Shown: positions 1-64,000 of the stretch, in pieces | Layout: each line of letters begins with the position of its first letter | How positions within the stretch are numbered: position 1 is the stretch's first letter | From: Fodinibius sp. Rm-B-1B1-1 | GTDB taxonomy: Bacteria > Bacteroidota > Rhodothermia > Balneolales > Balneolaceae | NCBI RefSeq assembly: GCF_038594945.1 | Contig: NZ_JBCFYD010000002.1 | Coordinates: 434,001 to 498,000 of the forward strand | Length of the DNA: 64,000 nt | Direction: 5' to 3' | The notes under the pieces: generated by a model | The model's database searches: none | What the model was told of the DNA's origin: nothing | The model's input: the letters and a program-made list of their open reading frames with translations, nothing else | Program-made: the position numbers and the translations under genes

Positions 1-3000
1 CAATGGCAACATTATCAACTTCCTCATCCTGACGCTGCTTGTAGAGATCATAATAGACCTTTCCTGAGCAGATCACCAGTCGATCAATTTTACTTTTATC
101 TTCCACTTCCTGATCGGGAATAAATGGCTGATATTGTCCCTTAGCTAAATCATCCGTTTTAGATGTTGCCAATGGATGACGAAGCAGGCTTTTTGGAGAC
201 ATAATGATGAGAGGCTTTTTGTCATCCTGCTTAGCTTGTTTACGTAAGATATGGAAATATTGAGCCGGCGTTGTCAAGTTGACGACTTGCATGTTGTCCT
301 CGGCACAGAGTTGGAGATAACGCTCCAGTCGTGCAGAAGAGTGTTCAGGCCCCTGACCTTCATAGCCGTGGGGTAGAGTCATTACCAACGATGATTTTTG
401 TCCCCATTTTGCCTCACTGGCCGAAATGTATTGGTCCATCATCACCTGGGCACCATTCGCAAAGTCGCCAAACTGTGCTTCCCAAATGACCAGCGCATCG
501 AGCTTTGCGGCACTATATCCAAATTCAAAACCAACAGCAGCAAATTCACTAAGCAAACTGTTGTACGGATAGAAGGGCGCTTGATCATCTCCGAGATTAT
601 TAAGTGGAATAAATTGCTGATCGGTTTCTGTTCCATGTAGGATAGCATGACGATGCGAGAACGTACCCCGCTCGGCATCCTGACCTGTTAGGCGAACAGT
701 GGTACCGTCTTTGAGAAGTGATCCGAAAGCCAGCGCTTCGGCAAAGCCCCAGTCAATTTTCTTCTCATTCTCTTCAACAATTTCGGCGCGTTTAGCAAGC
801 TGACGAAGCAACTTGGGATTCGCATCAAAATCTTTAGGAACGGTGTTGAGCTTAACGGCAATATCTTTGAGTTCATCCTCGGGATACGTCGTATCAGGAA
901 ATTCATCCCAATCTTCTTGCGTCATTTCATGACGGTCAATCATATCCTCGGTAACTTCAAGGGGAGAGGCATTCTTTGCATCCTCAAAAGCCTCGCGTAG
1001 CAATTCATCAAACTCATCGAAGATTTCCTGCATTTCTTCTTCCGTAAATTCACCGCGCCCCAAGAGAGTTTCCGTATAAATGTCGCGTACTGTCGGATGG
1101 TTTTCGATCTCTTTATACATGCCGGGCTGCGTAAATGCTGGCTCGTCGCCTTCATTGTGGCCGTGCTTGCGGAAACCAATCAGATCAATAACCACATCCT
1201 TGCCAAACTTCTGGCGATATTCGAAGGCCATCTGCATAGCATGTACGGCTTCTTCGGGATTGTCACCATTGACGTGGAAGATCGGCGCTAAAATAGCTTT
1301 TGCAAGATCAGAAGCATATTCGGTTGAACGTCCATCTTCGGGTAGGGTCGTAAATCCAATTTGATTATTAATAATCAGATGGATGGTTCCGCCCGTTTTG
1401 TAGGCATCCAGCTGCGACATATTCAAGGTCTCAGCTACGACGCCCTGACCAGAAAAGGCCGCATCACCGTGGATAAGAAGTGGCACATTTTTCTTTTCAG
1501 CATTCTCACCATCGTGATCTTGGGTTGCACGTGTTGCTCCCTCAACAACCGGATTTACCGATTCAAGATGGCTGGGATTTGGCATCAATTCAATTTCAAC
1601 TTCTTTACCGTCTTGTGATTTGAATGTGCCATGAGAACCCAGGTGATACTTTACATCCCCGGAACCTTGAATACTTTCCGGATCCAGGTTGCCCTCAAAA
1701 TCGGCAAACACTTTGCGATACGGTTTATTCATAATATTAACGAGGATATTTAAACGTCCCCGGTGGGCCATACCCATAAATATTTTTTCAACTTCATCCT
1801 CAGCGGCCTTTTCAAGCATGTGATTCATCATTGGAATCAGCGTGTCAGCGCCTTCAAGCGAGAAGCGTTTATGGCCGATATATTTTTTATGAAGAAATTG
1901 TTCAAAAGCCATCGCCTGATTTAAACGATGTAGAATTTCCTCTTTTTGATCCTTGTCTAATTCGGGCGTATTAGTTGTTGATTCCATACGCTCGCGCAGC
2001 CACTTGCGTTCTTCCAGATCAAGGATGTGCATAAACTCAGCACCCAGCTTGCCGCAATAGGTTTCGCGGAGCAGCGTAATAATTTCTCGAAGTGTAGCTT
2101 TTTCATTGCCGCCTAATCCACCGCAGTAAAATTCGCGATCCAGATCCCAAAGCGTGAGATCGTAATAACTTAGATCAAGTTCGGGACTGTGACCTGGCTC
2201 GTCGCTAAGAGGATCGAGATCAGCAAGAACATGTCCACGCGTGCGATACATATTGATGAGTCGCATTACGTTAATTGCGCGCTTATTTTGCTCAAGGGTA
2301 GCACCACCGCCATCAAGCTGACCGACATAAGTGTCAGCGCCAAAGGGCAGAGGGTCATACGGGATTTCCAGATCTTCAAAAATATCGCTGTAGAAATCCT
2401 CTTCACCGTTCAGTAGGCTATGTACTTTCTTCAAAAATGCTCCAGACTCTGCCCCCTGAATCACACGGTGATCGTAGGTAGATGTAACATTCATCACTTT
2501 ACTGATGCCCAGCTTATTAAGTACCTCTTGCGACATCGACTGGTATTCTGCCGGATAATCAATAGCACCCGTTGCAATAATAGCTCCCTGTGTTTTCATG
2601 AGGCGGGGCACTGATTGCACGGTACCAATCATCCCAGGATTTGTCAGCGTAAGGGTCGTACCCTGGAAATCAGAAATTTCGAGATTGCCATTGCGGGCCT
2701 TATCAATAAGTTCAGAATAGGCATAGAGAAATTCCTTGAAATTCATCTTGTCAACGCCCTTAATATTGGGCACCAACAGGTTACGAGAGCCATCTTTATT
2801 CTGCACATCAATAGCCAGTCCCAGGTTTACTTGCTCAGGGATAACTTTATAAGGCTCTCCATCCTTGTACATGAACGAATTGTTCATGTTGGGATACTCT
2901 TCAAGTGCCTTGATAATAGCCCACGCAATATAATGTGTAAATGAAGATTTAGGCTCGTTTCGCTGTTTTAGATGCCGGTTGATGATAGCCCGATCTTCAA

Positions 3001-3397
3001 TAAGCATCTTCATCGGTAGCGATCGAACCGACGTTGCTGTAGGCACCTCCAGGCTTTCATCCATATTCTGGACAATCTTGCTGGATACGCCTTTAATTTT
3101 TTCGAGCGTAGCACCGGATGGAATATCAGCTCCGCTATCATCTTTTTGCTTGGGAGCTTTCTGTTTAGTTTTCGATTCTTTTTTAGCCTTGGCGGCAGCA
3201 GCTTGTTTGGCAACGGCAGATCCATTGCCGGTATCTTGTGCCTTTGATTTCAAATCTTCTGTTCGTTCTACACCTTCAATATCATCAAAATATTGACGCC
3301 AGTGATTGGGAACAGAAGAGGGATCTTCTTTGTACTGATTAAAAAGTTCTTCAACAAGTGCGGAGTTGGGTCCGAATGCGGCTTCGAGCGACTTCAA
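1..3397 (-). CDS. kgd: Multifunctional 2-oxoglutarate decarboxylase/dehydrogenase (Kgd type), 3' end missing
   Basis: This is a TPP-dependent 2-oxoglutarate decarboxylase (E1) fused behind an E2-type acyltransferase domain, acting in the TCA cycle in the cytoplasm. About 1132 codons are visible; the C-terminus (roughly 100 residues by family length) lies beyond the left edge. The order is a short OdhA/Kgd-like N-terminus (LEAAFGPNSALVEEL), a Lys/Ala-rich linker (about 50-100), an E2 catalytic domain ending in DHRVIQG with the catalytic His near residue 310, then the E1 TPP domain (HGDAAFSGQG, IINNQIGF). No lipoyl domain is present, as expected for Kgd. The frame has no ATG between the upstream stop at 3419-3421 and the conserved N-terminus. 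The TTG at 3397-3395 is therefore the best start; an ATT just before it is less likely. It is divergent from pepF. Confidence 0.93.
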   Translation of the reverse strand, partial: MKSLEAAFGPNSALVEELFNQYKEDPSSVPNHWRQYFDDIEGVERTEDLKSKAQDTGNGSAVAKQAAAAKAKKESKTKQKAPKQKDDSGADIPSGATLEKIKGVSSKIVQNMDESLEVPTATSVRSLPMKMLIEDRAIINRHLKQRNEPKSSFTHYIAWAIIKALEEYPNMNNSFMYKDGEPYKVIPEQVNLGLAIDVQNKDGSRNLLVPNIKGVDKMNFKEFLYAYSELIDKARNGNLEISDFQGTTLTLTNPGMIGTVQSVPRLMKTQGAIIATGAIDYPAEYQSMSQEVLNKLGISKVMNVTSTYDHRVIQGAESGAFLKKVHSLLNGEEDFYSDIFEDLEIPYDPLPFGADTYVGQLDGGGATLEQNKRAINVMRLINMYRTRGHVLADLDPLSDEPGHSPELDLSYYDLTLWDLDREFYCGGLGGNEKATLREIITLLRETYCGKLGAEFMHILDLEERKWLRERMESTTNTPELDKDQKEEILHRLNQAMAFEQFLHKKYIGHKRFSLEGADTLIPMMNHMLEKAAEDEVEKIFMGMAHRGRLNILVNIMNKPYRKVFADFEGNLDPESIQGSGDVKYHLGSHGTFKSQDGKEVEIELMPNPSHLESVNPVVEGATRATQDHDGENAEKKNVPLLIHGDAAFSGQGVVAETLNMSQLDAYKTGGTIHLIINNQIGFTTLPEDGRSTEYASDLAKAILAPIFHVNGDNPEEAVHAMQMAFEYRQKFGKDVVIDLIGFRKHGHNEGDEPAFTQPGMYKEIENHPTVRDIYTETLLGRGEFTEEEMQEIFDEFDELLREAFEDAKNASPLEVTEDMIDRHEMTQEDWDEFPDTTYPEDELKDIAVKLNTVPKDFDANPKLLRQLAKRAEIVEENEKKIDWGFAEALAFGSLLKDGTTVRLTGQDAERGTFSHRHAILHGTETDQQFIPLNNLGDDQAPFYPYNSLLSEFAAVGFEFGYSAAKLDALVIWEAQFGDFANGAQVMMDQYISASEAKWGQKSSLVMTLPHGYEGQGPEHSSARLERYLQLCAEDNMQVVNLTTPAQYFHILRKQAKQDDKKPLIIMSPKSLLRHPLATSKTDDLAKGQYQPFIPDQEVEDKSKIDRLVICSGKVYYDLYKQRQDEEVDNVAI

Positions 3398-3616
3398 AAT
3401 ATGTCTTATTGAGTAGGTTTAAATTATTAGTAAATAAACGTCTGCAAGAGTTAAAATTGACTGTTATTTTTGGTTTCTTTCAACCGTAAACAATCAAGCG
3501 TAAAGTTAATCATTGTTATATTAAATTACGATTTTCGAATAGATATAATTTTGGATCATTTTTTACTGAATTAGGTTCTCTAACAATGATTTATTAAAGT
3601 AGGTTTCAGCAAATTT

Positions 3617-5413
3617 ATGAACGAAAGTGTGAAAGAAAAAACAGGAGCAGAAAATGTACAGTGGGATCTTTCTGACCTGTATAATTCTATTGATGACCCC
3701 GCTCTTGAAAACGATAAAGAACAAATTATTGAGCAGGCAAGATCATTTGCTTCAGATTACAAAGGGAACGTAGCCGATCTTGATGAAGAACAGATGAAGC
3801 AGGCGCTCGAGGAGTATGAGCAGATATTAGAAACTATTGGCAAGATTGGTTCTTATGCTCACCTGATATGGTCAACAAATACCAACGACCCCAAGTACGG
3901 TAAGTTGATGCAAGAGGCCAACGAGCTGTCATCCGAAATTCACCAGATGTTGGTGTTTTTTGATGTTGAGTGGCTGGATATTGATGATGAAAAAGCGCAA
4001 AAGCTGATCGACAGCGATACGCTTGAGCATTATCAGCATTATTTGGAAACGTCTCGTCGATACAAAGATTACGTTCTGAGTGAAAAGGAAGAGCAAGTGT
4101 TGTCTGCGAAGAAAGTAACAGGACGCAGTGCGTGGAACCGCTATTTTGATGAAACAATGGGAGCAGCCCGTTTTGAGTTGGATGATGAATCGTTGACCCA
4201 ACAGCAGGTACTCAGCAAGCTCCATGAACCCGATCGTGATCTCCGAAAGCGTGCGCATAAATCACTTACCGATACGTTCGAGGATCACAGTCGTACCCTA
4301 ACGTTTATCTTTAATACGTTATTGGCCGACAAACATACTGATGATAAGCTACGTGGTTATGACAGCTGGATTTCTTCGCGAAACCTCGCTAATGAAATTG
4401 ACGATGAAACGGTTGAGACGTTAATTAATTCCGTCACGAATAATTATGGTCTGGTGCACCGATTTTATGATTTGAAACGGGAGTTGCTGGGCTATGACGA
4501 ACTATTTGACTACGATCGGTATGCGCCTATTCTCGAAAGTGAGGAGACTATTCAGTGGACCGAAGCCAAAGAGATGGTGCTTGATTCCTACTCGGATTTT
4601 CATCCTCAAATGGGAGAAATCACTTCGGAGTTTTTTGATAATAACTGGATTGATGCCGCGCTCAAGCCGGGCAAGCGCGGTGGAGCCTATTCGGCCAGTA
4701 CCGTTCCGTCGGTGCATCCTTATGTATTTATGAATTTTAATGGCAAGGTGCGTGATGTGCAGACGTTAGCTCATGAATTGGGGCATGGGGTTCATCAGTA
4801 TTTATCCCGAGAACAAGGTGCACTCCAAGCTGATACGCCACTGACGACCGCAGAAACGGCATCTGTATTTGGCGAAATGTTGGTCTTCCAAAAATTGATG
4901 CGCAAGCTTGACGATCCCAAAGAAAAGCTGGCGCTGCTAATTGGTAAGATTGATGATTCCATTGCTACGGTATTTCGTCAGGTATCGATGAATCGTTTTG
5001 AGCACGCTATGCATACACATCGTCGTGAAAAAGGAGAACTTACAACCGAAGATTTTTCTACCTTATGGCGTGAAACGCAGGAAGCGGTGTATGGAGATTC
5101 GGTGACATTGACTGAGGAATATAATCTTTGGTGGAGCTACATACCGCACTTTTTGCATACGCCGGGTTATGTATATGCTTACGCTTTTGGTGAATTATTG
5201 GTGTTGGCATTGTATCAGGAGTATACGCGGTCCGAAAACGGGTTCTCGGATAAATATATTGACATGCTGCGAGCCGGTGGATCGGACTGGCCGGAAAATA
5301 TTGTTGGCAAATTGGGATTGGATATCACGCAGCCTGATTTCTGGGATAACGGGTTAACGGCTATTGAAGAGATGATACAACAGGCAGAAAAATTGGCTAA
5401 AAAGATAAAATAA
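3617..5413 (+). CDS. pepF: Oligoendopeptidase F (M3 metallopeptidase)
   Basis: This is a cytoplasmic zinc metallopeptidase of family M3B that cleaves oligopeptides of moderate length. The 598 residues match the usual PepF size, with an N-terminal helical oligopeptidase domain and a C-terminal M3 catalytic domain. The zinc site HELGH is at residues 386-390 inside LAHELGHGVHQ, followed by the conserved TAETASVFGEM segment carrying the third ligand Glu. There is no signal peptide. It starts the plus-strand run pepF, GAF/GGDEF-like gene, deoB, with 5-nt gaps that suggest one transcript. A second M3 enzyme, of Dcp type, lies at 39475-41610 but is an exported lipoprotein, so the two probably serve different compartments. 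Confidence 0.95.
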   Translation: MNESVKEKTGAENVQWDLSDLYNSIDDPALENDKEQIIEQARSFASDYKGNVADLDEEQMKQALEEYEQILETIGKIGSYAHLIWSTNTNDPKYGKLMQEANELSSEIHQMLVFFDVEWLDIDDEKAQKLIDSDTLEHYQHYLETSRRYKDYVLSEKEEQVLSAKKVTGRSAWNRYFDETMGAARFELDDESLTQQQVLSKLHEPDRDLRKRAHKSLTDTFEDHSRTLTFIFNTLLADKHTDDKLRGYDSWISSRNLANEIDDETVETLINSVTNNYGLVHRFYDLKRELLGYDELFDYDRYAPILESEETIQWTEAKEMVLDSYSDFHPQMGEITSEFFDNNWIDAALKPGKRGGAYSASTVPSVHPYVFMNFNGKVRDVQTLAHELGHGVHQYLSREQGALQADTPLTTAETASVFGEMLVFQKLMRKLDDPKEKLALLIGKIDDSIATVFRQVSMNRFEHAMHTHRREKGELTTEDFSTLWRETQEAVYGDSVTLTEEYNLWWSYIPHFLHTPGYVYAYAFGELLVLALYQEYTRSENGFSDKYIDMLRAGGSDWPENIVGKLGLDITQPDFWDNGLTAIEEMIQQAEKLAKKIK

Positions 5414-5418
5414 CAGGG

Positions 5419-6930
5419 ATGGAAAATTACGCAACGGCACGGGAAAAGGAGCGATCGAACGCGGAAATCATGGGACGAAAGCGGCAGGAAAAGGCGCTTC
5501 GCGAATTTAAACAGGTGCTGAATGATCTGATTTTTATGCTGCAGAGCGCCTCAGAGATGGAAACGGTTTATATGTACTGGGTGAACCGTTCCCGTGAACA
5601 ATTTGTGATGGAGACCCAATCATCGGTATTTGATAACGTGATGTTTAAGGATCGTGTCAGTTTCCAAAATCATTTTTTGGATGAGTTTAAAGATTTGGAT
5701 GAGCCTGCGGCGGTTGAGATTGGTGAAGATATTCCTGCCTCGGTATTGAATCACTATTATAATGATGTGCCGGTTCAATACATTACGTTACTGCCGTTTG
5801 TAAATAATGGAGAAACGGTTGCGATAACAGTGTTAGAATCGCGGGATCACATTTTTACCGAGAATACAAGTGATGTCATCTATTCATACATCAATGCGTT
5901 GCGCAATGTGTTGAATACGTATTTGGAGATTAGCGATTTATATGAGCAGCAGGATGAATGGATTGATTATGAGCAGTCGATTTCGGAGCTACAAGTGCGT
6001 TGTCACCGCAGTGAGATGGTACAACGACTTCTCAATAAGATTCAAGACTTTTTATATGATGGTGGGGCTTCGTTTATTGCTCAAGGGATGGGGAATTGGC
6101 ACAATGTAATGAATGCTGATGGTGCAAATTATGCTCCGCCAATTGGTATGAAGATGGAAGAACGCTCCATGGTTTATGAAGCGGCCGAGAGTGGAGAGCC
6201 GGAATTTGCCATTCATTTTAATAATAACCCCAAACGATTATCACCCAGAGAGTTGCATTCCGAGGGGGCAACGTTGGCTATTCCGCTGATGATGAAAGAT
6301 CGTCGGCAGGGGGTGGTGTTGGTGTATGATAAAAACCCACTCATCTTTAAAGAATCTACAAAGCATAAGCTTATCAATTTAGTACGTGTAGCTGGTTTGC
6401 AAATGCTGTCGAACAATCCAAAATTGGATGTTGATGAAGCTATTTTTACGAATAAATATGGAGCTTATCTCCCAGAGCTTTGGGAGATTACCGTAAACAC
6501 AGAATTGCAGCGTATTCACCGAAATGGGAGTAGTTCCCAAAGTTGGTTTGGTCTTATTACGCTTTCGAATTTGCCAGAACTACGTACAAAGTTACGAATG
6601 GATCAGCTTGACCAGATGCAGAAAGATCTAATTGCCGCTTTTAATCCAAGCCAGTTTGGCTTTAACGGTGTGTTGGGATACAACTCAGATTATGTGTATT
6701 CATTTATGATTCAGAGTAAAGATGAGGAGGCTGTTAAAAAGTGGAGCCGTGCGGTAAAGAAAAAGTTTGCTAACTCTTTTGAGCTTTCAAACGGAATCCA
6801 CATTGAAACAGGTATTAAAGTAGGTTTTGTACGGTTAGACAATGGGTATAATGACAGCTATCAAGTGGTAAAGAATGCGAAATCTGCACTGTCACAGGCC
6901 TTAAAATCAAATAAAAACGAAGCTGTATAA
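5419..6930 (+). CDS. GAF-domain protein with a degenerate GGDEF-like C-terminus
   Basis: The product is a 503-residue soluble protein of no assigned function. An N-terminal charged helix (1-45) leads into a GAF-like segment (about 50-175), a connecting coiled region, a second GAF-like segment (about 195-350), and a C-terminal domain (about 375-500). That last domain resembles a GGDEF fold: it ends with a segment of the kind that follows the second half of diguanylate cyclases (YQVVKNAKSALSQALKSNK). No GG[DE]EF signature is visible, so cyclase activity is unlikely and a sensory or scaffold role is inferred. The ATG used is 6 nt after the pepF stop, and the gene ends 5 nt before deoB, so it probably shares their transcript. 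Domain calls are from fold-like sequence patterns and are moderate in strength. Confidence 0.7.
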   Translation: MENYATAREKERSNAEIMGRKRQEKALREFKQVLNDLIFMLQSASEMETVYMYWVNRSREQFVMETQSSVFDNVMFKDRVSFQNHFLDEFKDLDEPAAVEIGEDIPASVLNHYYNDVPVQYITLLPFVNNGETVAITVLESRDHIFTENTSDVIYSYINALRNVLNTYLEISDLYEQQDEWIDYEQSISELQVRCHRSEMVQRLLNKIQDFLYDGGASFIAQGMGNWHNVMNADGANYAPPIGMKMEERSMVYEAAESGEPEFAIHFNNNPKRLSPRELHSEGATLAIPLMMKDRRQGVVLVYDKNPLIFKESTKHKLINLVRVAGLQMLSNNPKLDVDEAIFTNKYGAYLPELWEITVNTELQRIHRNGSSSQSWFGLITLSNLPELRTKLRMDQLDQMQKDLIAAFNPSQFGFNGVLGYNSDYVYSFMIQSKDEEAVKKWSRAVKKKFANSFELSNGIHIETGIKVGFVRLDNGYNDSYQVVKNAKSALSQALKSNKNEAV

Positions 6931-6935
6931 CATTT

Positions 6936-8099
6936 ATGGGAAATTGTTATGTAATTGTTATTGATGGTTTAGGTGTTGGTGCTCAAGAAGATGCAGCTGA
7001 TTATGGGGATGAACAGGAAAATACATTGGGGCATGTTTGTGAAGTAACGGATGTAAAATTGCCAAATTTACAGCGTATGGGGTTAGGCAATATTATTCCG
7101 CTGTCTTCAGTGCCGGTAGAAGCCGATCCTATTTGTGCGTATGGTAAAATGCGTGAGCACTCAGCTGGCAAAGATTCTACAACGGGACATTGGGAAATTG
7201 CGGGTATTCAGCTTAATCGCCCATTTCCTACGTATCCGGATGGGTTCCCTAAAGAAGTGATCGATCAGTTTTGTGAGGGTATAGGCGTCGAAAAAGTGTT
7301 AGTAAATAAACCTTATTCAGGTACCGAGGTAATTGCTGATTATGGAGAGGAACATTTAGAAACTGGATATCCAATTGTATACACTTCGGCTGATAGCGTG
7401 TTCCAGATTGCAGCCCATGTAGATGTAACTCCGGTGGATACACTTTATGAATGGTGTGAGTTTGCGCGTAGAAATGTGCTCCAGGATGAGCACGGAGTGG
7501 GGCGTGTAATTGCGCGTCCGTTTACCGGAGAGCCGGGGCATTTTGAACGGATTTCTGATCAGCGTCACGATTTTTCTATGGAGCCGCCCGAAGATAATGT
7601 TATAAACCGGCTGCAAGAACAGGGAATAAAAACGTATTCCATCGGAAAAATTATAGACCTTTTTGCTGAACAGGGATTTACCCAATTTCGTCGGACTAAA
7701 AGTAATGCCGAGGGAATTTCTCAGTTGTTAAGTCTAATGTCGGCTGCACAGGATAGTTTTGTGTTTGTTAATCTTATTGATACCGATCAGAAGTACGGTC
7801 ATCGCCTTGATCCCCAAGGCTTTGCAGAATCTCTGCAAGAATTTGATAGGGCTGTACCAGCTATCGTCAGCAAATTAGCAGACGATGATATATTAATGAT
7901 CTGTGGGGATCATGGAAATGATCCTACCTCGGAAAGCACCGATCACAGCCGCGAGTTCACGCCTATTTTACTGTGTCCTTCTGATAAGGCTGAGCAGAAA
8001 AATATGGGGACTCGTAACACTTTTAGTGATATAGCCAGCACTGTGGCTGACTTCTTTGGCATCGATGAAACATTTCCTGGCACCTCTATGTTAAAGTAG
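6936..8099 (+). CDS. deoB: Phosphopentomutase
   Basis: This enzyme interconverts ribose or deoxyribose 1-phosphate and 5-phosphate in nucleoside catabolism, using two metal ions of the alkaline phosphatase superfamily. At 387 residues it has full family length. The N-terminal metal motif is VIDGLGVG, the phosphorylatable Thr lies in KDSTTGHWE (about residues 79-87), and the second metal cluster is in ICGDHGNDPTSESTDHSRE near residues 316-334. It closes the pepF-GAF-deoB run. Together with adenosine deaminase at 48175-49170 it points to purine nucleoside salvage. No purine nucleoside phosphorylase is seen in this window. Confidence 0.96.
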   Translation: MGNCYVIVIDGLGVGAQEDAADYGDEQENTLGHVCEVTDVKLPNLQRMGLGNIIPLSSVPVEADPICAYGKMREHSAGKDSTTGHWEIAGIQLNRPFPTYPDGFPKEVIDQFCEGIGVEKVLVNKPYSGTEVIADYGEEHLETGYPIVYTSADSVFQIAAHVDVTPVDTLYEWCEFARRNVLQDEHGVGRVIARPFTGEPGHFERISDQRHDFSMEPPEDNVINRLQEQGIKTYSIGKIIDLFAEQGFTQFRRTKSNAEGISQLLSLMSAAQDSFVFVNLIDTDQKYGHRLDPQGFAESLQEFDRAVPAIVSKLADDDILMICGDHGNDPTSESTDHSREFTPILLCPSDKAEQKNMGTRNTFSDIASTVADFFGIDETFPGTSMLK

Positions 8100-8291
8100 G
8101 GTGATTGAAGGCTGAAAAGCTGCTCGAAATTAACTTTAGAAACCCTTATATTACAGAGATCAAAATCAAACAACATTAAGTTGGTGGCACTCGTTGTATT
8201 ATCCCATTGAAATTTGATCCTCTTATTAATCAACGTGATCATAGCTGTTCCACAGATCATACGTAAATCCTAATTTAACCCATCATATCCC

Positions 8292-9146
8292 GTGGCAAGA
8301 AGTTCAGGTATTTCTACGCGAGAATCAGAATCACTCGATCGTTACTTACAAGAGATAGGCAAAGAGAAACTTATTACCCCCGAAGATGAGGTAAGGCTTG
8401 CGAAAGAGATCCAAAAAGGAAGCCAAAAAGCCCTTGAGGATCTTACCAAAGCTAACCTTCGATTTGTTGTTTCTGTAGCGAAGCAATATCAGAATCAGGG
8501 GCTGTCGCTTGGCGATCTTATTAATGAAGGAAACCTTGGTTTGATTAAAGCGGCTAAACGTTTTGATGAAACACGTGGTTTTAAGTTTATTTCGTACGCC
8601 GTTTGGTGGATTCGTCAGTCTATTTTGCAAGCACTGGCTGAGCAGAGTCGAATTGTGCGTCTGCCCCTGAACCGTGTTGGTGCTCTTAACAAAATCGGGA
8701 AGGAACTTTCCAAGCTTGAACAGGAGTACGAACGTGTACCTTCTGCTGCCGAGCTGGCTGAAAGTCTGGATATGACTGTTTCGGAGGTTGCCGACACACT
8801 TAAGATTTCTGGCCGACACCTTTCAGTAGATGCGCCTTTTGCCCAGGGTGAGGATAATCGTTTGCTTGATGTTCTCGAAAACGAAGAGACACCCGATCCT
8901 GATACTGACTTAATGGGCGAATCGCTTAAGGTTGAGATTGAGCGTGCACTTTCTAAGCTCACTAACCGAGAAGCAGAAGTGATTCGTCTCTATTTTGGCA
9001 TTGGCCGCGAGCACTCCCTAACGCTTGAAGAAATTGGTGAGCGTTTTGATTTAACTCGTGAGCGTGTCCGTCAGATTAAGGAGAAGGCACTGCGCAAGCT
9101 TCGTCACCATAACCGAAGCGCCGCACTGCGTGCTTATTTAGGATAA
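8292..9146 (+). CDS. rpoD: Primary RNA polymerase sigma factor (sigma-70, short form)
   Basis: This is a 284-residue sigma-70 factor with regions 1.2 to 4 but no region 1.1 and no long non-conserved insert, as is usual for the housekeeping sigma of Bacteroidota and relatives. Region 1.2 is [19 protein letters not shown]. Region 2 carries the core-binding and -10 recognition helix ([17 protein letters not shown]), and region 4.2 carries the helix-turn-helix for the -35-type element ([19 protein letters not shown]). The start is GTG at 8292, because an in-frame TAA lies at 8271-8273 with no other start between. A strong intrinsic terminator follows, so this is a single-gene unit. The 192-nt leader holds no obvious gene. 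Confidence 0.95.
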
Positions 9147-9168
9147 GTTTCAAAGAAATATTGAAAAG

Positions 9169-9198
9169 AAAAGCCCCGAATTTCCGGGGCTTTTTTTA
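9169..9198 (+). terminator. Rho-independent terminator after rpoD
   Basis: A GC-rich stem (AAAAGCCCCG paired with CGGGGCTTTT) encloses a 6-nt loop and is followed by a run of seven T. It lies 23 nt after the rpoD stop codon. Confidence 0.93.
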
Positions 9199-9267
9199 TT
9201 TGTCTAAACTTTTGATAGAATAGGGGGTGGAGCATAAATATTCTGTTTGGCATTTCGTTACCATCGT

Positions 9268-12123
9268 ATGAAAACATTGATAAACATATTTGTATTGTTG
9301 TTTCTGTTTGCCGGTATAGCAGAGGCACAGAATTTACCGTTCAGAAACTATTCAATTGAAGACGGATTAAGTGAAGCAGTAGTTAATACTATTGCCCAAG
9401 ATGAGGAGGGGTATCTTTGGATTGGCACGGGCTATGGGTTGAACCGATTTGACGGCATCAATTTTAAAAGCTATTACATCGAGGATGGATTGCTCAATAA
9501 TAGTGTCCAATCGTTGTATCTGGATCGCGAAAATCGTTTTTGGATTGGTACAGATTCGGGCGTAAATATAATTCGAAAGGATAGTATTCATACTATTTCC
9601 AATTTACAGCCCTTGGAGTCGAGTACTATTTTATCTATCTATCAAGATAGTCAAAAGGGGATGTGGTTTACTACGGATGGGGAAGGCGTTTGGCACTGGG
9701 ATCCTCAGAAAAGTCTTACCCAATACCGGGAAGTTCATGGTATAGGTAGTAGTCGGGTACGGGCTGCTGTAGAAGATCAGAAGGGCGTTATGTGGTTTGC
9801 TACGCGTGATGGATTGACCAAGCTTGAGGATGGGAATTTCCGGACGTTTACAACCCGCCATGGTTTGCCTGATAATCGTTTGCGGGATGTGATCTTGACT
9901 GAGGATGGAGAGCTTTGGGTTGCCAGCCGTGGAGGATTATGTCATTTTCAAGATGAACAGTTTAACTGCTTTTCAGAAGACGATGGATTGATGAATAATC
10001 GCATACAATCCATTTCAAAAGATGAGCAGGAAAACCTTTGGCTGGGTACTGAAGAAGGAGTAAGTTATTTCTCGAACGGGCAGTTTAAGAACTATTCTGT
10101 TGAGCAAGGATTGGGAAATAATATGATCCATGCCACATATTATGATAATGAGGGTAACATATGGTTTGGTACTTTTGGAGGTGGAGCCAGTATTTTTCTT
10201 GGCGATTACGTTGAGACATATACAATTGAAGAAGGCCTCCCCAATAATGTAGTTACGTCTATTGCAGAAGATCAACGTGGACAGTTCTGGGTATCAACGT
10301 ATGGAGGTGGTATCTCAAAAATTGGAGAGGATATTGAAACGCTTACTGCCAATGATGGGTTGGTAGATAATAAGGTTTATACGCTTCAAATTGATTCCCG
10401 TGATCGATTATTTGTGGGTACGCGCTGGGGATTGAGTATTTATGAAAATGATTCATTTAAGAATTTTGATGAAACGGAATTGCCTTACCGAAAAATAAGG
10501 GCTGTTTTACCATTAGGGGGTGGGGATGAGTTTTTACTGGGAACATATGGTGAAGGAATTATTGAATTCGCTAATGGTAGATTTATCCAGTTTACCGAGG
10601 AAGATGGGTTGGCAAACAATACGGTAATGTCATTAGAACAAACGGAGGATGGGGTTATTTGGGCGGCGACCTATGGGGGAGTAAGTCGAATACAAGATAC
10701 TACCTTTACGAATTATACTATTGAAGATGGATTGCCTCATAATGGGGTATTAGATGTGTTAGAAGATCAAAATGGGGAGCTTTGGGTGGCCACTTTTGGA
10801 GGTATTGCCCGGTTTGATGGCAAAGGGTTCGAGGCTATCACCGCTGCGGATGGACTACCTGATGAGGTTTGTTACTTTATTGAGCAGGATGAACGTGGTA
10901 TTTTTTGGGTTGGTACAAATGAAGGGGTCGTCCGATTTGATTACCAGGCATATCATGATGGAGACAGTGAACGACAGGTATTTAAGTTGATTACTCGTGA
11001 GCAGGGACTTGCTGCCAATGAAATGAATGCCGGTGCTTCTTTTAAAGATAGTAATGACCGATTATGGTTTGGATCAGTACATGGGGTTTCGGTTTTTGAT
11101 CCTTCTAAAGAAAAAGTGACCAATACTCCTCCCAAAGTGCATATCAATTCAATGTATGTTTCTGGAGAAGAAGTTCCCCTGAAGCCTCAGATAAATATGG
11201 GGAGCGATGTTCATAACATAACATTTTCGTTTATTGGGTTGAGTTTTTCAGCTCCCCATCAGATGAAGTATCAGTACCGGTTAAAAAATTCGGGTGAAGG
11301 ATGGCAGGAAACCATGCAGCGTTCCGTCAGTTATTCGGCCTTGATACCGGGGGATTATACTTTTGAAGTGAAGGCCCAAAATATAGATGGTCAATGGAGT
11401 ACGAATACTGCTCGTGTAGGTTTTACAATACAGGCTCCGTTTTGGCTTCAATGGTGGTTTCTTACGTTGGTAGTATTGGTAGTAATAGGTTTAGTCATAT
11501 TCAGCTATCATTATTATCGGATAAAAAAAATGATGGAAATGGAACGCATGCGCGTACGAATAGCCAGTGATTTGCATGATGATGTGGGCTCAGCACTTAC
11601 CGAAATTGCCCTCCAATCCGATTTTCTGCAAACGATGCAGGTATCGGATAAACTGGAAGAATCACTGAAACAGATTGGGGCCCAGAGTCGAAAAATCGTT
11701 TCCAGTCTCGACGATATTGTGTGGTCTATTGATGCTCGTAATGATACCGTTGGAGATCTTACCGATCGGATGCAAGATTATATAAACAATGTATTACCAA
11801 ATCGGGAAGTTTATTACCATTTTGATGGTGATATGCAACAAAAGTTAGAAGTATCAGTAAAGGAAAATCTATATTTAATTTTCAAGGAAGCTGTTAATAA
11901 TATTGCTAAGCATTCGAATGCGGATCGCGTAGAGGTTACCTTGTCAGCGAATGGGAGTGATGAGACCTTATTGAAGGTAAAGGATAATGGAACTGAAGTT
12001 AAGGGAAATCGAAAAACAGGGCAGGGCTTACAAAATATGCGAATGCGGGCGAAACGAATAGATGCAGAAATTACATTTAATAACAAGAACGGTTTTGAAG
12101 TGTTGGTTGAGAATGGTAATTAG
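9268..12123 (+). CDS. Two-component sensor histidine kinase with periplasmic beta-propeller (Reg_prop/Y_Y_Y)
   Basis: This 951-residue membrane sensor kinase begins with a signal peptide (KTLINIFVLLFLFAGIAEAQ). About a dozen propeller blades follow, marked by repeated EDGLxxN and LWIGT/LWVAT motifs (residues 20-620). A Y_Y_Y domain (about 640-715) precedes a single transmembrane helix (about 725-748). The cytoplasmic part is a HisKA_3 dimerisation domain with the phospho-acceptor His770 in ASDLHDDVGSAL, then a HATPase_c domain with N-box KEAVNNIAKHSN and G-box GQGLQNM. The family usually has a similar layout in Bacteroidota polysaccharide or nutrient sensing. The ATG at 9268 was chosen over an upstream TTG because it starts the signal peptide. 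Its regulator follows 36 nt downstream. The ligand is not apparent from the neighbours. Confidence 0.92.
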   Translation: MKTLINIFVLLFLFAGIAEAQNLPFRNYSIEDGLSEAVVNTIAQDEEGYLWIGTGYGLNRFDGINFKSYYIEDGLLNNSVQSLYLDRENRFWIGTDSGVNIIRKDSIHTISNLQPLESSTILSIYQDSQKGMWFTTDGEGVWHWDPQKSLTQYREVHGIGSSRVRAAVEDQKGVMWFATRDGLTKLEDGNFRTFTTRHGLPDNRLRDVILTEDGELWVASRGGLCHFQDEQFNCFSEDDGLMNNRIQSISKDEQENLWLGTEEGVSYFSNGQFKNYSVEQGLGNNMIHATYYDNEGNIWFGTFGGGASIFLGDYVETYTIEEGLPNNVVTSIAEDQRGQFWVSTYGGGISKIGEDIETLTANDGLVDNKVYTLQIDSRDRLFVGTRWGLSIYENDSFKNFDETELPYRKIRAVLPLGGGDEFLLGTYGEGIIEFANGRFIQFTEEDGLANNTVMSLEQTEDGVIWAATYGGVSRIQDTTFTNYTIEDGLPHNGVLDVLEDQNGELWVATFGGIARFDGKGFEAITAADGLPDEVCYFIEQDERGIFWVGTNEGVVRFDYQAYHDGDSERQVFKLITREQGLAANEMNAGASFKDSNDRLWFGSVHGVSVFDPSKEKVTNTPPKVHINSMYVSGEEVPLKPQINMGSDVHNITFSFIGLSFSAPHQMKYQYRLKNSGEGWQETMQRSVSYSALIPGDYTFEVKAQNIDGQWSTNTARVGFTIQAPFWLQWWFLTLVVLVVIGLVIFSYHYYRIKKMMEMERMRVRIASDLHDDVGSALTEIALQSDFLQTMQVSDKLEESLKQIGAQSRKIVSSLDDIVWSIDARNDTVGDLTDRMQDYINNVLPNREVYYHFDGDMQQKLEVSVKENLYLIFKEAVNNIAKHSNADRVEVTLSANGSDETLLKVKDNGTEVKGNRKTGQGLQNMRMRAKRIDAEITFNNKNGFEVLVENGN

Positions 12124-12159
12124 ATATAAATTATAGCATTAAAATAAGCCCTTATAGCT

Positions 12160-12795
12160 ATGGCTTCGGTAGTTGGTATTGTTGAGGACAATAAAAAAAT
12201 TCGAGATCTGATCCAGCGCTACTTGGATATGCAGGATGAGTTATCGTGTCCTGTCGCGGTCGATTCTGTAGAAGAAATGCTGGATTATCTCGAAGAACAT
12301 AATGCCCCTGATGTTATTTTAATGGATATTCAGCTACCGGGCATGTCTGGTATTAAGGGCATTGGCCTTATCAAAGAAAAGTATGATAATGTGGATATTA
12401 TCATGCTTACGGTGTACCATGATTCTCACAAAATATTTAATGCTCTGCGAGCTGGGGCATCAGGCTATTTACTAAAGCATACCTCATTGCCAGAGATTAA
12501 AGAATCGATACTTAAATTGGTTGATGGTGGTGCGCCTATGTCGCCACAAATAGCACGAAAGGTGATTAATCATTTTCAGGAGAATGCCCCTAAAAAAGAT
12601 TCGGATTCCGACCTCACGCCCCGAGAACACGATATTGTAAATGGACTTGTAGATGGTTTAAGCTACAAAATGATTGCTGATCGCTATGACATTTCTATCG
12701 ATACTGTTCGGGCTCATATCCGTAATATTTACCGTAAGCTCCACGTTAACTCTAAGGCCGAAGTGATTACCAAATCGCTGAAGGGCGAAATCTAA
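12160..12795 (+). CDS. NarL/LuxR-family response regulator
   Basis: This is a 211-residue transcription factor partner of the preceding sensor kinase. The receiver domain (1-120) has the acidic pocket at E9-D10, phospho-acceptor Asp56 in ILMDIQLPG, and the conserved Lys106 in YLLKH. A LuxR-type helix-turn-helix (about 148-208) contains LTPREHDIVNGLVDGLSYK and the recognition helix SIDTVRAHIRNIYRKL. HisKA_3 kinases typically pair with NarL-type regulators, which fits this adjacency. Targets may include the lipoprotein and porin genes downstream, but no operator was identified. Confidence 0.93.
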   Translation: MASVVGIVEDNKKIRDLIQRYLDMQDELSCPVAVDSVEEMLDYLEEHNAPDVILMDIQLPGMSGIKGIGLIKEKYDNVDIIMLTVYHDSHKIFNALRAGASGYLLKHTSLPEIKESILKLVDGGAPMSPQIARKVINHFQENAPKKDSDSDLTPREHDIVNGLVDGLSYKMIADRYDISIDTVRAHIRNIYRKLHVNSKAEVITKSLKGEI

Positions 12796-12915
12796 CATTC
12801 CTTCGCATGAATATGTGATTGAATGCAACGATACTGCTTGATACCATTGTTATAGATAATGACAGAAGCAGGTGATTTCTTCTGCCAAATTTATGGGTAA
12901 AATATGGAGTCTATT

Positions 12916-14196
12916 ATGAAATTTATGAAAGTGTTTGTTATCACCCTGTTAGCGCTTTTCCTCACTGGTTGTTACACCCAGCTGCAGTACAGCCAGACGA
13001 TGAAGAAAATTACGGATAAAGAAACCAATGATACTCCTGCTTATTCGTGGAGTGGAGAAGAACAAGCTGATTCTTCGAAACATACAACGAATGGGGAGGT
13101 AGCAAAGGCTGAGAAGCAAGAAGAGTACATTCCAGTTTACTATAAGGATTATAAATATGCCACTAAATACGGTAATGTTTATAATTTTTATGCTAATGAT
13201 TGGTATGATTTTGATCGGTATCACCCGTACTCTTCGTGGTATCCGTTTGGCTACGATCGATGGGCTTACCACAGCTTTTATGGACGCTGGTATGATCGCC
13301 CCCATTATGGATTCTCTTTTAGTTTAAGTTGGGGATGGCCACATTATCATTACGGGTATTATGATCCTTTCTATGACCCCTATTATGATTACTACTGGCA
13401 CCGATATCACAACCGATATACATATGGCTATTGGAATTACTATGGTAAGTCTGGATATGGGCACGGGTATTATCCCGATAAAAAAGTGAGAGAAGATCGT
13501 AATGTCCGTTATGGGCCGCGTTCTATTGGCACCAATCGCGTTGTAACAGATAGAAATAGATCCGGATCGGTAGATCGGGAGCGAAGTGCTGCAGTGACGA
13601 ATCGAACATCATCAACTGTTAGAACGAGATCTACTGGAACTACCCGAACACGGGGTACTTCGAGAACTACCAGAGTTGATCGATCAAAGAGTGATAACGG
13701 CAATAGTACAGGCCGAAGCCGAACGAGAGGGAATGCTCGCGTAGATGAGGGAAATGTAATAAGTGAATATAATTATCGAAGTCGCGATTACGATTCTGAC
13801 TTGCCGCTTGTTATTGATGAAGACCAGTTAAAACAAATACGATCCCAAGCAAATAGGTCTAATAATCGTGGACTACTAAATCGCTCTCGAAGTAATAATG
13901 ACAGTGATAAATCGACCTTCTTCAATCGGATGCGGTCTTTCTTTGATGGCAATAATGATATCTTCAAAAAAGCAGACGGCAATCGTAGTACATGGAGAAC
14001 ACGTTCTAACTTCCCGACACGAAATCGTGGAACCGTAAATCGTAGTAGCTCGAATAATCGAAGCTCGGTAACACGCAGTAAATCGTCATCAAGTAACTCT
14101 CGATCGCGGGGTAGTAGCTCTTCGTCGTCGCGGAGTAGAAGTGGTGGCAGTAGTTCGGATTCCGATTCCGGTTCAGATCGCAGTCGCGGTAACTAA
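12916..14196 (+). CDS. Low-complexity lipoprotein, Tyr-rich then Ser/Arg-rich
   Basis: This is a predicted lipoprotein of unknown function (about 426 residues). The signal peptide ends in the lipobox LTGC. The mature protein has three compositional zones: a charged N-terminus, an aromatic zone very rich in Tyr, Trp, His and Asp (about 95-190), and a long tail dominated by Ser, Arg, Asn and Thr with SRSRSS-like runs. No enzymatic motif is visible. The ATG at 12916 is preferred over the in-frame ATG at 12904, because GGAG (12906-12909) sits 6 nt in front of it and the hydrophobic segment follows directly. An adhesin, surface-coat or nucleic-acid-binding role is possible from composition, but this is speculative. 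Confidence 0.8.
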   Translation: MKFMKVFVITLLALFLTGCYTQLQYSQTMKKITDKETNDTPAYSWSGEEQADSSKHTTNGEVAKAEKQEEYIPVYYKDYKYATKYGNVYNFYANDWYDFDRYHPYSSWYPFGYDRWAYHSFYGRWYDRPHYGFSFSLSWGWPHYHYGYYDPFYDPYYDYYWHRYHNRYTYGYWNYYGKSGYGHGYYPDKKVREDRNVRYGPRSIGTNRVVTDRNRSGSVDRERSAAVTNRTSSTVRTRSTGTTRTRGTSRTTRVDRSKSDNGNSTGRSRTRGNARVDEGNVISEYNYRSRDYDSDLPLVIDEDQLKQIRSQANRSNNRGLLNRSRSNNDSDKSTFFNRMRSFFDGNNDIFKKADGNRSTWRTRSNFPTRNRGTVNRSSSNNRSSVTRSKSSSSNSRSRGSSSSSSRSRSGGSSSDSDSGSDRSRGN

Positions 14197-14233
14197 CATT
14201 ATATTTCGGTTATAATCCCTTAAATTCAGTTCT

Positions 14234-15724
14234 ATGATTATCAATACCAGAGGTTTGTCAAAGAGTGGCGTTTTTATTCTGTTTATTATTGGAATCTTAT
14301 CCAGTACTATGCAGGCACAAAGTGCTGATGACGTGCTGCGATATAGTCTGGAATATCCCTCCAACGATCCGGTCAGTATTGTGATGCCCGGGATGACAGA
14401 AGCTACGGGATTTGGAGCGTATCAGCAGAACCCGGCTTCTATGGCTCTATTTGATGATAGCTTTCTCTCATTTGGATTGGGTAGCCGTTTTGTAGATGAA
14501 ACGGGTACATACTTGGGTAATACAGCTAATGATTCCGATAATCAGACGGGAGTCAGTGATTTGGGATTTGTCTATAAAGTACCAACAACTCGTGGTAGTT
14601 TAGTGGTTGGGGGAGGATATAGCCAGACCACAGATTTTAATCGCGTGCTTTCAGCATCAGGCAGAAACCAGCAATCAACTATCACCGATTTTTATAATAC
14701 CACAGCAGATGATTCGCTCTTTTTTGCTGCTTTTGATACCTACGCTATTGATTTTGCCACTACGGATAGTTCTTTCTCTGAAACATCATCTATTTTTCGG
14801 ATAGGTTTTCCGCAATTTCCAGGTATCAACCAAGATATAGAGATGACTGAGCGTGGCGCCACGGGAGAGTATTCTCTGTTTTTAGCAACTGAATTCCTTG
14901 AAAACCTATATGTTGGGGGATCAATTGGCTACTATAGTGGCACATATGAGTACCGACGTGATTTTTTAGAATCTGATCGCGAAGATGACTACAGTGCAGC
15001 ATTTATAGATTCTGATGGTGATGGAAATCCTGATACAGATATTGATAATATATTAAGCGAGGATCGGATCGATTCTGAGATAAAAGCGTTTAGTGCTCGA
15101 TTGGGATTGATCTATGAACCTGTGTCCAAGCTAAAAATTGCGGCCAGTTATGCTTTTCCATCCAAGCTATATATTGATGAGCGTTTTAACACCGAGATTA
15201 CCACGACATTCGATAACAGTATTCAATTCTCTGATGATGCGCCCGGCCAGTTTTCGTATTCAATAACTAAGCCTCAGCGCGTTAAAGCCGGCGTATCTTT
15301 CCAAGGGGGGGCGAACCTGACGTTATCCGGATCTGCGGAAGCGGTTAGTTATTCAAATGCAAAAATTGAGTTTGATGAAATTGATTTAAATCCGCTTGAA
15401 AGTGATATCAATTCACAGGTTAAAGCCGCATTTAATGATGTGATCAACCTGCGTGGCGGTTTAGAATATGCTTTTAATGATGATTTTACCGGTCGCTTTG
15501 GGTATGCTTATTATCCCAATCCAAAGCAGGCAGGGAGTGATCGGCAGTTTCTTAGCGGAGGGTTTAGTGCCACGTTAACCAAGGGACTCATTTTTGACTT
15601 TGGACTACAATATAGTTTCTGGGAAGATCAGAATGCATTATATAGTACGCCATCAATTACCGAAACGGTTCAGGAAGATGTTACGCGTCTGCATGTAATG
15701 ACTGGCCTGCGGATGATCCTGTAG
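14234..15724 (+). CDS. FadL/OmpP1-like outer-membrane beta-barrel protein
   Basis: This 496-residue protein has an N-terminal signal peptide (hydrophobic segment about 11-28, AQS cleavage region) and alternating strand patterns through to the C-terminus. The N-terminal region (MPGMTEATGFGAYQQNPASMALFDDS) resembles the NPA-type plug motif of FadL/TodX long-chain hydrophobic substrate channels and PorV-like proteins. The C-terminus (RLHVMTGLRMIL) fits an outer-membrane barrel strand. It is convergent with the 15972-16985 gene and starts 37 nt after the lipoprotein gene, possibly as one transcript. Substrate is not predictable; hydrophobic compounds are usual for the family. Confidence 0.82.
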   Translation: MIINTRGLSKSGVFILFIIGILSSTMQAQSADDVLRYSLEYPSNDPVSIVMPGMTEATGFGAYQQNPASMALFDDSFLSFGLGSRFVDETGTYLGNTANDSDNQTGVSDLGFVYKVPTTRGSLVVGGGYSQTTDFNRVLSASGRNQQSTITDFYNTTADDSLFFAAFDTYAIDFATTDSSFSETSSIFRIGFPQFPGINQDIEMTERGATGEYSLFLATEFLENLYVGGSIGYYSGTYEYRRDFLESDREDDYSAAFIDSDGDGNPDTDIDNILSEDRIDSEIKAFSARLGLIYEPVSKLKIAASYAFPSKLYIDERFNTEITTTFDNSIQFSDDAPGQFSYSITKPQRVKAGVSFQGGANLTLSGSAEAVSYSNAKIEFDEIDLNPLESDINSQVKAAFNDVINLRGGLEYAFNDDFTGRFGYAYYPNPKQAGSDRQFLSGGFSATLTKGLIFDFGLQYSFWEDQNALYSTPSITETVQEDVTRLHVMTGLRMIL

Positions 15725-15808
15725 ATTAACACATCTTGGTTCAGGAGCTGGTTTTTCTTTCCGCAATATAAGGCATGGGATGAGAGAACCGTTAAGTATA
15801 GCGTATAC

Positions 15809-15845
15809 GACATTAGTACGTCTTATCTAAAGACATACTAATGTC
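15809..15845. other. Hairpin-forming inverted repeat between convergent genes
   Basis: GACATTAGTA at 15809-15818 is a perfect inverted copy of TACTAATGTC at 15836-15845, with further pairing of GTC and GAC inside. There is no T-run on either side, so it is not a standard intrinsic terminator. It could still end transcription or stabilise the mRNA 3' end of the porin gene. Confidence 0.5.
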
Positions 15846-15897
15846 ATTTAGCTTGTTGTCATGGGCATAGGCTGAGCCTTTACTTGTAGGGTAATCC

Positions 15898-15922
15898 CAT
15901 TCCGGCACTTAACTCCGGAATG
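15898..15922. other. Second inverted repeat in the same convergent intergenic
   Basis: CATTCCGG (15898-15905) and CCGGAATG (15915-15922) form an 8-bp stem with a 9-nt loop. It lies 50 nt downstream of the 15972-16985 minus-strand stop. No poly-T tract follows. The 247-nt spacer at 15725-15971 holds these two hairpins and no gene. Confidence 0.5.
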
Positions 15923-15971
15923 AGGATGAAAGGTAGGCCGAGAAAGGGTATACAAAAATTGTTATAAAGGT

Positions 15972-16985
15972 CTACTGGATGTTAAACTTGGTCCATACTG
16001 GCAGGTGATCTGAAGTGGTATTGCCATAGTTATCAATATACTCCCGTGGATCATGAATTAAGGTGCTGTTTTGAGCATGCTCATCAAATAATTCATCGCT
16101 GATGGTAATGTGATCAATGATATCTTCATAATTTATGGAAGCCGATTCGCCCGTATCGGATAGTTTCTTTGTTATGACATCAAAGTTGTCGGTATCTTCA
16201 ACAAATTCATCATAAGGTGTTTCTTGGTAAACCTCTTCGCCATCTACCTCTTCATAATAAATGGACTGATCAACATCGTCGTTGTAATCTCCCAGTAAGA
16301 TAATATTGGCATCAGGTTTGTTATCTTGTAAATAATAATAAAGTCCCTCAGCAGCTTTTTGGCGTCGTTTATAGGCTTCGGCATATTCTTCCTCATTATC
16401 ACCATAATTTGCTTTTCCATGAATGACAACTGCGTAGAATTCTTTCGTTGTATTTTCGTACGTATAGTCAAAACGAAAGAATAAAGGCGTACGTCCACTA
16501 GCCCAGTAATATGCCCAATCGTTTTGATATTCTTCTCTCACATTACTGATCGATCCTGCCTCGAGAGAATCAATGGTGTTGGTGTTATATACAAATGCCA
16601 TTTTTTGTTGCTGGCTTACGTGATCAGCTGTAAAACCACTATAACCTTGCATGTATTGAACAATCTCATTCAAAGGTTGCTGGTCGTTAACTTCTTGAAA
16701 GGCAAACAGATCCGCATCCAAAGAGTCAATAACTTCCACTATATTTCTGGTTTGTTGATCTTGGTTTGAGGGGCCAGTGAACCCTGTACCGTAGCCGAGT
16801 AAATTCCAGGTTACTGTTTCAAGCACTCCATCGGGAGGAACCGGATCATTTTGTTCAATTTGTTCTTCCGGCTCTTCTTGTTCTTCATCGGGATCCTCTT
16901 CTGGCTGGTATGGAGTGCCACAAGAAGTCAGTAATAAGGTTATAAGGATTACAAAACTGAATTTGATGGTACGTAACAATTGCAA
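15972..16985 (-). CDS. Endonuclease/exonuclease/phosphatase-fold lipoprotein
   Basis: This 337-residue exported lipoprotein (lipobox LTSC, Cys22) has a strongly acidic Pro/Glu linker at residues 26-50 and a DNase I-like EEP domain after it. Family motifs are visible in order: TVTWNLLG (first strand with Asn), FQEVND (catalytic Glu), VIHGKAN (His), LLGDYNDD (Asp/Asn pair), and SDHLPVW (terminal Asp-His). The substrate could be DNA, a phospholipid or a phosphoester; the fold alone does not decide. Secreted nucleases of this type can supply phosphate or nucleosides. It lies 7 nt after the universal stress protein gene, so co-transcription is likely. Confidence 0.88.
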   Translation of the reverse strand: MQLLRTIKFSFVILITLLLTSCGTPYQPEEDPDEEQEEPEEQIEQNDPVPPDGVLETVTWNLLGYGTGFTGPSNQDQQTRNIVEVIDSLDADLFAFQEVNDQQPLNEIVQYMQGYSGFTADHVSQQQKMAFVYNTNTIDSLEAGSISNVREEYQNDWAYYWASGRTPLFFRFDYTYENTTKEFYAVVIHGKANYGDNEEEYAEAYKRRQKAAEGLYYYLQDNKPDANIILLGDYNDDVDQSIYYEEVDGEEVYQETPYDEFVEDTDNFDVITKKLSDTGESASINYEDIIDHITISDELFDEHAQNSTLIHDPREYIDNYGNTTSDHLPVWTKFNIQ

Positions 16986-16992
16986 GGCTTAT

Positions 16993-17871
16993 CTATTTCG
17001 CTTTGGGGTTTATACTTAAAACGGGGCTCTTAACATACCGAGCAATATTGGCTGTTGTGCTTCCCAGCATCAGGTAATCAATACCAGTACGCCCCACGGT
17101 AGACATGACAATAAGATCATAAGGATGCTCCTGATTATAATTGATAATGGCCTCATGAGCAGTCTCGGAAGAGACAATAACTTTTGTTTGCAGCAAATCG
17201 CCCATTTCATGCATTTCTTCTTTGGCTAAGATTTTTAGCCGTTGCTCGCGAAGTTCTTTCTTTGATTCGTCCGGTGCATCTTGATGCTGGGCATCATAAT
17301 TCATTACGTTAACGAGATCGAGCTTGGCATTGGCTTTTTGGGCAATTTCCATAGCTGTAGCAAAAGCCTCTTTTGAGTGATCAGAAAAATCAGTGGTAAC
17401 CATAATACGATTAAGGTTACTTAGTTCGCGCTCTTGGTTGACAATTAAAACAGGTACGTGGGAGGTACGGATTACTTTTTCGGATACCGAACCCAGAAAA
17501 AATCGCGAAAAGCCGGTCCGACCATGCGTGGTCATGACGATCATATCAAAATCCTCGGCTTCCTCAGCTATAGACTGGGCTGGATTGCCGATTGAAATAA
17601 GTGGATCGGTAAGAAGGGAGGCATCAACTTCTTCGCCAGCTATTTCAGCCAGCCGGTCATGCAGAGCTGTTTCAATTTCATCGAAATCTTCCATTGTAGA
17701 AGCGCCCATTCCAAACATGTAAGGGCCTCCATCAACTTCATTAAGTGGTAAGTACGAATGGAAAGGAGTAATACTACCATCAAATAGTTTGGCCATCTTT
17801 TCAGCTGAATGGAGTGCCTTTGAACCAAGGTCTGAAAAATCGAGTGGCACAAGTATTTTAATGTTATCCAT
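16993..17871 (-). CDS. Tandem universal stress protein (two UspA domains)
   Basis: The product is a 292-residue cytoplasmic protein of two consecutive UspA domains (about 3-147 and 153-290). Each carries the ATP-binding type motif: TTHGRTGFSRFFLGSVSE in the first and STVGRTGIDYLMLGSTT in the second. Tandem UspA proteins bind ATP or AMP and act in stress survival, but no specific reaction is known. It probably heads a two-gene unit with the EEP lipoprotein. The corA gene lies upstream on the same strand, 53 nt away. Confidence 0.93.
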   Translation of the reverse strand: MDNIKILVPLDFSDLGSKALHSAEKMAKLFDGSITPFHSYLPLNEVDGGPYMFGMGASTMEDFDEIETALHDRLAEIAGEEVDASLLTDPLISIGNPAQSIAEEAEDFDMIVMTTHGRTGFSRFFLGSVSEKVIRTSHVPVLIVNQERELSNLNRIMVTTDFSDHSKEAFATAMEIAQKANAKLDLVNVMNYDAQHQDAPDESKKELREQRLKILAKEEMHEMGDLLQTKVIVSSETAHEAIINYNQEHPYDLIVMSTVGRTGIDYLMLGSTTANIARYVKSPVLSINPKAK

Positions 17872-17924
17872 AGTAATGAAGGTTTGATGAAAGGTTATCT
17901 TAAAATACTAAATTATCTCTTTTG

Positions 17925-19046
17925 TCAGAACCAGCCTTTACGTTTAAAATAAACAACCATAATAACAGCAATGATTCCCATGACACCCATAGCTGCAGGA
18001 TACCCCCAGTACCAACTCAGTTCCGGCATATTATAGGGGCTTGTTTCAGGGTCAAAGTTCATTCCATAAATACCGGCAACAAATGTCAGTGGAATGAAGA
18101 TTGTGGCAATAATGGTGAGTACCTTCATCACCTCATTCATCTTGTTGCTCACGTGCGACATATACATATCGTGTAGCCCCAGAATCATATCGCGGTAGTT
18201 CTCGATATTGTCAATAACCTGAATCATATGGTCATAAACGTCGCGCAAGTAAATTTTGGTGCCATCGTCGATAAATTTAGACTCGTCTCTGATGGCCGTA
18301 TTCATGGCATCACGCAGCGGCCAGACAGACTTTCGGAAAAAGATAATTTCGCGGCGAATTTTGTGAATCTGTTCCAGCAGGTCGTCCTCGGGTTCTTTTA
18401 ACAGTTGATCTTCCAACCTCTCAATATCATCAGCAATATGTTCAATGACATTAAAATAATAGTCTACGATAGCGTCAACCAAGGCATATGTAAGGTAATC
18501 GGGACCGCTTTTTCGGATACGTGATCCTTCAATGGCCAGACGATCCAGGATAGGTTTAAAATGATCGACATCAGTTTCCTGGAAGGAAAGGACAAAGTTT
18601 TCGCCCAGTACAATACTGATCTGTTCACTTTGAATTTTCTGTTCTTCCGATGAATAGGAGAGCAGACGGAGCACAAAAAAGACACAGTTGTCATACACCT
18701 CCACTTTGGGACGCTGGGCCGTGTGGACGATATCCTCTTGGATAAGGGGGTGCAGGTCAAAGAAATTCCAAATTGATTTCAGCTTTTCAGTATCATGTAA
18801 CCCACTCACTTTCACCCATGTTTTTGAGGGCGCATCAAGGTACTGTTGGGCTTTTTGGATTTTTTTAATTGGAATCTCTTCAACGTGGCTTTCATCATAA
18901 TCATGGACGACAATTTTAATCTCATCCATGTGTCGTTCGCCAATATGCTCTACCGTGCCTGGTGCAGTACCCGGCTTTTTTTGTTGTCCTGATCGTCGAA
19001 AACGAATACTCGGAAGAACATTTTTAATCCTTTTTCTGGTAGCCAT
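17925..19046 (-). CDS. corA: CorA-family magnesium/cobalt transporter
   Basis: This 373-residue inner-membrane channel imports Mg2+ (also Co2+ or Ni2+) as a pentamer. It has a long cytoplasmic N-terminal domain with the coiled stalk, then two C-terminal transmembrane helices. The signature YGMNF occurs just after the first helix (IFIPLTFVAGIYGMNFD), and the protein ends with a basic tail (YFKRKGWF), as typical. A roughly 40-residue basic N-terminal extension (RKRIKNVLPSIRFRRSG) precedes the family core; an internal ATG at about residue 40 (HMDEIKIVV) is an alternative start. Confidence 0.94.
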   Translation of the reverse strand: MATRKRIKNVLPSIRFRRSGQQKKPGTAPGTVEHIGERHMDEIKIVVHDYDESHVEEIPIKKIQKAQQYLDAPSKTWVKVSGLHDTEKLKSIWNFFDLHPLIQEDIVHTAQRPKVEVYDNCVFFVLRLLSYSSEEQKIQSEQISIVLGENFVLSFQETDVDHFKPILDRLAIEGSRIRKSGPDYLTYALVDAIVDYYFNVIEHIADDIERLEDQLLKEPEDDLLEQIHKIRREIIFFRKSVWPLRDAMNTAIRDESKFIDDGTKIYLRDVYDHMIQVIDNIENYRDMILGLHDMYMSHVSNKMNEVMKVLTIIATIFIPLTFVAGIYGMNFDPETSPYNMPELSWYWGYPAAMGVMGIIAVIMVVYFKRKGWF

Positions 19047-19157
19047 ACCTGCTATTATTTGTTTTAGATTTCAACTGTAATATGGGTAAGCTGTAATCCT
19101 AAAACAAGCCGACAAATACATGGCCATTAGGAGATTACATATAGATGGGGGTACGAA

Positions 19158-19328
19158 TTACATATAATCTGAATTTTGGCGTTTCTTAAGAATCCAGTGG
19201 ATAATAGGCGGAGCAATAAAAATAGCCACAACGATAGTTCCATTATAAAGGTAAATGGCAACAGCTATCAGGATACAAACCAATAAAATAACAATAGAAA
19301 TAAGGTTTGTTTTCTGATTGATATTCAT
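19158..19328 (-). CDS. Small two-helix membrane protein, 56 residues
   Basis: A 57-codon frame runs from ATG at 19328 to TAA at 19158-19160. The product starts MNINQKTNLISIVILLV, has two strongly hydrophobic helices (about 9-27 and 31-47) separated by a YNG turn, and ends in a basic/polar tail (LKKRQNSDYM). This profile is typical of a real small membrane protein. No function can be assigned. It is on the same strand as the OmpA lipoprotein upstream and corA downstream, but a terminator separates it from the former. Confidence 0.55.
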   Translation of the reverse strand: MNINQKTNLISIVILLVCILIAVAIYLYNGTIVVAIFIAPPIIHWILKKRQNSDYM

Positions 19329-19383
19329 AGGCTATATCGTGTTATAAAATTGCATTTCATTATTCATTAATGAAGGTGTAAAT

Positions 19384-19417
19384 AAAAATGGCCTCGGAAA
19401 AGTCCGAAGCCATTTTT
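19384..19417 (-). terminator. Intrinsic terminator after the OmpA-family gene
   Basis: A 15-bp stem with one mismatch (AAAAATGGCCTCGGA against TCCGAAGCCATTTTT) has a 4-nt loop. On the minus strand it ends in a T-run, 27 nt beyond the stop of the 19444-20127 gene. Confidence 0.9.
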
Positions 19418-19443
19418 AAACGTGGTAATAAGATTAATACTGG

Positions 19444-20127
19444 TTAATCAAGCTCACCATTTTTAGCGGCTTCTTTCAATTCGTCATTAGCATAAATGGC
19501 GATTTCAACACGACGATTTTGTTGTCGACCTTCCGCCGTCTCATTCGAGGTAACAGGTTCGGTTTCTCCATATCCAATAATCGTCATGCGATTTGAATCC
19601 ACACCCAGAAAGGAGGTGTACTCAGCAACAGACTTACCCCGTTCTTCGGATAATTCTTGGTTGTATTTTTCAGAACCGGTATTGTCAGTATGACCAGCAA
19701 AAAGGATATTTGTATCCTCATACTTTTTCAGTATCTCTGATAGCTCAGCAATATTTTCTTTAGCCGGTTTTTGGAGGTTATAGGAGTCAACTTCAAAAAG
19801 GATACCCGAGTCGAATGTAATTTTGATACCTTCGCCTACGCGTTCTACTTCCGCATTTTCAAGATCCTTTCGCATTTCCCGAGCTTGGCGATCCATGTAA
19901 TTTCCTATCGCTGCACCGGCAGCTCCGCCAACCGCAGCACCAATAATTGCTCCTTTAACGGTATTATCACCAGTAACTTCACCAATAACTGCCCCAGCTA
20001 ATGCTCCAGCTCCTGCACCAATAGTACCACCTTTCGCTGTCTTGCTCCAGTTTTTACAGCTTTTGGTCGTTACTGCCAGTAGCGCAATACAAAGGGTAAT
20101 TATTAAACCGTATTTAGATGATTTCAT
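19444..20127 (-). CDS. OmpA-family peptidoglycan-binding protein with glycine zipper
   Basis: This 227-residue envelope protein has an N-terminal hydrophobic export signal (TKSC may be an atypical lipobox), a glycine-zipper segment (about 33-80, repeated GAxxG and GAAxG) and a C-terminal OmpA domain (about 95-212). The OmpA signature is visible as FAGHTDNTGS, with the peptidoglycan-contact residues in LSEERGKSVAEY and NRRVEIAI. It resembles YiaD/Pal-like proteins that link outer membrane to peptidoglycan. It is flanked by its own terminator and a 75-nt leader, so it is likely monocistronic. Confidence 0.9.
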   Translation of the reverse strand: MKSSKYGLIITLCIALLAVTTKSCKNWSKTAKGGTIGAGAGALAGAVIGEVTGDNTVKGAIIGAAVGGAAGAAIGNYMDRQAREMRKDLENAEVERVGEGIKITFDSGILFEVDSYNLQKPAKENIAELSEILKKYEDTNILFAGHTDNTGSEKYNQELSEERGKSVAEYTSFLGVDSNRMTIIGYGETEPVTSNETAEGRQQNRRVEIAIYANDELKEAAKNGELD

Positions 20128-20202
20128 AGGAGATATATCTGTTTATTTAGGGGTTTTAAACTATGACCTTTTAATAGGTATCAACAGATAATGTTTCCTA
20201 AA

Positions 20203-22749
20203 TTACCCGGCTTCCATTCGTAATACTTCTAATGGCGTTTTTTTATAGATGCTGCGGCTGTTAAACATACCAATCAGTATGGTAAGTCCTGTAACTACTA
20301 CGGTACCAATGATAATTACCCAAGGGTTTGGTACAAAAGTGATATCAAAGTAGAAGTAGCCCAATAGCCATGTGGCTGCAACTGAGAGAATAAGTCCCGT
20401 TAGGGCAGAAAGAATCCCCAAAAACAAATACTCCACCGATAGTATCTGGATGATTTGTTTCTTGCTGGCTCCAAGAGTACGCAGCAGTACACTTTCTTTA
20501 ATGCGTTGGAAACGACTGGTTGCCACCGAGCTGGCCAGCACAATCAGTCCGGTAATAATGCTGAAGAGCGCCATAAACTGTACGGCGAAAGAGATTTTGT
20601 CAATAAATTGATTAATTGTTTCAAGAATGCGACTAACATCAATAGCCGAGACATTCGGATATTCTTGAACGACCGCTTGTTGAGCTGATGCCGAAGCTTC
20701 ATCCGTAGGGGCCCGCGAAACGGTCACGAAAATTTGCGGTGCTGATTCCAGAACGCCTGAGGGAAAGAGCATAAAGAAGTTGGGCTGCACGCGCTGGAAA
20801 TCAACTTCACGAATACTGCTGACATAAGCTGCAACAGGTACACCCTGTACGTCAAAGGTCAACTCATCACCAATGGATAAGTTTAGGTCCTCGACGATTT
20901 CATTAGCAGCGGAGACAGGAACACGACCGGTATCGGGGGCCTGACCAATAAATTGACCTTCGAGCAGCGTTTCGGAATCAATCAGGGAGTCGCGATAGGT
21001 AGAACGGTATTCACGTCGCAAGGCCCAGTCGCGGACGTTATTGGTTGTGTCGTCATCAATGGCATCAGTGCTTTGTCCACGGAGAGAGTCGAGCCGCATT
21101 GTTACCATCGGTACATTTTGCAGGATGGGAATATCTTTTTCACCAAGTAGCTTGTTAACGCCCTCATTTTGATCCGGTTGGATGTCAAAGAAAATGAGAT
21201 TTGGCGCATCATCGCGGGTTGCAAAGTCGAGCTCTTCCATCAACATATCCTGGCTAAAGTAAAGCGTGCTCACTAACAACATTCCCAGCCCGAGCGAAAG
21301 CATAAGGGTAGTTGTCTGATTATTGGGTCGATACAAGTTTGCAAGTCCTTGTCGCCATACATACGGCCAGTGAGAAGGGAAGTATTGTCGAATGAGTGTT
21401 ATAAGCAACTGGGCAACGAGGTAGAGTAATCCAAAAGCAATGATCATCCCTGCCGTAAACAATCCGCCCACCATCCAATCGGCTGTGAGCAGGGTCGCAT
21501 ATCCCATAACAACAAGGGCAATGGCTACATAGATCATGCTTTTTGTTTTGTTTGATAGCAGAGATGTAATTGATCCCTCGATTTTCCGTAGTGCATAAAG
21601 GGGAGAAGCTTTTCGCAGGGCCAGCAGCGGAAGCAGGGCAAAAGCCAGTGCCACCCCCGTACCGGTGAAAAGTCCCAAGCCGATCGCCAGCCATGATGTT
21701 GTAAGTTCTACGTTAACAGGCAGAAAATCGCTAACCAGACCCGGCAACAGGTACTGAATGCCCACGCCTATCAACGTGCCTGTGAGGGCACCAAGAAAGC
21801 CAAGAACAACCGACTGGATAAGAAAAATGCTCATGGTCTGATTGGAAGAAGCCCCAAAACATCGCAATACCGAGGCGGTACCAATTTTTTGATTGATATA
21901 GACGTGGATAGAGCTGGCAACCCCAATACCGCCCAGTAGCAGGGCAATAAATCCTACCAGATTGAGAAATTTACTGAGGTTACCGACTGCTTCACCGATC
22001 TCTTCACGACGTTCTTCTACCGTTTCTATATTGATATCAATAGCCAGAGATTCTTCCAAAGAATCTACTTGGGCTTCAATAGCTTCCATATCCCGGTTAT
22101 CATCGAACTTAAAATACTGCTTGTACTCAATGCGGCTGCCTCGTTGTACAAGATTGGTTGCCTCCAACATTGATCCGGGAATAAATACGCGTGGACCGAC
22201 CATGGCTGCTGCGGCTGCTTCGCCGGGTATTTTGGTCACAGCTCCTCCAATAGCAAAAGTTACTTCTCCAACTTTGATAGAGTCACCAACCTCAATATCA
22301 AGCTGGGTCATTAGGGCCTCGTCGACAAGGGCGGTTGAATCAGATTGAAAAGCTGTAGCTGCTTCTATGGGGATAGTCTCAAGCGTACCATAAAAAGGGA
22401 AATTGCCCTTTAAGGCGCGTACGTTGGCCAAGCGCGTGTTGCCACTTTGTGGAAAGAGCACCATCGATGGAAATTCGGTAATGCGGGATTGCTCACCGCC
22501 GAGCGAGTCATAATATACCGTAAGCGTGTCGGGGGGCGGTTGTTCGGTCTCAATTTCGAGGTCGGCCCCCAGTAGTTCTTTGGATTGGTTGTCAATGGTA
22601 TTGTTCAGGCTATCCCGAAATGAAGTAATGGCTACTTGTGCTGCTACGCCAATAATAATGGCCGAAATATAAACGAACAGTCGTTTTTTGTTAGATCGGG
22701 CATCGCGCCAGGCCATCTTCCATGACCATTTAGAAAAGAATGATGACAT
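20203..22749 (-). CDS. ABC transporter permease, YbbP/FtsX type
   Basis: This 848-residue inner-membrane permease has an N-terminal transmembrane helix, a large MacB-like periplasmic domain (about 45-245), an FtsX core (about 255-375), another middle transmembrane pair (about 400-450), a second periplasmic domain and a C-terminal FtsX core (about 720-840). This double-FtsX layout of about 800-850 residues is that of YbbP. It is preceded by the cognate ATPase (21-nt gap) and divergent from a TesA-like esterase, the same arrangement as ybbAP-tesA in E. coli. The transported molecule is unknown for the family; lipoprotein or lipid-related export is suspected. Confidence 0.92.
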   Translation of the reverse strand: MSSFFSKWSWKMAWRDARSNKKRLFVYISAIIIGVAAQVAITSFRDSLNNTIDNQSKELLGADLEIETEQPPPDTLTVYYDSLGGEQSRITEFPSMVLFPQSGNTRLANVRALKGNFPFYGTLETIPIEAATAFQSDSTALVDEALMTQLDIEVGDSIKVGEVTFAIGGAVTKIPGEAAAAAMVGPRVFIPGSMLEATNLVQRGSRIEYKQYFKFDDNRDMEAIEAQVDSLEESLAIDINIETVEERREEIGEAVGNLSKFLNLVGFIALLLGGIGVASSIHVYINQKIGTASVLRCFGASSNQTMSIFLIQSVVLGFLGALTGTLIGVGIQYLLPGLVSDFLPVNVELTTSWLAIGLGLFTGTGVALAFALLPLLALRKASPLYALRKIEGSITSLLSNKTKSMIYVAIALVVMGYATLLTADWMVGGLFTAGMIIAFGLLYLVAQLLITLIRQYFPSHWPYVWRQGLANLYRPNNQTTTLMLSLGLGMLLVSTLYFSQDMLMEELDFATRDDAPNLIFFDIQPDQNEGVNKLLGEKDIPILQNVPMVTMRLDSLRGQSTDAIDDDTTNNVRDWALRREYRSTYRDSLIDSETLLEGQFIGQAPDTGRVPVSAANEIVEDLNLSIGDELTFDVQGVPVAAYVSSIREVDFQRVQPNFFMLFPSGVLESAPQIFVTVSRAPTDEASASAQQAVVQEYPNVSAIDVSRILETINQFIDKISFAVQFMALFSIITGLIVLASSVATSRFQRIKESVLLRTLGASKKQIIQILSVEYLFLGILSALTGLILSVAATWLLGYFYFDITFVPNPWVIIIGTVVVTGLTILIGMFNSRSIYKKTPLEVLRMEAG

Positions 22750-22770
22750 AAAGAGCTAAAATAAAACCGG

Positions 22771-23490
22771 TTAAACTTTTTCTGTTTCCTGGGGATGTTC
22801 TATCCAGTTGTCTTTGTGGATCTTCCCATTTTTAAGACGAATAATACGCTGACACTTTTCAGCCAATGATAGGTCGTGTGTCACCAAAACCAGCGTAGTA
22901 CCTCGGGCTTTATTGAGATCAAAAAGCAGGTCTTCAATTGTCCCCCCGGTCTCAGAATCTAAATTACCGGTAGGTTCATCAGCAAAAAGAATTTTTGGTT
23001 TGTTGATGAACGCTCGTGCTATAGCTACCCGTTGCTGCTCACCGCCCGAAAGCTGAGCAGGGTAGTGACTCATCCGATCGCTAAGTCCCACCTGTTCTAA
23101 CAATTCTTCGGCATCGTGTTGTACTTCGGATGTTTTATCGCCCCGAAGTTCGAGCGGAACCATCACATTTTCGAGGGCTGTAAGGGTAGGCACGAGTTGA
23201 AAGGTCTGGAAAACAAAGCCTACATGTTTGTTACGTACCTCCGCCCGCTGGTCTTCATCCAGTGGACCAAGTTTAACCCCGTTGAGTGTTACTTCTCCTG
23301 TAGTGGGACGATCAAGTCCAGCGCAAAGTCCAAGTAAGGTCGTTTTACCACTGCCAGAGGGGCCAACGATAGAACAAGTGGTTCCTTTTTCCACTAAAAA
23401 GTCGACGTGATCTAAAACGGTTAAGTTACGGTCGCCGTTTCTAAATTGTTGGGTAAGATTTGTAACTTCCAGAATCGGATTTAAAGCCAT
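22771..23490 (-). CDS. ABC transporter ATP-binding protein, YbbA type
   Basis: This ATPase energises the YbbP-like permease. Motifs in order are Walker A GPSGSGKTT, Q-loop VFQTFQL, signature LSGGEQQR, Walker B ILFADEPTGNLD and a switch His (LVTHDLS). At 239 residues it has normal LolD/MacB-type length. The start was set at the ATG at 23490 (MALNPILEVTNL), because the 19 extra residues of the longer frame are not family-like. The two subunits are likely co-transcribed, divergent from the esterase gene at 23615. Confidence 0.93.
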   Translation of the reverse strand: MALNPILEVTNLTQQFRNGDRNLTVLDHVDFLVEKGTTCSIVGPSGSGKTTLLGLCAGLDRPTTGEVTLNGVKLGPLDEDQRAEVRNKHVGFVFQTFQLVPTLTALENVMVPLELRGDKTSEVQHDAEELLEQVGLSDRMSHYPAQLSGGEQQRVAIARAFINKPKILFADEPTGNLDSETGGTIEDLLFDLNKARGTTLVLVTHDLSLAEKCQRIIRLKNGKIHKDNWIEHPQETEKV

Positions 23491-23517
23491 AAAAAATAAT
23501 ATGATGATTGAATTATG

Positions 23518-23536
23518 GTTTGTAACATCTACAAAC
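23518..23536. promoter_or_regulatory. Inverted repeat between divergent ybbA-like and tesA-like genes
   Basis: GTTTGTA and TACAAAC form perfect 7-bp arms around a 5-nt spacer. The site sits in the 124-nt divergent promoter region, so it could be a shared operator. The regulator is not known. Confidence 0.4.
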
Positions 23537-23614
23537 GGGTGAATCATTCCGTTAAGGAAAGCGTTTCCTGAACTAAATGAAAATCGGATAACATAAATTT
23601 ACTCCTGATATTTA

Positions 23615-24265
23615 ATGAAACGATTATTGACGGCTGTTGTTTTCACTTTTTTGCTACCCACGGTTATGTTTAGTCAAGATTCCCCTGATCGCATTCTGTT
23701 TTTTGGAGATAGTATTACCGCCGGATACGGTGTGGGAGAAGACCAGGCTTTCCCCGCCTTTATCCAACAAAAGATTGATTCCGCAGGCTTAGCTTATAAA
23801 GCTATTAATGGTGGTTCGAGTGGGGAAACATCGGCCGGTGGGTTACGCCGTATTGACTGGGTTTTGCAGCAACCCGTATCTGTATTTGTGCTCGAACTGG
23901 GGGGGAACGATGGACTCCGCGGTATTGACTTAGATGCTACAAAACAGAACCTGCAGAAAATTATCGACAAGGTAGAGTCAAAATATCCCGAAGCCGAAAT
24001 CATCATCACAGGAATGCAGGTTCCGCCCAATTTGGGACCAGAGTACACGCAACAATTCAAAGAGATGTACCCGGAATTAGCAAAGGCTAATGGTGTCAAG
24101 CTTATTCCATACTTTCTGGATGATTTGGGCGGTGACTCTGAGTTAATGCAATCGGATGGTATTCATCCCACTAAAAAAGGACACAAGCTGCTTGCTAAAA
24201 AGGTTTGGGAAGTTTTGAGGCCTATTTTAGAAGATAGGAATCGTGATAGCCATACTAATGAGTGA
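23615..24265 (+). CDS. tesA: TesA-like SGNH esterase/lysophospholipase, exported
   Basis: This 216-residue GDSL-family hydrolase acts on thioesters, arylesters or lysophospholipids in the periplasm. A signal peptide covers about residues 1-20. The SGNH blocks are FGDSITAGYG with nucleophile Ser33, the oxyanion Gly in NGGSSGETSAGG, the Asn in LGGND, and the catalytic Asp/His pair in SDGIHPTKKGH. Its divergence from a YbbA/YbbP transporter repeats the E. coli tesA-ybbAP order, which supports orthology and a linked function. It ends 16 nt from the convergent regulator gene. Confidence 0.92.
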   Translation: MKRLLTAVVFTFLLPTVMFSQDSPDRILFFGDSITAGYGVGEDQAFPAFIQQKIDSAGLAYKAINGGSSGETSAGGLRRIDWVLQQPVSVFVLELGGNDGLRGIDLDATKQNLQKIIDKVESKYPEAEIIITGMQVPPNLGPEYTQQFKEMYPELAKANGVKLIPYFLDDLGGDSELMQSDGIHPTKKGHKLLAKKVWEVLRPILEDRNRDSHTNE

Positions 24266-24281
24266 AGAGGTTAGGTTTTTT

Positions 24282-25790
24282 CTATTCGCTATGTTGTTCC
24301 AAAAAATATTGTAAAGCTTTTTCGCGCTTTTTTTGTTGCTGATCTTTTTTACTAATCATAGGTTCGGCGGCGCGTTCTTGGCAATCAGGAATAGGGCACC
24401 GTTCGCACGACTCGTTAACGATCCGGGTTTTAATATCGGTATCTGAAGCGAAATTCACTCCTTTTTTCAGGGTATTATTATCCAATAAGCCCAACGTAAT
24501 GCACGAATTGGCTTCTTCGTTAAGAGCCAGTGGACGTGCAAAAGAAATGCAGAGATATTCATTTTCAGTTCCATAGAATTGGGAGCGCTGGATATCTATA
24601 AGTGGCTGGTTGCTCGCTTCATGCATATCGGTATCTGCTAATTTTTGCAATAACGTGATGGTGATCCATCGCCGGCAATAATGCTCGCTGGGATTAACGC
24701 GATGAGGATTATGCAGTTGAGACAGGTGCAGCTCTTTCGAAAGTTTGTATTGCTGGGATCCCGGCATATTATGGAATCGTAAAAAGAATAGTTGATCTAA
24801 GCCAAAATAGTGAGGCAAAATTTGGGTTAGCCTATGGGTAAATGTTTCGGGGGTAGTGTCGAAATAATCGATCATATCAAGCAATGGCTGGGAATCCCAG
24901 GTATCTCGATTAAAGAAATCCTGCAGCTTTTGAACAAATGTATGTCGATTCATGAGGATAGCTCCTGAAAAGTAAGAGGCTTTGAAATTATTTAGTACTT
25001 GGTTGAACGATTCTACTTTAATCCAGGAAGAGGTAAGAGCCCGTTCTTTCAAGTCAAGGATGTTGTATCCCAATTCGCGTCCCAGCACAAAGGCTTTTTG
25101 ATTAGGGAAGAGCTGATCATTAATAAAAAGTTTCGGCGATTCGGTGGGGACATATATGGATCGAAAGCCCTGCAATTCAGGCTGGCTATCAAATGAGCTT
25201 TCGATTATTTCGTAATCGTAATCAGTTTCGAGAAGTGTTTTTAGTTGATTATAAGGGATGGTAGGTAGATCCATCCACTGCTTATTTTCCAGGAAAGATT
25301 CAGCGGCTTTTTCAAGCTCCTCAAAGTAGTTGTTATTGAGTTCTTGGTACGATCGTAATGCGGCCAGCAGAAAGTGTTCTACCCGCACGTCATAATTACG
25401 GGCTACCTCTAAAAGAGTTTGCAGCAGGGCGCTAAATTTGGCCGGGTCATCACCCATCAAGCCAATAAGATCACTGGTTTTAATCCCAAAAAGTTCGAGT
25501 GGCATTTCATGAAGGGCATTACTCTTCAGAAGGTCAGAAAGTTGGCCTAACTGTTTACCCAGTTTTAAGGAAACCATCTCATCATAATCAACATCGAGAG
25601 CCGTAGCAAGCGACATGATTTTGTCGGCTTTAGGGTATTTTTTGCCCTTCTCAATTTCGTTGATATACGAAGCTGAAAGTCCCGACTGTTTAGCTAATTC
25701 TTGAGTCGAAAGTTCTTGCAGCTCTCGGTATTGACGGAGTTTGAGTCCGAAAATCGCTTTAAGATTTTCTTCCTGTACCGGTTGCGACAT
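24282..25790 (-). CDS. RamB/ScfR-like transcriptional regulator of the glyoxylate bypass
   Basis: This 502-residue regulator has an XRE-type helix-turn-helix (about residues 12-70, LSTQELAKQSGLSASYINEIEKG), then a long middle region with an IrrE/ImmA-like fold, and a C-terminal DUF2083-like part. That part has a Cys cluster, C462-x2-C465-x4-C470 (CERCPIPDC). This architecture is that of RamB and ScfR (short-chain fatty acyl/acetate regulators), which control aceA and aceB in Actinobacteria. Here it is divergent from exactly those two genes with a 186-nt shared promoter region, so local control is a strong inference. The Cys cluster may bind a metal, or sense redox state. Confidence 0.87.
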   Translation of the reverse strand: MSQPVQEENLKAIFGLKLRQYRELQELSTQELAKQSGLSASYINEIEKGKKYPKADKIMSLATALDVDYDEMVSLKLGKQLGQLSDLLKSNALHEMPLELFGIKTSDLIGLMGDDPAKFSALLQTLLEVARNYDVRVEHFLLAALRSYQELNNNYFEELEKAAESFLENKQWMDLPTIPYNQLKTLLETDYDYEIIESSFDSQPELQGFRSIYVPTESPKLFINDQLFPNQKAFVLGRELGYNILDLKERALTSSWIKVESFNQVLNNFKASYFSGAILMNRHTFVQKLQDFFNRDTWDSQPLLDMIDYFDTTPETFTHRLTQILPHYFGLDQLFFLRFHNMPGSQQYKLSKELHLSQLHNPHRVNPSEHYCRRWITITLLQKLADTDMHEASNQPLIDIQRSQFYGTENEYLCISFARPLALNEEANSCITLGLLDNNTLKKGVNFASDTDIKTRIVNESCERCPIPDCQERAAEPMISKKDQQQKKREKALQYFLEQHSE

Positions 25791-25817
25791 AGCGTTTAGA
25801 TGATGTTAGTGGTTTAT

Positions 25818-25841
25818 TTTGTACTTCAATCAATGTACAAA
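25818..25841. promoter_or_regulatory. Inverted repeat (candidate operator) near the regulator start
   Basis: TTTGTAC (25818-25824) and GTACAAA (25835-25841) form perfect 7-bp arms with a 10-nt spacer, 28 nt upstream of the RamB-like start codon. Such a site could allow autoregulation. Binding is inferred. Confidence 0.45.
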
Positions 25842-25873
25842 GAAATACATCGCAAAATAAAATATAATCTATT

Positions 25874-25887
25874 AGCGAATATTCGCT
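25874..25887. promoter_or_regulatory. Perfect 14-bp palindrome in the aceB promoter region
   Basis: AGCGAATATTCGCT reads identically on both strands. It lies 89 nt upstream of aceB, between the divergent regulator and the glyoxylate operon. It is a good candidate for a repressor or activator site. Confidence 0.5.
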
Positions 25888-25898
25888 TGTAAGTTATA

Positions 25899-25912
25899 TT
25901 CGTTTTTACGAA
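25899..25912. promoter_or_regulatory. TTCGT-N4-ACGAA dyad near aceB
   Basis: Five-base arms TTCGT and ACGAA flank a TTTT spacer, 12 nt from the previous palindrome and sharing its TTCG/CGAA core. It may be a second half of a composite operator. Confidence 0.35.
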
Positions 25913-25976
25913 ATTGATTTAAAGATGTGATCTAAAAAGGGAGGCACATCATCAATAAAAAATAGAGGAGAGAAAT

Positions 25977-27662
25977 ATGCAGATAACAAAAGAGAAGAAG
26001 GGAGCGAAAACAAAAGTATATATTTCACTGGGGCATGGAGTTGAGATCAAATCTGAGGCCTTTAGTGAAAGAATGAAAGCAATTCTTAATGAAGGGTTTG
26101 TTAAACTGTTGGCTCATCTTCATCGGGACTTGGAACCACAGCGGAAATCACTCTTAAAACAACGGAAAGTCCGGCAACTTAATTTTGATGAGGGCAAGGT
26201 GCCAGAATATCTAAATAGAGATAATGAAGCGGTAACCGGGGCTTGGAAGGTAAATCCGTTACCTGATGATCTTAAAAAAAGAAGAGTGGAAATTACGGGG
26301 CCGGTAAATTCTGCCAAAATGGTTATCAATATGCTGAGTTATAATGACGAGGGCGCGAGAGCCGATATGGCGATGCTGGACTTTGAGGATTCGATGAAAC
26401 CAAGCTGGCAAAATGTTGTGGATGGAATCTATAACGTAATTGGAGCGGCGAAGGGGGATCTCCGGTTTGAGCAACTGGCAAAGAATGATGGACCAGGTAA
26501 AATTTATGAGCTAAATAAAGACGATATGCCCGGGGTGATGGTAAGATGCCGGGGACTGCATTTAGATGAGGAGAACATCACGGTTGACGGAGAGGCTATT
26601 TCAGCAGGACTTTTTGACTTGGCTGTTACATTTTATCATGCCGCCGAGCCGTTAGTTCAGCGAGGGCGTACACCTAAATATTATGTCCCCAAATGTGAGT
26701 CATACCAAGAAGCACGCTGGTGGAATAATCTTTTTGAAATGTTGGAAGGTAAGCTGAAATATGAAACGGGTACCTTGCGAGCTACCTTTTTGATAGAAAC
26801 ATTGACTGCTGCTTTCCAGATCGAGGAGATACTTTATGAAATTCGTGATCACGCCGCGGGATTAAATGTTGGTCGATGGGATAAGATATTTAGTGACATT
26901 AAAGTGTTGCGCTATCATAAAGATCGGATTATGCCCGATCGAGGCACTATCGATATGAGCAAGCCCTGGATGGATCAATATGCTAAGCGGTTGATTAAAG
27001 TTTGTCATAGCCGTGGTGCTATGGCCATTGGCGGCATGTCGGCATTTACACCGGGTAAAGATCCCGAGTTGCGAAAAGAGCAAACGGCGAAAGTGCTTGC
27101 TGATAAAAAGAACGAGCACGATATCGGTCATGATGGCTGCTGGGTTTCGCATCCTTATTTTATAACTTCTGCGCTGGAGTGTTTTCCTGAAGAAAATCAG
27201 CTGGATCGAACACTACCTAATCAAGATAAATATCCCGAACTGTTACCGCAGGGTGGCGGCGATATTACCGAGGCCGGCTTACGAACGAACATCCGTGTGG
27301 GTATTGCTTATATGCAAGGATGGAATCAGGATATAGGGTGTGTGGCGTGGGATAATTTGATGGAAGATCTTGCGACGCTGGAAATTTCACGGGCTCAAAT
27401 TTGGCAGTGGATTCATCACAAAGTAGTTACAACGGATGGACGAATGATTACTCGTGCCTTGGTAGATACCTTGTTTGATGAAGAACTGAATACGATTTTG
27501 GATGAGGTTGAAGAAGTGATGGAGGGACAGCCTGCATCTGCAATACAAAAGGTGCAAGATCAATTTAAAAAGGCTCGGAAGGATGTGGGAGCAGTATTTT
27601 TGCTCGAAAATCTACCGGATTTTTTTAATACCGCACTAAGGGAAACTAACATTAAAAATTAA
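25977..27662 (+). CDS. aceB: Malate synthase A
   Basis: This 561-residue enzyme condenses glyoxylate with acetyl-CoA to malate in the glyoxylate bypass. The malate synthase A class is recognisable from MLDFEDSMKPSW (Mg-binding region), the TFLIETLTAAFQIEEI strand with its Glu ligand, and FAGLNVGRWDKIFS-like text (AAGLNVGRWDKIFSDIK). The start ATG at 25977 has a good Shine-Dalgarno sequence (GAGGAGA, 5 nt ahead). It forms an operon with isocitrate lyase (12-nt gap), so C2 units such as acetate can be used for growth. Confidence 0.96.
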   Translation: MQITKEKKGAKTKVYISLGHGVEIKSEAFSERMKAILNEGFVKLLAHLHRDLEPQRKSLLKQRKVRQLNFDEGKVPEYLNRDNEAVTGAWKVNPLPDDLKKRRVEITGPVNSAKMVINMLSYNDEGARADMAMLDFEDSMKPSWQNVVDGIYNVIGAAKGDLRFEQLAKNDGPGKIYELNKDDMPGVMVRCRGLHLDEENITVDGEAISAGLFDLAVTFYHAAEPLVQRGRTPKYYVPKCESYQEARWWNNLFEMLEGKLKYETGTLRATFLIETLTAAFQIEEILYEIRDHAAGLNVGRWDKIFSDIKVLRYHKDRIMPDRGTIDMSKPWMDQYAKRLIKVCHSRGAMAIGGMSAFTPGKDPELRKEQTAKVLADKKNEHDIGHDGCWVSHPYFITSALECFPEENQLDRTLPNQDKYPELLPQGGGDITEAGLRTNIRVGIAYMQGWNQDIGCVAWDNLMEDLATLEISRAQIWQWIHHKVVTTDGRMITRALVDTLFDEELNTILDEVEEVMEGQPASAIQKVQDQFKKARKDVGAVFLLENLPDFFNTALRETNIKN

Positions 27663-27674
27663 GAGAGGGACGTC

Positions 27675-28943
27675 ATGAATACGGTAAAAAAATTACAAAA
27701 TGAATGGGAAACAAATTCTCGTTGGAAAGGGATTAAACGTAACTATACAGCCGAGGAAGTGTTAAAGTTGCGCGGATCGGTAGTAATTCGCCAGACGTTG
27801 GCAGAGGTTGGAGCCGCACGTTTATGGAAGTTGCTGAACGAAGAAGAATTAGTTCGGGCACTTGGAGCATTAACGGGAAATCAGGCCATGCAGCAGGTAA
27901 AGGCGGGGTTGAAAGCTATCTACTTGAGCGGTTGGCAAGTAGCAGCAGATGCAAATATGGCTGGAAATATGTATCCCGATCAGAGTTTGTATCCTGCCAA
28001 CAGCGTCCCGGAAATTGTTCGAAAGATTAACCAAACGCTGCTGCGGGCTGATCAAATTCATCACATGGAAGGAGATAAGTCTACACATTGGCTTGCACCT
28101 ATCGTAGCAGATGCCGAGGCGGGATTTGGCGGTGTACTGAATGCTTTTGAATTGATGAAAGCGATGATTGAGGCGGGTGCTGCAGGTGTCCACTTTGAAG
28201 ATCAGCTGGCATCAGAGAAGAAGTGCGGCCACTTGGGGGGAAAGGTACTTGTTCCTACATCACAATTTATTAAAACGCTTACTGCGGCGCGTTTAGCTGC
28301 TGATGTACTGGATGTACCCACGCTTGTCATTGCCCGAACAGATGCTGATGCAGCCCAGCTGTTAACGAGCGATATTGATCCCCATGATCACAAGTTTTTA
28401 ACGGGAGAGCGATCGGAGGAAGGATTCTATTATGTCCGAAATGGATTGGATCAGGCGATTTCTCGCGGACTGGCATATGCTCCTTATGCTGATTTGGTTT
28501 GGTGTGAAACGTCTAAACCGGATCTTCATGAGGCGCGTATATTTGCTGATGCCATCCATGAGAAGTACCCCGATAAACTGCTGGCCTACAACTGTTCACC
28601 ATCGTTCAACTGGAAAAAGAATCTTACAGATACAGATATTGCCATTTTTCAGCGTGAATTAGCGGCTATGGGCTATAAGTTTCAGTTTGTGACACTGGCC
28701 GGATTCCATTCGCTCAATTACAGCATGTTTAACCTTGCTCGGCGGTATCGCGATGAAGGTATGGCTGCTTATTCGGAGCTGCAGGAAGCTGAGTTTGCGG
28801 GTGAGGCGTATGGCTATACTGCTACAAAGCACCAGCGAGAGGTCGGTACCGGCTACTTCGATACGGTTAAAAAATCGATTGATGGAAAAGAAAGTTCAAC
28901 GCTTGCACTTAGTGGGTCTACCGAAGAAGCGCAGTTTGTGTGA
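27675..28943 (+). CDS. aceA: Isocitrate lyase
   Basis: This 422-residue enzyme splits isocitrate into glyoxylate and succinate, the first step of the glyoxylate bypass. The signature [14 protein letters not shown] carries the catalytic Cys184. The metal-site strand is [10 protein letters not shown], and other conserved blocks are [10 protein letters not shown] and [11 protein letters not shown]. The length matches the bacterial short form. The ATG has a GAGAGGGA box 4 nt ahead and lies 12 nt after aceB. A hairpin follows its stop. Confidence 0.97.
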
Positions 28944-28958
28944 TGATATTTAGTAATC

Positions 28959-28988
28959 GAGATGCCATCTTTTGAAGGATGGCATCTC
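28959..28988. terminator. Hairpin between aceA and the convergent SIMPL gene
   Basis: GAGATGCCATC at 28959-28969 and GATGGCATCTC at 28978-28988 form a perfect 11-bp stem with an 8-nt loop. It lacks a T-run on both strands, so termination may need another factor. It is the only candidate for ending both converging transcripts. Confidence 0.6.
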
Positions 28989-28996
28989 TCAAACTA

Positions 28997-29668
28997 TTAC
29001 TGTTCAAAAGTGTAAACAACGGAAACATTCGCTGATACGCTTACGGATTGGTCAAATTCGAGGAGGCTGTCGGATGATTTTCTTGCTGACATTTCCATCA
29101 TGGGTTGCGGTGGGCGGTGATGGTAGGAGTAATTAATGTTTTTAATTCCTGTAATCGTTACTCCTGATTCTTGGGCAATGAGCTCTGCCTTATCACGCGC
29201 CATGTTAAGTGCTTTTTTTAGTGCTTCCTCTTCTCCTTTTTCCGATTCGCTGGACATGAAATTACCACTGAATTCATCAAAATCATTGCTAATTAAGGTG
29301 ATTTGGATTTGTTCATAGATATCAAAATCACTCAACGTTAGCACCACCATCTGGCTTGTTTGGATAACTTCCTTCTGGTCTCGGGAATATTGATCACTGT
29401 AGCTCTTATTGATAGAAATAGGTTCAAAATCGATATTTTCTTCCTTGATATCATGTTCTTTCAAGAGCTCTACAAGTACTTTTTCTCGTTTTTTATGCAA
29501 GTCATATGCTTCTTGTGAAGTTTCAGCCTCTGCATTCAGATTAATTTGAAAGGCAATTTCATCAGCGGGAACGGCCACTTGGGCAGTGGCATTGATAGAA
29601 ATTTCATTTTGAGCTTGAGCAATGGTCGTAATTAAAAATAGTGAAATAAATAATGTCAGTGTTCTCAT
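28997..29668 (-). CDS. Exported SIMPL-domain (DUF541) protein
   Basis: This 223-residue protein starts with a signal peptide (RTLTLFISLFLITTIAQAQ) and then has a DUF541/SIMPL domain (about 20-220). Family features are the N-terminal INATAQVAVPADEIAFQINL strand, the KKREKVLVELLKEHDI helix, and the C-terminal VSVSANVSVVYTFE strand. SIMPL proteins such as BP26 or YggE form ring oligomers in the periplasm and are linked to oxidative or general stress, but no enzyme activity is known. It is followed by no other gene on its strand before aceA. Confidence 0.9.
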   Translation of the reverse strand: MRTLTLFISLFLITTIAQAQNEISINATAQVAVPADEIAFQINLNAEAETSQEAYDLHKKREKVLVELLKEHDIKEENIDFEPISINKSYSDQYSRDQKEVIQTSQMVVLTLSDFDIYEQIQITLISNDFDEFSGNFMSSESEKGEEEALKKALNMARDKAELIAQESGVTITGIKNINYSYHHRPPQPMMEMSARKSSDSLLEFDQSVSVSANVSVVYTFEQ

Positions 29669-29697
29669 AGTGTAAATATCTTTATTTGGATTATATA

Positions 29698-30654
29698 TTA
29701 CTCACATAAAACGGATTGCAATTTATCTTCCGAAATGTTGGCCCCACAAACAACGATAATCGTGGTTTGATCGGCAAAACGTTCGGGATGTTTTAATAAA
29801 CTGGCAATGGCAACGCCCGCCGATCCCTCTACTAACTTGCTGTGGTGCTTGATCATAGAACGAATTGCCCCGGCAATTTCGTCTTCAGAAATTAAAATAA
29901 AATCATCCACCAGTTTTTTGCACAGGTCAAAGGTGATGGAGTCTCGTTCAAATCCCCCGGCCGAGCCGTCCGAAAGCGTTGGCTTCGATTCTACTTCTTT
30001 GTATTCTCCGGATTGTACACTCACACTCATTTCCGGTGAGTTTTCAGGCTGACATCCGATAATTTTGGTATCAGGAGATTGCTTTTTTAGATAGCTGCCA
30101 ATGCCCGAGATAAGCCCACCGCCGCCCACAGTAGCCAGTAAATTATCAGGAGGGGATATATGGGAGAGCATTTCTATGCCGATGGTTCCCTGACCCGCAA
30201 TGATCTGTGTATCGTTATAAGGAGATATGTAGATCCATCCCTGTTTGTCAGCAGTTTTACGAGCATACATTTCTGTTGTATAGGGATCATCCCCGTGGAA
30301 TTCGATTTCTATATCAAATGCCCGAATAGCCTTTACTTTAGAGGTAACGGCATTATGCGGCAGAAAAACCTTCCCCTTAATTCCCAATAAGTCGCACGCG
30401 CGGGCAAAACCCAGTCCGTGATTTCCGGTGGATGCGGTAACGGGTAATGCGTTAATATTTTGTTCTTGAATCCACTTGAGTTTATTAAGGCTGCCTCGTG
30501 CTTTAAACGACCCGGTAATTTGTTCGCTTTCCAGCTTTAGATATACATCTCCGTTGCAGTGATCACTTAACCAGTTGGAATATAACAGGGGTGTTTGGTA
30601 CACATCATTTTTGATACGCTTGTACGCCTGTTCAATTTCTTCAAATAAGTTCAT
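29698..30654 (-). CDS. Threonine/serine dehydratase-like PLP enzyme
   Basis: This 318-residue fold-type II PLP enzyme deaminates threonine or serine, or could act as a serine racemase. Key motifs are GSFKARGSLNKL with the PLP Lys, ASTGNHGLGFA (phosphate-loop Asn), and VGGGGLISGIG (PLP phosphate cradle). There is no C-terminal ACT regulatory domain, so it is a catabolic or racemase-like short form. A second member of this family lies at the right edge of the window. Confidence 0.9.
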   Translation of the reverse strand: MNLFEEIEQAYKRIKNDVYQTPLLYSNWLSDHCNGDVYLKLESEQITGSFKARGSLNKLKWIQEQNINALPVTASTGNHGLGFARACDLLGIKGKVFLPHNAVTSKVKAIRAFDIEIEFHGDDPYTTEMYARKTADKQGWIYISPYNDTQIIAGQGTIGIEMLSHISPPDNLLATVGGGGLISGIGSYLKKQSPDTKIIGCQPENSPEMSVSVQSGEYKEVESKPTLSDGSAGGFERDSITFDLCKKLVDDFILISEDEIAGAIRSMIKHHSKLVEGSAGVAIASLLKHPERFADQTTIIVVCGANISEDKLQSVLCE

Positions 30655-30701
30655 AACAGGTACTAACTAATTCAGAATTTTCAATTCCTGATTATAAAAG
30701 A

Positions 30702-32534
30702 TCAAGTTGGTAATCCTTCCATCTCCATAATTTTGAGCGCATTGGTAGAAGGACAGGGGCCGGGTTTTAACTTATATTCAAATCTCATCTTGTTGCCTTC
30801 AATGGTTTCGGCAAAGTGCCAGTTACTTAATTCAGGAATTGATTCTTCCAATTGAGCCAACTCCAGGTCATGCGTGGAAACTAATCCCACACCGTTTTTA
30901 CCGGCTACATTTTTTAAGAAAGCCTCACTGCCTTGCAGGCGTTCCCGATTGTTCGTACCCCGATATATCTCATCGACCAGAAAGAACACCGGTGTCTCAT
31001 GATTATCGTTGAGCAGTTCAAGTAAGCCGCGCAGGCGTTTGACCTCAGCGTAAAAGTGAGAAAGCCCATCGTCCAGCGAGTCAGTGACGTTGATGCTGCT
31101 GTAAATACGAAACGGAATAATTTGAAACGATGAAGCATTAACGGGGGCACCAGCAAAGCAGAGTGACAGATTGATTCCCATCGTTCGCAAGAAAGTACTT
31201 TTCCCCGCCATGTTAGAACCAGTAATTAGCAGGATGTCACCTTTCTCATCAATTGAAATGTCATTGGTTACTTTTTCATCATGAGGAATGAGAGGGTGTC
31301 CCAATCTTTTGGCAGTAAACGGGTTATCAGATTTTTTATCAGGAATTGAAAACTGGTACTCCGGATGTAACCAACCGAAGTTAGCCATTGAACTGAAGGC
31401 CTCAAGCTGATAGAAATGAGTGAGCCATTCATCCAGTTTTGGTGCTAACTCTTTTTTATAGCGACTCAATTTTTGCGCAAAGTACAGATCCCAGGGGACC
31501 AAAAAATTAAGTAGTACCCACACAATTTCGCTCTGTTGCGATGAGGCGGCTCCGGCAATTCGAATAATTCCCTTCACATATTTTGAGGGTGAATAGTCGC
31601 TGCTCCAAAAGGGACTACAAAAAGCTTTGAGCTTTTCTTTAGAATCGTAGTTATAGGTTTCCAGGAAATGAAGGACCCCGTTAAATTTGCTAAGCTGTTT
31701 CTCAATTTGGTGAGCTTCGGTATAAAGGCCAGATATTTTTTCGCTGTTAAAGTTGTAGATCACCAAATAAGCCACGAAAGTAATAATTACATAAGGAGCC
31801 ATCATGCCCATTAAATATAATACCAGTAAAACAATGTTTACCCCGGCAAGAGTACCGAGTACGGCAAGAGGCAGGATATAGTTGACGACTTCTGATTTAT
31901 GCAGATAGGCCAACAGCTGATCAAGATCCCAGTCGTTATCAAGTTCTTGCTTACCATTTAGCTCGGCCAGCAGGTGCAGTCGGTCCCGAAATTGCGGCAG
32001 ATTGGTTAGCTCTTTAATAATGGCCTGACGATCTTTTGTTTTTTGGGGATTGGGTTTACGCTCCAACAAATATTCTGTGAGCTTATCAGTACTTCCCTGG
32101 TAGGTTGAGGTATCCATAAGTTGCAACAGGGAGTGTTTGCCAATAATGTCGAGGTCGTTAGCAAAGGGATGTTTTTCGTAATTTTTAGAAGGAGAACGTT
32201 CTGGAATCTGAGGCCAGTCCAGTGTTTGTCGTGCAATATGTTTTTGACGGATGGCTTTCCAAATTTCAAATTCTTCTTGGTGTTGTTCTACCTTTTTGTG
32301 AAAGCGGGCCAGCTGACTAAATCCTACAATGAAAAGTAAAAGTGTAACCCAAAACAGCCATTCCGGTCCCCATTGTCCAGCTGTATAAACCAAGGCAAGT
32401 CCTCCTATAAATCCTGCAAGCCGACCCATCGAGAGTCGCCCGCTTAGTTGATCAAGGGATTTTATTTTGTGTTGTAAACGCCGGACTTGGTTTTGGAGTG
32501 CGTTTTGTAATGACTGTCGTGAATAGGTATTCAT
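30702..32534 (-). CDS. Membrane-anchored MutS-like ATPase
   Basis: This 610-residue protein has a MutS core/ATPase domain without a mismatch-recognition domain. The N-terminus carries a coiled region and two hydrophobic stretches, at about 40-75 and about 214-262. The ATPase has Walker A GSNMAGKST with Lys445 and Walker B FFLVDEIYRGTNN, plus a switch His in VSTHDLELA. The ATP site looks functional. Similar proteins in Bacteroidota are annotated as MutS-related, but their role is unknown; mismatch repair is unlikely. It is followed on the same strand by the PLP dehydratase 48 nt away. Confidence 0.87.
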   Translation of the reverse strand: MNTYSRQSLQNALQNQVRRLQHKIKSLDQLSGRLSMGRLAGFIGGLALVYTAGQWGPEWLFWVTLLLFIVGFSQLARFHKKVEQHQEEFEIWKAIRQKHIARQTLDWPQIPERSPSKNYEKHPFANDLDIIGKHSLLQLMDTSTYQGSTDKLTEYLLERKPNPQKTKDRQAIIKELTNLPQFRDRLHLLAELNGKQELDNDWDLDQLLAYLHKSEVVNYILPLAVLGTLAGVNIVLLVLYLMGMMAPYVIITFVAYLVIYNFNSEKISGLYTEAHQIEKQLSKFNGVLHFLETYNYDSKEKLKAFCSPFWSSDYSPSKYVKGIIRIAGAASSQQSEIVWVLLNFLVPWDLYFAQKLSRYKKELAPKLDEWLTHFYQLEAFSSMANFGWLHPEYQFSIPDKKSDNPFTAKRLGHPLIPHDEKVTNDISIDEKGDILLITGSNMAGKSTFLRTMGINLSLCFAGAPVNASSFQIIPFRIYSSINVTDSLDDGLSHFYAEVKRLRGLLELLNDNHETPVFFLVDEIYRGTNNRERLQGSEAFLKNVAGKNGVGLVSTHDLELAQLEESIPELSNWHFAETIEGNKMRFEYKLKPGPCPSTNALKIMEMEGLPT

Positions 32535-32599
32535 GTAGTAAGATTTGGGATGAAATTGCTATGCCAAAGGATAGAGAAAGGAATGAAAAAAATCAGCTA

Positions 32600-32642
32600 A
32601 AAAAGAAAGACTCTCACCGGATAATAAATATCCAATGAGAGC
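32600..32642 (-). terminator. Intrinsic terminator after the LVIVD gene
   Basis: A hairpin with arms CTCTCACCGGATA and TATCCAATGAGAG (G-T pairs allowed) is followed on the minus strand by a T-rich run (TCTTTCTTTTTT). It lies about 45 nt past the stop of the 32688-34742 gene. Confidence 0.75.
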
Positions 32643-32687
32643 CTAAAAATCTATCAAAAGATTACCGTCTAAAAAGCGGGAATCCTT

Positions 32688-34742
32688 TTATTCAGCCAAT
32701 TTCTGTAGGGTATCTACCAGCTTATTGACTTTTGCTGTTTGGCTGGAGCTACTGGCTTGTCTGTCAAGCTCTGTCGCCAATCCAGAAAGGATTTTTGACT
32801 GATTAGAACCAGAAGCATTTTCAGCGTTGGCAATTTGTTCTCTGGCCGATGTTAGCTGATCCATTGAAAGTCCATTTCTACGCTCCAATTGGTCAATGTA
32901 AGCCTTGGCAAGGGCAAAAGTGGCAGGCCAATCATACTTGGGCTGTCCCTGTGGATTTAATTGCTCAAACGTAACAGTATTGGCAGCGGCAATCTCGTTT
33001 TTAGTGAGATAAGGACTTGGCTTAAGCTCAAAGATATCGAGTCCACGCGCAATTTCTGAGTTCACAATCTTGCCATTGTACCAGTAAACCGACCAGCTTC
33101 CGCCCATCTGCATACGGGTAGAGTCAACGGGTCCACGGTCGTGGTATGCGATTTCAACGGGGTTGTTAGGATCCGTCCAGTCGAAAATGGAGATACCGCC
33201 TTGGTACCATGATTGGACCATAATATCACGGTCAGGCACCGGAATCAAGGAACCGTTATGTGCCACACAGTTTTCCTGAGGAGTTTGTGGCGCAGGCATT
33301 TTAAAATAACTTTGGAAGTCCATCTTATTGTCATCGCTAATGGTAAAGATGGCATTGGCGCCCCATTCCATAGGATCTTTTTCGCGGCACTTAGGTTGTC
33401 CGCCACCGCCCCACTCATCAGTAAACAACACTTTGTCGCCTTCATTGTTGAATGTGGCTGAGTGCCAGTAGGCAAAGTTCGAATCAGCTACCGCATCAAC
33501 GCGTTGAGGACTGGCGGGATCGGTAATATCAAGTAGCAGACCATATCCTTCACAAGCGCCACCAGCTAATCCGATTTCAGGATAAAGTGTGATATCATGA
33601 CATTGGTTGGGACCACGGTTCTCCATTAGGTTTTCCTCTCCGTCGTCATCATTTCCACCAAAGCGTTCCTCAATCATTTGTCCAATATTCTCACGAAGCA
33701 TGGCACTGTCTTGTGCCGTTGGTTCGCCTTCACCACCACGTTGTTTTACAACTTGAGCAAGCATTTGTTGAACATAACGATCAGGAATAATTCGTTTTTG
33801 GCCGAATACTTCAGCAACGAATGCTCCTTCCTCTTCAGCTTTACGGATTTGTTCCATATCTGCAGGAGACATGCCGTGTGTTGGAGCTTCAGTCAGGTTT
33901 TCGAAAATGCGAGGAGAGTTCACAATTTTTGCATCCTCGGGATTATCCAACGGAACCTGAATGACCTCGATACGGAAAAGGGCAGAATTGGGGTCTTCGG
34001 ATGGGGGAGCATCAGAACATCCTGGAAGTTCTTCCTCGGGACGAACGGGAGCAGATCCTGAAACATAAACGTAGACATTTTCGTCGTCATTGGGATCGTC
34101 AAGCACCGAGTGGGTATGCGATCCGCGGCAGGTCTGCACATTCGAAACGTATTCTGGGTTTTCGATATCACTGATATCAAAAATGCGAATTCCACGCAGT
34201 CGTTCTTTACTTGCTTGTTTATTGACTCCTTCTGTACCGCAATCAAGACGTCCTCCTAAACCTTCACCGGAGACAAAAAGCAGGTTACCATAAACGGAAA
34301 CGTCACTTTGTGATGCCGGACAGAGAAAGTCGACTACAAGATTTGGAGAAGCAGGGTTACTGATATCCCAAACCATAAAACCATTGTAATTTCCCTGAAT
34401 GGCGTAGTTTCCTTTAAAAGCCAAGTCGGAGTTGGTTGATCCAACAAAATCTTCGGGCGGAGGGGTATGGGAAAGCATATTAAGATTCCAGATCGCTTCC
34501 TCAGCATCAAAGAGCCCAGCTTGGAGTCCTACACGGGGATCCGGATTAGGAGGAGATATCTCATCCAATGATTTGATCTCGGATGTCTCGGTCGATTGAT
34601 CTGATTGATTGTCGGTTGCTGTTGAAGAGGTTGAACAGGCGTAAGTACCGAATAGAGCGATCATAAATAATAGCCCCAGCCAGTGCTTACTCATCCCGTC
34701 TATACTCACAGCAGAACGTATACGGTTGTAGTAAGAGTTCAT
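32688..34742 (-). CDS. Exported LVIVD-repeat lipoprotein
   Basis: This is a 684-residue lipoprotein-like secreted protein. The hydrophobic export segment ends at ALFGTYACS. The mature part contains LVIVD/beta-propeller-like repeats such as VWDISNPASP, IRIFDISDIENP, LLDITDPASP and ISIFDWTDPNNP. Its C-terminal region has a helical segment. LVIVD proteins are predicted surface or periplasmic propellers of unknown ligand. The start at 34742 gives a long n-region; ATG at 34694 would give a more normal signal peptide, so the true start is uncertain. It follows the DUF305 gene (39-nt gap), an arrangement that supports a shared task. Confidence 0.84.
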   Translation of the reverse strand: MNSYYNRIRSAVSIDGMSKHWLGLLFMIALFGTYACSTSSTATDNQSDQSTETSEIKSLDEISPPNPDPRVGLQAGLFDAEEAIWNLNMLSHTPPPEDFVGSTNSDLAFKGNYAIQGNYNGFMVWDISNPASPNLVVDFLCPASQSDVSVYGNLLFVSGEGLGGRLDCGTEGVNKQASKERLRGIRIFDISDIENPEYVSNVQTCRGSHTHSVLDDPNDDENVYVYVSGSAPVRPEEELPGCSDAPPSEDPNSALFRIEVIQVPLDNPEDAKIVNSPRIFENLTEAPTHGMSPADMEQIRKAEEEGAFVAEVFGQKRIIPDRYVQQMLAQVVKQRGGEGEPTAQDSAMLRENIGQMIEERFGGNDDDGEENLMENRGPNQCHDITLYPEIGLAGGACEGYGLLLDITDPASPQRVDAVADSNFAYWHSATFNNEGDKVLFTDEWGGGGQPKCREKDPMEWGANAIFTISDDNKMDFQSYFKMPAPQTPQENCVAHNGSLIPVPDRDIMVQSWYQGGISIFDWTDPNNPVEIAYHDRGPVDSTRMQMGGSWSVYWYNGKIVNSEIARGLDIFELKPSPYLTKNEIAAANTVTFEQLNPQGQPKYDWPATFALAKAYIDQLERRNGLSMDQLTSAREQIANAENASGSNQSKILSGLATELDRQASSSSQTAKVNKLVDTLQKLAE

Positions 34743-34781
34743 AAAGCTGATTTAAGTTAGAAGTAAAGTTAATGTTTATTC

Positions 34782-35459
34782 TTATCCTGATTTGGTAAGC
34801 TGATCGAGCATTTGTTGCATCCGATCAATTTCGGTGCGTTGGTCTACCTGAATATCGGATGCGAGACGGAACGCTGCACGGTCTTGTGCTGCTCCATCTT
34901 TACTAAACAGGTTTTCGACCATATATACCGCTCCGGAATGATGCTCAATCATGTATTTGAGAAAAAGTTTATCAAATGTAGAATTTTTTGCAGCAGCCAA
35001 CTCCTCAATCTGTTGGTCGGAAAGAACGCCCCGCATCTTTTTATACATGGTATAGGGTTCGCCATTAATTTCAATCATCAGGTTAAGACCATCGATCTCA
35101 ATCTGAGGAACTGGCTGATCTCGATCTTTAAGCCATTGCTGCATAGTAGCAATTTCATCTTGCTGGGCATTAATGATCCGGGATGCAAGCCGCTGAACGG
35201 CAGGACTTGCTCCATTTTTAGGCGCCAGCCGTGACATAACAAGGGCTTGGGCATGGTGAGCAATCATGCCCGTCATAAATTTTACATCAGCCTCAGTAAA
35301 AGAGGATTTTTTTTCATCGATACGTTGCCAGTATAGTTCTTCAAGTTCTGAGGTATCTTGCGATACAGAGGATTCTGATTTACTTGTTGTTTCTTTCGTG
35401 GATTGGCAAGCTACAGCACTCAACATAATCAGTGCTGCCCCAAGTATTCGTAAATACAT
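34782..35459 (-). CDS. DUF305 lipoprotein
   Basis: This 225-residue lipoprotein has a lipobox near SAVACQS (Cys18) and a ferritin-like four-helix DUF305 domain in duplicate. The diagnostic HH motifs are MTGMIAHHAQALVMSR (about 67-82) and MIEHHSGAVYMVENL (about 168-183). DUF305 proteins are linked to metal handling, often near copper genes, but the reaction is unknown. It is the first gene of a two-gene unit with the LVIVD protein; an envelope metal-binding or metal-storage role is inferred. Confidence 0.9.
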   Translation of the reverse strand: MYLRILGAALIMLSAVACQSTKETTSKSESSVSQDTSELEELYWQRIDEKKSSFTEADVKFMTGMIAHHAQALVMSRLAPKNGASPAVQRLASRIINAQQDEIATMQQWLKDRDQPVPQIEIDGLNLMIEINGEPYTMYKKMRGVLSDQQIEELAAAKNSTFDKLFLKYMIEHHSGAVYMVENLFSKDGAAQDRAAFRLASDIQVDQRTEIDRMQQMLDQLTKSG

Positions 35460-35676
35460 TAAGCCGTTAAATTTTAGTTGCAGGGAAAGTGATGTTCTAT
35501 AAAAATAAAGATTTCGATAATAAATTTATTATAAATCAAATAAGTGCTAATACCAATGACATAATTTTTAAAAGTTGAAAATTTATATGTTACCAATGGC
35601 TTTACGAAAGTGTAGCAATTGATGTTTCAGTCAATTTATTCTTTTGATCTTAAGGTTTAGATGCTTCTAAAAAAAT

Positions 35677-35701
35677 AAAGGGATGCCCAAAGCATCCCTT
35701 T
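35677..35701 (-). terminator. Intrinsic terminator after the sortilin-like gene
   Basis: AAAGGGATGC and GCATCCCTTT form a perfect 10-bp stem with a 5-nt loop. On the minus strand it is followed by T-rich sequence (ATTTTTTTAG), so it terminates the 35726-38968 gene. The remaining 35460-35676 spacer shows no gene. Confidence 0.92.
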
Positions 35702-35725
35702 AAAATAAATATGAATGTGTGATTA

Positions 35726-38700
35726 TTAGCTGTCCTTTATTGGAGGTGCTCCGGCATTTTGAACAGCTTTTTCGAGTTTGGGCATTACATTTTCGGTGAA
35801 ATCAGTCAGATCTTTTTGAAATGCTGACAACTCTTCTTTACCCGTTTTCAATGCTTCGTGATGCATTTGTGTAGGGCCGTAAGTTGTGTTAAGTGCACGG
35901 TATCCTACAAATAACCGGGAGCGGGGTGATGTTTCATCATTAAGCTGACCAACCTCTTGCTTGGCTTCACTACCATTTATGCGTTCGTTAAGTTCTTGTA
36001 GCTTCAGTCGTGCATCGTTCAGTTTCGAAACTAAATCTGGAGCCTCCTCGTCTGCACGAGAAAGTGCACGACGCAAGGCACGAACTTTTTGGAGTTGATT
36101 TTGAAGCGTATTTGTGGTTTGTGTGAGATCTTGCTGGAAGTGTTCAAGATTTTCCCGGAACTCCGTAATTTCTTCTTTGGATGCGCCATCGAGTGCTCCG
36201 TCTCGTAGGGGCACTACATCAAAGGTAACGGGTTCGGACAGTTGGGTGACTTCACCTCGGACAATTTTAGAGAGAGTAGCTGTATACGTACCGGGTGTTG
36301 CCATAAATCCATCGTTAAAGTAACCACCACTGGACTCTTCCATTTCTACAACGTCTTTCGACGGATAGTTCAGCTCCCAGTTAACACGATGGAATCCTTC
36401 AGAAGTGGGCCCTTCAATTCTGTTCACTACATTATCGCTTTCATTTTTTATGGTAATGATAACTTTGGGTTCCTCTTCACGCATCTCGGCTTCCAAGTTT
36501 TCCCATCCAGGAAAAGATACGTCCTCATCTTCATCCAGCTCTCGTTCACGTTCCTGTCGCTGAGCTTTAAGCGATTTATAATTGTCTTTGAGATAATAAG
36601 TGAACACGGTGCCGAAAGGAGGATTTTCTGCTTTAAAGTAATCGTCACCCATCGATCCCACAACGCTGTTTTCAACATACCAAAAGGTTTCGCGTGGCGT
36701 AAAAAGTTTGGCTTCTTGATTCAACGTTTGGTTGTCAATTTCTCGCAACGGATTGTAATTATCAAGGATATAGAACCCGCGCCCAAATGTTGCCCCTACT
36801 AAATCGTCATGATCACGTTGAATCTCCAGATCGCGGAAAGCAATAGTTGGAACACCGCCATTTAATTTTTGCCAATTATTGCCACCATCCACGGTAAAGA
36901 AAACGCCGAATTCGGTACCGGCGAAAAGCAGATCTTGTTTTTCATGATCCTGAATTACGCGCCAGACTAAGTGTCTGTCTGGTAGATCATCACTGATTAC
37001 AGACCAGCTTTCACCTCGATCGGTGCTTTTAATTAAATAAGGGGAAAGGTCACCGTTTTTGTGATCATCCATCGCAACATAAACGGTGTTAGCATCAAAG
37101 CGATCGGCTTTAATGTCATTAATAAATGCTTTGTCGGGCACGCCGTCGATATCGGAAAGCTCAATTTCGCGCCAGTTCTTACCACCGGTTTCGGTAACTT
37201 GAATGCGGCCGTCGTCGGTGCCGGCATAGATCAATCCTTCTTGCTGTGGTGATTCGGCCAGCGAAGTTATCGTATTGTAATTAGACATGGCCTTCATATC
37301 CCAGGGATTGTCCCAACTGCGTTGCTTACCCATAATGGGCAACTCCAGACGGTTTTGATCCAGGGTCAGATCTCCTGAGATAGCAGTCCAACTGTTTCCC
37401 CGATTTTCTGAAATCCATACTCGCTGTGAAGCGAAAAGTAACTTTGTAGGGCTGTGTGGACTTACTTCTATAGGCGAATCCCAATTAAAGCGTTCTGACT
37501 CCTCGTCCTTACCGGCCTGTGGCTGAATGAATACTTGGTCGCCGGTGGTACGATCAATTCGATGCAGGCCACCCTGTTGAGTCTCGGCGTAAAAGATATT
37601 AGGATTACCTGGTTCAGTTGCCGTATCATGGCCATCAGCAAATAGCGTTTTATACCAATCGGCATTGCGAATACCGTCTTCATTATCAGTACGTGAGGGG
37701 CCGGTTTGTGAACCGTTATCTTGTGTACCCCCGTATACATTGTAAAAAGGTTTCGCATTATCCACGGCTACCTTGTAGAATTGGGTAATGGGCATGTTAT
37801 TGATGAAGTTCCAGGTTTCAGCCAGGTCATAACTTTCATAAAGGCCGCCATCCGATCCTAACAAAAGATAGTCGGGATTATCTTTGCGGAAGGCCATAGC
37901 ATGGTTGTCGGAGTGCTTGGAACCTTCCTGTAAGTCGCGAAATGTTTTGCCATGATCATTGGATACTTCCGTAGTTACATCCATTAAATAAATAGTACCA
38001 AAGTGGTGAGGTGATGCATAGAGTTCTTGATAATAATGTGGGCCCGTTCCTCCGGCCACGGTATTCGACATTTTCTTCCAGGAAGCGCCGCGATCTTCGG
38101 ATTTAAAAACTCCGCCTGTTGTCCGATCAAGCGTTACAGCAGCGTACACGATATCAGGTTTTTGGGGAGAAATCGCCAAGCCAATTTTACCCATGTTTGA
38201 GCTTGGAAGTCCATTTTCTAACTCTTGCCAACTTTCTCCTCCGTCGTTACTACGAAAAATTCCCGTACCGGGTCCGCCGCCCATGTAGGCTGCCGCCGTA
38301 CGATGTCGTTGCCAGGTTGCGGCATATAGTTGATCTGGATTACGTGGGTCTATTACTATGTCGGTCACCCCAATCCATTCGTCATTGCCAAGTACTTTAT
38401 TCCAGCTTTCACCGCCATCGGTGGATTTGTACAAACCCCTGTCACCCCCTTTCTCCCAAAGCGGACCTTGTGCAGCAACCCAGATAACATCAGAATTTTT
38501 GGGATGCACTATGACCTTCGAAATATGCTCAGAGTTTACGAGTCCCATATTCTCCCAGCTTTCACCGCCGTCGGTACTTCTATAGACGCCGTCCCCATAT
38601 CCAACATGGCGACCCCCTACATTTTCACCAGACCCCACCCAAATGGTATTTGGGTTGTTGGGATCGATGGTCACTGCTCCAATAGAATAGGATGATTGGT

Positions 38701-38968
38701 TATCGAAAATTGGGTTCCAGGTAGTGCCTGCATTTGTGGTTTTCCAGACACCGCCGGAGCCGACTGCTACATACCATGTGTCTGCATCATTGGGGTGAAT
38801 ATCGATATCGGCAATGCGCCCGGAAGTAAGGGCAGGACCAATATTACGGAGTTCGAGTCCGCTGTAATTAGCTTCTGATATACTTATTTCACTGTCCTGT
38901 GCTACCAACGGTAATCCGCCAAGCACTAAGAAAATAAAAATGAGGAGTGAGGTGAGTTTTTTTTGCAT
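35726..38968 (-). CDS. Secreted VPS10/sortilin-like BNR-repeat protein
   Basis: This 1080-residue exported protein has an N-terminal signal peptide (LLIFIFLVLGGLPLVAQ). Residues about 30-760 consist of beta-propeller blades with BNR/Asp-box motifs (VWKTTNAGTTW, VYRSTDGGESW, LYKSTDGGESW, IFRSNDGGESW). A C-terminal Ig-like segment and coiled helices (about 930-1040) follow. Databases usually call such proteins glycosyl hydrolase or sortilin-like, but no catalytic residues can be assigned here, so activity is open. A perfect 21-bp palindrome lies only 11 nt upstream of its ATG, and a strong terminator follows, so it is probably transcribed alone. Confidence 0.88.
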   Translation of the reverse strand: MQKKLTSLLIFIFLVLGGLPLVAQDSEISISEANYSGLELRNIGPALTSGRIADIDIHPNDADTWYVAVGSGGVWKTTNAGTTWNPIFDNQSSYSIGAVTIDPNNPNTIWVGSGENVGGRHVGYGDGVYRSTDGGESWENMGLVNSEHISKVIVHPKNSDVIWVAAQGPLWEKGGDRGLYKSTDGGESWNKVLGNDEWIGVTDIVIDPRNPDQLYAATWQRHRTAAAYMGGGPGTGIFRSNDGGESWQELENGLPSSNMGKIGLAISPQKPDIVYAAVTLDRTTGGVFKSEDRGASWKKMSNTVAGGTGPHYYQELYASPHHFGTIYLMDVTTEVSNDHGKTFRDLQEGSKHSDNHAMAFRKDNPDYLLLGSDGGLYESYDLAETWNFINNMPITQFYKVAVDNAKPFYNVYGGTQDNGSQTGPSRTDNEDGIRNADWYKTLFADGHDTATEPGNPNIFYAETQQGGLHRIDRTTGDQVFIQPQAGKDEESERFNWDSPIEVSPHSPTKLLFASQRVWISENRGNSWTAISGDLTLDQNRLELPIMGKQRSWDNPWDMKAMSNYNTITSLAESPQQEGLIYAGTDDGRIQVTETGGKNWREIELSDIDGVPDKAFINDIKADRFDANTVYVAMDDHKNGDLSPYLIKSTDRGESWSVISDDLPDRHLVWRVIQDHEKQDLLFAGTEFGVFFTVDGGNNWQKLNGGVPTIAFRDLEIQRDHDDLVGATFGRGFYILDNYNPLREIDNQTLNQEAKLFTPRETFWYVENSVVGSMGDDYFKAENPPFGTVFTYYLKDNYKSLKAQRQERERELDEDEDVSFPGWENLEAEMREEEPKVIITIKNESDNVVNRIEGPTSEGFHRVNWELNYPSKDVVEMEESSGGYFNDGFMATPGTYTATLSKIVRGEVTQLSEPVTFDVVPLRDGALDGASKEEITEFRENLEHFQQDLTQTTNTLQNQLQKVRALRRALSRADEEAPDLVSKLNDARLKLQELNERINGSEAKQEVGQLNDETSPRSRLFVGYRALNTTYGPTQMHHEALKTGKEELSAFQKDLTDFTENVMPKLEKAVQNAGAPPIKDS

Positions 38969-38979
38969 GTCTATGGAAT

Positions 38980-39000
38980 TAGTTAAAGTTACTTTAACTA
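38980..39000 (-). promoter_or_regulatory. Perfect 21-bp palindrome before the sortilin-like gene
   Basis: Ten-base arms TAGTTAAAGT and ACTTTAACTA flank a single T. It starts 11 nt upstream of the start codon at 38968. The position overlaps the expected ribosome-binding region, so it could act as an operator, or as an mRNA hairpin that blocks translation. Confidence 0.55.
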
Positions 39001-39184
39001 TAAATAATTTAATTCATAAACATCAACTCTATTATTGGGTTTAGTTCTTTATATGAGAAAAGCATTTTATACCCAATTCTATCAATTGTAGGAATGGATT
39101 TGCCATTTTTAGCAGGGTAAAAATATTGGAGCATAGAATTACCCAAAGATTTGGCAAAGTATAGGACTATGTATAATTAGCTAT

Positions 39185-39370
39185 TTACAGGTTTCTGAAT
39201 TGATTGAAAATTGAAGAAATTGATCGGTAAGGAATCCCTTGAGTACGGTTCATATTTTCCTTCATGCGGTCTTCAATTGCACGTCCAGTTTCTTTCATCG
39301 TGTCTGAGTCATTGTCTTTTGCTATAGATCTGCCCCTTGGACCAACATGCCAAGCAATTAACCATAATAT
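39185..39370 (-). pseudogene. Possible degraded small gene
   Basis: A 61-codon open frame without a standard start just after its upstream stop encodes WLIAWHVGPRGRSI, then charged residues with KETGRAIEDRMKENMNR, ending in IFNQFRNL. The internal ATG at about 39298 gives only 38 residues. It could be a remnant of a small membrane-anchored protein or chance. No function is assigned. Confidence 0.2.
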
Positions 39371-39416
39371 TTATACTTGGGTTTGTTTTGTAGAATTGTA
39401 AAAACTACTATCAATA

Positions 39417-39449
39417 AAAAGGCGCCGCAACAATGTTACGGCGCCTTTT
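39417..39449 (-). terminator. Intrinsic terminator after the Dcp-type peptidase gene
   Basis: AAAAGGCGCCG and CGGCGCCTTTT form an 11-bp GC-rich stem with an 11-nt loop. On the minus strand a T-run follows. It lies 25 nt after the stop at 39475. Confidence 0.93.
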
Positions 39450-39474
39450 AAAGTTTTATAATCAAGAGAGAATG

Positions 39475-41610
39475 TTAATTCTCAGTATTGAGGCCACGGC
39501 GTTCCAGCAGATGTTTTACGTCCGGTTCCTGTCCGCGAAATTCTTCATATAGCTCCATCGCTTCGTTACTTCCGCCTTGGGATAGAATATATTCACGGAA
39601 ACGGTCGCCATTTTCTTTTTCAAGACCGCCTTCTTCCATCATATAAGCAAAAGCGTCGGCTGCCAGAACTTCGCTCCAAATATAGGCGTAATAATTGGCT
39701 GAATATCCACCTGAAAAGATATGTGCGAAATAGGGAGATTTATATCTCGGGGGAATGGCTTCCTGGTCGAGATTGTATTTAGCCAGTGCCTGTTGTTCGA
39801 ATGCTTGTACATCTTCAGGAAGATTATCCTTTTCAACTAAGTGCCATTCCATATCCAGCATAGTGGCAGCAAGATATTCCTGGGTATCGAAGCCCTGATT
39901 GAAATTACTGGCTTCGATCACTTTATCGAGCAATTCTTGGGGAATCTGTTCACCGGTTTCGTAATGGATGGCATAGTTTTCGAGCACTTCGGGTTGGATA
40001 GCCCAGTCTTCTTCAAAAGTGGATGGAAACTCAACAAAGTCTCGTGGCACAGAGGTACCCGATTGTGAAGGGTATTTTACATCCGAAAAGAGTCCATGCA
40101 CGGCATGACCCATTTCGTGGAACATGGTCGTTACATTATCGAAACTGATAAGTGCCGGTTCTCCTTCGGCGGGTGGGGGAATATTCATCACGTTAACAAT
40201 CACGGGCTTTTTATCCAGCAGATGTGATTGCGAAACATAAGAGTTCATCCATGCACCACCACGTTTAGAATCACGCTCAAAATAATCCGCATAAAACAGC
40301 CCAATTTGTTCCCCGTTTTCGTCGTACACATCAAAGGTACGAACGTCCTCATGATAAACCGGCAGGTCGTGGCGTTCTTCAAAAGTGACACCGAACAACT
40401 TGTTCATTGTAAAGAAAACGCCGTCCTTAAGTACGCGATCAAGTTCAAAATAAGGGCGTACTTCAGATTCATCGATATTATATTCGGCTTGACGGACTTT
40501 TTCGGCATAATAGTTCCAATCCCACGGTTTTACATCACCTTCAATCCCATCTTTACGCATCATTTCTTCAATAGCGTTGGCTTCGGCCTCAGTATTATTT
40601 AAGACAGGAGGAATGAGGTCCTTAAGCATATCCAAAGCAGTATCGGGCGTTTTAGCTGTTTGGGGATCGAGTTTGTAAGCAGCATAGTTATCATATCCCA
40701 GCAAATTTGCTTTTTCAGCGCGCAATTTAGTTAGCTCTAAAATAATGGGACGGTTATCAATACCACCGTCTTCTCCAATACCGCGATAAGCTGATGCTTT
40801 CCATACCCGTTCTCGCAGATCACGGTTATTCAAGTTTTTGAGGATAGGAACGCGAGTGGTATTGGTGATGGTTAGCAAATATTTGTCATCGTGGTCTCTT
40901 TCAGCAGCTGCTTCTTTGGCCGCAGCAATGCGGTCGTCACTCAGTCCGTCCAGTTCTTCTTTACTGTCGACAAGAACAGCACGTTCTTTGGTTAGTGCTA
41001 ATAAATTTTCCTGAAACTCTGTTGTCAGTGATGACATGCGTTCATTAATTTCGCGCATGCGGCTTTTTTCATCCTCAGTAAGCTGAGCACCGGCGCGGAC
41101 AAATTCGCGGTGTGTATCTTCCAGCAATTTCAGTGATGCTTCGTCTAAATCAAGTTCATCACGTTTATCATAAAGCGTTTTAACGCGTTCGTATAGGTCG
41201 GCATTGAGCAGGATATCGTCTGAATGGGCTGCCAGCTTGGGAGCCATTTCAGATTGAATTTCCTGAATCTTGTCGTTGGTATGTGCCGAGGTAAGATTGT
41301 AGAAAACCGAACTTGTGCGTTGGAGCAGTCGTCCACTTTTTTCCATCGCTACAATGGTGTTTTCAAATGTGGGCTTTTCGGAATTGGAGGCAATCTCTTC
41401 CATTTCTTGCAGCTCCTGTTTCATGCCTGCTTCAAAAGCAGGACGGTAGTGCTCTTCATTAATGGCATCAAAATCGGGTGCTTCAAAGGGAAGGGTACTT
41501 TTCGAAAATAGAGGGTTATCACTCATTGTATCTTCTTGATTGGATGATTCGCAAGCCGCCAGCATAAGACTGCCGACCAGTATTATTAATAATAATTGTA
41601 TTGATTTCAT
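39475..41610 (-). CDS. dcp: M3-family peptidyl-dipeptidase (Dcp type), lipoprotein
   Basis: This 711-residue zinc peptidase releases dipeptides from peptide C-termini. An N-terminal lipobox (LMLAACESS) places it in the envelope. The M3A domain includes FHEMGHAVHG with HEMGH at 498-502 and the third ligand region FVEFPSTFEEDW. The N-terminal helical lid begins after residue 35 (NPLFSKSTLPFEAPDFDAI). The terminator downstream suggests a single-gene unit. Together with cytoplasmic PepF it indicates stepwise peptide breakdown. Confidence 0.94.
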   Translation of the reverse strand: MKSIQLLLIILVGSLMLAACESSNQEDTMSDNPLFSKSTLPFEAPDFDAINEEHYRPAFEAGMKQELQEMEEIASNSEKPTFENTIVAMEKSGRLLQRTSSVFYNLTSAHTNDKIQEIQSEMAPKLAAHSDDILLNADLYERVKTLYDKRDELDLDEASLKLLEDTHREFVRAGAQLTEDEKSRMREINERMSSLTTEFQENLLALTKERAVLVDSKEELDGLSDDRIAAAKEAAAERDHDDKYLLTITNTTRVPILKNLNNRDLRERVWKASAYRGIGEDGGIDNRPIILELTKLRAEKANLLGYDNYAAYKLDPQTAKTPDTALDMLKDLIPPVLNNTEAEANAIEEMMRKDGIEGDVKPWDWNYYAEKVRQAEYNIDESEVRPYFELDRVLKDGVFFTMNKLFGVTFEERHDLPVYHEDVRTFDVYDENGEQIGLFYADYFERDSKRGGAWMNSYVSQSHLLDKKPVIVNVMNIPPPAEGEPALISFDNVTTMFHEMGHAVHGLFSDVKYPSQSGTSVPRDFVEFPSTFEEDWAIQPEVLENYAIHYETGEQIPQELLDKVIEASNFNQGFDTQEYLAATMLDMEWHLVEKDNLPEDVQAFEQQALAKYNLDQEAIPPRYKSPYFAHIFSGGYSANYYAYIWSEVLAADAFAYMMEEGGLEKENGDRFREYILSQGGSNEAMELYEEFRGQEPDVKHLLERRGLNTEN

Positions 41611-41741
41611 GGGCCTACAAGTTGATTATCTTGATTGGGTAATTACTCGTTGAATATACAGAAAATTCGTAGAGTGGAAATTGTTGTTTGATATAAGGAG
41701 AAACTGTTTAAACTATATCCCTAATAATATTGGGGCAAAGA

Positions 41742-42095
41742 TTATTGGTCTGACCAAACCGCCAACTCATTACCACTTGGATCGGAAAAATGAAATCTAC
41801 GGCCACCTGGGAATGAAAATATTGGTTTTATGATTTTTCCACCAGCTTCTTCGATTTTAGCTTGCGTGGCTTCCAGATTAGTGCTGTAAAATACAATTAG
41901 AGCAGCTCCATTTTCTGTGGTGGAATGTTTTGAAGATTTGAAAAAGCCACCTTCTAAACCAGGATCTACAAAGGCTGTATATTCTGACCCATAATCTTCA
42001 AAACTCCATTCGAAAACCTTTTTGTAAAAGTCTTTTGTAACAGATAAATCATTCGAAGGGAGTTCGACATAATTTATGGATTCGTGTTTATTCAT
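41742..42095 (-). CDS. VOC-family (glyoxalase-like) protein
   Basis: This 117-residue single vicinal-oxygen-chelate domain protein starts SINYVELPSNDLSVTKDFYKKVFEW and ends FHFSDPSGNELAVWS. The His/Glu pattern of a metal site is partly present (Glu in the last strand, GNELAVW). The reaction is not predictable from sequence; such proteins range from glyoxalases to resistance proteins. It lies downstream of the DUF4256 and DoxX genes on the same strand (84-nt gap) and could be part of that stress-related unit. Confidence 0.88.
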   Translation of the reverse strand: MNKHESINYVELPSNDLSVTKDFYKKVFEWSFEDYGSEYTAFVDPGLEGGFFKSSKHSTTENGAALIVFYSTNLEATQAKIEEAGGKIIKPIFSFPGGRRFHFSDPSGNELAVWSDQ

Positions 42096-42179
42096 TTTAT
42101 CAAGATTTGTAATGGAGTTGACAGAATTTATTATTTCTCGGTGATAGCAATGTACTCACTATTTAAATTACTGTGAAAT

Positions 42180-42752
42180 TCAGATTCTCAGGACGCCACG
42201 AAATCCCCGGGAGGCATAATATGATTGCGCTCCATTGTGATATACGAAAACATGGTTGTAGCGGCGATCACAGAAGAGGGCTCCCCCCAGCTCTCTGATA
42301 TCAGCAGGCGTTTTTATCCAGCTGGATGTTTTTGTATCGAACTCTCCAAGTTGTTGCAACGCCCGATACTGTTTTTCTGTCAAGAGATCAATGCCCATGT
42401 CTTTTGCCATATCAATGGCATTATCTTCTGGTTTGTGTTTTTTTCGTGATTCCAGTCCTTCACGGTCATAACAAACACTTCTGCGACCTTTTGGGCTTTC
42501 TGCTGAACAGTCAAAAAATATATATTCACTCGTTTTTTTATCATAATCGACCACATCAGGTTCCCCACCAGTTTGTTCCATTTCATGGAGCGACCATAAT
42601 TTTTTTGCCGACTCTTCGGCTTCCAGCCTTGCCTGAATGTCCTGCCATTTAAGATTAGCATGTCGGTCCATGTTGTCCTCAAAACGTTGTTTTAAAGTTT
42701 TGAGTAGGCTTTCTTGCTGTTTTGATGACAACTCCTTTTTATGACGACTCAT
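42180..42752 (-). CDS. DUF4256 protein
   Basis: This 190-residue soluble protein covers the whole DUF4256 family. Characteristic blocks are LKQRFEDNMDRHANLKWQ, GGEPDVVDYDKKTSEYIFFDCSAESPKGRRSVCYDRE, GALFCDRRYNHVFVYHNGAQSYYASRGFRG. No function is known for the family. It starts 9 nt after the DoxX gene, so the two share a transcript. Confidence 0.93.
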   Translation of the reverse strand: MSRHKKELSSKQQESLLKTLKQRFEDNMDRHANLKWQDIQARLEAEESAKKLWSLHEMEQTGGEPDVVDYDKKTSEYIFFDCSAESPKGRRSVCYDREGLESRKKHKPEDNAIDMAKDMGIDLLTEKQYRALQQLGEFDTKTSSWIKTPADIRELGGALFCDRRYNHVFVYHNGAQSYYASRGFRGVLRI

Positions 42753-42761
42753 GATGTTTAT

Positions 42762-43145
42762 CTATTGATTAGTGGAAGTGATTTTTCTATCCGGAGGCCT
42801 AAAATACCATGATGCCACCGTTATGATTAGTAATACCAACGAAGGAATTGCCTCAGTAAAGGGTTGACCTGCAGAGATATGTGAAATTGCTGCTCCGGAC
42901 ATTGCGAAGAAAAATCCAGCATACGCCCATTCTTTTACTAATGGAAATTTAGGGGTAAGTACGGCTATAACTCCCAAAATTTTCCATGCTCCAAGGATAG
43001 ACATAAAGTATAGGGGATAACCTAATCCCGTAATAATTTCGACATAGCCACCTATTTGTAACAGTTGCTGTACGCCGCCAGCCGTCATACCTAATGCAAG
43101 AAAGCCGGTGGTGGCCCAATAGATAATTTTATTTCTTTTTGGCAT
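42762..43145 (-). CDS. DoxX-like membrane protein
   Basis: This 127-residue protein has four hydrophobic helices (about 8-27, 45-65, 73-95, 98-117) typical of the small DoxX family. These proteins are linked to redox and stress functions without a defined reaction. The gene heads a DoxX-DUF4256 pair, and a 28-bp inverted repeat lies about 48 nt upstream of its start. Confidence 0.85.
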   Translation of the reverse strand: MPKRNKIIYWATTGFLALGMTAGGVQQLLQIGGYVEIITGLGYPLYFMSILGAWKILGVIAVLTPKFPLVKEWAYAGFFFAMSGAAISHISAGQPFTEAIPSLVLLIITVASWYFRPPDRKITSTNQ

Positions 43146-43192
43146 AATGAATTCCCTTATTTTCAGTTTTTAACTGATGTTCTGAAGTTCTC

Positions 43193-43220
43193 TTACAACC
43201 TATAATAATTAAGGTTGTAA
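43193..43220 (-). promoter_or_regulatory. Inverted repeat upstream of doxX-DUF4256
   Basis: TTACAACCT (43193-43201) and AGGTTGTAA (43212-43220) form perfect 9-bp arms with a 10-nt spacer. It is a candidate operator for the downstream minus-strand genes. The binding regulator is not known; a local Crp/Fnr-like protein is one possibility. Confidence 0.5.
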
Positions 43221-43390
43221 AAATTGGAGATCTTCGTATTGATATAAATATCACCCCAAATTTGCAAGCATTCGCAGGATATGAATAAATATTAGGTAGT
43301 TAAATGATGAGCGAAAAAGCTTTCAACTACCATTGGCGGAGTTAAATAGCAATAGATGATTTTTTGAGGAAAGAATGGTTTAGCTGCTAA

Positions 43391-44182
43391 TTATGCATTC
43401 CATGTTATCGTTTCTCCATCCTCAGGAATAAATACTTTGTCCCGAAGATTATGAGTACGTAGTTTTTCTCTTAATTGCTCACGAGTGGTAGGACAGTGAT
43501 TCACCGCTTCCAGGTGATTGGCAATTACTTTTCCGGGAGCATTGGTGAAGAAGGTTAGCATATCATTCATATCCATAAGCAGTGGTTTGAAGATGTCAAA
43601 TTGTGCTGCTCCACATGCCGCAACGCTGATATCCGGTTTAAGTTCCGTCAAGACTTTATGAACCGCATCTGTGTAGACGGTATCTGAACTCAAATAGATA
43701 GAAGGCGTATCAGGAATTTCAAGATAGAATCCCATTACATTTCCCATTAATTTGGTGACAAATCCATAGCCGTGTTGTGCTGGTATGCCTGTTATTTTGA
43801 TGCCGCTGAAATTAAGCGTTTCCCAATAATTCAGCGTTTGGGTTACATTAAGCCCTTCTTTTTTGAGTGATTTTTGATCCTTTACGCTGCATATAATGGG
43901 CACGTTCTTTTCTCTCAGAAAATGCCGTCCTTCGTCATCAAGATGATCCGGATGTTGGTGGGTGATGATGCAATGCGTGACTTTTTGCAGCCGGGCATCA
44001 GTATTTTCGGGAAGAGGAATAATCGGATTTTTCCGTGGCTTAAACCTGAACAGGGTAAAGGGGGGAAGGTTGCCTTTAGGGCCAAGCATAGGATCAACCA
44101 AGAATACTTTGTCAGCCGTTTCTATAACCATGGTCGCATTTCGGATATGATGTATCTGCATGATATAATCGTTGATTAACAT
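43391..44182 (-). CDS. MBL-fold metal-dependent hydrolase
   Basis: This 263-residue metallo-beta-lactamase-fold protein has the zinc motif HxHxDH as THQHPDHLDDEG (about residues 74-85) and further ligands in GIPAQHGYG and SSDTVYTD, plus a C-terminal His (ANHLEAVNHC). It resembles UlaG-like hydrolases, but the substrate is unknown. The ATG at 44182 is preceded by AGGAAAGA; an ATG at 44161 is also possible. It lies 46 nt downstream of the Crp/Fnr-like regulator gene. Confidence 0.9.
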   Translation of the reverse strand: MLINDYIMQIHHIRNATMVIETADKVFLVDPMLGPKGNLPPFTLFRFKPRKNPIIPLPENTDARLQKVTHCIITHQHPDHLDDEGRHFLREKNVPIICSVKDQKSLKKEGLNVTQTLNYWETLNFSGIKITGIPAQHGYGFVTKLMGNVMGFYLEIPDTPSIYLSSDTVYTDAVHKVLTELKPDISVAACGAAQFDIFKPLLMDMNDMLTFFTNAPGKVIANHLEAVNHCPTTREQLREKLRTHNLRDKVFIPEDGETITWNA

Positions 44183-44228
44183 TCTTTCCTAAGAAAAAGA
44201 GGAAGAGAATGAATGTCATTGATGCAGA

Positions 44229-44804
44229 TCAAGAAATGCGACTTCGTATCCTGCTTAATGTTTCAGGAGTAATGCCCAAGTAGGAAGCAATATGGTACTG
44301 AGGAATTTTCTGTAGCCATTCAGGCTTGTAAATGCGAAGTTCAGTATAAAGTTCTTCAGGAGTTTTGGTCATACGGTTATATTCAAACTTTTCGCGGGAT
44401 GATAACAACTTTTGAAAAAATTGGTCTATAAGATCCTGGGCACACTCATATTTCTCCAGCAATCGTAGAAACGGTTCCCGATCAAGTTCAAAAACCTCAA
44501 TTTCTGACAGGCTTTCTTGGTTTTTCTTTGTTTTGGTAGCGTTTATAAATGATGATAAATCAGTTATAAATTGCTGATGTAGATAAAAGTTGATGTTCAC
44601 TTCTTTGACACCGCTTAGATAGTATTCCCTTATGGTTCCTCTGTTCAAAAAACGAAGTTTATCGTCGGTGGTTGATTCTCTGAGAATAGTGGTACCTTTC
44701 GGAATTACTCTTGACGTAAAAGCTGAGGATAGTTCCTCAAGTCCCTCATCATTATGCGGATAATACTCTTCAAAAAAGTTTGAAATGCTTTGGGCAATGC
44801 TCAT
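44229..44804 (-). CDS. Crp/Fnr-family transcriptional regulator
   Basis: This 191-residue protein has an N-terminal cyclic-nucleotide-binding beta-barrel (about 20-115, with RVIPKGTTILRE and FLNRGTIREYY) and a C-terminal region whose last helices (YHIASYLGITPETLSRIRSRIS) are the winged helix-turn-helix recognition part. This is the form common in Bacteroidota, and the effector is usually unknown. It is transcribed with the MBL hydrolase, and probably regulates nearby stress genes; that is inference. Confidence 0.9.
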   Translation of the reverse strand: MSIAQSISNFFEEYYPHNDEGLEELSSAFTSRVIPKGTTILRESTTDDKLRFLNRGTIREYYLSGVKEVNINFYLHQQFITDLSSFINATKTKKNQESLSEIEVFELDREPFLRLLEKYECAQDLIDQFFQKLLSSREKFEYNRMTKTPEELYTELRIYKPEWLQKIPQYHIASYLGITPETLSRIRSRIS

Positions 44805-44837
44805 TAAATACGTTTTGATGTATCACTATAAAAAATT

Positions 44838-44854
44838 TAACCTTGCTCAGGTTA
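44838..44854 (-). promoter_or_regulatory. Dyad upstream of the Crp/Fnr-like gene
   Basis: TAACCT and AGGTTA flank 5 nt, 33 nt upstream of the start codon. It may be an autoregulatory site. The AGGTT half-site resembles that of the doxX upstream repeat (AGGTTGTAA). Confidence 0.35.
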
Positions 44855-44913
44855 CCAATTTAATATTGCTAAGGCAACTCACCATATTTGAACCTGAATG
44901 AGCATTACACTTA

Positions 44914-45183
44914 CTATTCGGTTTCAGTTTTTAAAGTAGCAACCGTCGCACCCCATCCGCTGCGGTCATTTGCCAGGGAGTAGGAGATCACATGCTTATT
45001 TCGATCTAAAAGAGCATGTACTGAACGACGCAAGTTACCCGTTCCCTTACCGTGGATGATACGGATCTCATAAATTTCTTTTTTCAGACATTCTTTGATA
45101 TATGCGGGAATAAGAGATCCCAGTTCATTGGGATCAAAGGTGTGCAAATCTAAAGTCCCGTCAATGGGTAGTTGTTGAGCCAT
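44914..45183 (-). CDS. Stand-alone Smr-domain protein
   Basis: This 89-residue protein is almost only an Smr domain: LDLHTFDPNELGSLIPAYI (with the DLH motif), IRIIHGKGTGNLRRSVHALL, and a C-terminal strand with WGATVATL. Smr domains have nicking nuclease or nucleic-acid-binding activity in MutS2 and related proteins. The free domain may act in RNA or DNA quality control; no substrate is evident. It is divergent from the PAP2 phosphatase gene. Confidence 0.93.
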   Translation of the reverse strand: MAQQLPIDGTLDLHTFDPNELGSLIPAYIKECLKKEIYEIRIIHGKGTGNLRRSVHALLDRNKHVISYSLANDRSGWGATVATLKTETE

Positions 45184-45308
45184 AGTGTATCAGTTCTTTT
45201 AAAGAAAATAATGATACAAAGATTTAGCTGTCTGTTGCAGGTATTTTTTTAATCATAATATCATTTATAAGTGTTTGTTTTTTATGTGTTTATTGCTATA
45301 TAGAAATA

Positions 45309-46088
45309 ATGTATAACAGAAGAACTATAGTATTTACGGCTTTTCTCTGTTTGCTGGTAGGTATTCAGTGTGCCTATTGTCAGCAGGATGCCCATCGCTT
45401 TTTACGCTGGACGGTAAACGATCCTGTTGATATGTTTTCCAATATTGGATCGAGGGAAGTATTAAGAGGGACCTCTGTGGGATTGGGGATAGCTGCCATT
45501 TCGTTGAGTGACGGTCCCTTGAGTACTAATATTCAAGATCAATATAAAGGGTCGCCAGTCTTGAATTTTACAAATCGATGGGGCGAATGGCCATTGGCGG
45601 TCTCTGTTTCGGCTGGAATTTTTGGGGCGTCATTACTGACTAAAAATTCAAAATTTCAGGATGTAGCGTTTACGTCTCTGCAGTCATTGGTGATGACCAA
45701 TCTTACTGTTAATGCCGGTAAGTTTTTGTTTGCCCGAAAGCGTCCCCACACAAATGAAGGCCCCTACGAGATGGAATTTGCAGAGCTTGGCCATACTTCT
45801 TTGCCTTCGGGGCATACGGCTACGGCCTTTGCTTTGGTAACGCCTTGGGTTATTTACTATCCCAACGTTTTTACTTATTCGATGATGGCCATACCTGTTG
45901 GGACGGCTATTGCCCGTGTCGCAAAAGGGCGTCACTGGCTAAGTGATGTGACTGCTGGAGCAGCTATCGGTTTTTCGATGGGTTACTATTTATCGAAAAA
46001 ACATTTAAATATTCAATCAAAACGTTTTGAAATCACCCCATCGGCCGGGTCCAATAGTGTAGCTCTCAGGGTTAACTTTTCATTTTGA
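45309..46088 (+). CDS. PAP2-family membrane phosphatase
   Basis: This 259-residue protein has a signal or membrane segment (IVFTAFLCLLVGIQCAYC) and the three PAP2 phosphatase motifs: KFLFARKRP, SLPSGHTATAF (catalytic His), and RVAKGRHWLSDVTAG. It likely dephosphorylates a lipid pyrophosphate or phosphatidic acid at the membrane. Undecaprenyl-pyrophosphate recycling is one option. The gene ends 11 nt from the convergent ABC-F gene. Confidence 0.9.
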   Translation: MYNRRTIVFTAFLCLLVGIQCAYCQQDAHRFLRWTVNDPVDMFSNIGSREVLRGTSVGLGIAAISLSDGPLSTNIQDQYKGSPVLNFTNRWGEWPLAVSVSAGIFGASLLTKNSKFQDVAFTSLQSLVMTNLTVNAGKFLFARKRPHTNEGPYEMEFAELGHTSLPSGHTATAFALVTPWVIYYPNVFTYSMMAIPVGTAIARVAKGRHWLSDVTAGAAIGFSMGYYLSKKHLNIQSKRFEITPSAGSNSVALRVNFSF

Positions 46089-46099
46089 TGGCAGTTTAT

Positions 46100-47992
46100 C
46101 TACGCTCGCTCGGCTAATTCAAACCAGCGTTCGGTATATTCTTCAATCTGCTGTTCCAGGGCAGCATATTCATCGGATTTTTCTCGAAGTTCCTCGTGAT
46201 CAAGCTCACCACTGTTAATTTCGGCTCCAAGTTTTTCCTTCTGTTTTTCAAGCTTATCTATTTTATTTCCCAGCTTTTTGTACTCTCTTCGCTCGTTGTA
46301 GCTTAAGCGTTCATCATAACTGTTATCCGATTTTTTCTGACCATTTGGAGATTTAGTAGCCTCAGGTGTCTCTTTAGTACGTTCTTTGGTTTCTTGTTCT
46401 TTTTTTAGCTCACGGTACTCTTCGTAAGTGCCATGATGATCGTGAATTTTGCCTTCCCCCTCAAAAACAAGGTAGTGTTCCACCAGCTTATCCATAAAAA
46501 AGCGATCGTGCGAAACGATGATCAGGCAGCCACCAAATCCCATTAAAAATTCTTCGAGTTTATTAAGTGTAAGCAGGTCGAGGTCGTTGGTTGGTTCGTC
46601 AAGGATCAGAAAGTTGGGATTTTCGAGCAGTACCATCATGAGGCTAAGCCGACGTTTTTCACCTCCGCTGAGGTTTTCAACCGGTGTATATTGCATCTCG
46701 GACGTAAACATAAAGTGCTTCAAAAATTGGGAGGCTGAAATCTTTGAGCCATCGGCCAGCTCAACTACTTTTCGAACACTTTCGATGATGTCAATAACAC
46801 GTTGCTCCTCATCAAAATTGAGTCCTTCCTGCCGGTAATGTCCAAAGGCGATGGTTTCGCCCACACGACGCTTGCCAGAATCAGGTTCTTCTTCACCGGT
46901 CAGTATTTTCAAAAAGGTACTTTTACCTACACCATTTTCTCCGATGATGCCGATGCGTTCGCCTTTCTGAAAATCGTAGTAAAAACTGTCAAGGATCTGC
47001 TCGTCGCCGTAACTTTTGGATACATTTAGTAGTTCCAGAATTTTGCCTCCCATCCGTTGCATATCCATTTGCAGGCGTAATTCGGGATCCTCGGGCCCTG
47101 TGTTGAGTTCATCTTCGAGTTCCTTGAAGTCATCAATACGTGATTTTGATTTGGTGGTCCGGGCTTTGGGCGATCGACGCATCCATTCCAGTTCTTGCTT
47201 GTATAGCTGGTTGGCTTTATGGGCGCGTTTTCGCTCAATTTCACGTCGCTCGGCGCGTTTCTGCAAAAAGTACTGATAGTTGCCTTGGTGATGGTACAAT
47301 TTGCCGTTTTCCAGCTCAATGATATGATCGCAAACCCGATCCAGGAAATAGCGGTCGTGCGTAACCATCAGCAGTGTTTTGTTGGTGGATTTGAGATAAT
47401 CCTCGAGCCACTCAATCATCTCAATATCAAGGTGGTTGGTAGGCTCATCCAAAATGAGCATATCGGGGTCGTCAAGTAGAACAAAAGCCAGAGCCACCCG
47501 CTTTCGCTGTCCACCGGAAAGAGTATCAATGGATTGATCAAGATCATGGATGTTCAATTTGCCCAAGATCTGTTCCATGCGCTGCTCGTAATCCCAGGCG
47601 TTGGCTGCATCCATTTTAGAGGCTGCCTTATCAAACGCTTGCTGCGTTTTTTCATTGTAATTATTGGCTTGGGCTTCAACGGCGCGCTCATATTCTTGAA
47701 TGAGGCGTACCATCTTATTGTTGCTTTGCGAAATATAGTCGCGGATCGACAGTTCTTTATCCAGATCGGGGTCTTGCTCAAGAAAACCGATACTTACATC
47801 GTTTTGGATCATCACTTTACCCTCATCAGGCGTTTCTTTGCCGGCCAATATTTTTAGTAAAGTAGATTTTCCGGTGCCGTTTTCGGCGATAAGGGCTGTT
47901 TTATCACCTTGGGATATTCCAAATGTAAGTTCTTCAAAAAGAACTTTATGGCCAAAGTTTTTGGATAGATTTTCAGTAGAAAGATACGTCAT
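46100..47992 (-). CDS. uup: ABC-F family ATPase (Uup type)
   Basis: This 630-residue soluble protein has two ABC ATPase domains and a C-terminal coiled coil. Motifs: first domain AENGTGKST, LSGGQRKR, LILDEPTNHLD; second domain GENGVGKST, LSGGEKRR, FLILDEPTNDLD. The linker between domains holds the helical Arg/Lys-rich arm (RAERREIERKRAHKANQ). The C-terminal coiled segment (about 555-628) is the Uup-type DNA-binding tail. ABC-F proteins act on ribosomes; Uup is tied to excision stability and ribosome function. No transmembrane partner exists, as expected. Confidence 0.93.
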   Translation of the reverse strand: MTYLSTENLSKNFGHKVLFEELTFGISQGDKTALIAENGTGKSTLLKILAGKETPDEGKVMIQNDVSIGFLEQDPDLDKELSIRDYISQSNNKMVRLIQEYERAVEAQANNYNEKTQQAFDKAASKMDAANAWDYEQRMEQILGKLNIHDLDQSIDTLSGGQRKRVALAFVLLDDPDMLILDEPTNHLDIEMIEWLEDYLKSTNKTLLMVTHDRYFLDRVCDHIIELENGKLYHHQGNYQYFLQKRAERREIERKRAHKANQLYKQELEWMRRSPKARTTKSKSRIDDFKELEDELNTGPEDPELRLQMDMQRMGGKILELLNVSKSYGDEQILDSFYYDFQKGERIGIIGENGVGKSTFLKILTGEEEPDSGKRRVGETIAFGHYRQEGLNFDEEQRVIDIIESVRKVVELADGSKISASQFLKHFMFTSEMQYTPVENLSGGEKRRLSLMMVLLENPNFLILDEPTNDLDLLTLNKLEEFLMGFGGCLIIVSHDRFFMDKLVEHYLVFEGEGKIHDHHGTYEEYRELKKEQETKERTKETPEATKSPNGQKKSDNSYDERLSYNERREYKKLGNKIDKLEKQKEKLGAEINSGELDHEELREKSDEYAALEQQIEEYTERWFELAERA

Positions 47993-48116
47993 TGATAATA
48001 GGTAGAGTCGAGTGCATTACTTCAAAAATGGTTTGCTAAAATAAGGAACCCAACTACCACATAGAAATGTTGATCATGGCAAATGTTATATATGAATTTA
48101 GAATTTTGATTTGTGC

Positions 48117-48148
48117 TCTCCGTTAAAATCCCGATTTTCGGAGAGCTA
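48117..48148 (+). promoter_or_regulatory. Hairpin in the adenosine deaminase leader
   Basis: GCTCTCCG and CGGAGAGC form 8-bp arms, with inner AAAAT/ATTTT pairing, 26 nt upstream of the add start. It could be a weak terminator, an attenuator or an mRNA-stabilising element. No T-run follows, though the next bases are A/T-rich. Confidence 0.35.
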
Positions 48149-48174
48149 TTTTAATTTACAACAAATTTCGCACT

Positions 48175-49170
48175 ATGGATTTTTCAGCCCTTCCTAAAGT
48201 GGAGCTCCATCTACATCTGGACTGTTCACTCAGTTTTGATGTTGTTCAGCAACTTAATTCCAAAATAAGCAGGGAAGAGTACCGTAGCCGCTTTGTTGCT
48301 CCCGATAAATGTCGCGATCTGGCAGATTATATTCGACGATCAGAAAATGCTGTTTCCTTAATGCAGGATGAAGAATCTTTGCGGCTTGTTGTTGGGGATC
48401 TCTTTAATCAGCTTGAAGCGGATAACATTATCTATGTTGAAATTCGTTTTGCACCACTTTTACATATACAAGAAGATCTTACTGCAGAACAAGTTGTAAA
48501 TACTGTTAATGAGGCGGTAGAAGAGCAGGTGGAAACTACTGGTATTGAAGGGGGGATAATATTGTGTACGCTCCGTCACTATTCGGAGGAGCAAAGTATG
48601 CGTACGGTACAACTGGTTGAGGAATTTGCTGATTCCAGCAGGGTAGTGGGATTTGATATTGCTGCTGATGAGGCAGGATTCCCGATTGATGAACACGTTT
48701 CGGCGTTTGAGTATGCAAATGCAAAGGGATTAAATTGCACCGCTCATGCCGGAGAAGCTTGTGGGGCAGAAAGTGTGTGGGAAACCCTGGAGCAGTTTAA
48801 GCCGTCGCGCATTGGTCACGGTGTGCGGAGTGTCGAGGACCCGGAGCTAATGGAATATTTAAACGAGCACGATATCCATTTGGAAGTTTGTCCTACAAGT
48901 AATGTACAAACGAATGTTTTTGAAACGATTGAAGATCATTCTATAAATACACTTTCTAATAATGGTATCTCGCTGAGCGTAAATACTGATACGAGAACGA
49001 TTTCAGATGTGACGTTGGATAGCGAATACCAATTGTTGGAACAGGTTTTTGATTGGGATAAGGAGCGATTTTTGGATGCTAATTTGGAGGCTATTGATCA
49101 CGCTTTTACGAATGAGCCAACAAAAGAAAAGCTCCGCAGAACAATCTGCGAAGCTTATCTGAATAATTAA
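48175..49170 (+). CDS. add: Adenosine deaminase
   Basis: This 331-residue zinc enzyme hydrolyses adenosine to inosine. Metal ligands are in PKVELHLHLD, HAGEACGAE (His and catalytic Glu) and SVNTDTRTISDVTL (Asp). A conserved RIGHGVRS block is present. The usual LHLDG is LHLDC here, and the final motif is NTDTR rather than NTDDP; both occur in some bacterial members. The length is normal. It fits nucleoside salvage with deoB. The gene stands alone on the plus strand. Confidence 0.92.
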   Translation: MDFSALPKVELHLHLDCSLSFDVVQQLNSKISREEYRSRFVAPDKCRDLADYIRRSENAVSLMQDEESLRLVVGDLFNQLEADNIIYVEIRFAPLLHIQEDLTAEQVVNTVNEAVEEQVETTGIEGGIILCTLRHYSEEQSMRTVQLVEEFADSSRVVGFDIAADEAGFPIDEHVSAFEYANAKGLNCTAHAGEACGAESVWETLEQFKPSRIGHGVRSVEDPELMEYLNEHDIHLEVCPTSNVQTNVFETIEDHSINTLSNNGISLSVNTDTRTISDVTLDSEYQLLEQVFDWDKERFLDANLEAIDHAFTNEPTKEKLRRTICEAYLNN

Positions 49171-49185
49171 AAATAGGATTTAAGA

Positions 49186-49249
49186 CCCTCAGGATTTTAC
49201 AACAATTCAGAGTCTACATAAAAGATTCAATAGTTTTAACTCCTGAGGG
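49186..49249. other. Long-loop inverted repeat between convergent genes
   Basis: CCCTCAGGA (49186-49194) and TCCTGAGGG (49241-49249) are perfect 9-bp complements with a 46-nt loop, in the gap between add and the amidohydrolase. It may act as a bidirectional terminator or be chance. Confidence 0.35.
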
Positions 49250-49261
49250 ATTGAGATATCT

Positions 49262-50473
49262 CTATTCCTTTTCCTTTACGACTTTTCCATCCACAATTAC
49301 TGAACTAATATGCGTTGTGTATTCCAGGGGATCGCCATCAAAAAGTACAAGATCGGCATCTTTACCCTCAGCCAATGAGCCTACCCGGTTATCGATACCC
49401 AGAATTTCGGACGGTGCTTTGGTAAGGGCATATAGAGCTCTTTCGCGATCTAAACCGTAGGCGGTAGCAATGGCTGCTTCATAGAGAATGATTCTCGTTT
49501 TGGGTACGTAGCCCTCAAATCCGCTTTGAAAAGCAAAAGGGATATCGGCTTCAGCAAGTTTAGAGGCCGTGGTGAAGCTGGCATTTTGTGTTGCCCCATA
49601 CGTACGGACCATCGTAGGATGAATAATAACCGGCACATCGGCTTTTTTAATTTCATCGATCAGCTGATATGCTTCTGCAGCACCATCAAGAATAAGATCA
49701 AAGCCAAACTCTTCTTGAAGTCGCAGGGCGTTCATGATATCAGTAGAACGCTGGGCGGTAATCAATGCTTTAAGTTCGCCTTCAAGAACATCTGCCAGTG
49801 CTTCCATTTCAAGGTTTTTGGATGGACGTTTCTCGGGATCGTCAGCATTGCGTTTTTCAAGATAATCTTGAGCATCAATAAACTTTTGACGGAGCATCGC
49901 AATCCCTTTTGCATCGGTACCGGGACTGCTAAAATTGCGTTCAACCGAAGGGCCTAATGTAAAGGCTACGGTCGTAGCCGATTCCACCAATGCTTCGTCA
50001 ACGGTATTATAGGGCGTTTTGGCAATCATCGTTTGCCCGCTTGCCAGTGCTCCCGGGCCATGGCCGGTATGGGTTGTTGTTACTCCTTTATTAAGCACAA
50101 ACTTGACGAGTTCTTCACGTGCATTGTAGGCATCAAAAGCTCGTAATTGTGGTTGGATGGGGCTGGAGGTTTCCAACTGGTTTTGGTCATCATCACGGTT
50201 ATAGATACCGGCCAGGCCTACAACGCTGTGGGCATCTACCAATCCCGGGGTTACAACAGATGCTTGATGGGTTTCATAAGCAGATGGGATATCTACTTCA
50301 GAAGCTGAACCAACAGCCTCAATTTTGTCATTATTGATGAGCACCACTCCATTTACAATTTTATCGCCTTCCATTGTATAAAGAGTGTCAGCCTGCACTG
50401 CTATCTGGGCATTGGCTAACGTGCCGAATCCAAAAAGGATGGCAAAAAGAAAAAGTGTTATTCGGTTTTTCAT
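49262..50473 (-). CDS. Exported amidohydrolase-like protein, probably lacking metal ligands
   Basis: This 403-residue secreted protein (signal peptide with NAQ cleavage site at about 21-23) has the fold of imidazolonepropionase-like amidohydrolases, with GLVDAHSVVGLAG at about 78-88 and a C-terminal GSLAEGKDADLVLFDGDP block. The usual HxH after the first strand is HSV (His82, Val84). In the positions where its neighbour has FHTHRH, LHHVSE and HTDAS it has ITAQRS, LDGAAE and FQSGFE. A hydrolytic metal site is therefore doubtful. It may be a non-catalytic partner of the upstream amidohydrolase, 62 nt away. Confidence 0.86.
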   Translation of the reverse strand: MKNRITLFLFAILFGFGTLANAQIAVQADTLYTMEGDKIVNGVVLINNDKIEAVGSASEVDIPSAYETHQASVVTPGLVDAHSVVGLAGIYNRDDDQNQLETSSPIQPQLRAFDAYNAREELVKFVLNKGVTTTHTGHGPGALASGQTMIAKTPYNTVDEALVESATTVAFTLGPSVERNFSSPGTDAKGIAMLRQKFIDAQDYLEKRNADDPEKRPSKNLEMEALADVLEGELKALITAQRSTDIMNALRLQEEFGFDLILDGAAEAYQLIDEIKKADVPVIIHPTMVRTYGATQNASFTTASKLAEADIPFAFQSGFEGYVPKTRIILYEAAIATAYGLDRERALYALTKAPSEILGIDNRVGSLAEGKDADLVLFDGDPLEYTTHISSVIVDGKVVKEKE

Positions 50474-50503
50474 AATGCTAAAAATTTAAAACTTAAATTC
50501 TTT

Positions 50504-50520
50504 TTACGTTCTAAACGTAA
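50504..50520 (-). promoter_or_regulatory. Dyad between the two amidohydrolase genes
   Basis: TTACGTT and AACGTAA flank CTA, giving a perfect 17-bp dyad, 31 nt upstream of the second gene. It may be an operator, or a weak hairpin separating the two genes. Confidence 0.35.
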
Positions 50521-50535
50521 GTTTGGGGTTATGCC

Positions 50536-51828
50536 TTAGTCACCAAAGTGATGGTTGTGGGCTGCGCCGTCAAATACTTTGAATCCTCCGGTAGAGTATT
50601 TACGATCTCGGGGATTCGCGTAATCAAACTGCTTGATGCCTTCTACCCACGTCTGTTGTACACGCGTGTAAACGCTAAGCGGATCACCCGTTAGTACCAC
50701 AAAGTCGGCATCTTTGCCCGGCTCTAAGGTGCCTACGCGATCTTGTAGATCCATCATTTTAGCATTTTCGATGGTTAGCGCTTTAAGAGCTGCATTGCGA
50801 CTCATTCCTGCCCGTACTCCAAAAGCACCTGATCGCAGAAATAATCGGGTATCAGTAATAGATGCATCGGTATGGTATCCCACCGTCACGCCAGCCTCTT
50901 CTAATATGGCACCGTTTTCGTATTTAATATCAGAGGCCTCTGGTTTTCCACCCGGCGAATCTAACACAATTATAGAAGCCATAGCATCCGATTTAGCAAT
51001 TTCATCAGCAACTTTCCAGGCTTCGCTCACGTGATGGAGTACTAATCGAAAATCAAATTCTTCTGACAGTCGAATGGCAGTTAAAATATCGTAATGGCGG
51101 TGCGTATGGAAGTGTACAATCCGTTCACCATTTAATACTTCTACCAAGGCTTCCATACCCACATCACGTTTAGGCATCTTATCGGGATCACCATCAGCTT
51201 CTTCAACCTGTCCTTTATAATCTTGGGCCTTGTTGAATAGTTCGCGAACCATGGAAGCAGATTTTGCACGCGTACCGGGGAAGGGAGCACTGCCAATGGA
51301 GTTTGTCCCATTAGCCATTTTGAGTCCACCAGCAATACCTTCTTCGGGGTCTACGACCAGCATTTCTTCAATCTTATCTGCATTACGGAGTTTTAGGTAG
51401 GCCGTCTGACCACTCATAAGATGACCCGATCCCGGCATTACATTAACGGTCGTTACGCCGCCGGCCAGCGCTTTTTTAAAGGTTTCGCTGTGGGGATCAA
51501 TGCTGTCTATTATGCGTGCATCAGGATGTAGGGCAGAGGAGCGATCTCCGCCATCGCCGTCACCAATATGTGAATGGGAGTCGACGAGTCCGGGCATAAT
51601 CACTTTACCGCTCACATCGAATTTACGCGCATTAGATGGAATGTCAACTTCACCCTCAGTACCTACATCGAGAACTTTATCTCCTTGAATAACTAATACA
51701 CCATTTTCAATAGGTTCCCCTTCAATAGGGATAATTTTAGCTCCTGTAAAAACTTTAGTTTGCTGAGCTGCTACTGCCATCGGAATACAAAAGACGATGA
51801 GCAGCACAATTTGAATAAATCGTTTCAT
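50536..51828 (-). CDS. Exported metal-dependent amidohydrolase
   Basis: This 430-residue secreted enzyme has a signal peptide (IVLLIVFCIPMAVAAQ) and an amidohydrolase fold. Metal and active-site motifs are complete: LVDSHSHIG with His85 and His87, IVHFHTHRHYD, LVLHHVSEA, and GYHTDAS with the Asp. The C-terminus carries VGTLEPGKDADFVVLTGDP. Related enzymes act on cyclic amides or small peptides; the substrate here is unknown. It is the first of the tandem pair on the minus strand. Confidence 0.92.
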   Translation of the reverse strand: MKRFIQIVLLIVFCIPMAVAAQQTKVFTGAKIIPIEGEPIENGVLVIQGDKVLDVGTEGEVDIPSNARKFDVSGKVIMPGLVDSHSHIGDGDGGDRSSALHPDARIIDSIDPHSETFKKALAGGVTTVNVMPGSGHLMSGQTAYLKLRNADKIEEMLVVDPEEGIAGGLKMANGTNSIGSAPFPGTRAKSASMVRELFNKAQDYKGQVEEADGDPDKMPKRDVGMEALVEVLNGERIVHFHTHRHYDILTAIRLSEEFDFRLVLHHVSEAWKVADEIAKSDAMASIIVLDSPGGKPEASDIKYENGAILEEAGVTVGYHTDASITDTRLFLRSGAFGVRAGMSRNAALKALTIENAKMMDLQDRVGTLEPGKDADFVVLTGDPLSVYTRVQQTWVEGIKQFDYANPRDRKYSTGGFKVFDGAAHNHHFGD

Positions 51829-51994
51829 AAATTGTCCCTGATTTTTGTTTATGATATTTTTGCGTTTTCGAAAAGTTGATTATGCTAATTAGCACTGTGT
51901 ATGGCAAATGCTGTGAGGTTTGATTTTCAAGCTTTTACATACCATGGCATTATATAGGTGATGCACCGTCATTATTCAAATCAAATAATATTAT

Positions 51995-52993
51995 ATGTCT
52001 TACCGATTGCCCCCATCTGTACAAACAACCGAAGGCAATGAACGTCAGGTGGGTCTCGAAATTGAATTTGCCGGTATAGAGCCCGATGAAACCGCTAAAA
52101 TTATTACAGAACTTTATGGAGGGGAAATAAAAAAAGAGCATCGCTATAGTATTGAAGTGGTAGATACTTCGCTGGGAAACTTTCGAGTGGAGTTAGATGC
52201 TCGCATTCTTCGTCGGATGGCTCAGGAAAATATTTTTGATAAGCTGGGTATTGAGCTGGAGGAAGATAATTTTCGTAAATCAATTGAAGATATTGTTGAC
52301 AAACTGGCTCGAACGGTTGTACCGCTCGAAATTGTAATGCCCCCAATACCGATTTCGGAGCTTGATACATTGGAACAATTGCGCCAGGCGTTGCAAAAAA
52401 ATAAGGCAGAGGGGACCCATGCGTCGATGATACACGCTTTTGGGATGCATTTAAATATTGAAGCTCCGGATCTTTCTGTAGATACGTTATTGCGATATCT
52501 GCGGAGCTTTGTGATTCTTTATCCCTGGCTTGTGAAGGTTTTAAATATTGATATGACGCGGCGTATTTCTCCTTTTGTAGATCCGTTTCCGGAAAAGTAT
52601 GTACGTAAAATTTTGTCGCCTGATTATTCTCCTGATAAAGATAAACTTATTGAGGATTATATTGCGGTTAATCCCACCCGGAATCGTCCCGTAGATATGA
52701 TGCCCATTTTTGGCATGCTGAATAAGGATTTGATAGCCCCGGTTATGGAGGGTGAAAAGAATGATCCGCGTCCTACTTTTCATTACCGGTTGCCTAATAG
52801 CAGGATTGATGACTCCAATTGGCGATTTGAGCTGGAGTGGGACCATTGGCTGGTTGTTGAAGAACTTGCTGAGAACGATGAAATGCTTGATAAATTAAGT
52901 CGGTTATATCTACTGCGTAGAAAACAAACGGTTATTTCGTTTCGGAAGGAGTGGGCTGATACTATAGAAATTTTATTGGATATTGATGAGTAA
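51995..52993 (+). CDS. Amidoligase-family protein
   Basis: This 332-residue protein belongs to the Amidoligase_2 family, related to glutamine synthetase-like ATP-dependent ligases. The conserved start is QVGLEIEFAGI (first metal-binding Glu strand), followed by FRVELDARI, MHLNIEAPDLS and FELEWDHWLVVEEL. The family is predicted to form amide bonds, for example on peptides, amino acids or cell-wall parts; this is established only as prediction. Its stop overlaps the next gene by 8 nt, so the two are translationally coupled. Confidence 0.88.
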   Translation: MSYRLPPSVQTTEGNERQVGLEIEFAGIEPDETAKIITELYGGEIKKEHRYSIEVVDTSLGNFRVELDARILRRMAQENIFDKLGIELEEDNFRKSIEDIVDKLARTVVPLEIVMPPIPISELDTLEQLRQALQKNKAEGTHASMIHAFGMHLNIEAPDLSVDTLLRYLRSFVILYPWLVKVLNIDMTRRISPFVDPFPEKYVRKILSPDYSPDKDKLIEDYIAVNPTRNRPVDMMPIFGMLNKDLIAPVMEGEKNDPRPTFHYRLPNSRIDDSNWRFELEWDHWLVVEELAENDEMLDKLSRLYLLRRKQTVISFRKEWADTIEILLDIDE

Positions 52994-53777
52994 AGGCAGG
53001 CCAAATATTGGAGTGACAGGACCGGATAAGGGAGGACGTGCGGCTTGGTTATTTACCTGGTTTGCTGTGTTTCTACAAGGGGGGAGGGCAATCCGTATTC
53101 ATCCCCAAAAGGGATTGCCTGAGGAAGATATTCATGGGCTTATTATTGGTGGGGGAGCAGATATCAACCCAGAAAGGTATGGGCACGAAGAACTACAGGA
53201 TTTGTTTTCAAAGGATGAAAAAGTTTCCAGTATTCGGATCTTTTTTTATTACCTGCTTACTATTGTTTTTTTTCCGTTTATTTATCTGCTTAGAAAGATT
53301 TTTTCTACGGCCGAGGCGGGAGTAGATAAAGATCGCGATGAAATGGAATTTGCGTTAGTGGAAGAGGCGGTAGAAAAAAATATTCCTATTTTGGGAATTT
53401 GCCGTGGTGCGCAGCTTATGAATATCTATTTCGGAGGGACACTTCATCAGGATATTGCGAACTATTATACCGAGGTGCCGCGAGTGAAAAGCGTTTGGCC
53501 CAAGAAGATGGTGGAAGTGGAGGCTGGCAGTAAGCTTCGTGATATTCTGACTTTTGAGAAGGTATGGGTGAATGCGCTCCATCATCAGGCGGTGGATGCT
53601 TTAGGAAATAAGCTGAAAGTGGCTGCCCAAGAAGAAAATGGTATTATTCAAGCTATTGAACATCAAGAAAAAAGTTATGTGCTGGGGGTGCAATGGCATC
53701 CAGAATATTTACCTCAAATTCCGGCACAGCGCCGTATTTTTGCAAGGTTGGTGCAAGAAGCCTCTAAAATGAGCTAA
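52986..53777 (+). CDS. Class I amidotransferase/peptidase C26 with membrane insertion
   Basis: This protein of about 263 residues has a peptidase C26/GATase-I fold: LIIGGGADINPE, nucleophile Cys139 in GICRGAQLMN, and catalytic His238/Glu240 in GVQWHPEY. Gamma-glutamyl hydrolases and glutaminases use this triad. Residues 84-106 (IRIFFYYLLTIVFFPFIYLLRKI) form a strong hydrophobic stretch inserted between the early and nucleophile strands, so the enzyme is probably membrane-anchored. ATG at 52986 is used; a TTG one codon earlier also fits. It probably supplies or removes amide groups together with the amidoligase. Confidence 0.88.
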   Translation: MSKGRPNIGVTGPDKGGRAAWLFTWFAVFLQGGRAIRIHPQKGLPEEDIHGLIIGGGADINPERYGHEELQDLFSKDEKVSSIRIFFYYLLTIVFFPFIYLLRKIFSTAEAGVDKDRDEMEFALVEEAVEKNIPILGICRGAQLMNIYFGGTLHQDIANYYTEVPRVKSVWPKKMVEVEAGSKLRDILTFEKVWVNALHHQAVDALGNKLKVAAQEENGIIQAIEHQEKSYVLGVQWHPEYLPQIPAQRRIFARLVQEASKMS

Positions 53778-53781
53778 AAAA

Positions 53782-53809
53782 ACAGGGATTCGCCGAAGCA
53801 AATCCCTGT
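53782..53809 (-). terminator. Intrinsic terminator after the Dabb gene
   Basis: ACAGGGATT and AATCCCTGT form 9-bp arms; on the minus strand seven T follow. It also lies just after the plus-strand amidotransferase stop and may serve both directions. Confidence 0.88.
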
Positions 53810-53838
53810 GAGGTATAATAATATGTCATAGTTGGAGA

Positions 53839-54159
53839 TTAGGTGTCCATCTTATAATCTACAAAGTGGCGCTCTTCGATAACAGAGTTAATGAATTTGA
53901 CTGCTTTTTTGTGATGGTCATTTCGGGTGTACATGGTGTAGTCGAGCTCACTTTCAAAATCCGAGATGAGAACTACATCGTAGGGTGAACCAGCTTCGTC
54001 GTCATTGTCAGACATATTAATCCCTACCTCAACGTTTTTTATTTCATCGATATTTACTTTTAGTCCCTCCAGGATAAGTTTCATCTTTTCAGCATTTTTC
54101 TCCTTGGTGGCACCTTCTGCTTCTTCCTTTAATTTCCACATTACTACGTGACGAATCAT
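53839..54159 (-). CDS. Dabb-family (stress-responsive alpha-beta barrel) protein
   Basis: This 106-residue protein is a single Dabb/ferredoxin-like domain: IRHVVMWKLKEEAEG at the start and VKFINSVIEERHFVDYK at the end. Such proteins are small dimeric barrels with no common reaction known. The start has a clear Shine-Dalgarno box (GAGGAG). It lies downstream of the HU-LysM gene on the same strand (72-nt gap). Confidence 0.92.
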   Translation of the reverse strand: MIRHVVMWKLKEEAEGATKEKNAEKMKLILEGLKVNIDEIKNVEVGINMSDNDDEAGSPYDVVLISDFESELDYTMYTRNDHHKKAVKFINSVIEERHFVDYKMDT

Positions 54160-54231
54160 ATATATTCTCCTCTGGTGTGCTTTTATTACAAATTTTTATT
54201 TATATCATTTTGAGTTATGTCAATCAGACCG

Positions 54232-55869
54232 TTAACGGGCTGAGTTGGCGAAAGAGAGATCTGCTTTGTCTATGGATATATCAGCAATTTGTTGCAGGTT
54301 TTTGTGATATCGTTTAGCAGCCCAAAGATGATTTTTGGCTACTGCCGTTTCATTGCTTTTATACCATTTATAAGTAGCTAAAAATCCTTTTGCAACCCCA
54401 ACAGAATCGGTAGCATTGAGAGTGTTTTGTGGGCCTGATGGCAACGGAACCGAAAGTGAGCTGCCGGCATAAATAACGTCGGGATCGTCCAGCGAACCGT
54501 CGTGGCCATAAATCCAGGGCCATAATCGGGGGTTGCCGTAGCGCTCTTCAGCCATACTCCATAAGGTTTGTCCTTCTTCAATTTCTACTGATGTTTCGTT
54601 TTGCGTTGTTGTCGATACCGGTTGTGCCGCTTGCTGTGTTGATTGTGTATTGTTAGAGGGATTACTATTGTTTGATGTAGATTGATTTGCAGCTTCTGAT
54701 TGTTGTGCTTCGTCGGTTTCTTCGTTACTTATTTCTTCTTGCCGATCATCGGCTGCTTGCGAACTCGTGACATCAGCCGATGCTGTCGTTTGTTCCGAAG
54801 ATATTAACGGCATATTGGAATCAGACATATTGCTGTAATACCACGTGCCTCCAACAACGAGTAGTAATAAAATAACGGCTGCTGCCACGTAAGGAACCGC
54901 CGAGGTCCTATTGTCAGATCTTTGCATCTCAAGCATTGGCAGTGCTTCTACATCTTGTTTCTCCTCTTCCTTAGGTTCTTGATCATCTTTCGCCTGATCA
55001 GATTGCTGTTTCAGCTCTTCGGCGGTCTTTTCTAATTTTTCAACTTCTTCCGCTAAGATTTCTTCATTACTATCAGCAGAGGGTATTTCTTCATATTCTT
55101 CAGATTTCGGAGTTAGATCAACCTGTGAGTCAACATCTTCAGGCGTTATTTCTTCTTCAGTACCGATAAATTGTTCAAGAATCTCTTCGTCAGAATCTTC
55201 CTCATCAGAGGAATCTCCATCGAACTCCACGATATCCCCATTGTCATCATCAGACTCATTTTTTACTTCAGGTGATTTTGTGGAATCATCTTCAGCAAAA
55301 TTAAATGGATTGTCGTTTGTATCTCCTTTGGTATTATCTGGAGCACTTTCTAATACTTCCTCATCATGAGAAGTAGGGGGACCCGTAGGAATAAAATCAT
55401 CTTCGCGTAGTTTACCTTCTCTTGATGTGCAATCATCAGATCCATCATCATTTGCATCAGCAGAAGTTGATGGGTTTTCAACGTTCTTTGTTTCATTCAC
55501 CTCACTTTTTGAATCCGAGTTAGTAGGTTCACCAGATTCAGCTGGAGTTGCTTCGAGGAGCTTGGGCTCCATGTGGGCATAAGGGGCATTGACGAGCTCA
55601 CGAAGATCTTTGTAAGGTTTAAAGACGATTTTATTATGAGCAGGGATGGTCATTTTCTCCTCTGTTTGAGGGTTATAGCCTTCCCGTTCATCAACGTGTT
55701 TTAATTCGAACTTACCAAAGCCGGCAATATTAACCTTGCCGTCTTCTTCAAGTCCACCATTGATGATGTTTACAAAATCTTTGAGAAAATCATGGGTAAG
55801 CTGCTTTGAATGATCTGTTTCAGCAGCAATTGACTCAATGAGTTCCCCGAATGTGATTTTTTCACTCAT
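54232..55869 (-). CDS. HU-domain, transmembrane, LysM protein
   Basis: This is a 545-residue envelope-spanning protein. Residues 1-95 are an HU/IHF-type DNA-binding domain (KITFGELIESIAAET, VNIAGFGKFELKH). Residues about 110-305 are a very acidic disordered linker, ending in a short coiled segment (about 270-305). Residues 324-345 are a transmembrane helix (AVPYVAAAVILLLLVVGGTW). Residues 350-425 are Ser/Thr/Gln-rich, and residues about 426-478 are a LysM domain (QTLWSMAEERYGNPRLWPWI). The topology implied is HU in the cytoplasm and LysM at peptidoglycan. Proteins with HU joined to SPOR or LysM are known in Bacteroidota and are suggested to link nucleoid and envelope, but this is not proven. 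Confidence 0.9.
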   Translation of the reverse strand: MSEKITFGELIESIAAETDHSKQLTHDFLKDFVNIINGGLEEDGKVNIAGFGKFELKHVDEREGYNPQTEEKMTIPAHNKIVFKPYKDLRELVNAPYAHMEPKLLEATPAESGEPTNSDSKSEVNETKNVENPSTSADANDDGSDDCTSREGKLREDDFIPTGPPTSHDEEVLESAPDNTKGDTNDNPFNFAEDDSTKSPEVKNESDDDNGDIVEFDGDSSDEEDSDEEILEQFIGTEEEITPEDVDSQVDLTPKSEEYEEIPSADSNEEILAEEVEKLEKTAEELKQQSDQAKDDQEPKEEEKQDVEALPMLEMQRSDNRTSAVPYVAAAVILLLLVVGGTWYYSNMSDSNMPLISSEQTTASADVTSSQAADDRQEEISNEETDEAQQSEAANQSTSNNSNPSNNTQSTQQAAQPVSTTTQNETSVEIEEGQTLWSMAEERYGNPRLWPWIYGHDGSLDDPDVIYAGSSLSVPLPSGPQNTLNATDSVGVAKGFLATYKWYKSNETAVAKNHLWAAKRYHKNLQQIADISIDKADLSFANSAR

Positions 55870-56155
55870 CGTCTATGTCTACTTTTTTTAGATCTTCTTT
55901 AATACCCTTGCTTGCATTAAACTCTACCACCCTTTTAGGAGGCAACATCATGTACTGTTCGTAATGTGGATTAAATGACTTCCGCTTTTTCCGGGTATTT
56001 GTCCCAAACGTTCCCAACTCGGGGACCGTAAATCGTTTACCGGCGGCAATATTATCATTAAACGTATGGATAATTGTATCCAGTAATTCCCGGGCATCGC
56101 TTTGGGTCATATCCCAATGATCAGCAAGTTTGGCCACTAAATCACTTGTATTCAT
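55862..56155 (-). CDS. HU-family DNA-binding protein
   Basis: This 97-residue HU/IHF-type protein has an N-terminal helical dimerisation part (TSDLVAKLADHWDMTQSDARELLDTI) and the beta-arm region (FTVPELGTFGTNTRKKRKSFNP). The arm is atypical compared with HU (no RNPxTG). It overlaps the start of the HU-LysM gene by 8 nt, so translational coupling and a heterodimer are plausible. Confidence 0.92.
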   Translation of the reverse strand: MNTSDLVAKLADHWDMTQSDARELLDTIIHTFNDNIAAGKRFTVPELGTFGTNTRKKRKSFNPHYEQYMMLPPKRVVEFNASKGIKEDLKKVDIDDE

Positions 56156-56382
56156 ACGAATGAAGTACAGATTGTTTTTTCTGTTCAGACATTTCTAATT
56201 AAGAAAAAAAACTTTAAAAACTAAGTATATATTTCCACCTGTAGCTTAGAATATGTATAAATTATTATTTCTTGTGCATTTACTTGAAGAATAGGGCCTT
56301 TGTCTGGTATTTTAAGAAACGATTTTTGTAGGATTTTACTTTAGTTAATCAACTATACAGCGGAAACAAATCAAAAATATTT

Positions 56383-58353
56383 ATGAGTAAACCACTGAAC
56401 GTCACAGAAAAATTAATTAAAAGTCACCTGGTTGATGGGGAGATGGTTCCCGGCCAAGAAATTGGTTTGAAAATTGATCAGACCCTTACACAGGATGCCA
56501 CCGGAACAATGGTGATGCTTGAACTGGAAGCCATGGAACTGGATGAGGCTCAAACGGAACTATCTTGTCAATATGTTGACCACAACTTGATCCAAACGGA
56601 TTACAAAAATCCGGATGATCACGTATTTTTGAAATCCGCTGCTGAACGGTTTGGTATGTGGTTTAGTCGTCCCGGTAATGGGGTAAGTCACCCGATTGAA
56701 ACCGAACGATTCGGAATTCCGGGCAAGACGCTGGCTGGATCTGATAGTCACACTCCCGCAGCCGGATGTATGGGAATGCTTGCAATTGGTTCAGGCGGTT
56801 TGGATGTCGCTTTTGCTATTGCTGGTGAACCTTTGTACATCAAAATGCCGAAAGTATTGGGCGTTGAGGTAAAAGGGAACCTTCCTGATTGGGTAAGCGC
56901 CAAAGATGTGGTGCTCGAAATGCTTCGTCGTTACGATGTAGATGGTGCTACCGGATATGTAATTGAATATTTCGGTGAAGGACTAAAGAATCTTTCTACA
57001 ATGGACCGTCACGTAATTGCGAACATGGGTACTGAGATGGGGGCTACAAGTACAGTATTTCCCGCCGACGGTGAAGTGCGTCGCTTTATGGAGTCGCAAG
57101 AACGCGGAAACGAATTTGTTGAGCTGAAAGCTGATGAAGGTGCTGAATATGATAAGTATGAAGAGCTCGTACTTGACGATGTTGAACCGCTGATTGCGCT
57201 GCCCAGCAGTCCCGGTAATGTCGTTCCTATTAGTGAAGTAGAAGGTCAAGATATCTATCAATCATATGTAGGATCTTCTGCGAACCCGGGGTATCGTGAT
57301 TTCTGGATAGCTTCTGAAATTGTGAAAGACAAAACAGTTAACGACAATGTTTCTTGGGATATTAACCCCACATCACGACAGATCATTGAGAATATGGTCA
57401 AGAATAATGTGATGTTTAATTTGGTTCAATCAGGTGCACGTATCCACCAGGCCGGATGTAACGGATGTATTGGAATGGGACAGGCGCCGGCATCAGGACA
57501 AAACAGTCTGCGTACTGTACCCCGTAACTTCCCGGATCGTTCTGGAACCCCAGAAGATTCAGTATTTCTGGTTAGCCCTGAAACGGCAGCTGCTTCTGCA
57601 TTGACCGGAAAGATTACCGATCCCCGTGATCTTGAAGACTTATATAATATGGAGTATCCGAAGTATGAGCATCCGAAGGAGATTCATATTAATACAGAAA
57701 TGCTTACTCCTCCAAAGCCTAAAGAGAAACGAGGAGAAATCAAGAAAGGGCCTAATATTTCTACGATGCCCGACTTTGATGAACTCAAAGATTTTGACGT
57801 GCCTGTTCTGCTTAAGATGGGGGATGATATCTCTACGGATGAGATTCTCCGCGCAGGTGCTGAGGTCCTTCCTTACCGTAGTAACATTCCGGAAATTAGT
57901 AAATTCACGCTCGATGTAGTGGACGACAATTTCTATGATCGCGCTATGGAAGCTCGTGACGAGCATGGCGGGCACGTAGTAATTGCTGGTGAGAATTATG
58001 CTCAGGGATCCAGTAGAGAGCATGCAGCAATTGCTCCCCGATACTTGGGTATGCAAGCTGTTATTGCCAAGAGTTATGCTCGAATTGGTTGGCAAAACTT
58101 GGTGAACTTCGGAATTCCTCCACTCGAATTTGCGAATGATGAGGATTACGAAGATATCGACCAGGGAGATATCCTTGAAGTGAATGACATCCGAGAAGCC
58201 ATTAAAAATGGTAACGAGGTGGTCATCCATAACAAGACAAAAGGCAAAAAGTACACGGTTAAACATAGCTTCAGTGACCGACAGAAAGAAGCTGTATTGC
58301 ACGGTGGCGTGATCAATCGCTTTAAAGCGAAAAAGAAAGCGCAAGCAAGCTAA
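56383..58353 (+). CDS. acn: Aconitate hydratase
   Basis: This 656-residue TCA enzyme interconverts citrate and isocitrate with a [4Fe-4S] cluster. Features: SDSHTPAAGCMGMLAIG (first substrate/cluster region), HQAGCNGCIGMGQAPASGQ with cluster Cys residues, and the C-terminal swivel domain block AGENYAQGSSREHAAIAPRYLG. The short length is of the Aquifex type rather than AcnA or AcnB. A terminator follows its stop. It feeds the glyoxylate bypass enzymes encoded at 25977-28943. Confidence 0.95.
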   Translation: MSKPLNVTEKLIKSHLVDGEMVPGQEIGLKIDQTLTQDATGTMVMLELEAMELDEAQTELSCQYVDHNLIQTDYKNPDDHVFLKSAAERFGMWFSRPGNGVSHPIETERFGIPGKTLAGSDSHTPAAGCMGMLAIGSGGLDVAFAIAGEPLYIKMPKVLGVEVKGNLPDWVSAKDVVLEMLRRYDVDGATGYVIEYFGEGLKNLSTMDRHVIANMGTEMGATSTVFPADGEVRRFMESQERGNEFVELKADEGAEYDKYEELVLDDVEPLIALPSSPGNVVPISEVEGQDIYQSYVGSSANPGYRDFWIASEIVKDKTVNDNVSWDINPTSRQIIENMVKNNVMFNLVQSGARIHQAGCNGCIGMGQAPASGQNSLRTVPRNFPDRSGTPEDSVFLVSPETAAASALTGKITDPRDLEDLYNMEYPKYEHPKEIHINTEMLTPPKPKEKRGEIKKGPNISTMPDFDELKDFDVPVLLKMGDDISTDEILRAGAEVLPYRSNIPEISKFTLDVVDDNFYDRAMEARDEHGGHVVIAGENYAQGSSREHAAIAPRYLGMQAVIAKSYARIGWQNLVNFGIPPLEFANDEDYEDIDQGDILEVNDIREAIKNGNEVVIHNKTKGKKYTVKHSFSDRQKEAVLHGGVINRFKAKKKAQAS

Positions 58354-58379
58354 GTCTTTTTTACTTAGTAACTGATTAT

Positions 58380-58408
58380 AAGGCTCCGGATATTCCGGGG
58401 CCTTTTTT
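58380..58408 (+). terminator. Intrinsic terminator after aconitase
   Basis: AAGGCTCCGGA and TCCGGGGCCTT pair with one mismatch around a 3-nt TAT loop and are followed by six T. Confidence 0.9.
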
Positions 58409-58462
58409 ATTTAGATGAACTTTTAGTGGAGAGCGGTAGTATATATTTCAAATAAGCATTAA

Positions 58463-58475
58463 TAATAAAAGAGGG
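58463..58475 (+). promoter_or_regulatory. Leader motif before the YetF-like gene
   Basis: The 13-mer TAATAAAAGAGGG occurs here and again at 59709-59721 before the PRC-barrel gene. It contains a GAGGG ribosome-binding element 6 nt ahead of each start. Confidence 0.5.
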
Positions 58476-58481
58476 ACTATT

Positions 58482-59012
58482 ATGGATTTATCCTGGATCT
58501 TAACAACACGGGATGCACTTTTGATGGTTGTTATTTCGACTGTGGGAATTTACATCGCATTGATTGTTTTTACACGGCTTGGGGGACTTCGTTCGTTCTC
58601 TAAAATGTCGAGCTTTGACTTTGCTATAACGGTAGCTATTGGATCAATTGTAGCAACTTCTCTTTTGTCGTCCGATCCTCCGTTACTTCAAGCTGTTACT
58701 GCTTTGGGAGTTCTTTACGTGGTGCAGATGACGGTTGCTAGATTACGAGTTAAAAATATTGGTATTGGCAAGATGGTTGATAACAAACCCATTTTACTTA
58801 TGGACAAATCCAAAATATTGGACGGTAATTTGGATAAGGCAGGAGTAACAATTTCTGATTTACGGGCAAAATTAAGAGAAGCAAATGTGACGCAGTTAAG
58901 TCAGGTTAAGGCTGTTGTGATGGAGTCAACCGGGGATATTTCGGTGCTTCATCATAGTGATCCCGACCATGAATTAGATTCCATTTTATTGAAAGACGTA
59001 ACCGGAGGATGA
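58482..59012 (+). CDS. DUF421/YetF-like membrane protein
   Basis: This 176-residue membrane protein has three N-terminal transmembrane helices (about 12-32, 42-60, 66-84; FDFAITVAIGSIVATSLLS) and a cytoplasmic YetF-type domain (about 85-170). The LRSFSKMSSFDFAITVAIGS stretch is a family hallmark. Function is unknown in general; the group is linked to stress and spore-like physiology in other bacteria. It leads a plus-strand run of stress-related small genes. Confidence 0.9.
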   Translation: MDLSWILTTRDALLMVVISTVGIYIALIVFTRLGGLRSFSKMSSFDFAITVAIGSIVATSLLSSDPPLLQAVTALGVLYVVQMTVARLRVKNIGIGKMVDNKPILLMDKSKILDGNLDKAGVTISDLRAKLREANVTQLSQVKAVVMESTGDISVLHHSDPDHELDSILLKDVTGG

Positions 59013-59191
59013 TACTAAAGTTAATCTTTCTGGTCGTAGTTATTAAGTCAGTAGTGCTGTAATGGAATCTCTATTATGGCTGTGGTAAGTTCAATAGAAA
59101 TAATTTTTTAGGGGAACCAATAGTGACAGGTAAAGATATAAATTATTGAATTTTATGAGATCCTGTTAAACAAAAACTGAGGAGTTAAATA

Positions 59192-59686
59192 ATGAGTTCT
59201 TTAAAAAATTTAGAAGACCTTTTTGAACATCAACTAAAGGATATTTATAGCGCTGAAAAGCAGATTAAGTCTGCCATTCCTAAAATGATTAAGAATGCAG
59301 AAAGCAAAAAGTTAAAACAAGCTTTGAATGATCACTTAAGGGAAACGGAAACACAGATCGAGCGATTAAATAATATCGGAGATGACTTAGATATTACGCT
59401 TACTGGTGAAACCTGTAAAGGGATGAAGGGGCTTATTACAGAGGCCGAAGATTTTATGAAGGAGGAAGCAGAATCAAAGGTGCGCGATGCGGGGCTGATT
59501 GCCAACGCCCAGCGTGTTGAGCATTATGAAATAGCCGCTTACGGCACGGTGGTTGAGTATGCTAAAGCACTCGGACATCGAGAAGCTGCCCGCTTGCTGG
59601 AACAGTCTTTAGAAGAAGAGCGAACAGCCGACGAAAAGTTAACCGATCTTGCCGTTGAGATGATGAATATGAAGGCAAGGGTTTAA
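59192..59686 (+). CDS. Ferritin-like DUF892 (YciF-type) protein
   Basis: This 164-residue four-helix protein has the YciF/DUF892 pattern: LEDLFEHQLKDIYSAEKQI, then HLRETETQIERL, ITEAEDFMKEE, RVEHYEIAAYGTVVEYAKALG, and the EEERTADEKLTDLA terminus. Glu/His residues form a candidate diiron site. These proteins are stress-induced and of unclear enzymology. A strong GAGGAG box precedes the ATG by 7 nt. Confidence 0.94.
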   Translation: MSSLKNLEDLFEHQLKDIYSAEKQIKSAIPKMIKNAESKKLKQALNDHLRETETQIERLNNIGDDLDITLTGETCKGMKGLITEAEDFMKEEAESKVRDAGLIANAQRVEHYEIAAYGTVVEYAKALGHREAARLLEQSLEEERTADEKLTDLAVEMMNMKARV

Positions 59687-59708
59687 ACTATTATATGACA
59701 AAACAACC

Positions 59709-59721
59709 TAATAAAAGAGGG
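59709..59721 (+). promoter_or_regulatory. Leader motif before the PRC-barrel gene
   Basis: Second copy of the 13-mer TAATAAAAGAGGG described at 58463-58475. It overlaps the ribosome-binding region of the PRC-barrel gene. Confidence 0.5.
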
Positions 59722-59728
59722 TAAGACC

Positions 59729-60097
59729 ATGAAAAATAACATGTTATCAGCCACAACAATAAAGGGAACTAAAGTAAAAAATCGCCGCAATGAGGATATT
59801 GGTAAAATCCAAGATCTGATGGTTAATTTTGAAGAAGGCAATATTGAATATGCCGTACTTTCTTTCGGTGGATTCTTAGGTATGGGAGATAAATATTTTG
59901 CTGTACCTATGCAGGCGCTTCGTTTTACAAGAAAAGACGATGATCACATCATTACGATGGATGTGACAAAAGAAAAGCTGGAAAATGCCCCAGGTTTCGA
60001 CAAAGACAATTGGCCCACGGAAGCAAGATCTGAATTTATCGATAATATTTATAAGCACTATGGCTATGAGCGTCCGCAAAAGCTTGTTCGGAAATAA
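59729..60097 (+). CDS. PRC-barrel domain protein
   Basis: This 122-residue soluble protein is a PRC-barrel: IKGTKVKNRRNEDIGKIQDLMVNFEEGNIEYAVLSFGGFLGMGDKYFAVP is the diagnostic stretch (residues 12-60). PRC-barrel proteins in stress clusters are of unknown function. It lies between the DUF892 and YtxH genes, with 42- and 40-nt gaps, consistent with one operon. Confidence 0.93.
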   Translation: MKNNMLSATTIKGTKVKNRRNEDIGKIQDLMVNFEEGNIEYAVLSFGGFLGMGDKYFAVPMQALRFTRKDDDHIITMDVTKEKLENAPGFDKDNWPTEARSEFIDNIYKHYGYERPQKLVRK

Positions 60098-60137
60098 GAT
60101 TCCGTTAATTATAACTTATAAAATTGTGAAATACATT

Positions 60138-60551
60138 ATGGATAATTCAAAGTTTGATAAACTGCTTATTGCTACTCTTTCAGGCTTGGCCGGCGGTGTT
60201 GTAGTGGGTATGCTGTTTGCTCCTGATAAAGGCACAAAAACGAGAGAAAAGATATCTCAAAAAGGCGAGGAGTATTTAGAGACCATTAGAAATGATCTCG
60301 CTGAGATTCGTGCTTACCTGCAGCGAAGAGCCGAGGCAACGAAGAAAGAGTTTGATGAGCTGAGTGAACAGACTAAGAACAAAAGTGAAGAGGTTCTTAA
60401 AAAAGCAAAAAAGCTTACTTCTTTCGAGGAGTGGACCAAAGAGGAGCTTTATGAACGGGCAAAAAAAGAGAAAATTGAAGGCTATTCACAAATGAATAAA
60501 GAAGAATTGATTGAGGCCCTCAAAGAAAAAAGAGGGCTGCCGATGTCTTAA
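60138..60551 (+). CDS. YtxH-domain protein with SAP/Rho-N-like tail
   Basis: This 137-residue protein has a short transmembrane segment (LLIATLSGLAGGVVVGMLFAP) followed by the YtxH motif PDKGTKTREKISQKG. A central amphipathic coiled part (about 45-95) and a C-terminal helical motif (WTKEELYERAKKEKIEGYSQMNKEELIEALKE), like SAP or Rho-N, follow. The start ATG at 60138 was chosen over an upstream frame start because the extra 51 residues overlap the PRC-barrel gene and look non-coding. Membrane stress proteins of this type recur with PRC and DUF892 genes. Confidence 0.88.
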   Translation: MDNSKFDKLLIATLSGLAGGVVVGMLFAPDKGTKTREKISQKGEEYLETIRNDLAEIRAYLQRRAEATKKEFDELSEQTKNKSEEVLKKAKKLTSFEEWTKEELYERAKKEKIEGYSQMNKEELIEALKEKRGLPMS

Positions 60552-60628
60552 ATCATCGAGACACAATTTTTTATTGATAGTGATCCCGGTAAGATTTTCT
60601 TGTATGAGTGATTGTTTTTATTCTAATG

Positions 60629-60650
60629 AGTGTGTATATTCATACACACT
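60629..60650 (+). promoter_or_regulatory. Palindrome upstream of the MerC-like operon
   Basis: AGTGTGTAT (60629-60637) and ATACACACT (60642-60650) form perfect 9-bp arms with a 4-nt spacer, 23 nt upstream of the TTG start. A ribbon-helix-helix regulator is encoded in the same operon, so it could bind here. This is inferred. Confidence 0.55.
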
Positions 60651-60673
60651 GAAAATTAGACAAATCCAACACT

Positions 60674-61060
60674 TTGTTTTCAAAATCTTTCTGGGATCGC
60701 ATCGGTATAAGCTTATCTGGTTTTTGTGCGATTCATTGCCTGTTTTTCCCCGTTGTAATCGTACTGTTACCGCTCTGGCCCGTTGCTGAAGCAATTCACT
60801 TTTGGACACATCCTCTCCTGTTTTTATTGATTGTCCCAACGGTATACTACGCACTTCGAAATTCTGATATCCCCAAGATTATTCCACGATTATTGTATTC
60901 GGGATTGGTTGTGGTAGCGTTGGCTTGGCTACTGCACGAATGGGTAGGATTATGGGGGGAATCTATTATCACATTGATTGGTAGTGGTCTACTGATAGCA
61001 GGGCACTGGGAAAATTACAAACACCATCAACAAATACACACTGAAGGTTGTAAGGTATGA
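60674..61060 (+). CDS. MerC-like membrane protein
   Basis: This 128-residue membrane protein has four hydrophobic helices and the Cys/His motif CAIHC at residues 18-22 (Cys18, His21, Cys22), typical of MerC-type metal transporters. The C-terminus has HxxxxHHQQIHTEGC. The start is TTG at 60674; the frame has no ATG after the upstream stop at 60650-60652. The stop overlaps the next gene as ATGA, so translation is coupled. It may move a soft or transition metal such as Zn or Hg; the metal is not determined. Confidence 0.84.
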   Translation: MFSKSFWDRIGISLSGFCAIHCLFFPVVIVLLPLWPVAEAIHFWTHPLLFLLIVPTVYYALRNSDIPKIIPRLLYSGLVVVALAWLLHEWVGLWGESIITLIGSGLLIAGHWENYKHHQQIHTEGCKV

Positions 61061-61395
61061 AACGACTAAACTTTACACTCGATGATGAGACGGTAAAATT
61101 GCTGGAAGAATTAGCAGGAAAATTTTACAATGGTAATAAATCTCAAACGGTAAGAGCGGCATTAGAAAGTTTAGCCGTACATGCTGGACATGAGGGATGG
61201 GTTATTGCGGGATATACGCCCAAAGAGCTCGATGGAGAGGAGCATTGCCATAGTTGTGGAGAATCGCACGAAAAAGGAGATGTGCTCTACCGACCTGTTT
61301 TTGAGAAGGGGAGCAGTCCTAAGGCGTTGCCTAAAATGCCTACTGAAAACTGGTTGGATTGTCCCGATTGTGCCGAAAAACAGGTAAATAACTAA
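61057..61395 (+). CDS. Ribbon-helix-helix regulator with Cys/His tail
   Basis: This 112-residue protein has an N-terminal CopG/ribbon-helix-helix domain (MKRLNFTLDDETVKLLEELA, NKSQTVRAALESLAVH) and a C-terminal tail with C64xxC67 (HCHSCGESH) and C102xxC105 (DCPDCAEK). The four Cys residues and nearby His fit a zinc-ribbon-like site. A metal-responsive repressor is the simplest reading. It is coupled to the MerC-like gene and ends 1 nt before the convergent AI-2E gene. Confidence 0.86.
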   Translation: MKRLNFTLDDETVKLLEELAGKFYNGNKSQTVRAALESLAVHAGHEGWVIAGYTPKELDGEEHCHSCGESHEKGDVLYRPVFEKGSSPKALPKMPTENWLDCPDCAEKQVNN

Positions 61396-61396
61396 T

Positions 61397-62473
61397 TTAC
61401 CAGCTAAGTTTATCTTTGATATCTCTCAGAGTCAGGGAGTGTTCTTCGGCACCTCGTGTACCAAGCAGATATCCCACAGGTTTAAGCTCTTCAATATTTT
61501 CACAGATGATTTTCAGAATTGCCAGGTAGGGGATCACCATAAACATGCCGGGCAGTCCCCAGATCATGCCGCCGGCTATTAGCGAAAGTATCGTTACAAG
61601 CGGATTAATCTCAACATAAGAGCCAGTAATATTGGGTGTAAGAATATTATTTTCGATAAACTGAACGATAAAAAATTGTACAACTACCCCGAGAGCCAAC
61701 GTTGGCGATTGGGTAGCCAATACAAACAAAAAAGCCACTCCATAACCGATGACCGTACCCAAATACGGGATAAGATTGAAGATAGCTGCCATCAGTCCCA
61801 CCAGCAGGGCATATTCAATTCCGATAAGGTAAAATCCCAGGCTATTAATACCGATCAAAATAAAAAACACGATAAAGAGTCCTTTAAGATAGCTGGGGAC
61901 CACATTTGCAGCTTGATCAATAATACTTTGGGCTACGTTTTGCTGCCTTTCGGGTACCAGTATTTTTACAAAGGTGCGAAATTTATCGCGATAGAAAAGT
62001 AGCAAAAAGGTATAAACGGGAATTAAGCCGACGGTAAGAACAGTATTGGCTGTACCGGTAAAAAATTGAGCAACATATTCTCCCGATCCTTTTATACTTT
62101 CTACAATGGAATCGAGCTGTTCGGCGGTAACCCCAAACGTACGTCCTAATGCCCAGCGAAATCGGGTTATATTTGTATCAACCTGATCTTTTATTGCCGG
62201 CAAATTGTCGGTAAAAGTAGTGATAAGTAGAATAACTCCATAAGCAGAACCGACTACAATTATTATTGATCCTATAATGAGGATAAAATTGGTGGCAATT
62301 CGGGGAATGCTTTTTTGCTCAAGTTTTTGAGCAGCGGGATATAAGAGGTAGGCAAAGAGAACGGCCAGCGCAAGGGGAACCAAAAGTTGCCTGGTAATAA
62401 TCAGTGCAGCAACTATTGTAAAAGCCAGTAATAATCTAACCAAGTATCGTAATGCCAAGGGATATTTTTCCAT
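61397..62473 (-). CDS. AI-2E-family membrane transporter
   Basis: This 358-residue protein has about eight transmembrane helices and the AI-2E family pattern, including LVPLALAVLFAYLLYP, the periplasmic region with ESIKGSGEYVAQFFTG, and FNLIPYLGTVIGYG, followed by IENNILTPNITGSYVEINPL. The family includes exporters and Na+/H+ antiporters; the substrate is unknown. It lies 13 nt downstream of the DAO-type gene on the same strand. Confidence 0.93.
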   Translation of the reverse strand: MEKYPLALRYLVRLLLAFTIVAALIITRQLLVPLALAVLFAYLLYPAAQKLEQKSIPRIATNFILIIGSIIIVVGSAYGVILLITTFTDNLPAIKDQVDTNITRFRWALGRTFGVTAEQLDSIVESIKGSGEYVAQFFTGTANTVLTVGLIPVYTFLLLFYRDKFRTFVKILVPERQQNVAQSIIDQAANVVPSYLKGLFIVFFILIGINSLGFYLIGIEYALLVGLMAAIFNLIPYLGTVIGYGVAFLFVLATQSPTLALGVVVQFFIVQFIENNILTPNITGSYVEINPLVTILSLIAGGMIWGLPGMFMVIPYLAILKIICENIEELKPVGYLLGTRGAEEHSLTLRDIKDKLSW

Positions 62474-62486
62474 GTTGTAGTGGGTA

Positions 62487-63662
62487 TTAAATCAGATGCT
62501 CAAGATCGCTCTCTTTTATTTTTTGTAGTAATTGTTCTTGTATCTCTGTTGTTTGCCCCCCTGTTAACTGTTGGGCAATTTGCAAGGCCGCGCCCCACGA
62601 AAGGGTAACACCTGCGCCTCCATGTCCATAATTATGATAGACCGTTTTACCCGAAATTGTTTCCTGATCGAGGCGTAATCCGTTGTTGGTACTTCGGATG
62701 TACCGGTAGCCTACGGATGGGGTCAGCTCCTTGGAATATTCGAGTGATAACCCGAAAGTATGGTTTAGGATTTCGTTATTGAGATCAATAATGGGTTTTG
62801 GAAATGTGATGTTATTGATCTCATAATGATCGGTATCACTTTTTTGGGACCATTTTTGCTGACTTAACTGACCCGCTTGACGGCTGCCCCCCAATACCCA
62901 TCCATCTTTCCGTGGATAACAGTACACATCGCAGGCCTCACCCTGTTGATCGGCATAGAGTGATGCTTGGGGCGTATAATTGTAGGAGATAATTTCATTT
63001 TGGTTATTTGTAATCAGATCAGCATTTGGCTTATGGAGCAGGTGTCCCTGCATGATGAGCTGTTCTTCAATGGGATCATCAAAAAGTTCCGGACTTCCAG
63101 TACCGCTGCAATTAATAATAATATCCGCCGGAAGCTCGTCAAGATCTGACTCCTCAACTTTCTGTTGGATGATTTGTCCACCACTTTCTTTATAGACCTG
63201 AATCAAAGCAGGAAAATAGAGTGGCCAATCGGTAAAAATGCAATCAAATACCCACCCATGCAGGTTGGAGCTGTGTTTTCTTTTGGGGATAGTTTCAGGC
63301 TCTAAATCATAAATAGGACGCGGGTTCATCATCCAGTGCCGGTATTTGGGATCACCGGGATCTTCTTCAAAAACTTCAAAGTGCTTGTGCATCACTAAGC
63401 CCGGAAAGGTGAGCTTGCGAAGTTCATAGAAAAAGGCCTGGGATGTTTTAAAAATAGATTCCAGTTGGTCAGAATACACCGAATGTGGAATGACCGAGGC
63501 CGAAGGGTACAGACTTGCAAATTCGGGATGGGCATTTTTATTAGCAATGTCTGTGGGTACTTTTTCTGTGATGATCTCTGTTTTGTATCCCAAAAGCTGT
63601 AGCGTAAGAGCCGTGGTTACCCCCGAAATTCCGCTACCAATCACAATAATTTTATCCGACAT
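62487..63662 (-). CDS. FAD-dependent D-amino-acid oxidase-like enzyme
   Basis: This 391-residue FAD protein has the GxGxxG dinucleotide motif IGSGISGVTTA near the start, and DAO-family motifs later (NCSGTGSPELF, NYGHGGAGVTLSWGAA). The GHGGAG element with a preceding YHNYG is DAO/DASPO-like. It is probably an oxidase of D-amino acids or sarcosine-like amines. The PLP dehydratase lies 27 nt upstream, so both may act in D-serine or threonine breakdown. Confidence 0.88.
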   Translation of the reverse strand: MSDKIIVIGSGISGVTTALTLQLLGYKTEIITEKVPTDIANKNAHPEFASLYPSASVIPHSVYSDQLESIFKTSQAFFYELRKLTFPGLVMHKHFEVFEEDPGDPKYRHWMMNPRPIYDLEPETIPKRKHSSNLHGWVFDCIFTDWPLYFPALIQVYKESGGQIIQQKVEESDLDELPADIIINCSGTGSPELFDDPIEEQLIMQGHLLHKPNADLITNNQNEIISYNYTPQASLYADQQGEACDVYCYPRKDGWVLGGSRQAGQLSQQKWSQKSDTDHYEINNITFPKPIIDLNNEILNHTFGLSLEYSKELTPSVGYRYIRSTNNGLRLDQETISGKTVYHNYGHGGAGVTLSWGAALQIAQQLTGGQTTEIQEQLLQKIKESDLEHLI

Positions 63663-63689
63663 GAAATCTTAAATCCTAATTTCCAATTT

Positions 63690-64000
63690 TTAGTTCTCTT
63701 GCCAGGGCAGAGTATTTAAATCCATATTTCCTCCACTGATAATTATTCCGGCTTTTTTATTTTCGACATCAACGTTACCGTTAAATACTGCAGCTAAGGG
63801 CACAGCACTTGAAGGCTCAATAATAATTTTCATGCGTTCCCAGATAAATTGCATGGCATCAATGATTTCATCTTCCGTTACAGTCACTACATCATCGACA
63901 TGTTTTTGGATACAGTTGAATGTTAGATCACTGAGGGAGGTCCGAAGCCCATCGGCAACAGTATCGGTACTTTGCACGGGGTGACGTTCGCCGGTTTTAA
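63690..64000 (-). CDS. Threonine/serine dehydratase-like PLP enzyme, 5' end missing
   Basis: Only the C-terminal part is inside the window; the frame stays open to the edge at 64000. The visible residues include KTGERHPVQSTDTVADGLRT and LTFNCIQKHVDDVVTVTEDE, then ERMKIIIEPSSAVPLAA, all typical of fold-type II serine racemase/threonine dehydratase. A GTG at 63977 is inside the conserved region and is not the start. It probably forms an operon with the DAO-type gene. Confidence 0.88.
   Translation of the reverse strand, partial: KTGERHPVQSTDTVADGLRTSLSDLTFNCIQKHVDDVVTVTEDEIIDAMQFIWERMKIIIEPSSAVPLAAVFNGNVDVENKKAGIIISGGNMDLNTLPWQEN

Follow-up and report, generated by a model that had tools for sequence, protein, structure and literature searches.

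The minus strand of the Fodinibius sp. Rm-B-1B1-1 sequence studied here carries a pair of overlapping genes, the first encoding a small HU protein and the second a protein that joins an HU domain, a linker, a transmembrane (TM) helix and a LysM-like domain. This architecture, the gene order, the overlap and the joint presence or absence of the two genes recur among the Balneolaceae, and both genes have orthologues in Bacteroidales. The pair is a real, conserved two-gene system. Most likely it belongs to a general kind of chromosome-wall tether that is already known, with a wall domain new to that kind and an HU partner of full length. That the two genes together form a tether from the chromosome to the cell wall is the reading we favor, at slightly better than even chances.

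The gene pair in the window

All coordinates are positions in the window, the 64,000-nt stretch of the Fodinibius sp. Rm-B-1B1-1 genome (Balneolaceae; Balneolota by NCBI) that was analyzed. The features are listed with their basis in parentheses.

54232..55869, minus strand: HU-linker-TM-LysM protein of 545 aa, in which residue n starts at 55869-3(n-1) (open reading frame, Pfam, NCBIfam, AlphaFold)
55585..55869, minus strand: HU domain at the N terminus (residues 1-95), carrying a beta-arm whose tip residue is Pro67, HU position 63 (PF00216, column counts)
54901..55584, minus strand: acidic linker, residues 96-323 (charge count, AlphaFold)
54826..54900, minus strand: TM helix, residues 324-348 (hydropathy, AlphaFold)
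54598..54825, minus strand: low-complexity spacer, predicted periplasmic, residues 349-424 (pLDDT <50 over 350-420)
54436..54597, minus strand: LysM-like domain of the Kbp/baseplate type, residues 425-478 (PRK11198, TsaP, AlphaFold, structural matches)
54235..54435, minus strand: conserved helical C-terminal tail, residues 479-545 (AlphaFold, conservation among relatives)
55862..56155, minus strand: partner HU protein of 97 aa (PF00216, model against 1p71_A)
55862..55869, minus strand: 8-nt overlap holding the partner stop and the fusion start, ATGAGTGA (read directly from the sequence)
56156..56382, no strand: intergenic region toward the divergent aconitase gene, where any promoter of the HU pair would be expected

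The initial annotation had placed an HU domain at residues 1 to 95 of the long protein, and Pfam Bac_DNA_binding matched residues 9 to 94 (E = 1.6e-24). It had also described a preceding HU-family gene with an 8-nt overlap; the 97-aa open reading frame found there matches PF00216 over residues 1 to 89 (E = 4.8e-19) and shares ATGAGTGA with the fusion gene. The TM helix, called at residues 324 to 345, agreed with hydropathy (324 to 342) and with a helix in the AlphaFold model (326 to 348). Between this helix and the LysM-like domain the spacer is predicted by AlphaFold to be disordered, and the conserved helical tail of the fused protein is an element absent from the earlier description. None of the Pfam or NCBIfam models matching the pair spans the whole architecture.

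The claim of a very acidic linker held for the window protein, where the linker comprises 228 aa with a net charge of -57 and 33% D/E and contains a single predicted helix at residues 269 to 294 (AlphaFold). As a defining trait of the family it was ruled out: linker net charge runs from -48 to -81 in Fodinibius, is -48 at locus L040, lies between -36 and +3 in the other Balneolaceae examined and between -21 and -36 in four Bacteroidales, so that members span -81 to +3.

A cytoplasmic HU domain and a periplasmic LysM domain had been proposed, and this topology was set beforehand as a check. The number of K/R residues was higher before than after the TM helix in 33 of 35 proteins, with two ties and none reversed, and the first 100 residues contain no stretch above a hydropathy of 1.35. 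By the positive-inside rule, such an excess on the N-terminal side of the sole TM helix would place the HU domain inside and the LysM-like domain outside, which is consistent with the proposed arrangement.

On the plus strand of the window, at 51995-53777, an Amidoligase_2 gene overlaps a Peptidase_C26/GATase-type gene, and these genes adjoin the HU pair in most of the same-genus relatives that were read.

Conservation and ancestry of the cassette

We surveyed 67 Balneolaceae genomes, each at least 90% complete, with a profile of the LysM-like domain and tail. The profile matched in 59 genomes and found nothing in the other eight, and inspection of the loci identified a fused HU-TM-LysM gene in 56 of the 67. 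A single open frame joins the HU and LysM parts in 55 of these 56; in G186 (locus L211), the HU-TM part and the LysM part are in different frames, from either gene decay or an error in sequencing. Three genomes (G005, G007 and G011) gave a LysM-tail match with no accompanying HU match. There, the sole match is a LysM protein in an open frame of about 150 to 330 aa that is weak against the profile, and similar weak second matches occur in G002, G004, G008, G009, G188, G200 and G205.

Conserved synteny had likewise been set beforehand as a check on the pair. In all 55 Balneolaceae loci that include upstream sequence, the small HU gene immediately precedes the fusion; the 56th (G200) stops at a contig end (2,606 bases against about 3,370). 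Of 51 measured loci, 47 have overlapping genes; the shared stretch is 8 nt long in 30 loci, 4 nt in 12 loci, 11 nt in four and 1 nt in one, and the remaining four have a gap of 2 to 3 nt in place of an overlap. Among 27 loci of named relatives, one of which (L101, retained here) carries the title Chitinophagaceae instead of Balneolaceae, the partner was found in all 26 with room for one, and the overlap was 8 nt in 23 of those 26. Locus L117, which ends at a contig end, was left out of A5, and the small gene of L110 was left out of A6 and of the tree described below.

The 11 genomes without the fusion also gave no match resembling the small partner. Each has one or two full-length HU matches, taken by score and range as HU and IHF-like proteins, and most have CCDC81-type pieces. 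Five empty sites were inspected, four in these 11 genomes and one in G013 (86% complete and outside the 67), and in all five the aconitase and Dabb genes are adjacent and both HU genes are missing. Joint presence and absence, together with the empty sites, indicate that both genes are gained or lost together. Conservation in 56 of 67 family genomes puts the pair far beyond chance, and absence from 11 of 67 genomes, with a broken frame in G186, shows that it is dispensable.

Three other accounts of the locus were rejected. A chance fusion or frame error is at odds with the conservation of the start and domain order among relatives, and a phage or plasmid origin with flanks that are chromosomal and constant. 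A functional link to the aconitase, Dabb, amidoligase or GATase genes was discarded because the pair has other neighbors in L037 to L040 and in Bacteroidales.

Synteny is conserved within Balneolaceae, and the pair is not confined to Balneolota, since Bacteroidales share it. An HU/HU-TM-LysM pair was found in eight Bacteroidales-type loci, from Prevotella, Parabacteroides, Bacteroides and Phocaeicola and four from a phylum-wide profile search. Upstream of the pair lie ftsY and rimO in all eight, and MoxR and DUF58 (bat-type) genes lie downstream in seven (L089, L090, L091 and L243 to L246), with none observed in the stretch from Prevotella. Four of the eight have the 8-nt overlap (L075, L089, L244 and L246); L090, L091, L243 and L245 have gaps of 11 to 31 nt, not an overlap. 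Other families of the window organism's own order gave no match in 15 genomes, and at E = 1e-7 the Prevotella protein, used as a query, retrieved Balneolaceae only (13 of 148 genomes). In a phylum-level sample of 392 genomes, a mixed profile returned fused matches (best E at or below 1e-42) in 44 genomes, 40 Balneolaceae and four Bacteroidales-type, among the matches listed; the first plain HU gene appeared only at 3.4e-24. With this profile, trained on these two groups, no fused match outside Balneolaceae and Bacteroidales was seen among the matches listed from the 392 genomes, a 271-aa HU frame in G364 being left out.

A tree of HU domains was built with canonical HU and IHF-like controls, the 84 sequences being reduced to 81 after removal of three identical ones. 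All 33 small partners formed one clan (SH-aLRT 95.8, UFboot 100), as did all 33 fused HU domains (95.6/100), with the four Bacteroidales members inside each, and both clans were separate from the genomes' own HU and IHF-like proteins. When the Bacteroidales controls were omitted, the support was 88.1/88 for the small clan and 86.8/97 for the fused clan. The AU test rejected an independent duplication within Bacteroidales (p = 0.033) but the SH test did not (p = 0.057), and both tests rejected a grouping of the Bacteroidales small partner with the other HU proteins of Prevotella (AU 0.009, SH 0.0497). A tree with one clan per partner implies that the cassette is either old or moving as a unit. 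Judging from these sequences, it most likely arose once and then either descended by inheritance, being lost in places, or was handed on whole.

Properties of the HU and LysM-like domains

Both HU domains score well above the PF00216 cut-off of 22.4 bits, with 86.4 bits for the fused domain and 68.8 bits for the small protein. They are two of six HU-profile matches in the host genome, the others being a canonical HU, an IHF-like protein and two from an HU/HU-TM-SPOR pair considered below. The small HU model (pLDDT 80.5) matches DNA-bound Anabaena HU (1p71_A) with TM-scores of 0.82/0.84 and an rmsd of 1.6 Å. In the AlphaFold model of the fused domain the HU elements occur in order, at low confidence (pLDDT mostly 55 to 66).

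The presence of a DNA-binding arm in the HU part was a further check set in advance, and in Balneolaceae both the arm and the tip proline are present. Column counts found the proline at HU position 63 in every fused (29 of 29) and every small (29 of 29) protein of this family, the window pair included; in Bacteroidales it is present in four of four small and none of four fused proteins. Position 58 is R in all 29 Balneolaceae fused domains and, among the 29 small ones, K/R in 19 (with Bacteroidales included, it is basic in 33 of 33 and 23 of 33, respectively). Position 86 is K/R in 27 of the 29 fused domains of Balneolaceae and in all 29 of their small ones. Position 61 is basic in only one of 33 fused domains, the arginine otherwise being missing from them, and in none of 33 small ones, versus 11 of 12 controls. 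The charge of the DNA-side half (46 to 86) ranges from 0 to +6 in fused and from 0 to +8 in small domains, compared with +5 to +8 for canonical HU and for IHF-like proteins; for the window pair it is +1 (fused) and +6 (small), and for the genome's own HU +5. Taken whole, the fused HU domain has a net charge of -4 to -8 in Fodinibius and a family median of 0. From these residues we read the pair as a weaker, asymmetric and possibly salt-adapted putative DNA binder, with protein docking as the main rival.

The LysM domain called at residues 426 to 478 stands as a fold and is atypical as a family member. AlphaFold predicts a LysM-like beta-alpha-alpha-beta fold at residues 425 to 475 (pLDDT 84 to 95 by blocks of ten), and LysM domains top the list of structural matches with Z scores of 4 to 7, values that the tool's own note treats as modest (Z <8). 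The best match, to the Kbp structure 7vcm_B, spans 54 residues with an rmsd of 0.8 and a Z of 6.8, and other near structures are contractile-injection baseplates and chitin-binding LysM domains (7pvc and 7aeb being among the Kbp/baseplate matches). By sequence, the domain matched PRK11198 of NCBIfam over profile positions 75 to 146 of 149 (E = 3.2e-7, 30.9 bits against a curated cut-off of 134) and, among PDB sequences, TsaP (E = 0.0028). Pfam LysM (PF01476) scored the window protein at 13.6 bits against a cut-off of 20.9 and missed it in the genome scan; the Bacteroides homologue reached 20.1 bits. In that scan the model picked up six clear LysM repeats elsewhere in the genome, spread over two open frames, and for this reason wall binding should not be assumed. 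By sequence comparison and modeling, the domain is a divergent LysM of the Kbp/phage-baseplate type.

Related systems and the proposed role

Among known systems, the window pair comes closest to the HU-TM-SPOR (HU-CCDC81-type) ones, in which a small HU gene is likewise followed by a gene for an HU domain, an acidic linker, a TM helix and a peptidoglycan-binding-type domain, and the general layout of a small HU gene plus an HU-linker-TM-wall domain protein is found in the window pair too. Those systems have a SPOR domain where the window pair has a LysM-like one; the SPOR pair of this genome adjoins Tol/Exb-type genes and the window pair does not, and the HU domains of the window pair are full-length, unlike those of the HU-CCDC81 type. 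CCDC81-type profiles stayed under their cut-offs (bac_2, 18.2 bits for the fused and 20.6 for the small protein against 35; bac_1, 18.6 bits for the small protein against 26), and a search for a SPOR domain in the window fusion gave no match up to E = 1. With HU/IHF proteins (PF00216) the pair shares sequence family, fold and, in Balneolaceae, a beta-arm with tip proline, but here one of the two proteins also carries a membrane anchor and LysM as a fusion. The small partner passes the HU-HIG model (PF18291; 28.5 bits against 26.2) but fits PF00216 better (68.8 bits), the fused protein scores 17.9, and none of the fusions behind the HU-HIG family name (wHTH, Ig, glycine-rich) was matched in the pair. 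Kbp/YgaU and the baseplate LysM proteins (PRK11198; 7vcm, 7pvc, 7aeb) share the LysM fold and are the closest sequence and structure matches to the window LysM, but the fusion lacks a BON domain, is predicted to place its LysM-like domain in the periplasm and has a helical tail of its own. RodZ has a cytoplasmic fold of nucleic-acid-binding type (HTH), one TM helix and a periplasmic domain; it shares the cytoplasm-TM-periplasm plan and differs in having HTH in place of HU, in binding MreB and in lacking LysM.

A pair of the SPOR kind is present in the same genome, outside the window (L042 5309-8640, G000:C1). At L042 5309-6630, a 63-aa HU half is followed by an HU-acidic linker-TM-SPOR gene (Pfam SPOR, 3.2e-10), and the pair directly precedes ExbB/TolQ-, ExbD/TolR- and TonB-C-type genes. 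SPOR is a known peptidoglycan-binding domain, and Burroughs, Kaur, Zhang and Aravind reportedly proposed in 2017 (Cell Cycle 16:1093) a chromosome-partition role for HU-CCDC81-type HU-TM-SPOR proteins of Bacteroidota. The HU profile coverage of the two pieces is complementary (22 to 81 in the small, 2 to 54 in the fused). A small HU half with an HU-SPOR gene occurred in all eight relatives' loci checked, with an ExbB-type gene alongside in six (L067 to L072) and none seen in the short L073 and L074 stretches. Four genus mates without the LysM pair (G001, G005, G007 and G011) retain the SPOR pair. The MinC C-terminal domain was found in none of 20 Balneolales genomes, with six of 14 control genomes positive. 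Two parallel HU tethers of the same plan, one septal (SPOR, beside Tol/Exb-type genes) and one sidewall (LysM), might together coordinate nucleoid and envelope in MinC-less cells, a role that falls elsewhere to Min, Noc or SlmA, but we regard this extension as unlikely.

For the window pair, the favored tether would work as follows. The long protein would span the inner membrane, its HU domain facing the cytoplasm and its LysM-like domain the periplasm, as the charge rule predicts. The small HU, presumably sharing a transcript with the fusion and translated in an overlapping and probably coupled manner, would dimerize with the fused HU domain to form a two-armed unit that could bend and hold DNA. 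The linker would provide reach from membrane to nucleoid, and the LysM-like domain may hold peptidoglycan. The nucleoid would then likely be attached locally to the envelope, which may serve its positioning, its segregation or its sparing at division.

In favor of a tether are the conserved synteny with joint presence and absence, the orthology of both genes with those of Bacteroidales, the predicted topology, the arm with its tip proline in Balneolaceae, the DNA-side charge of the window pair, the predicted LysM fold and the parallel SPOR pair. Several observations count against it: taken whole, the fused HU domain has a net negative charge in Fodinibius, the position 61 arginine is missing in 32 of 33, and the fused HU of Bacteroidales has no tip proline. 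The LysM-like domain is missed by Pfam and is nearest in structure to Kbp, a cytoplasmic potassium-binding protein; the fused-HU model is weak, the Z scores are modest, the pair is dispensable, and the SH test gave p = 0.057. The same acidity in Fodinibius, with the loss of the tip proline in four of four Bacteroidales fused domains, would suit an HU pair that does not bind DNA and acts as a protein-protein module, docking onto the nucleoid's HU or another cytoplasmic partner and linking it to the envelope. In the 2017 work of Burroughs and coworkers, eukaryotic CCDC81-type HU domains are said to act in protein contacts, which would also fit. Balneolaceae, however, keep the arm, the tip proline and the DNA-side basic residues at positions 58 and 86, and we judge such docking unlikely.

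We think it a little less probable still that each HU protein homodimerizes with no mutual dimer and that the overlap only sets expression. Homodimers are possible in principle for two full-length HU domains, and the AlphaFold runs were single-chain; strict pairing and co-absence of the genes speak against this view, as does the separate lineage that each partner keeps in Balneolaceae and Bacteroidales, and the pieces of the SPOR pair cover the profile at 22 to 81 and 2 to 54 as if mutually needed. Least likely of these, in our estimate, is a membrane sensor whose LysM-like domain would respond to wall state, turgor or potassium and whose HU unit would alter how DNA is shaped or transcribed close to its own gene or to others. 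The LysM-like domain is nearest in structure to potassium-binding Kbp (7vcm_B, 7pvc), Fodinibius species are halophiles, and HU and IHF proteins act as architectural regulators. The BON domain of Kbp, which shares in potassium binding, is nevertheless missing from the fusion, and the pair has no constant neighbor across its range, gene context differing between Balneolaceae genera and Bacteroidales.

To our knowledge, few descriptions exist of a bacterial system dedicated to linking the chromosome directly to peptidoglycan. A search of open-licence PMC papers returned none on an HU-LysM protein, and no binding experiment on such a pair was found in the open-licence literature. Read as a tether, the cassette offers a conserved two-gene candidate for a direct chromosome-peptidoglycan link, and because the pair is also present in the genetically tractable Bacteroides, nucleoid-envelope attachment in this phylum becomes testable.
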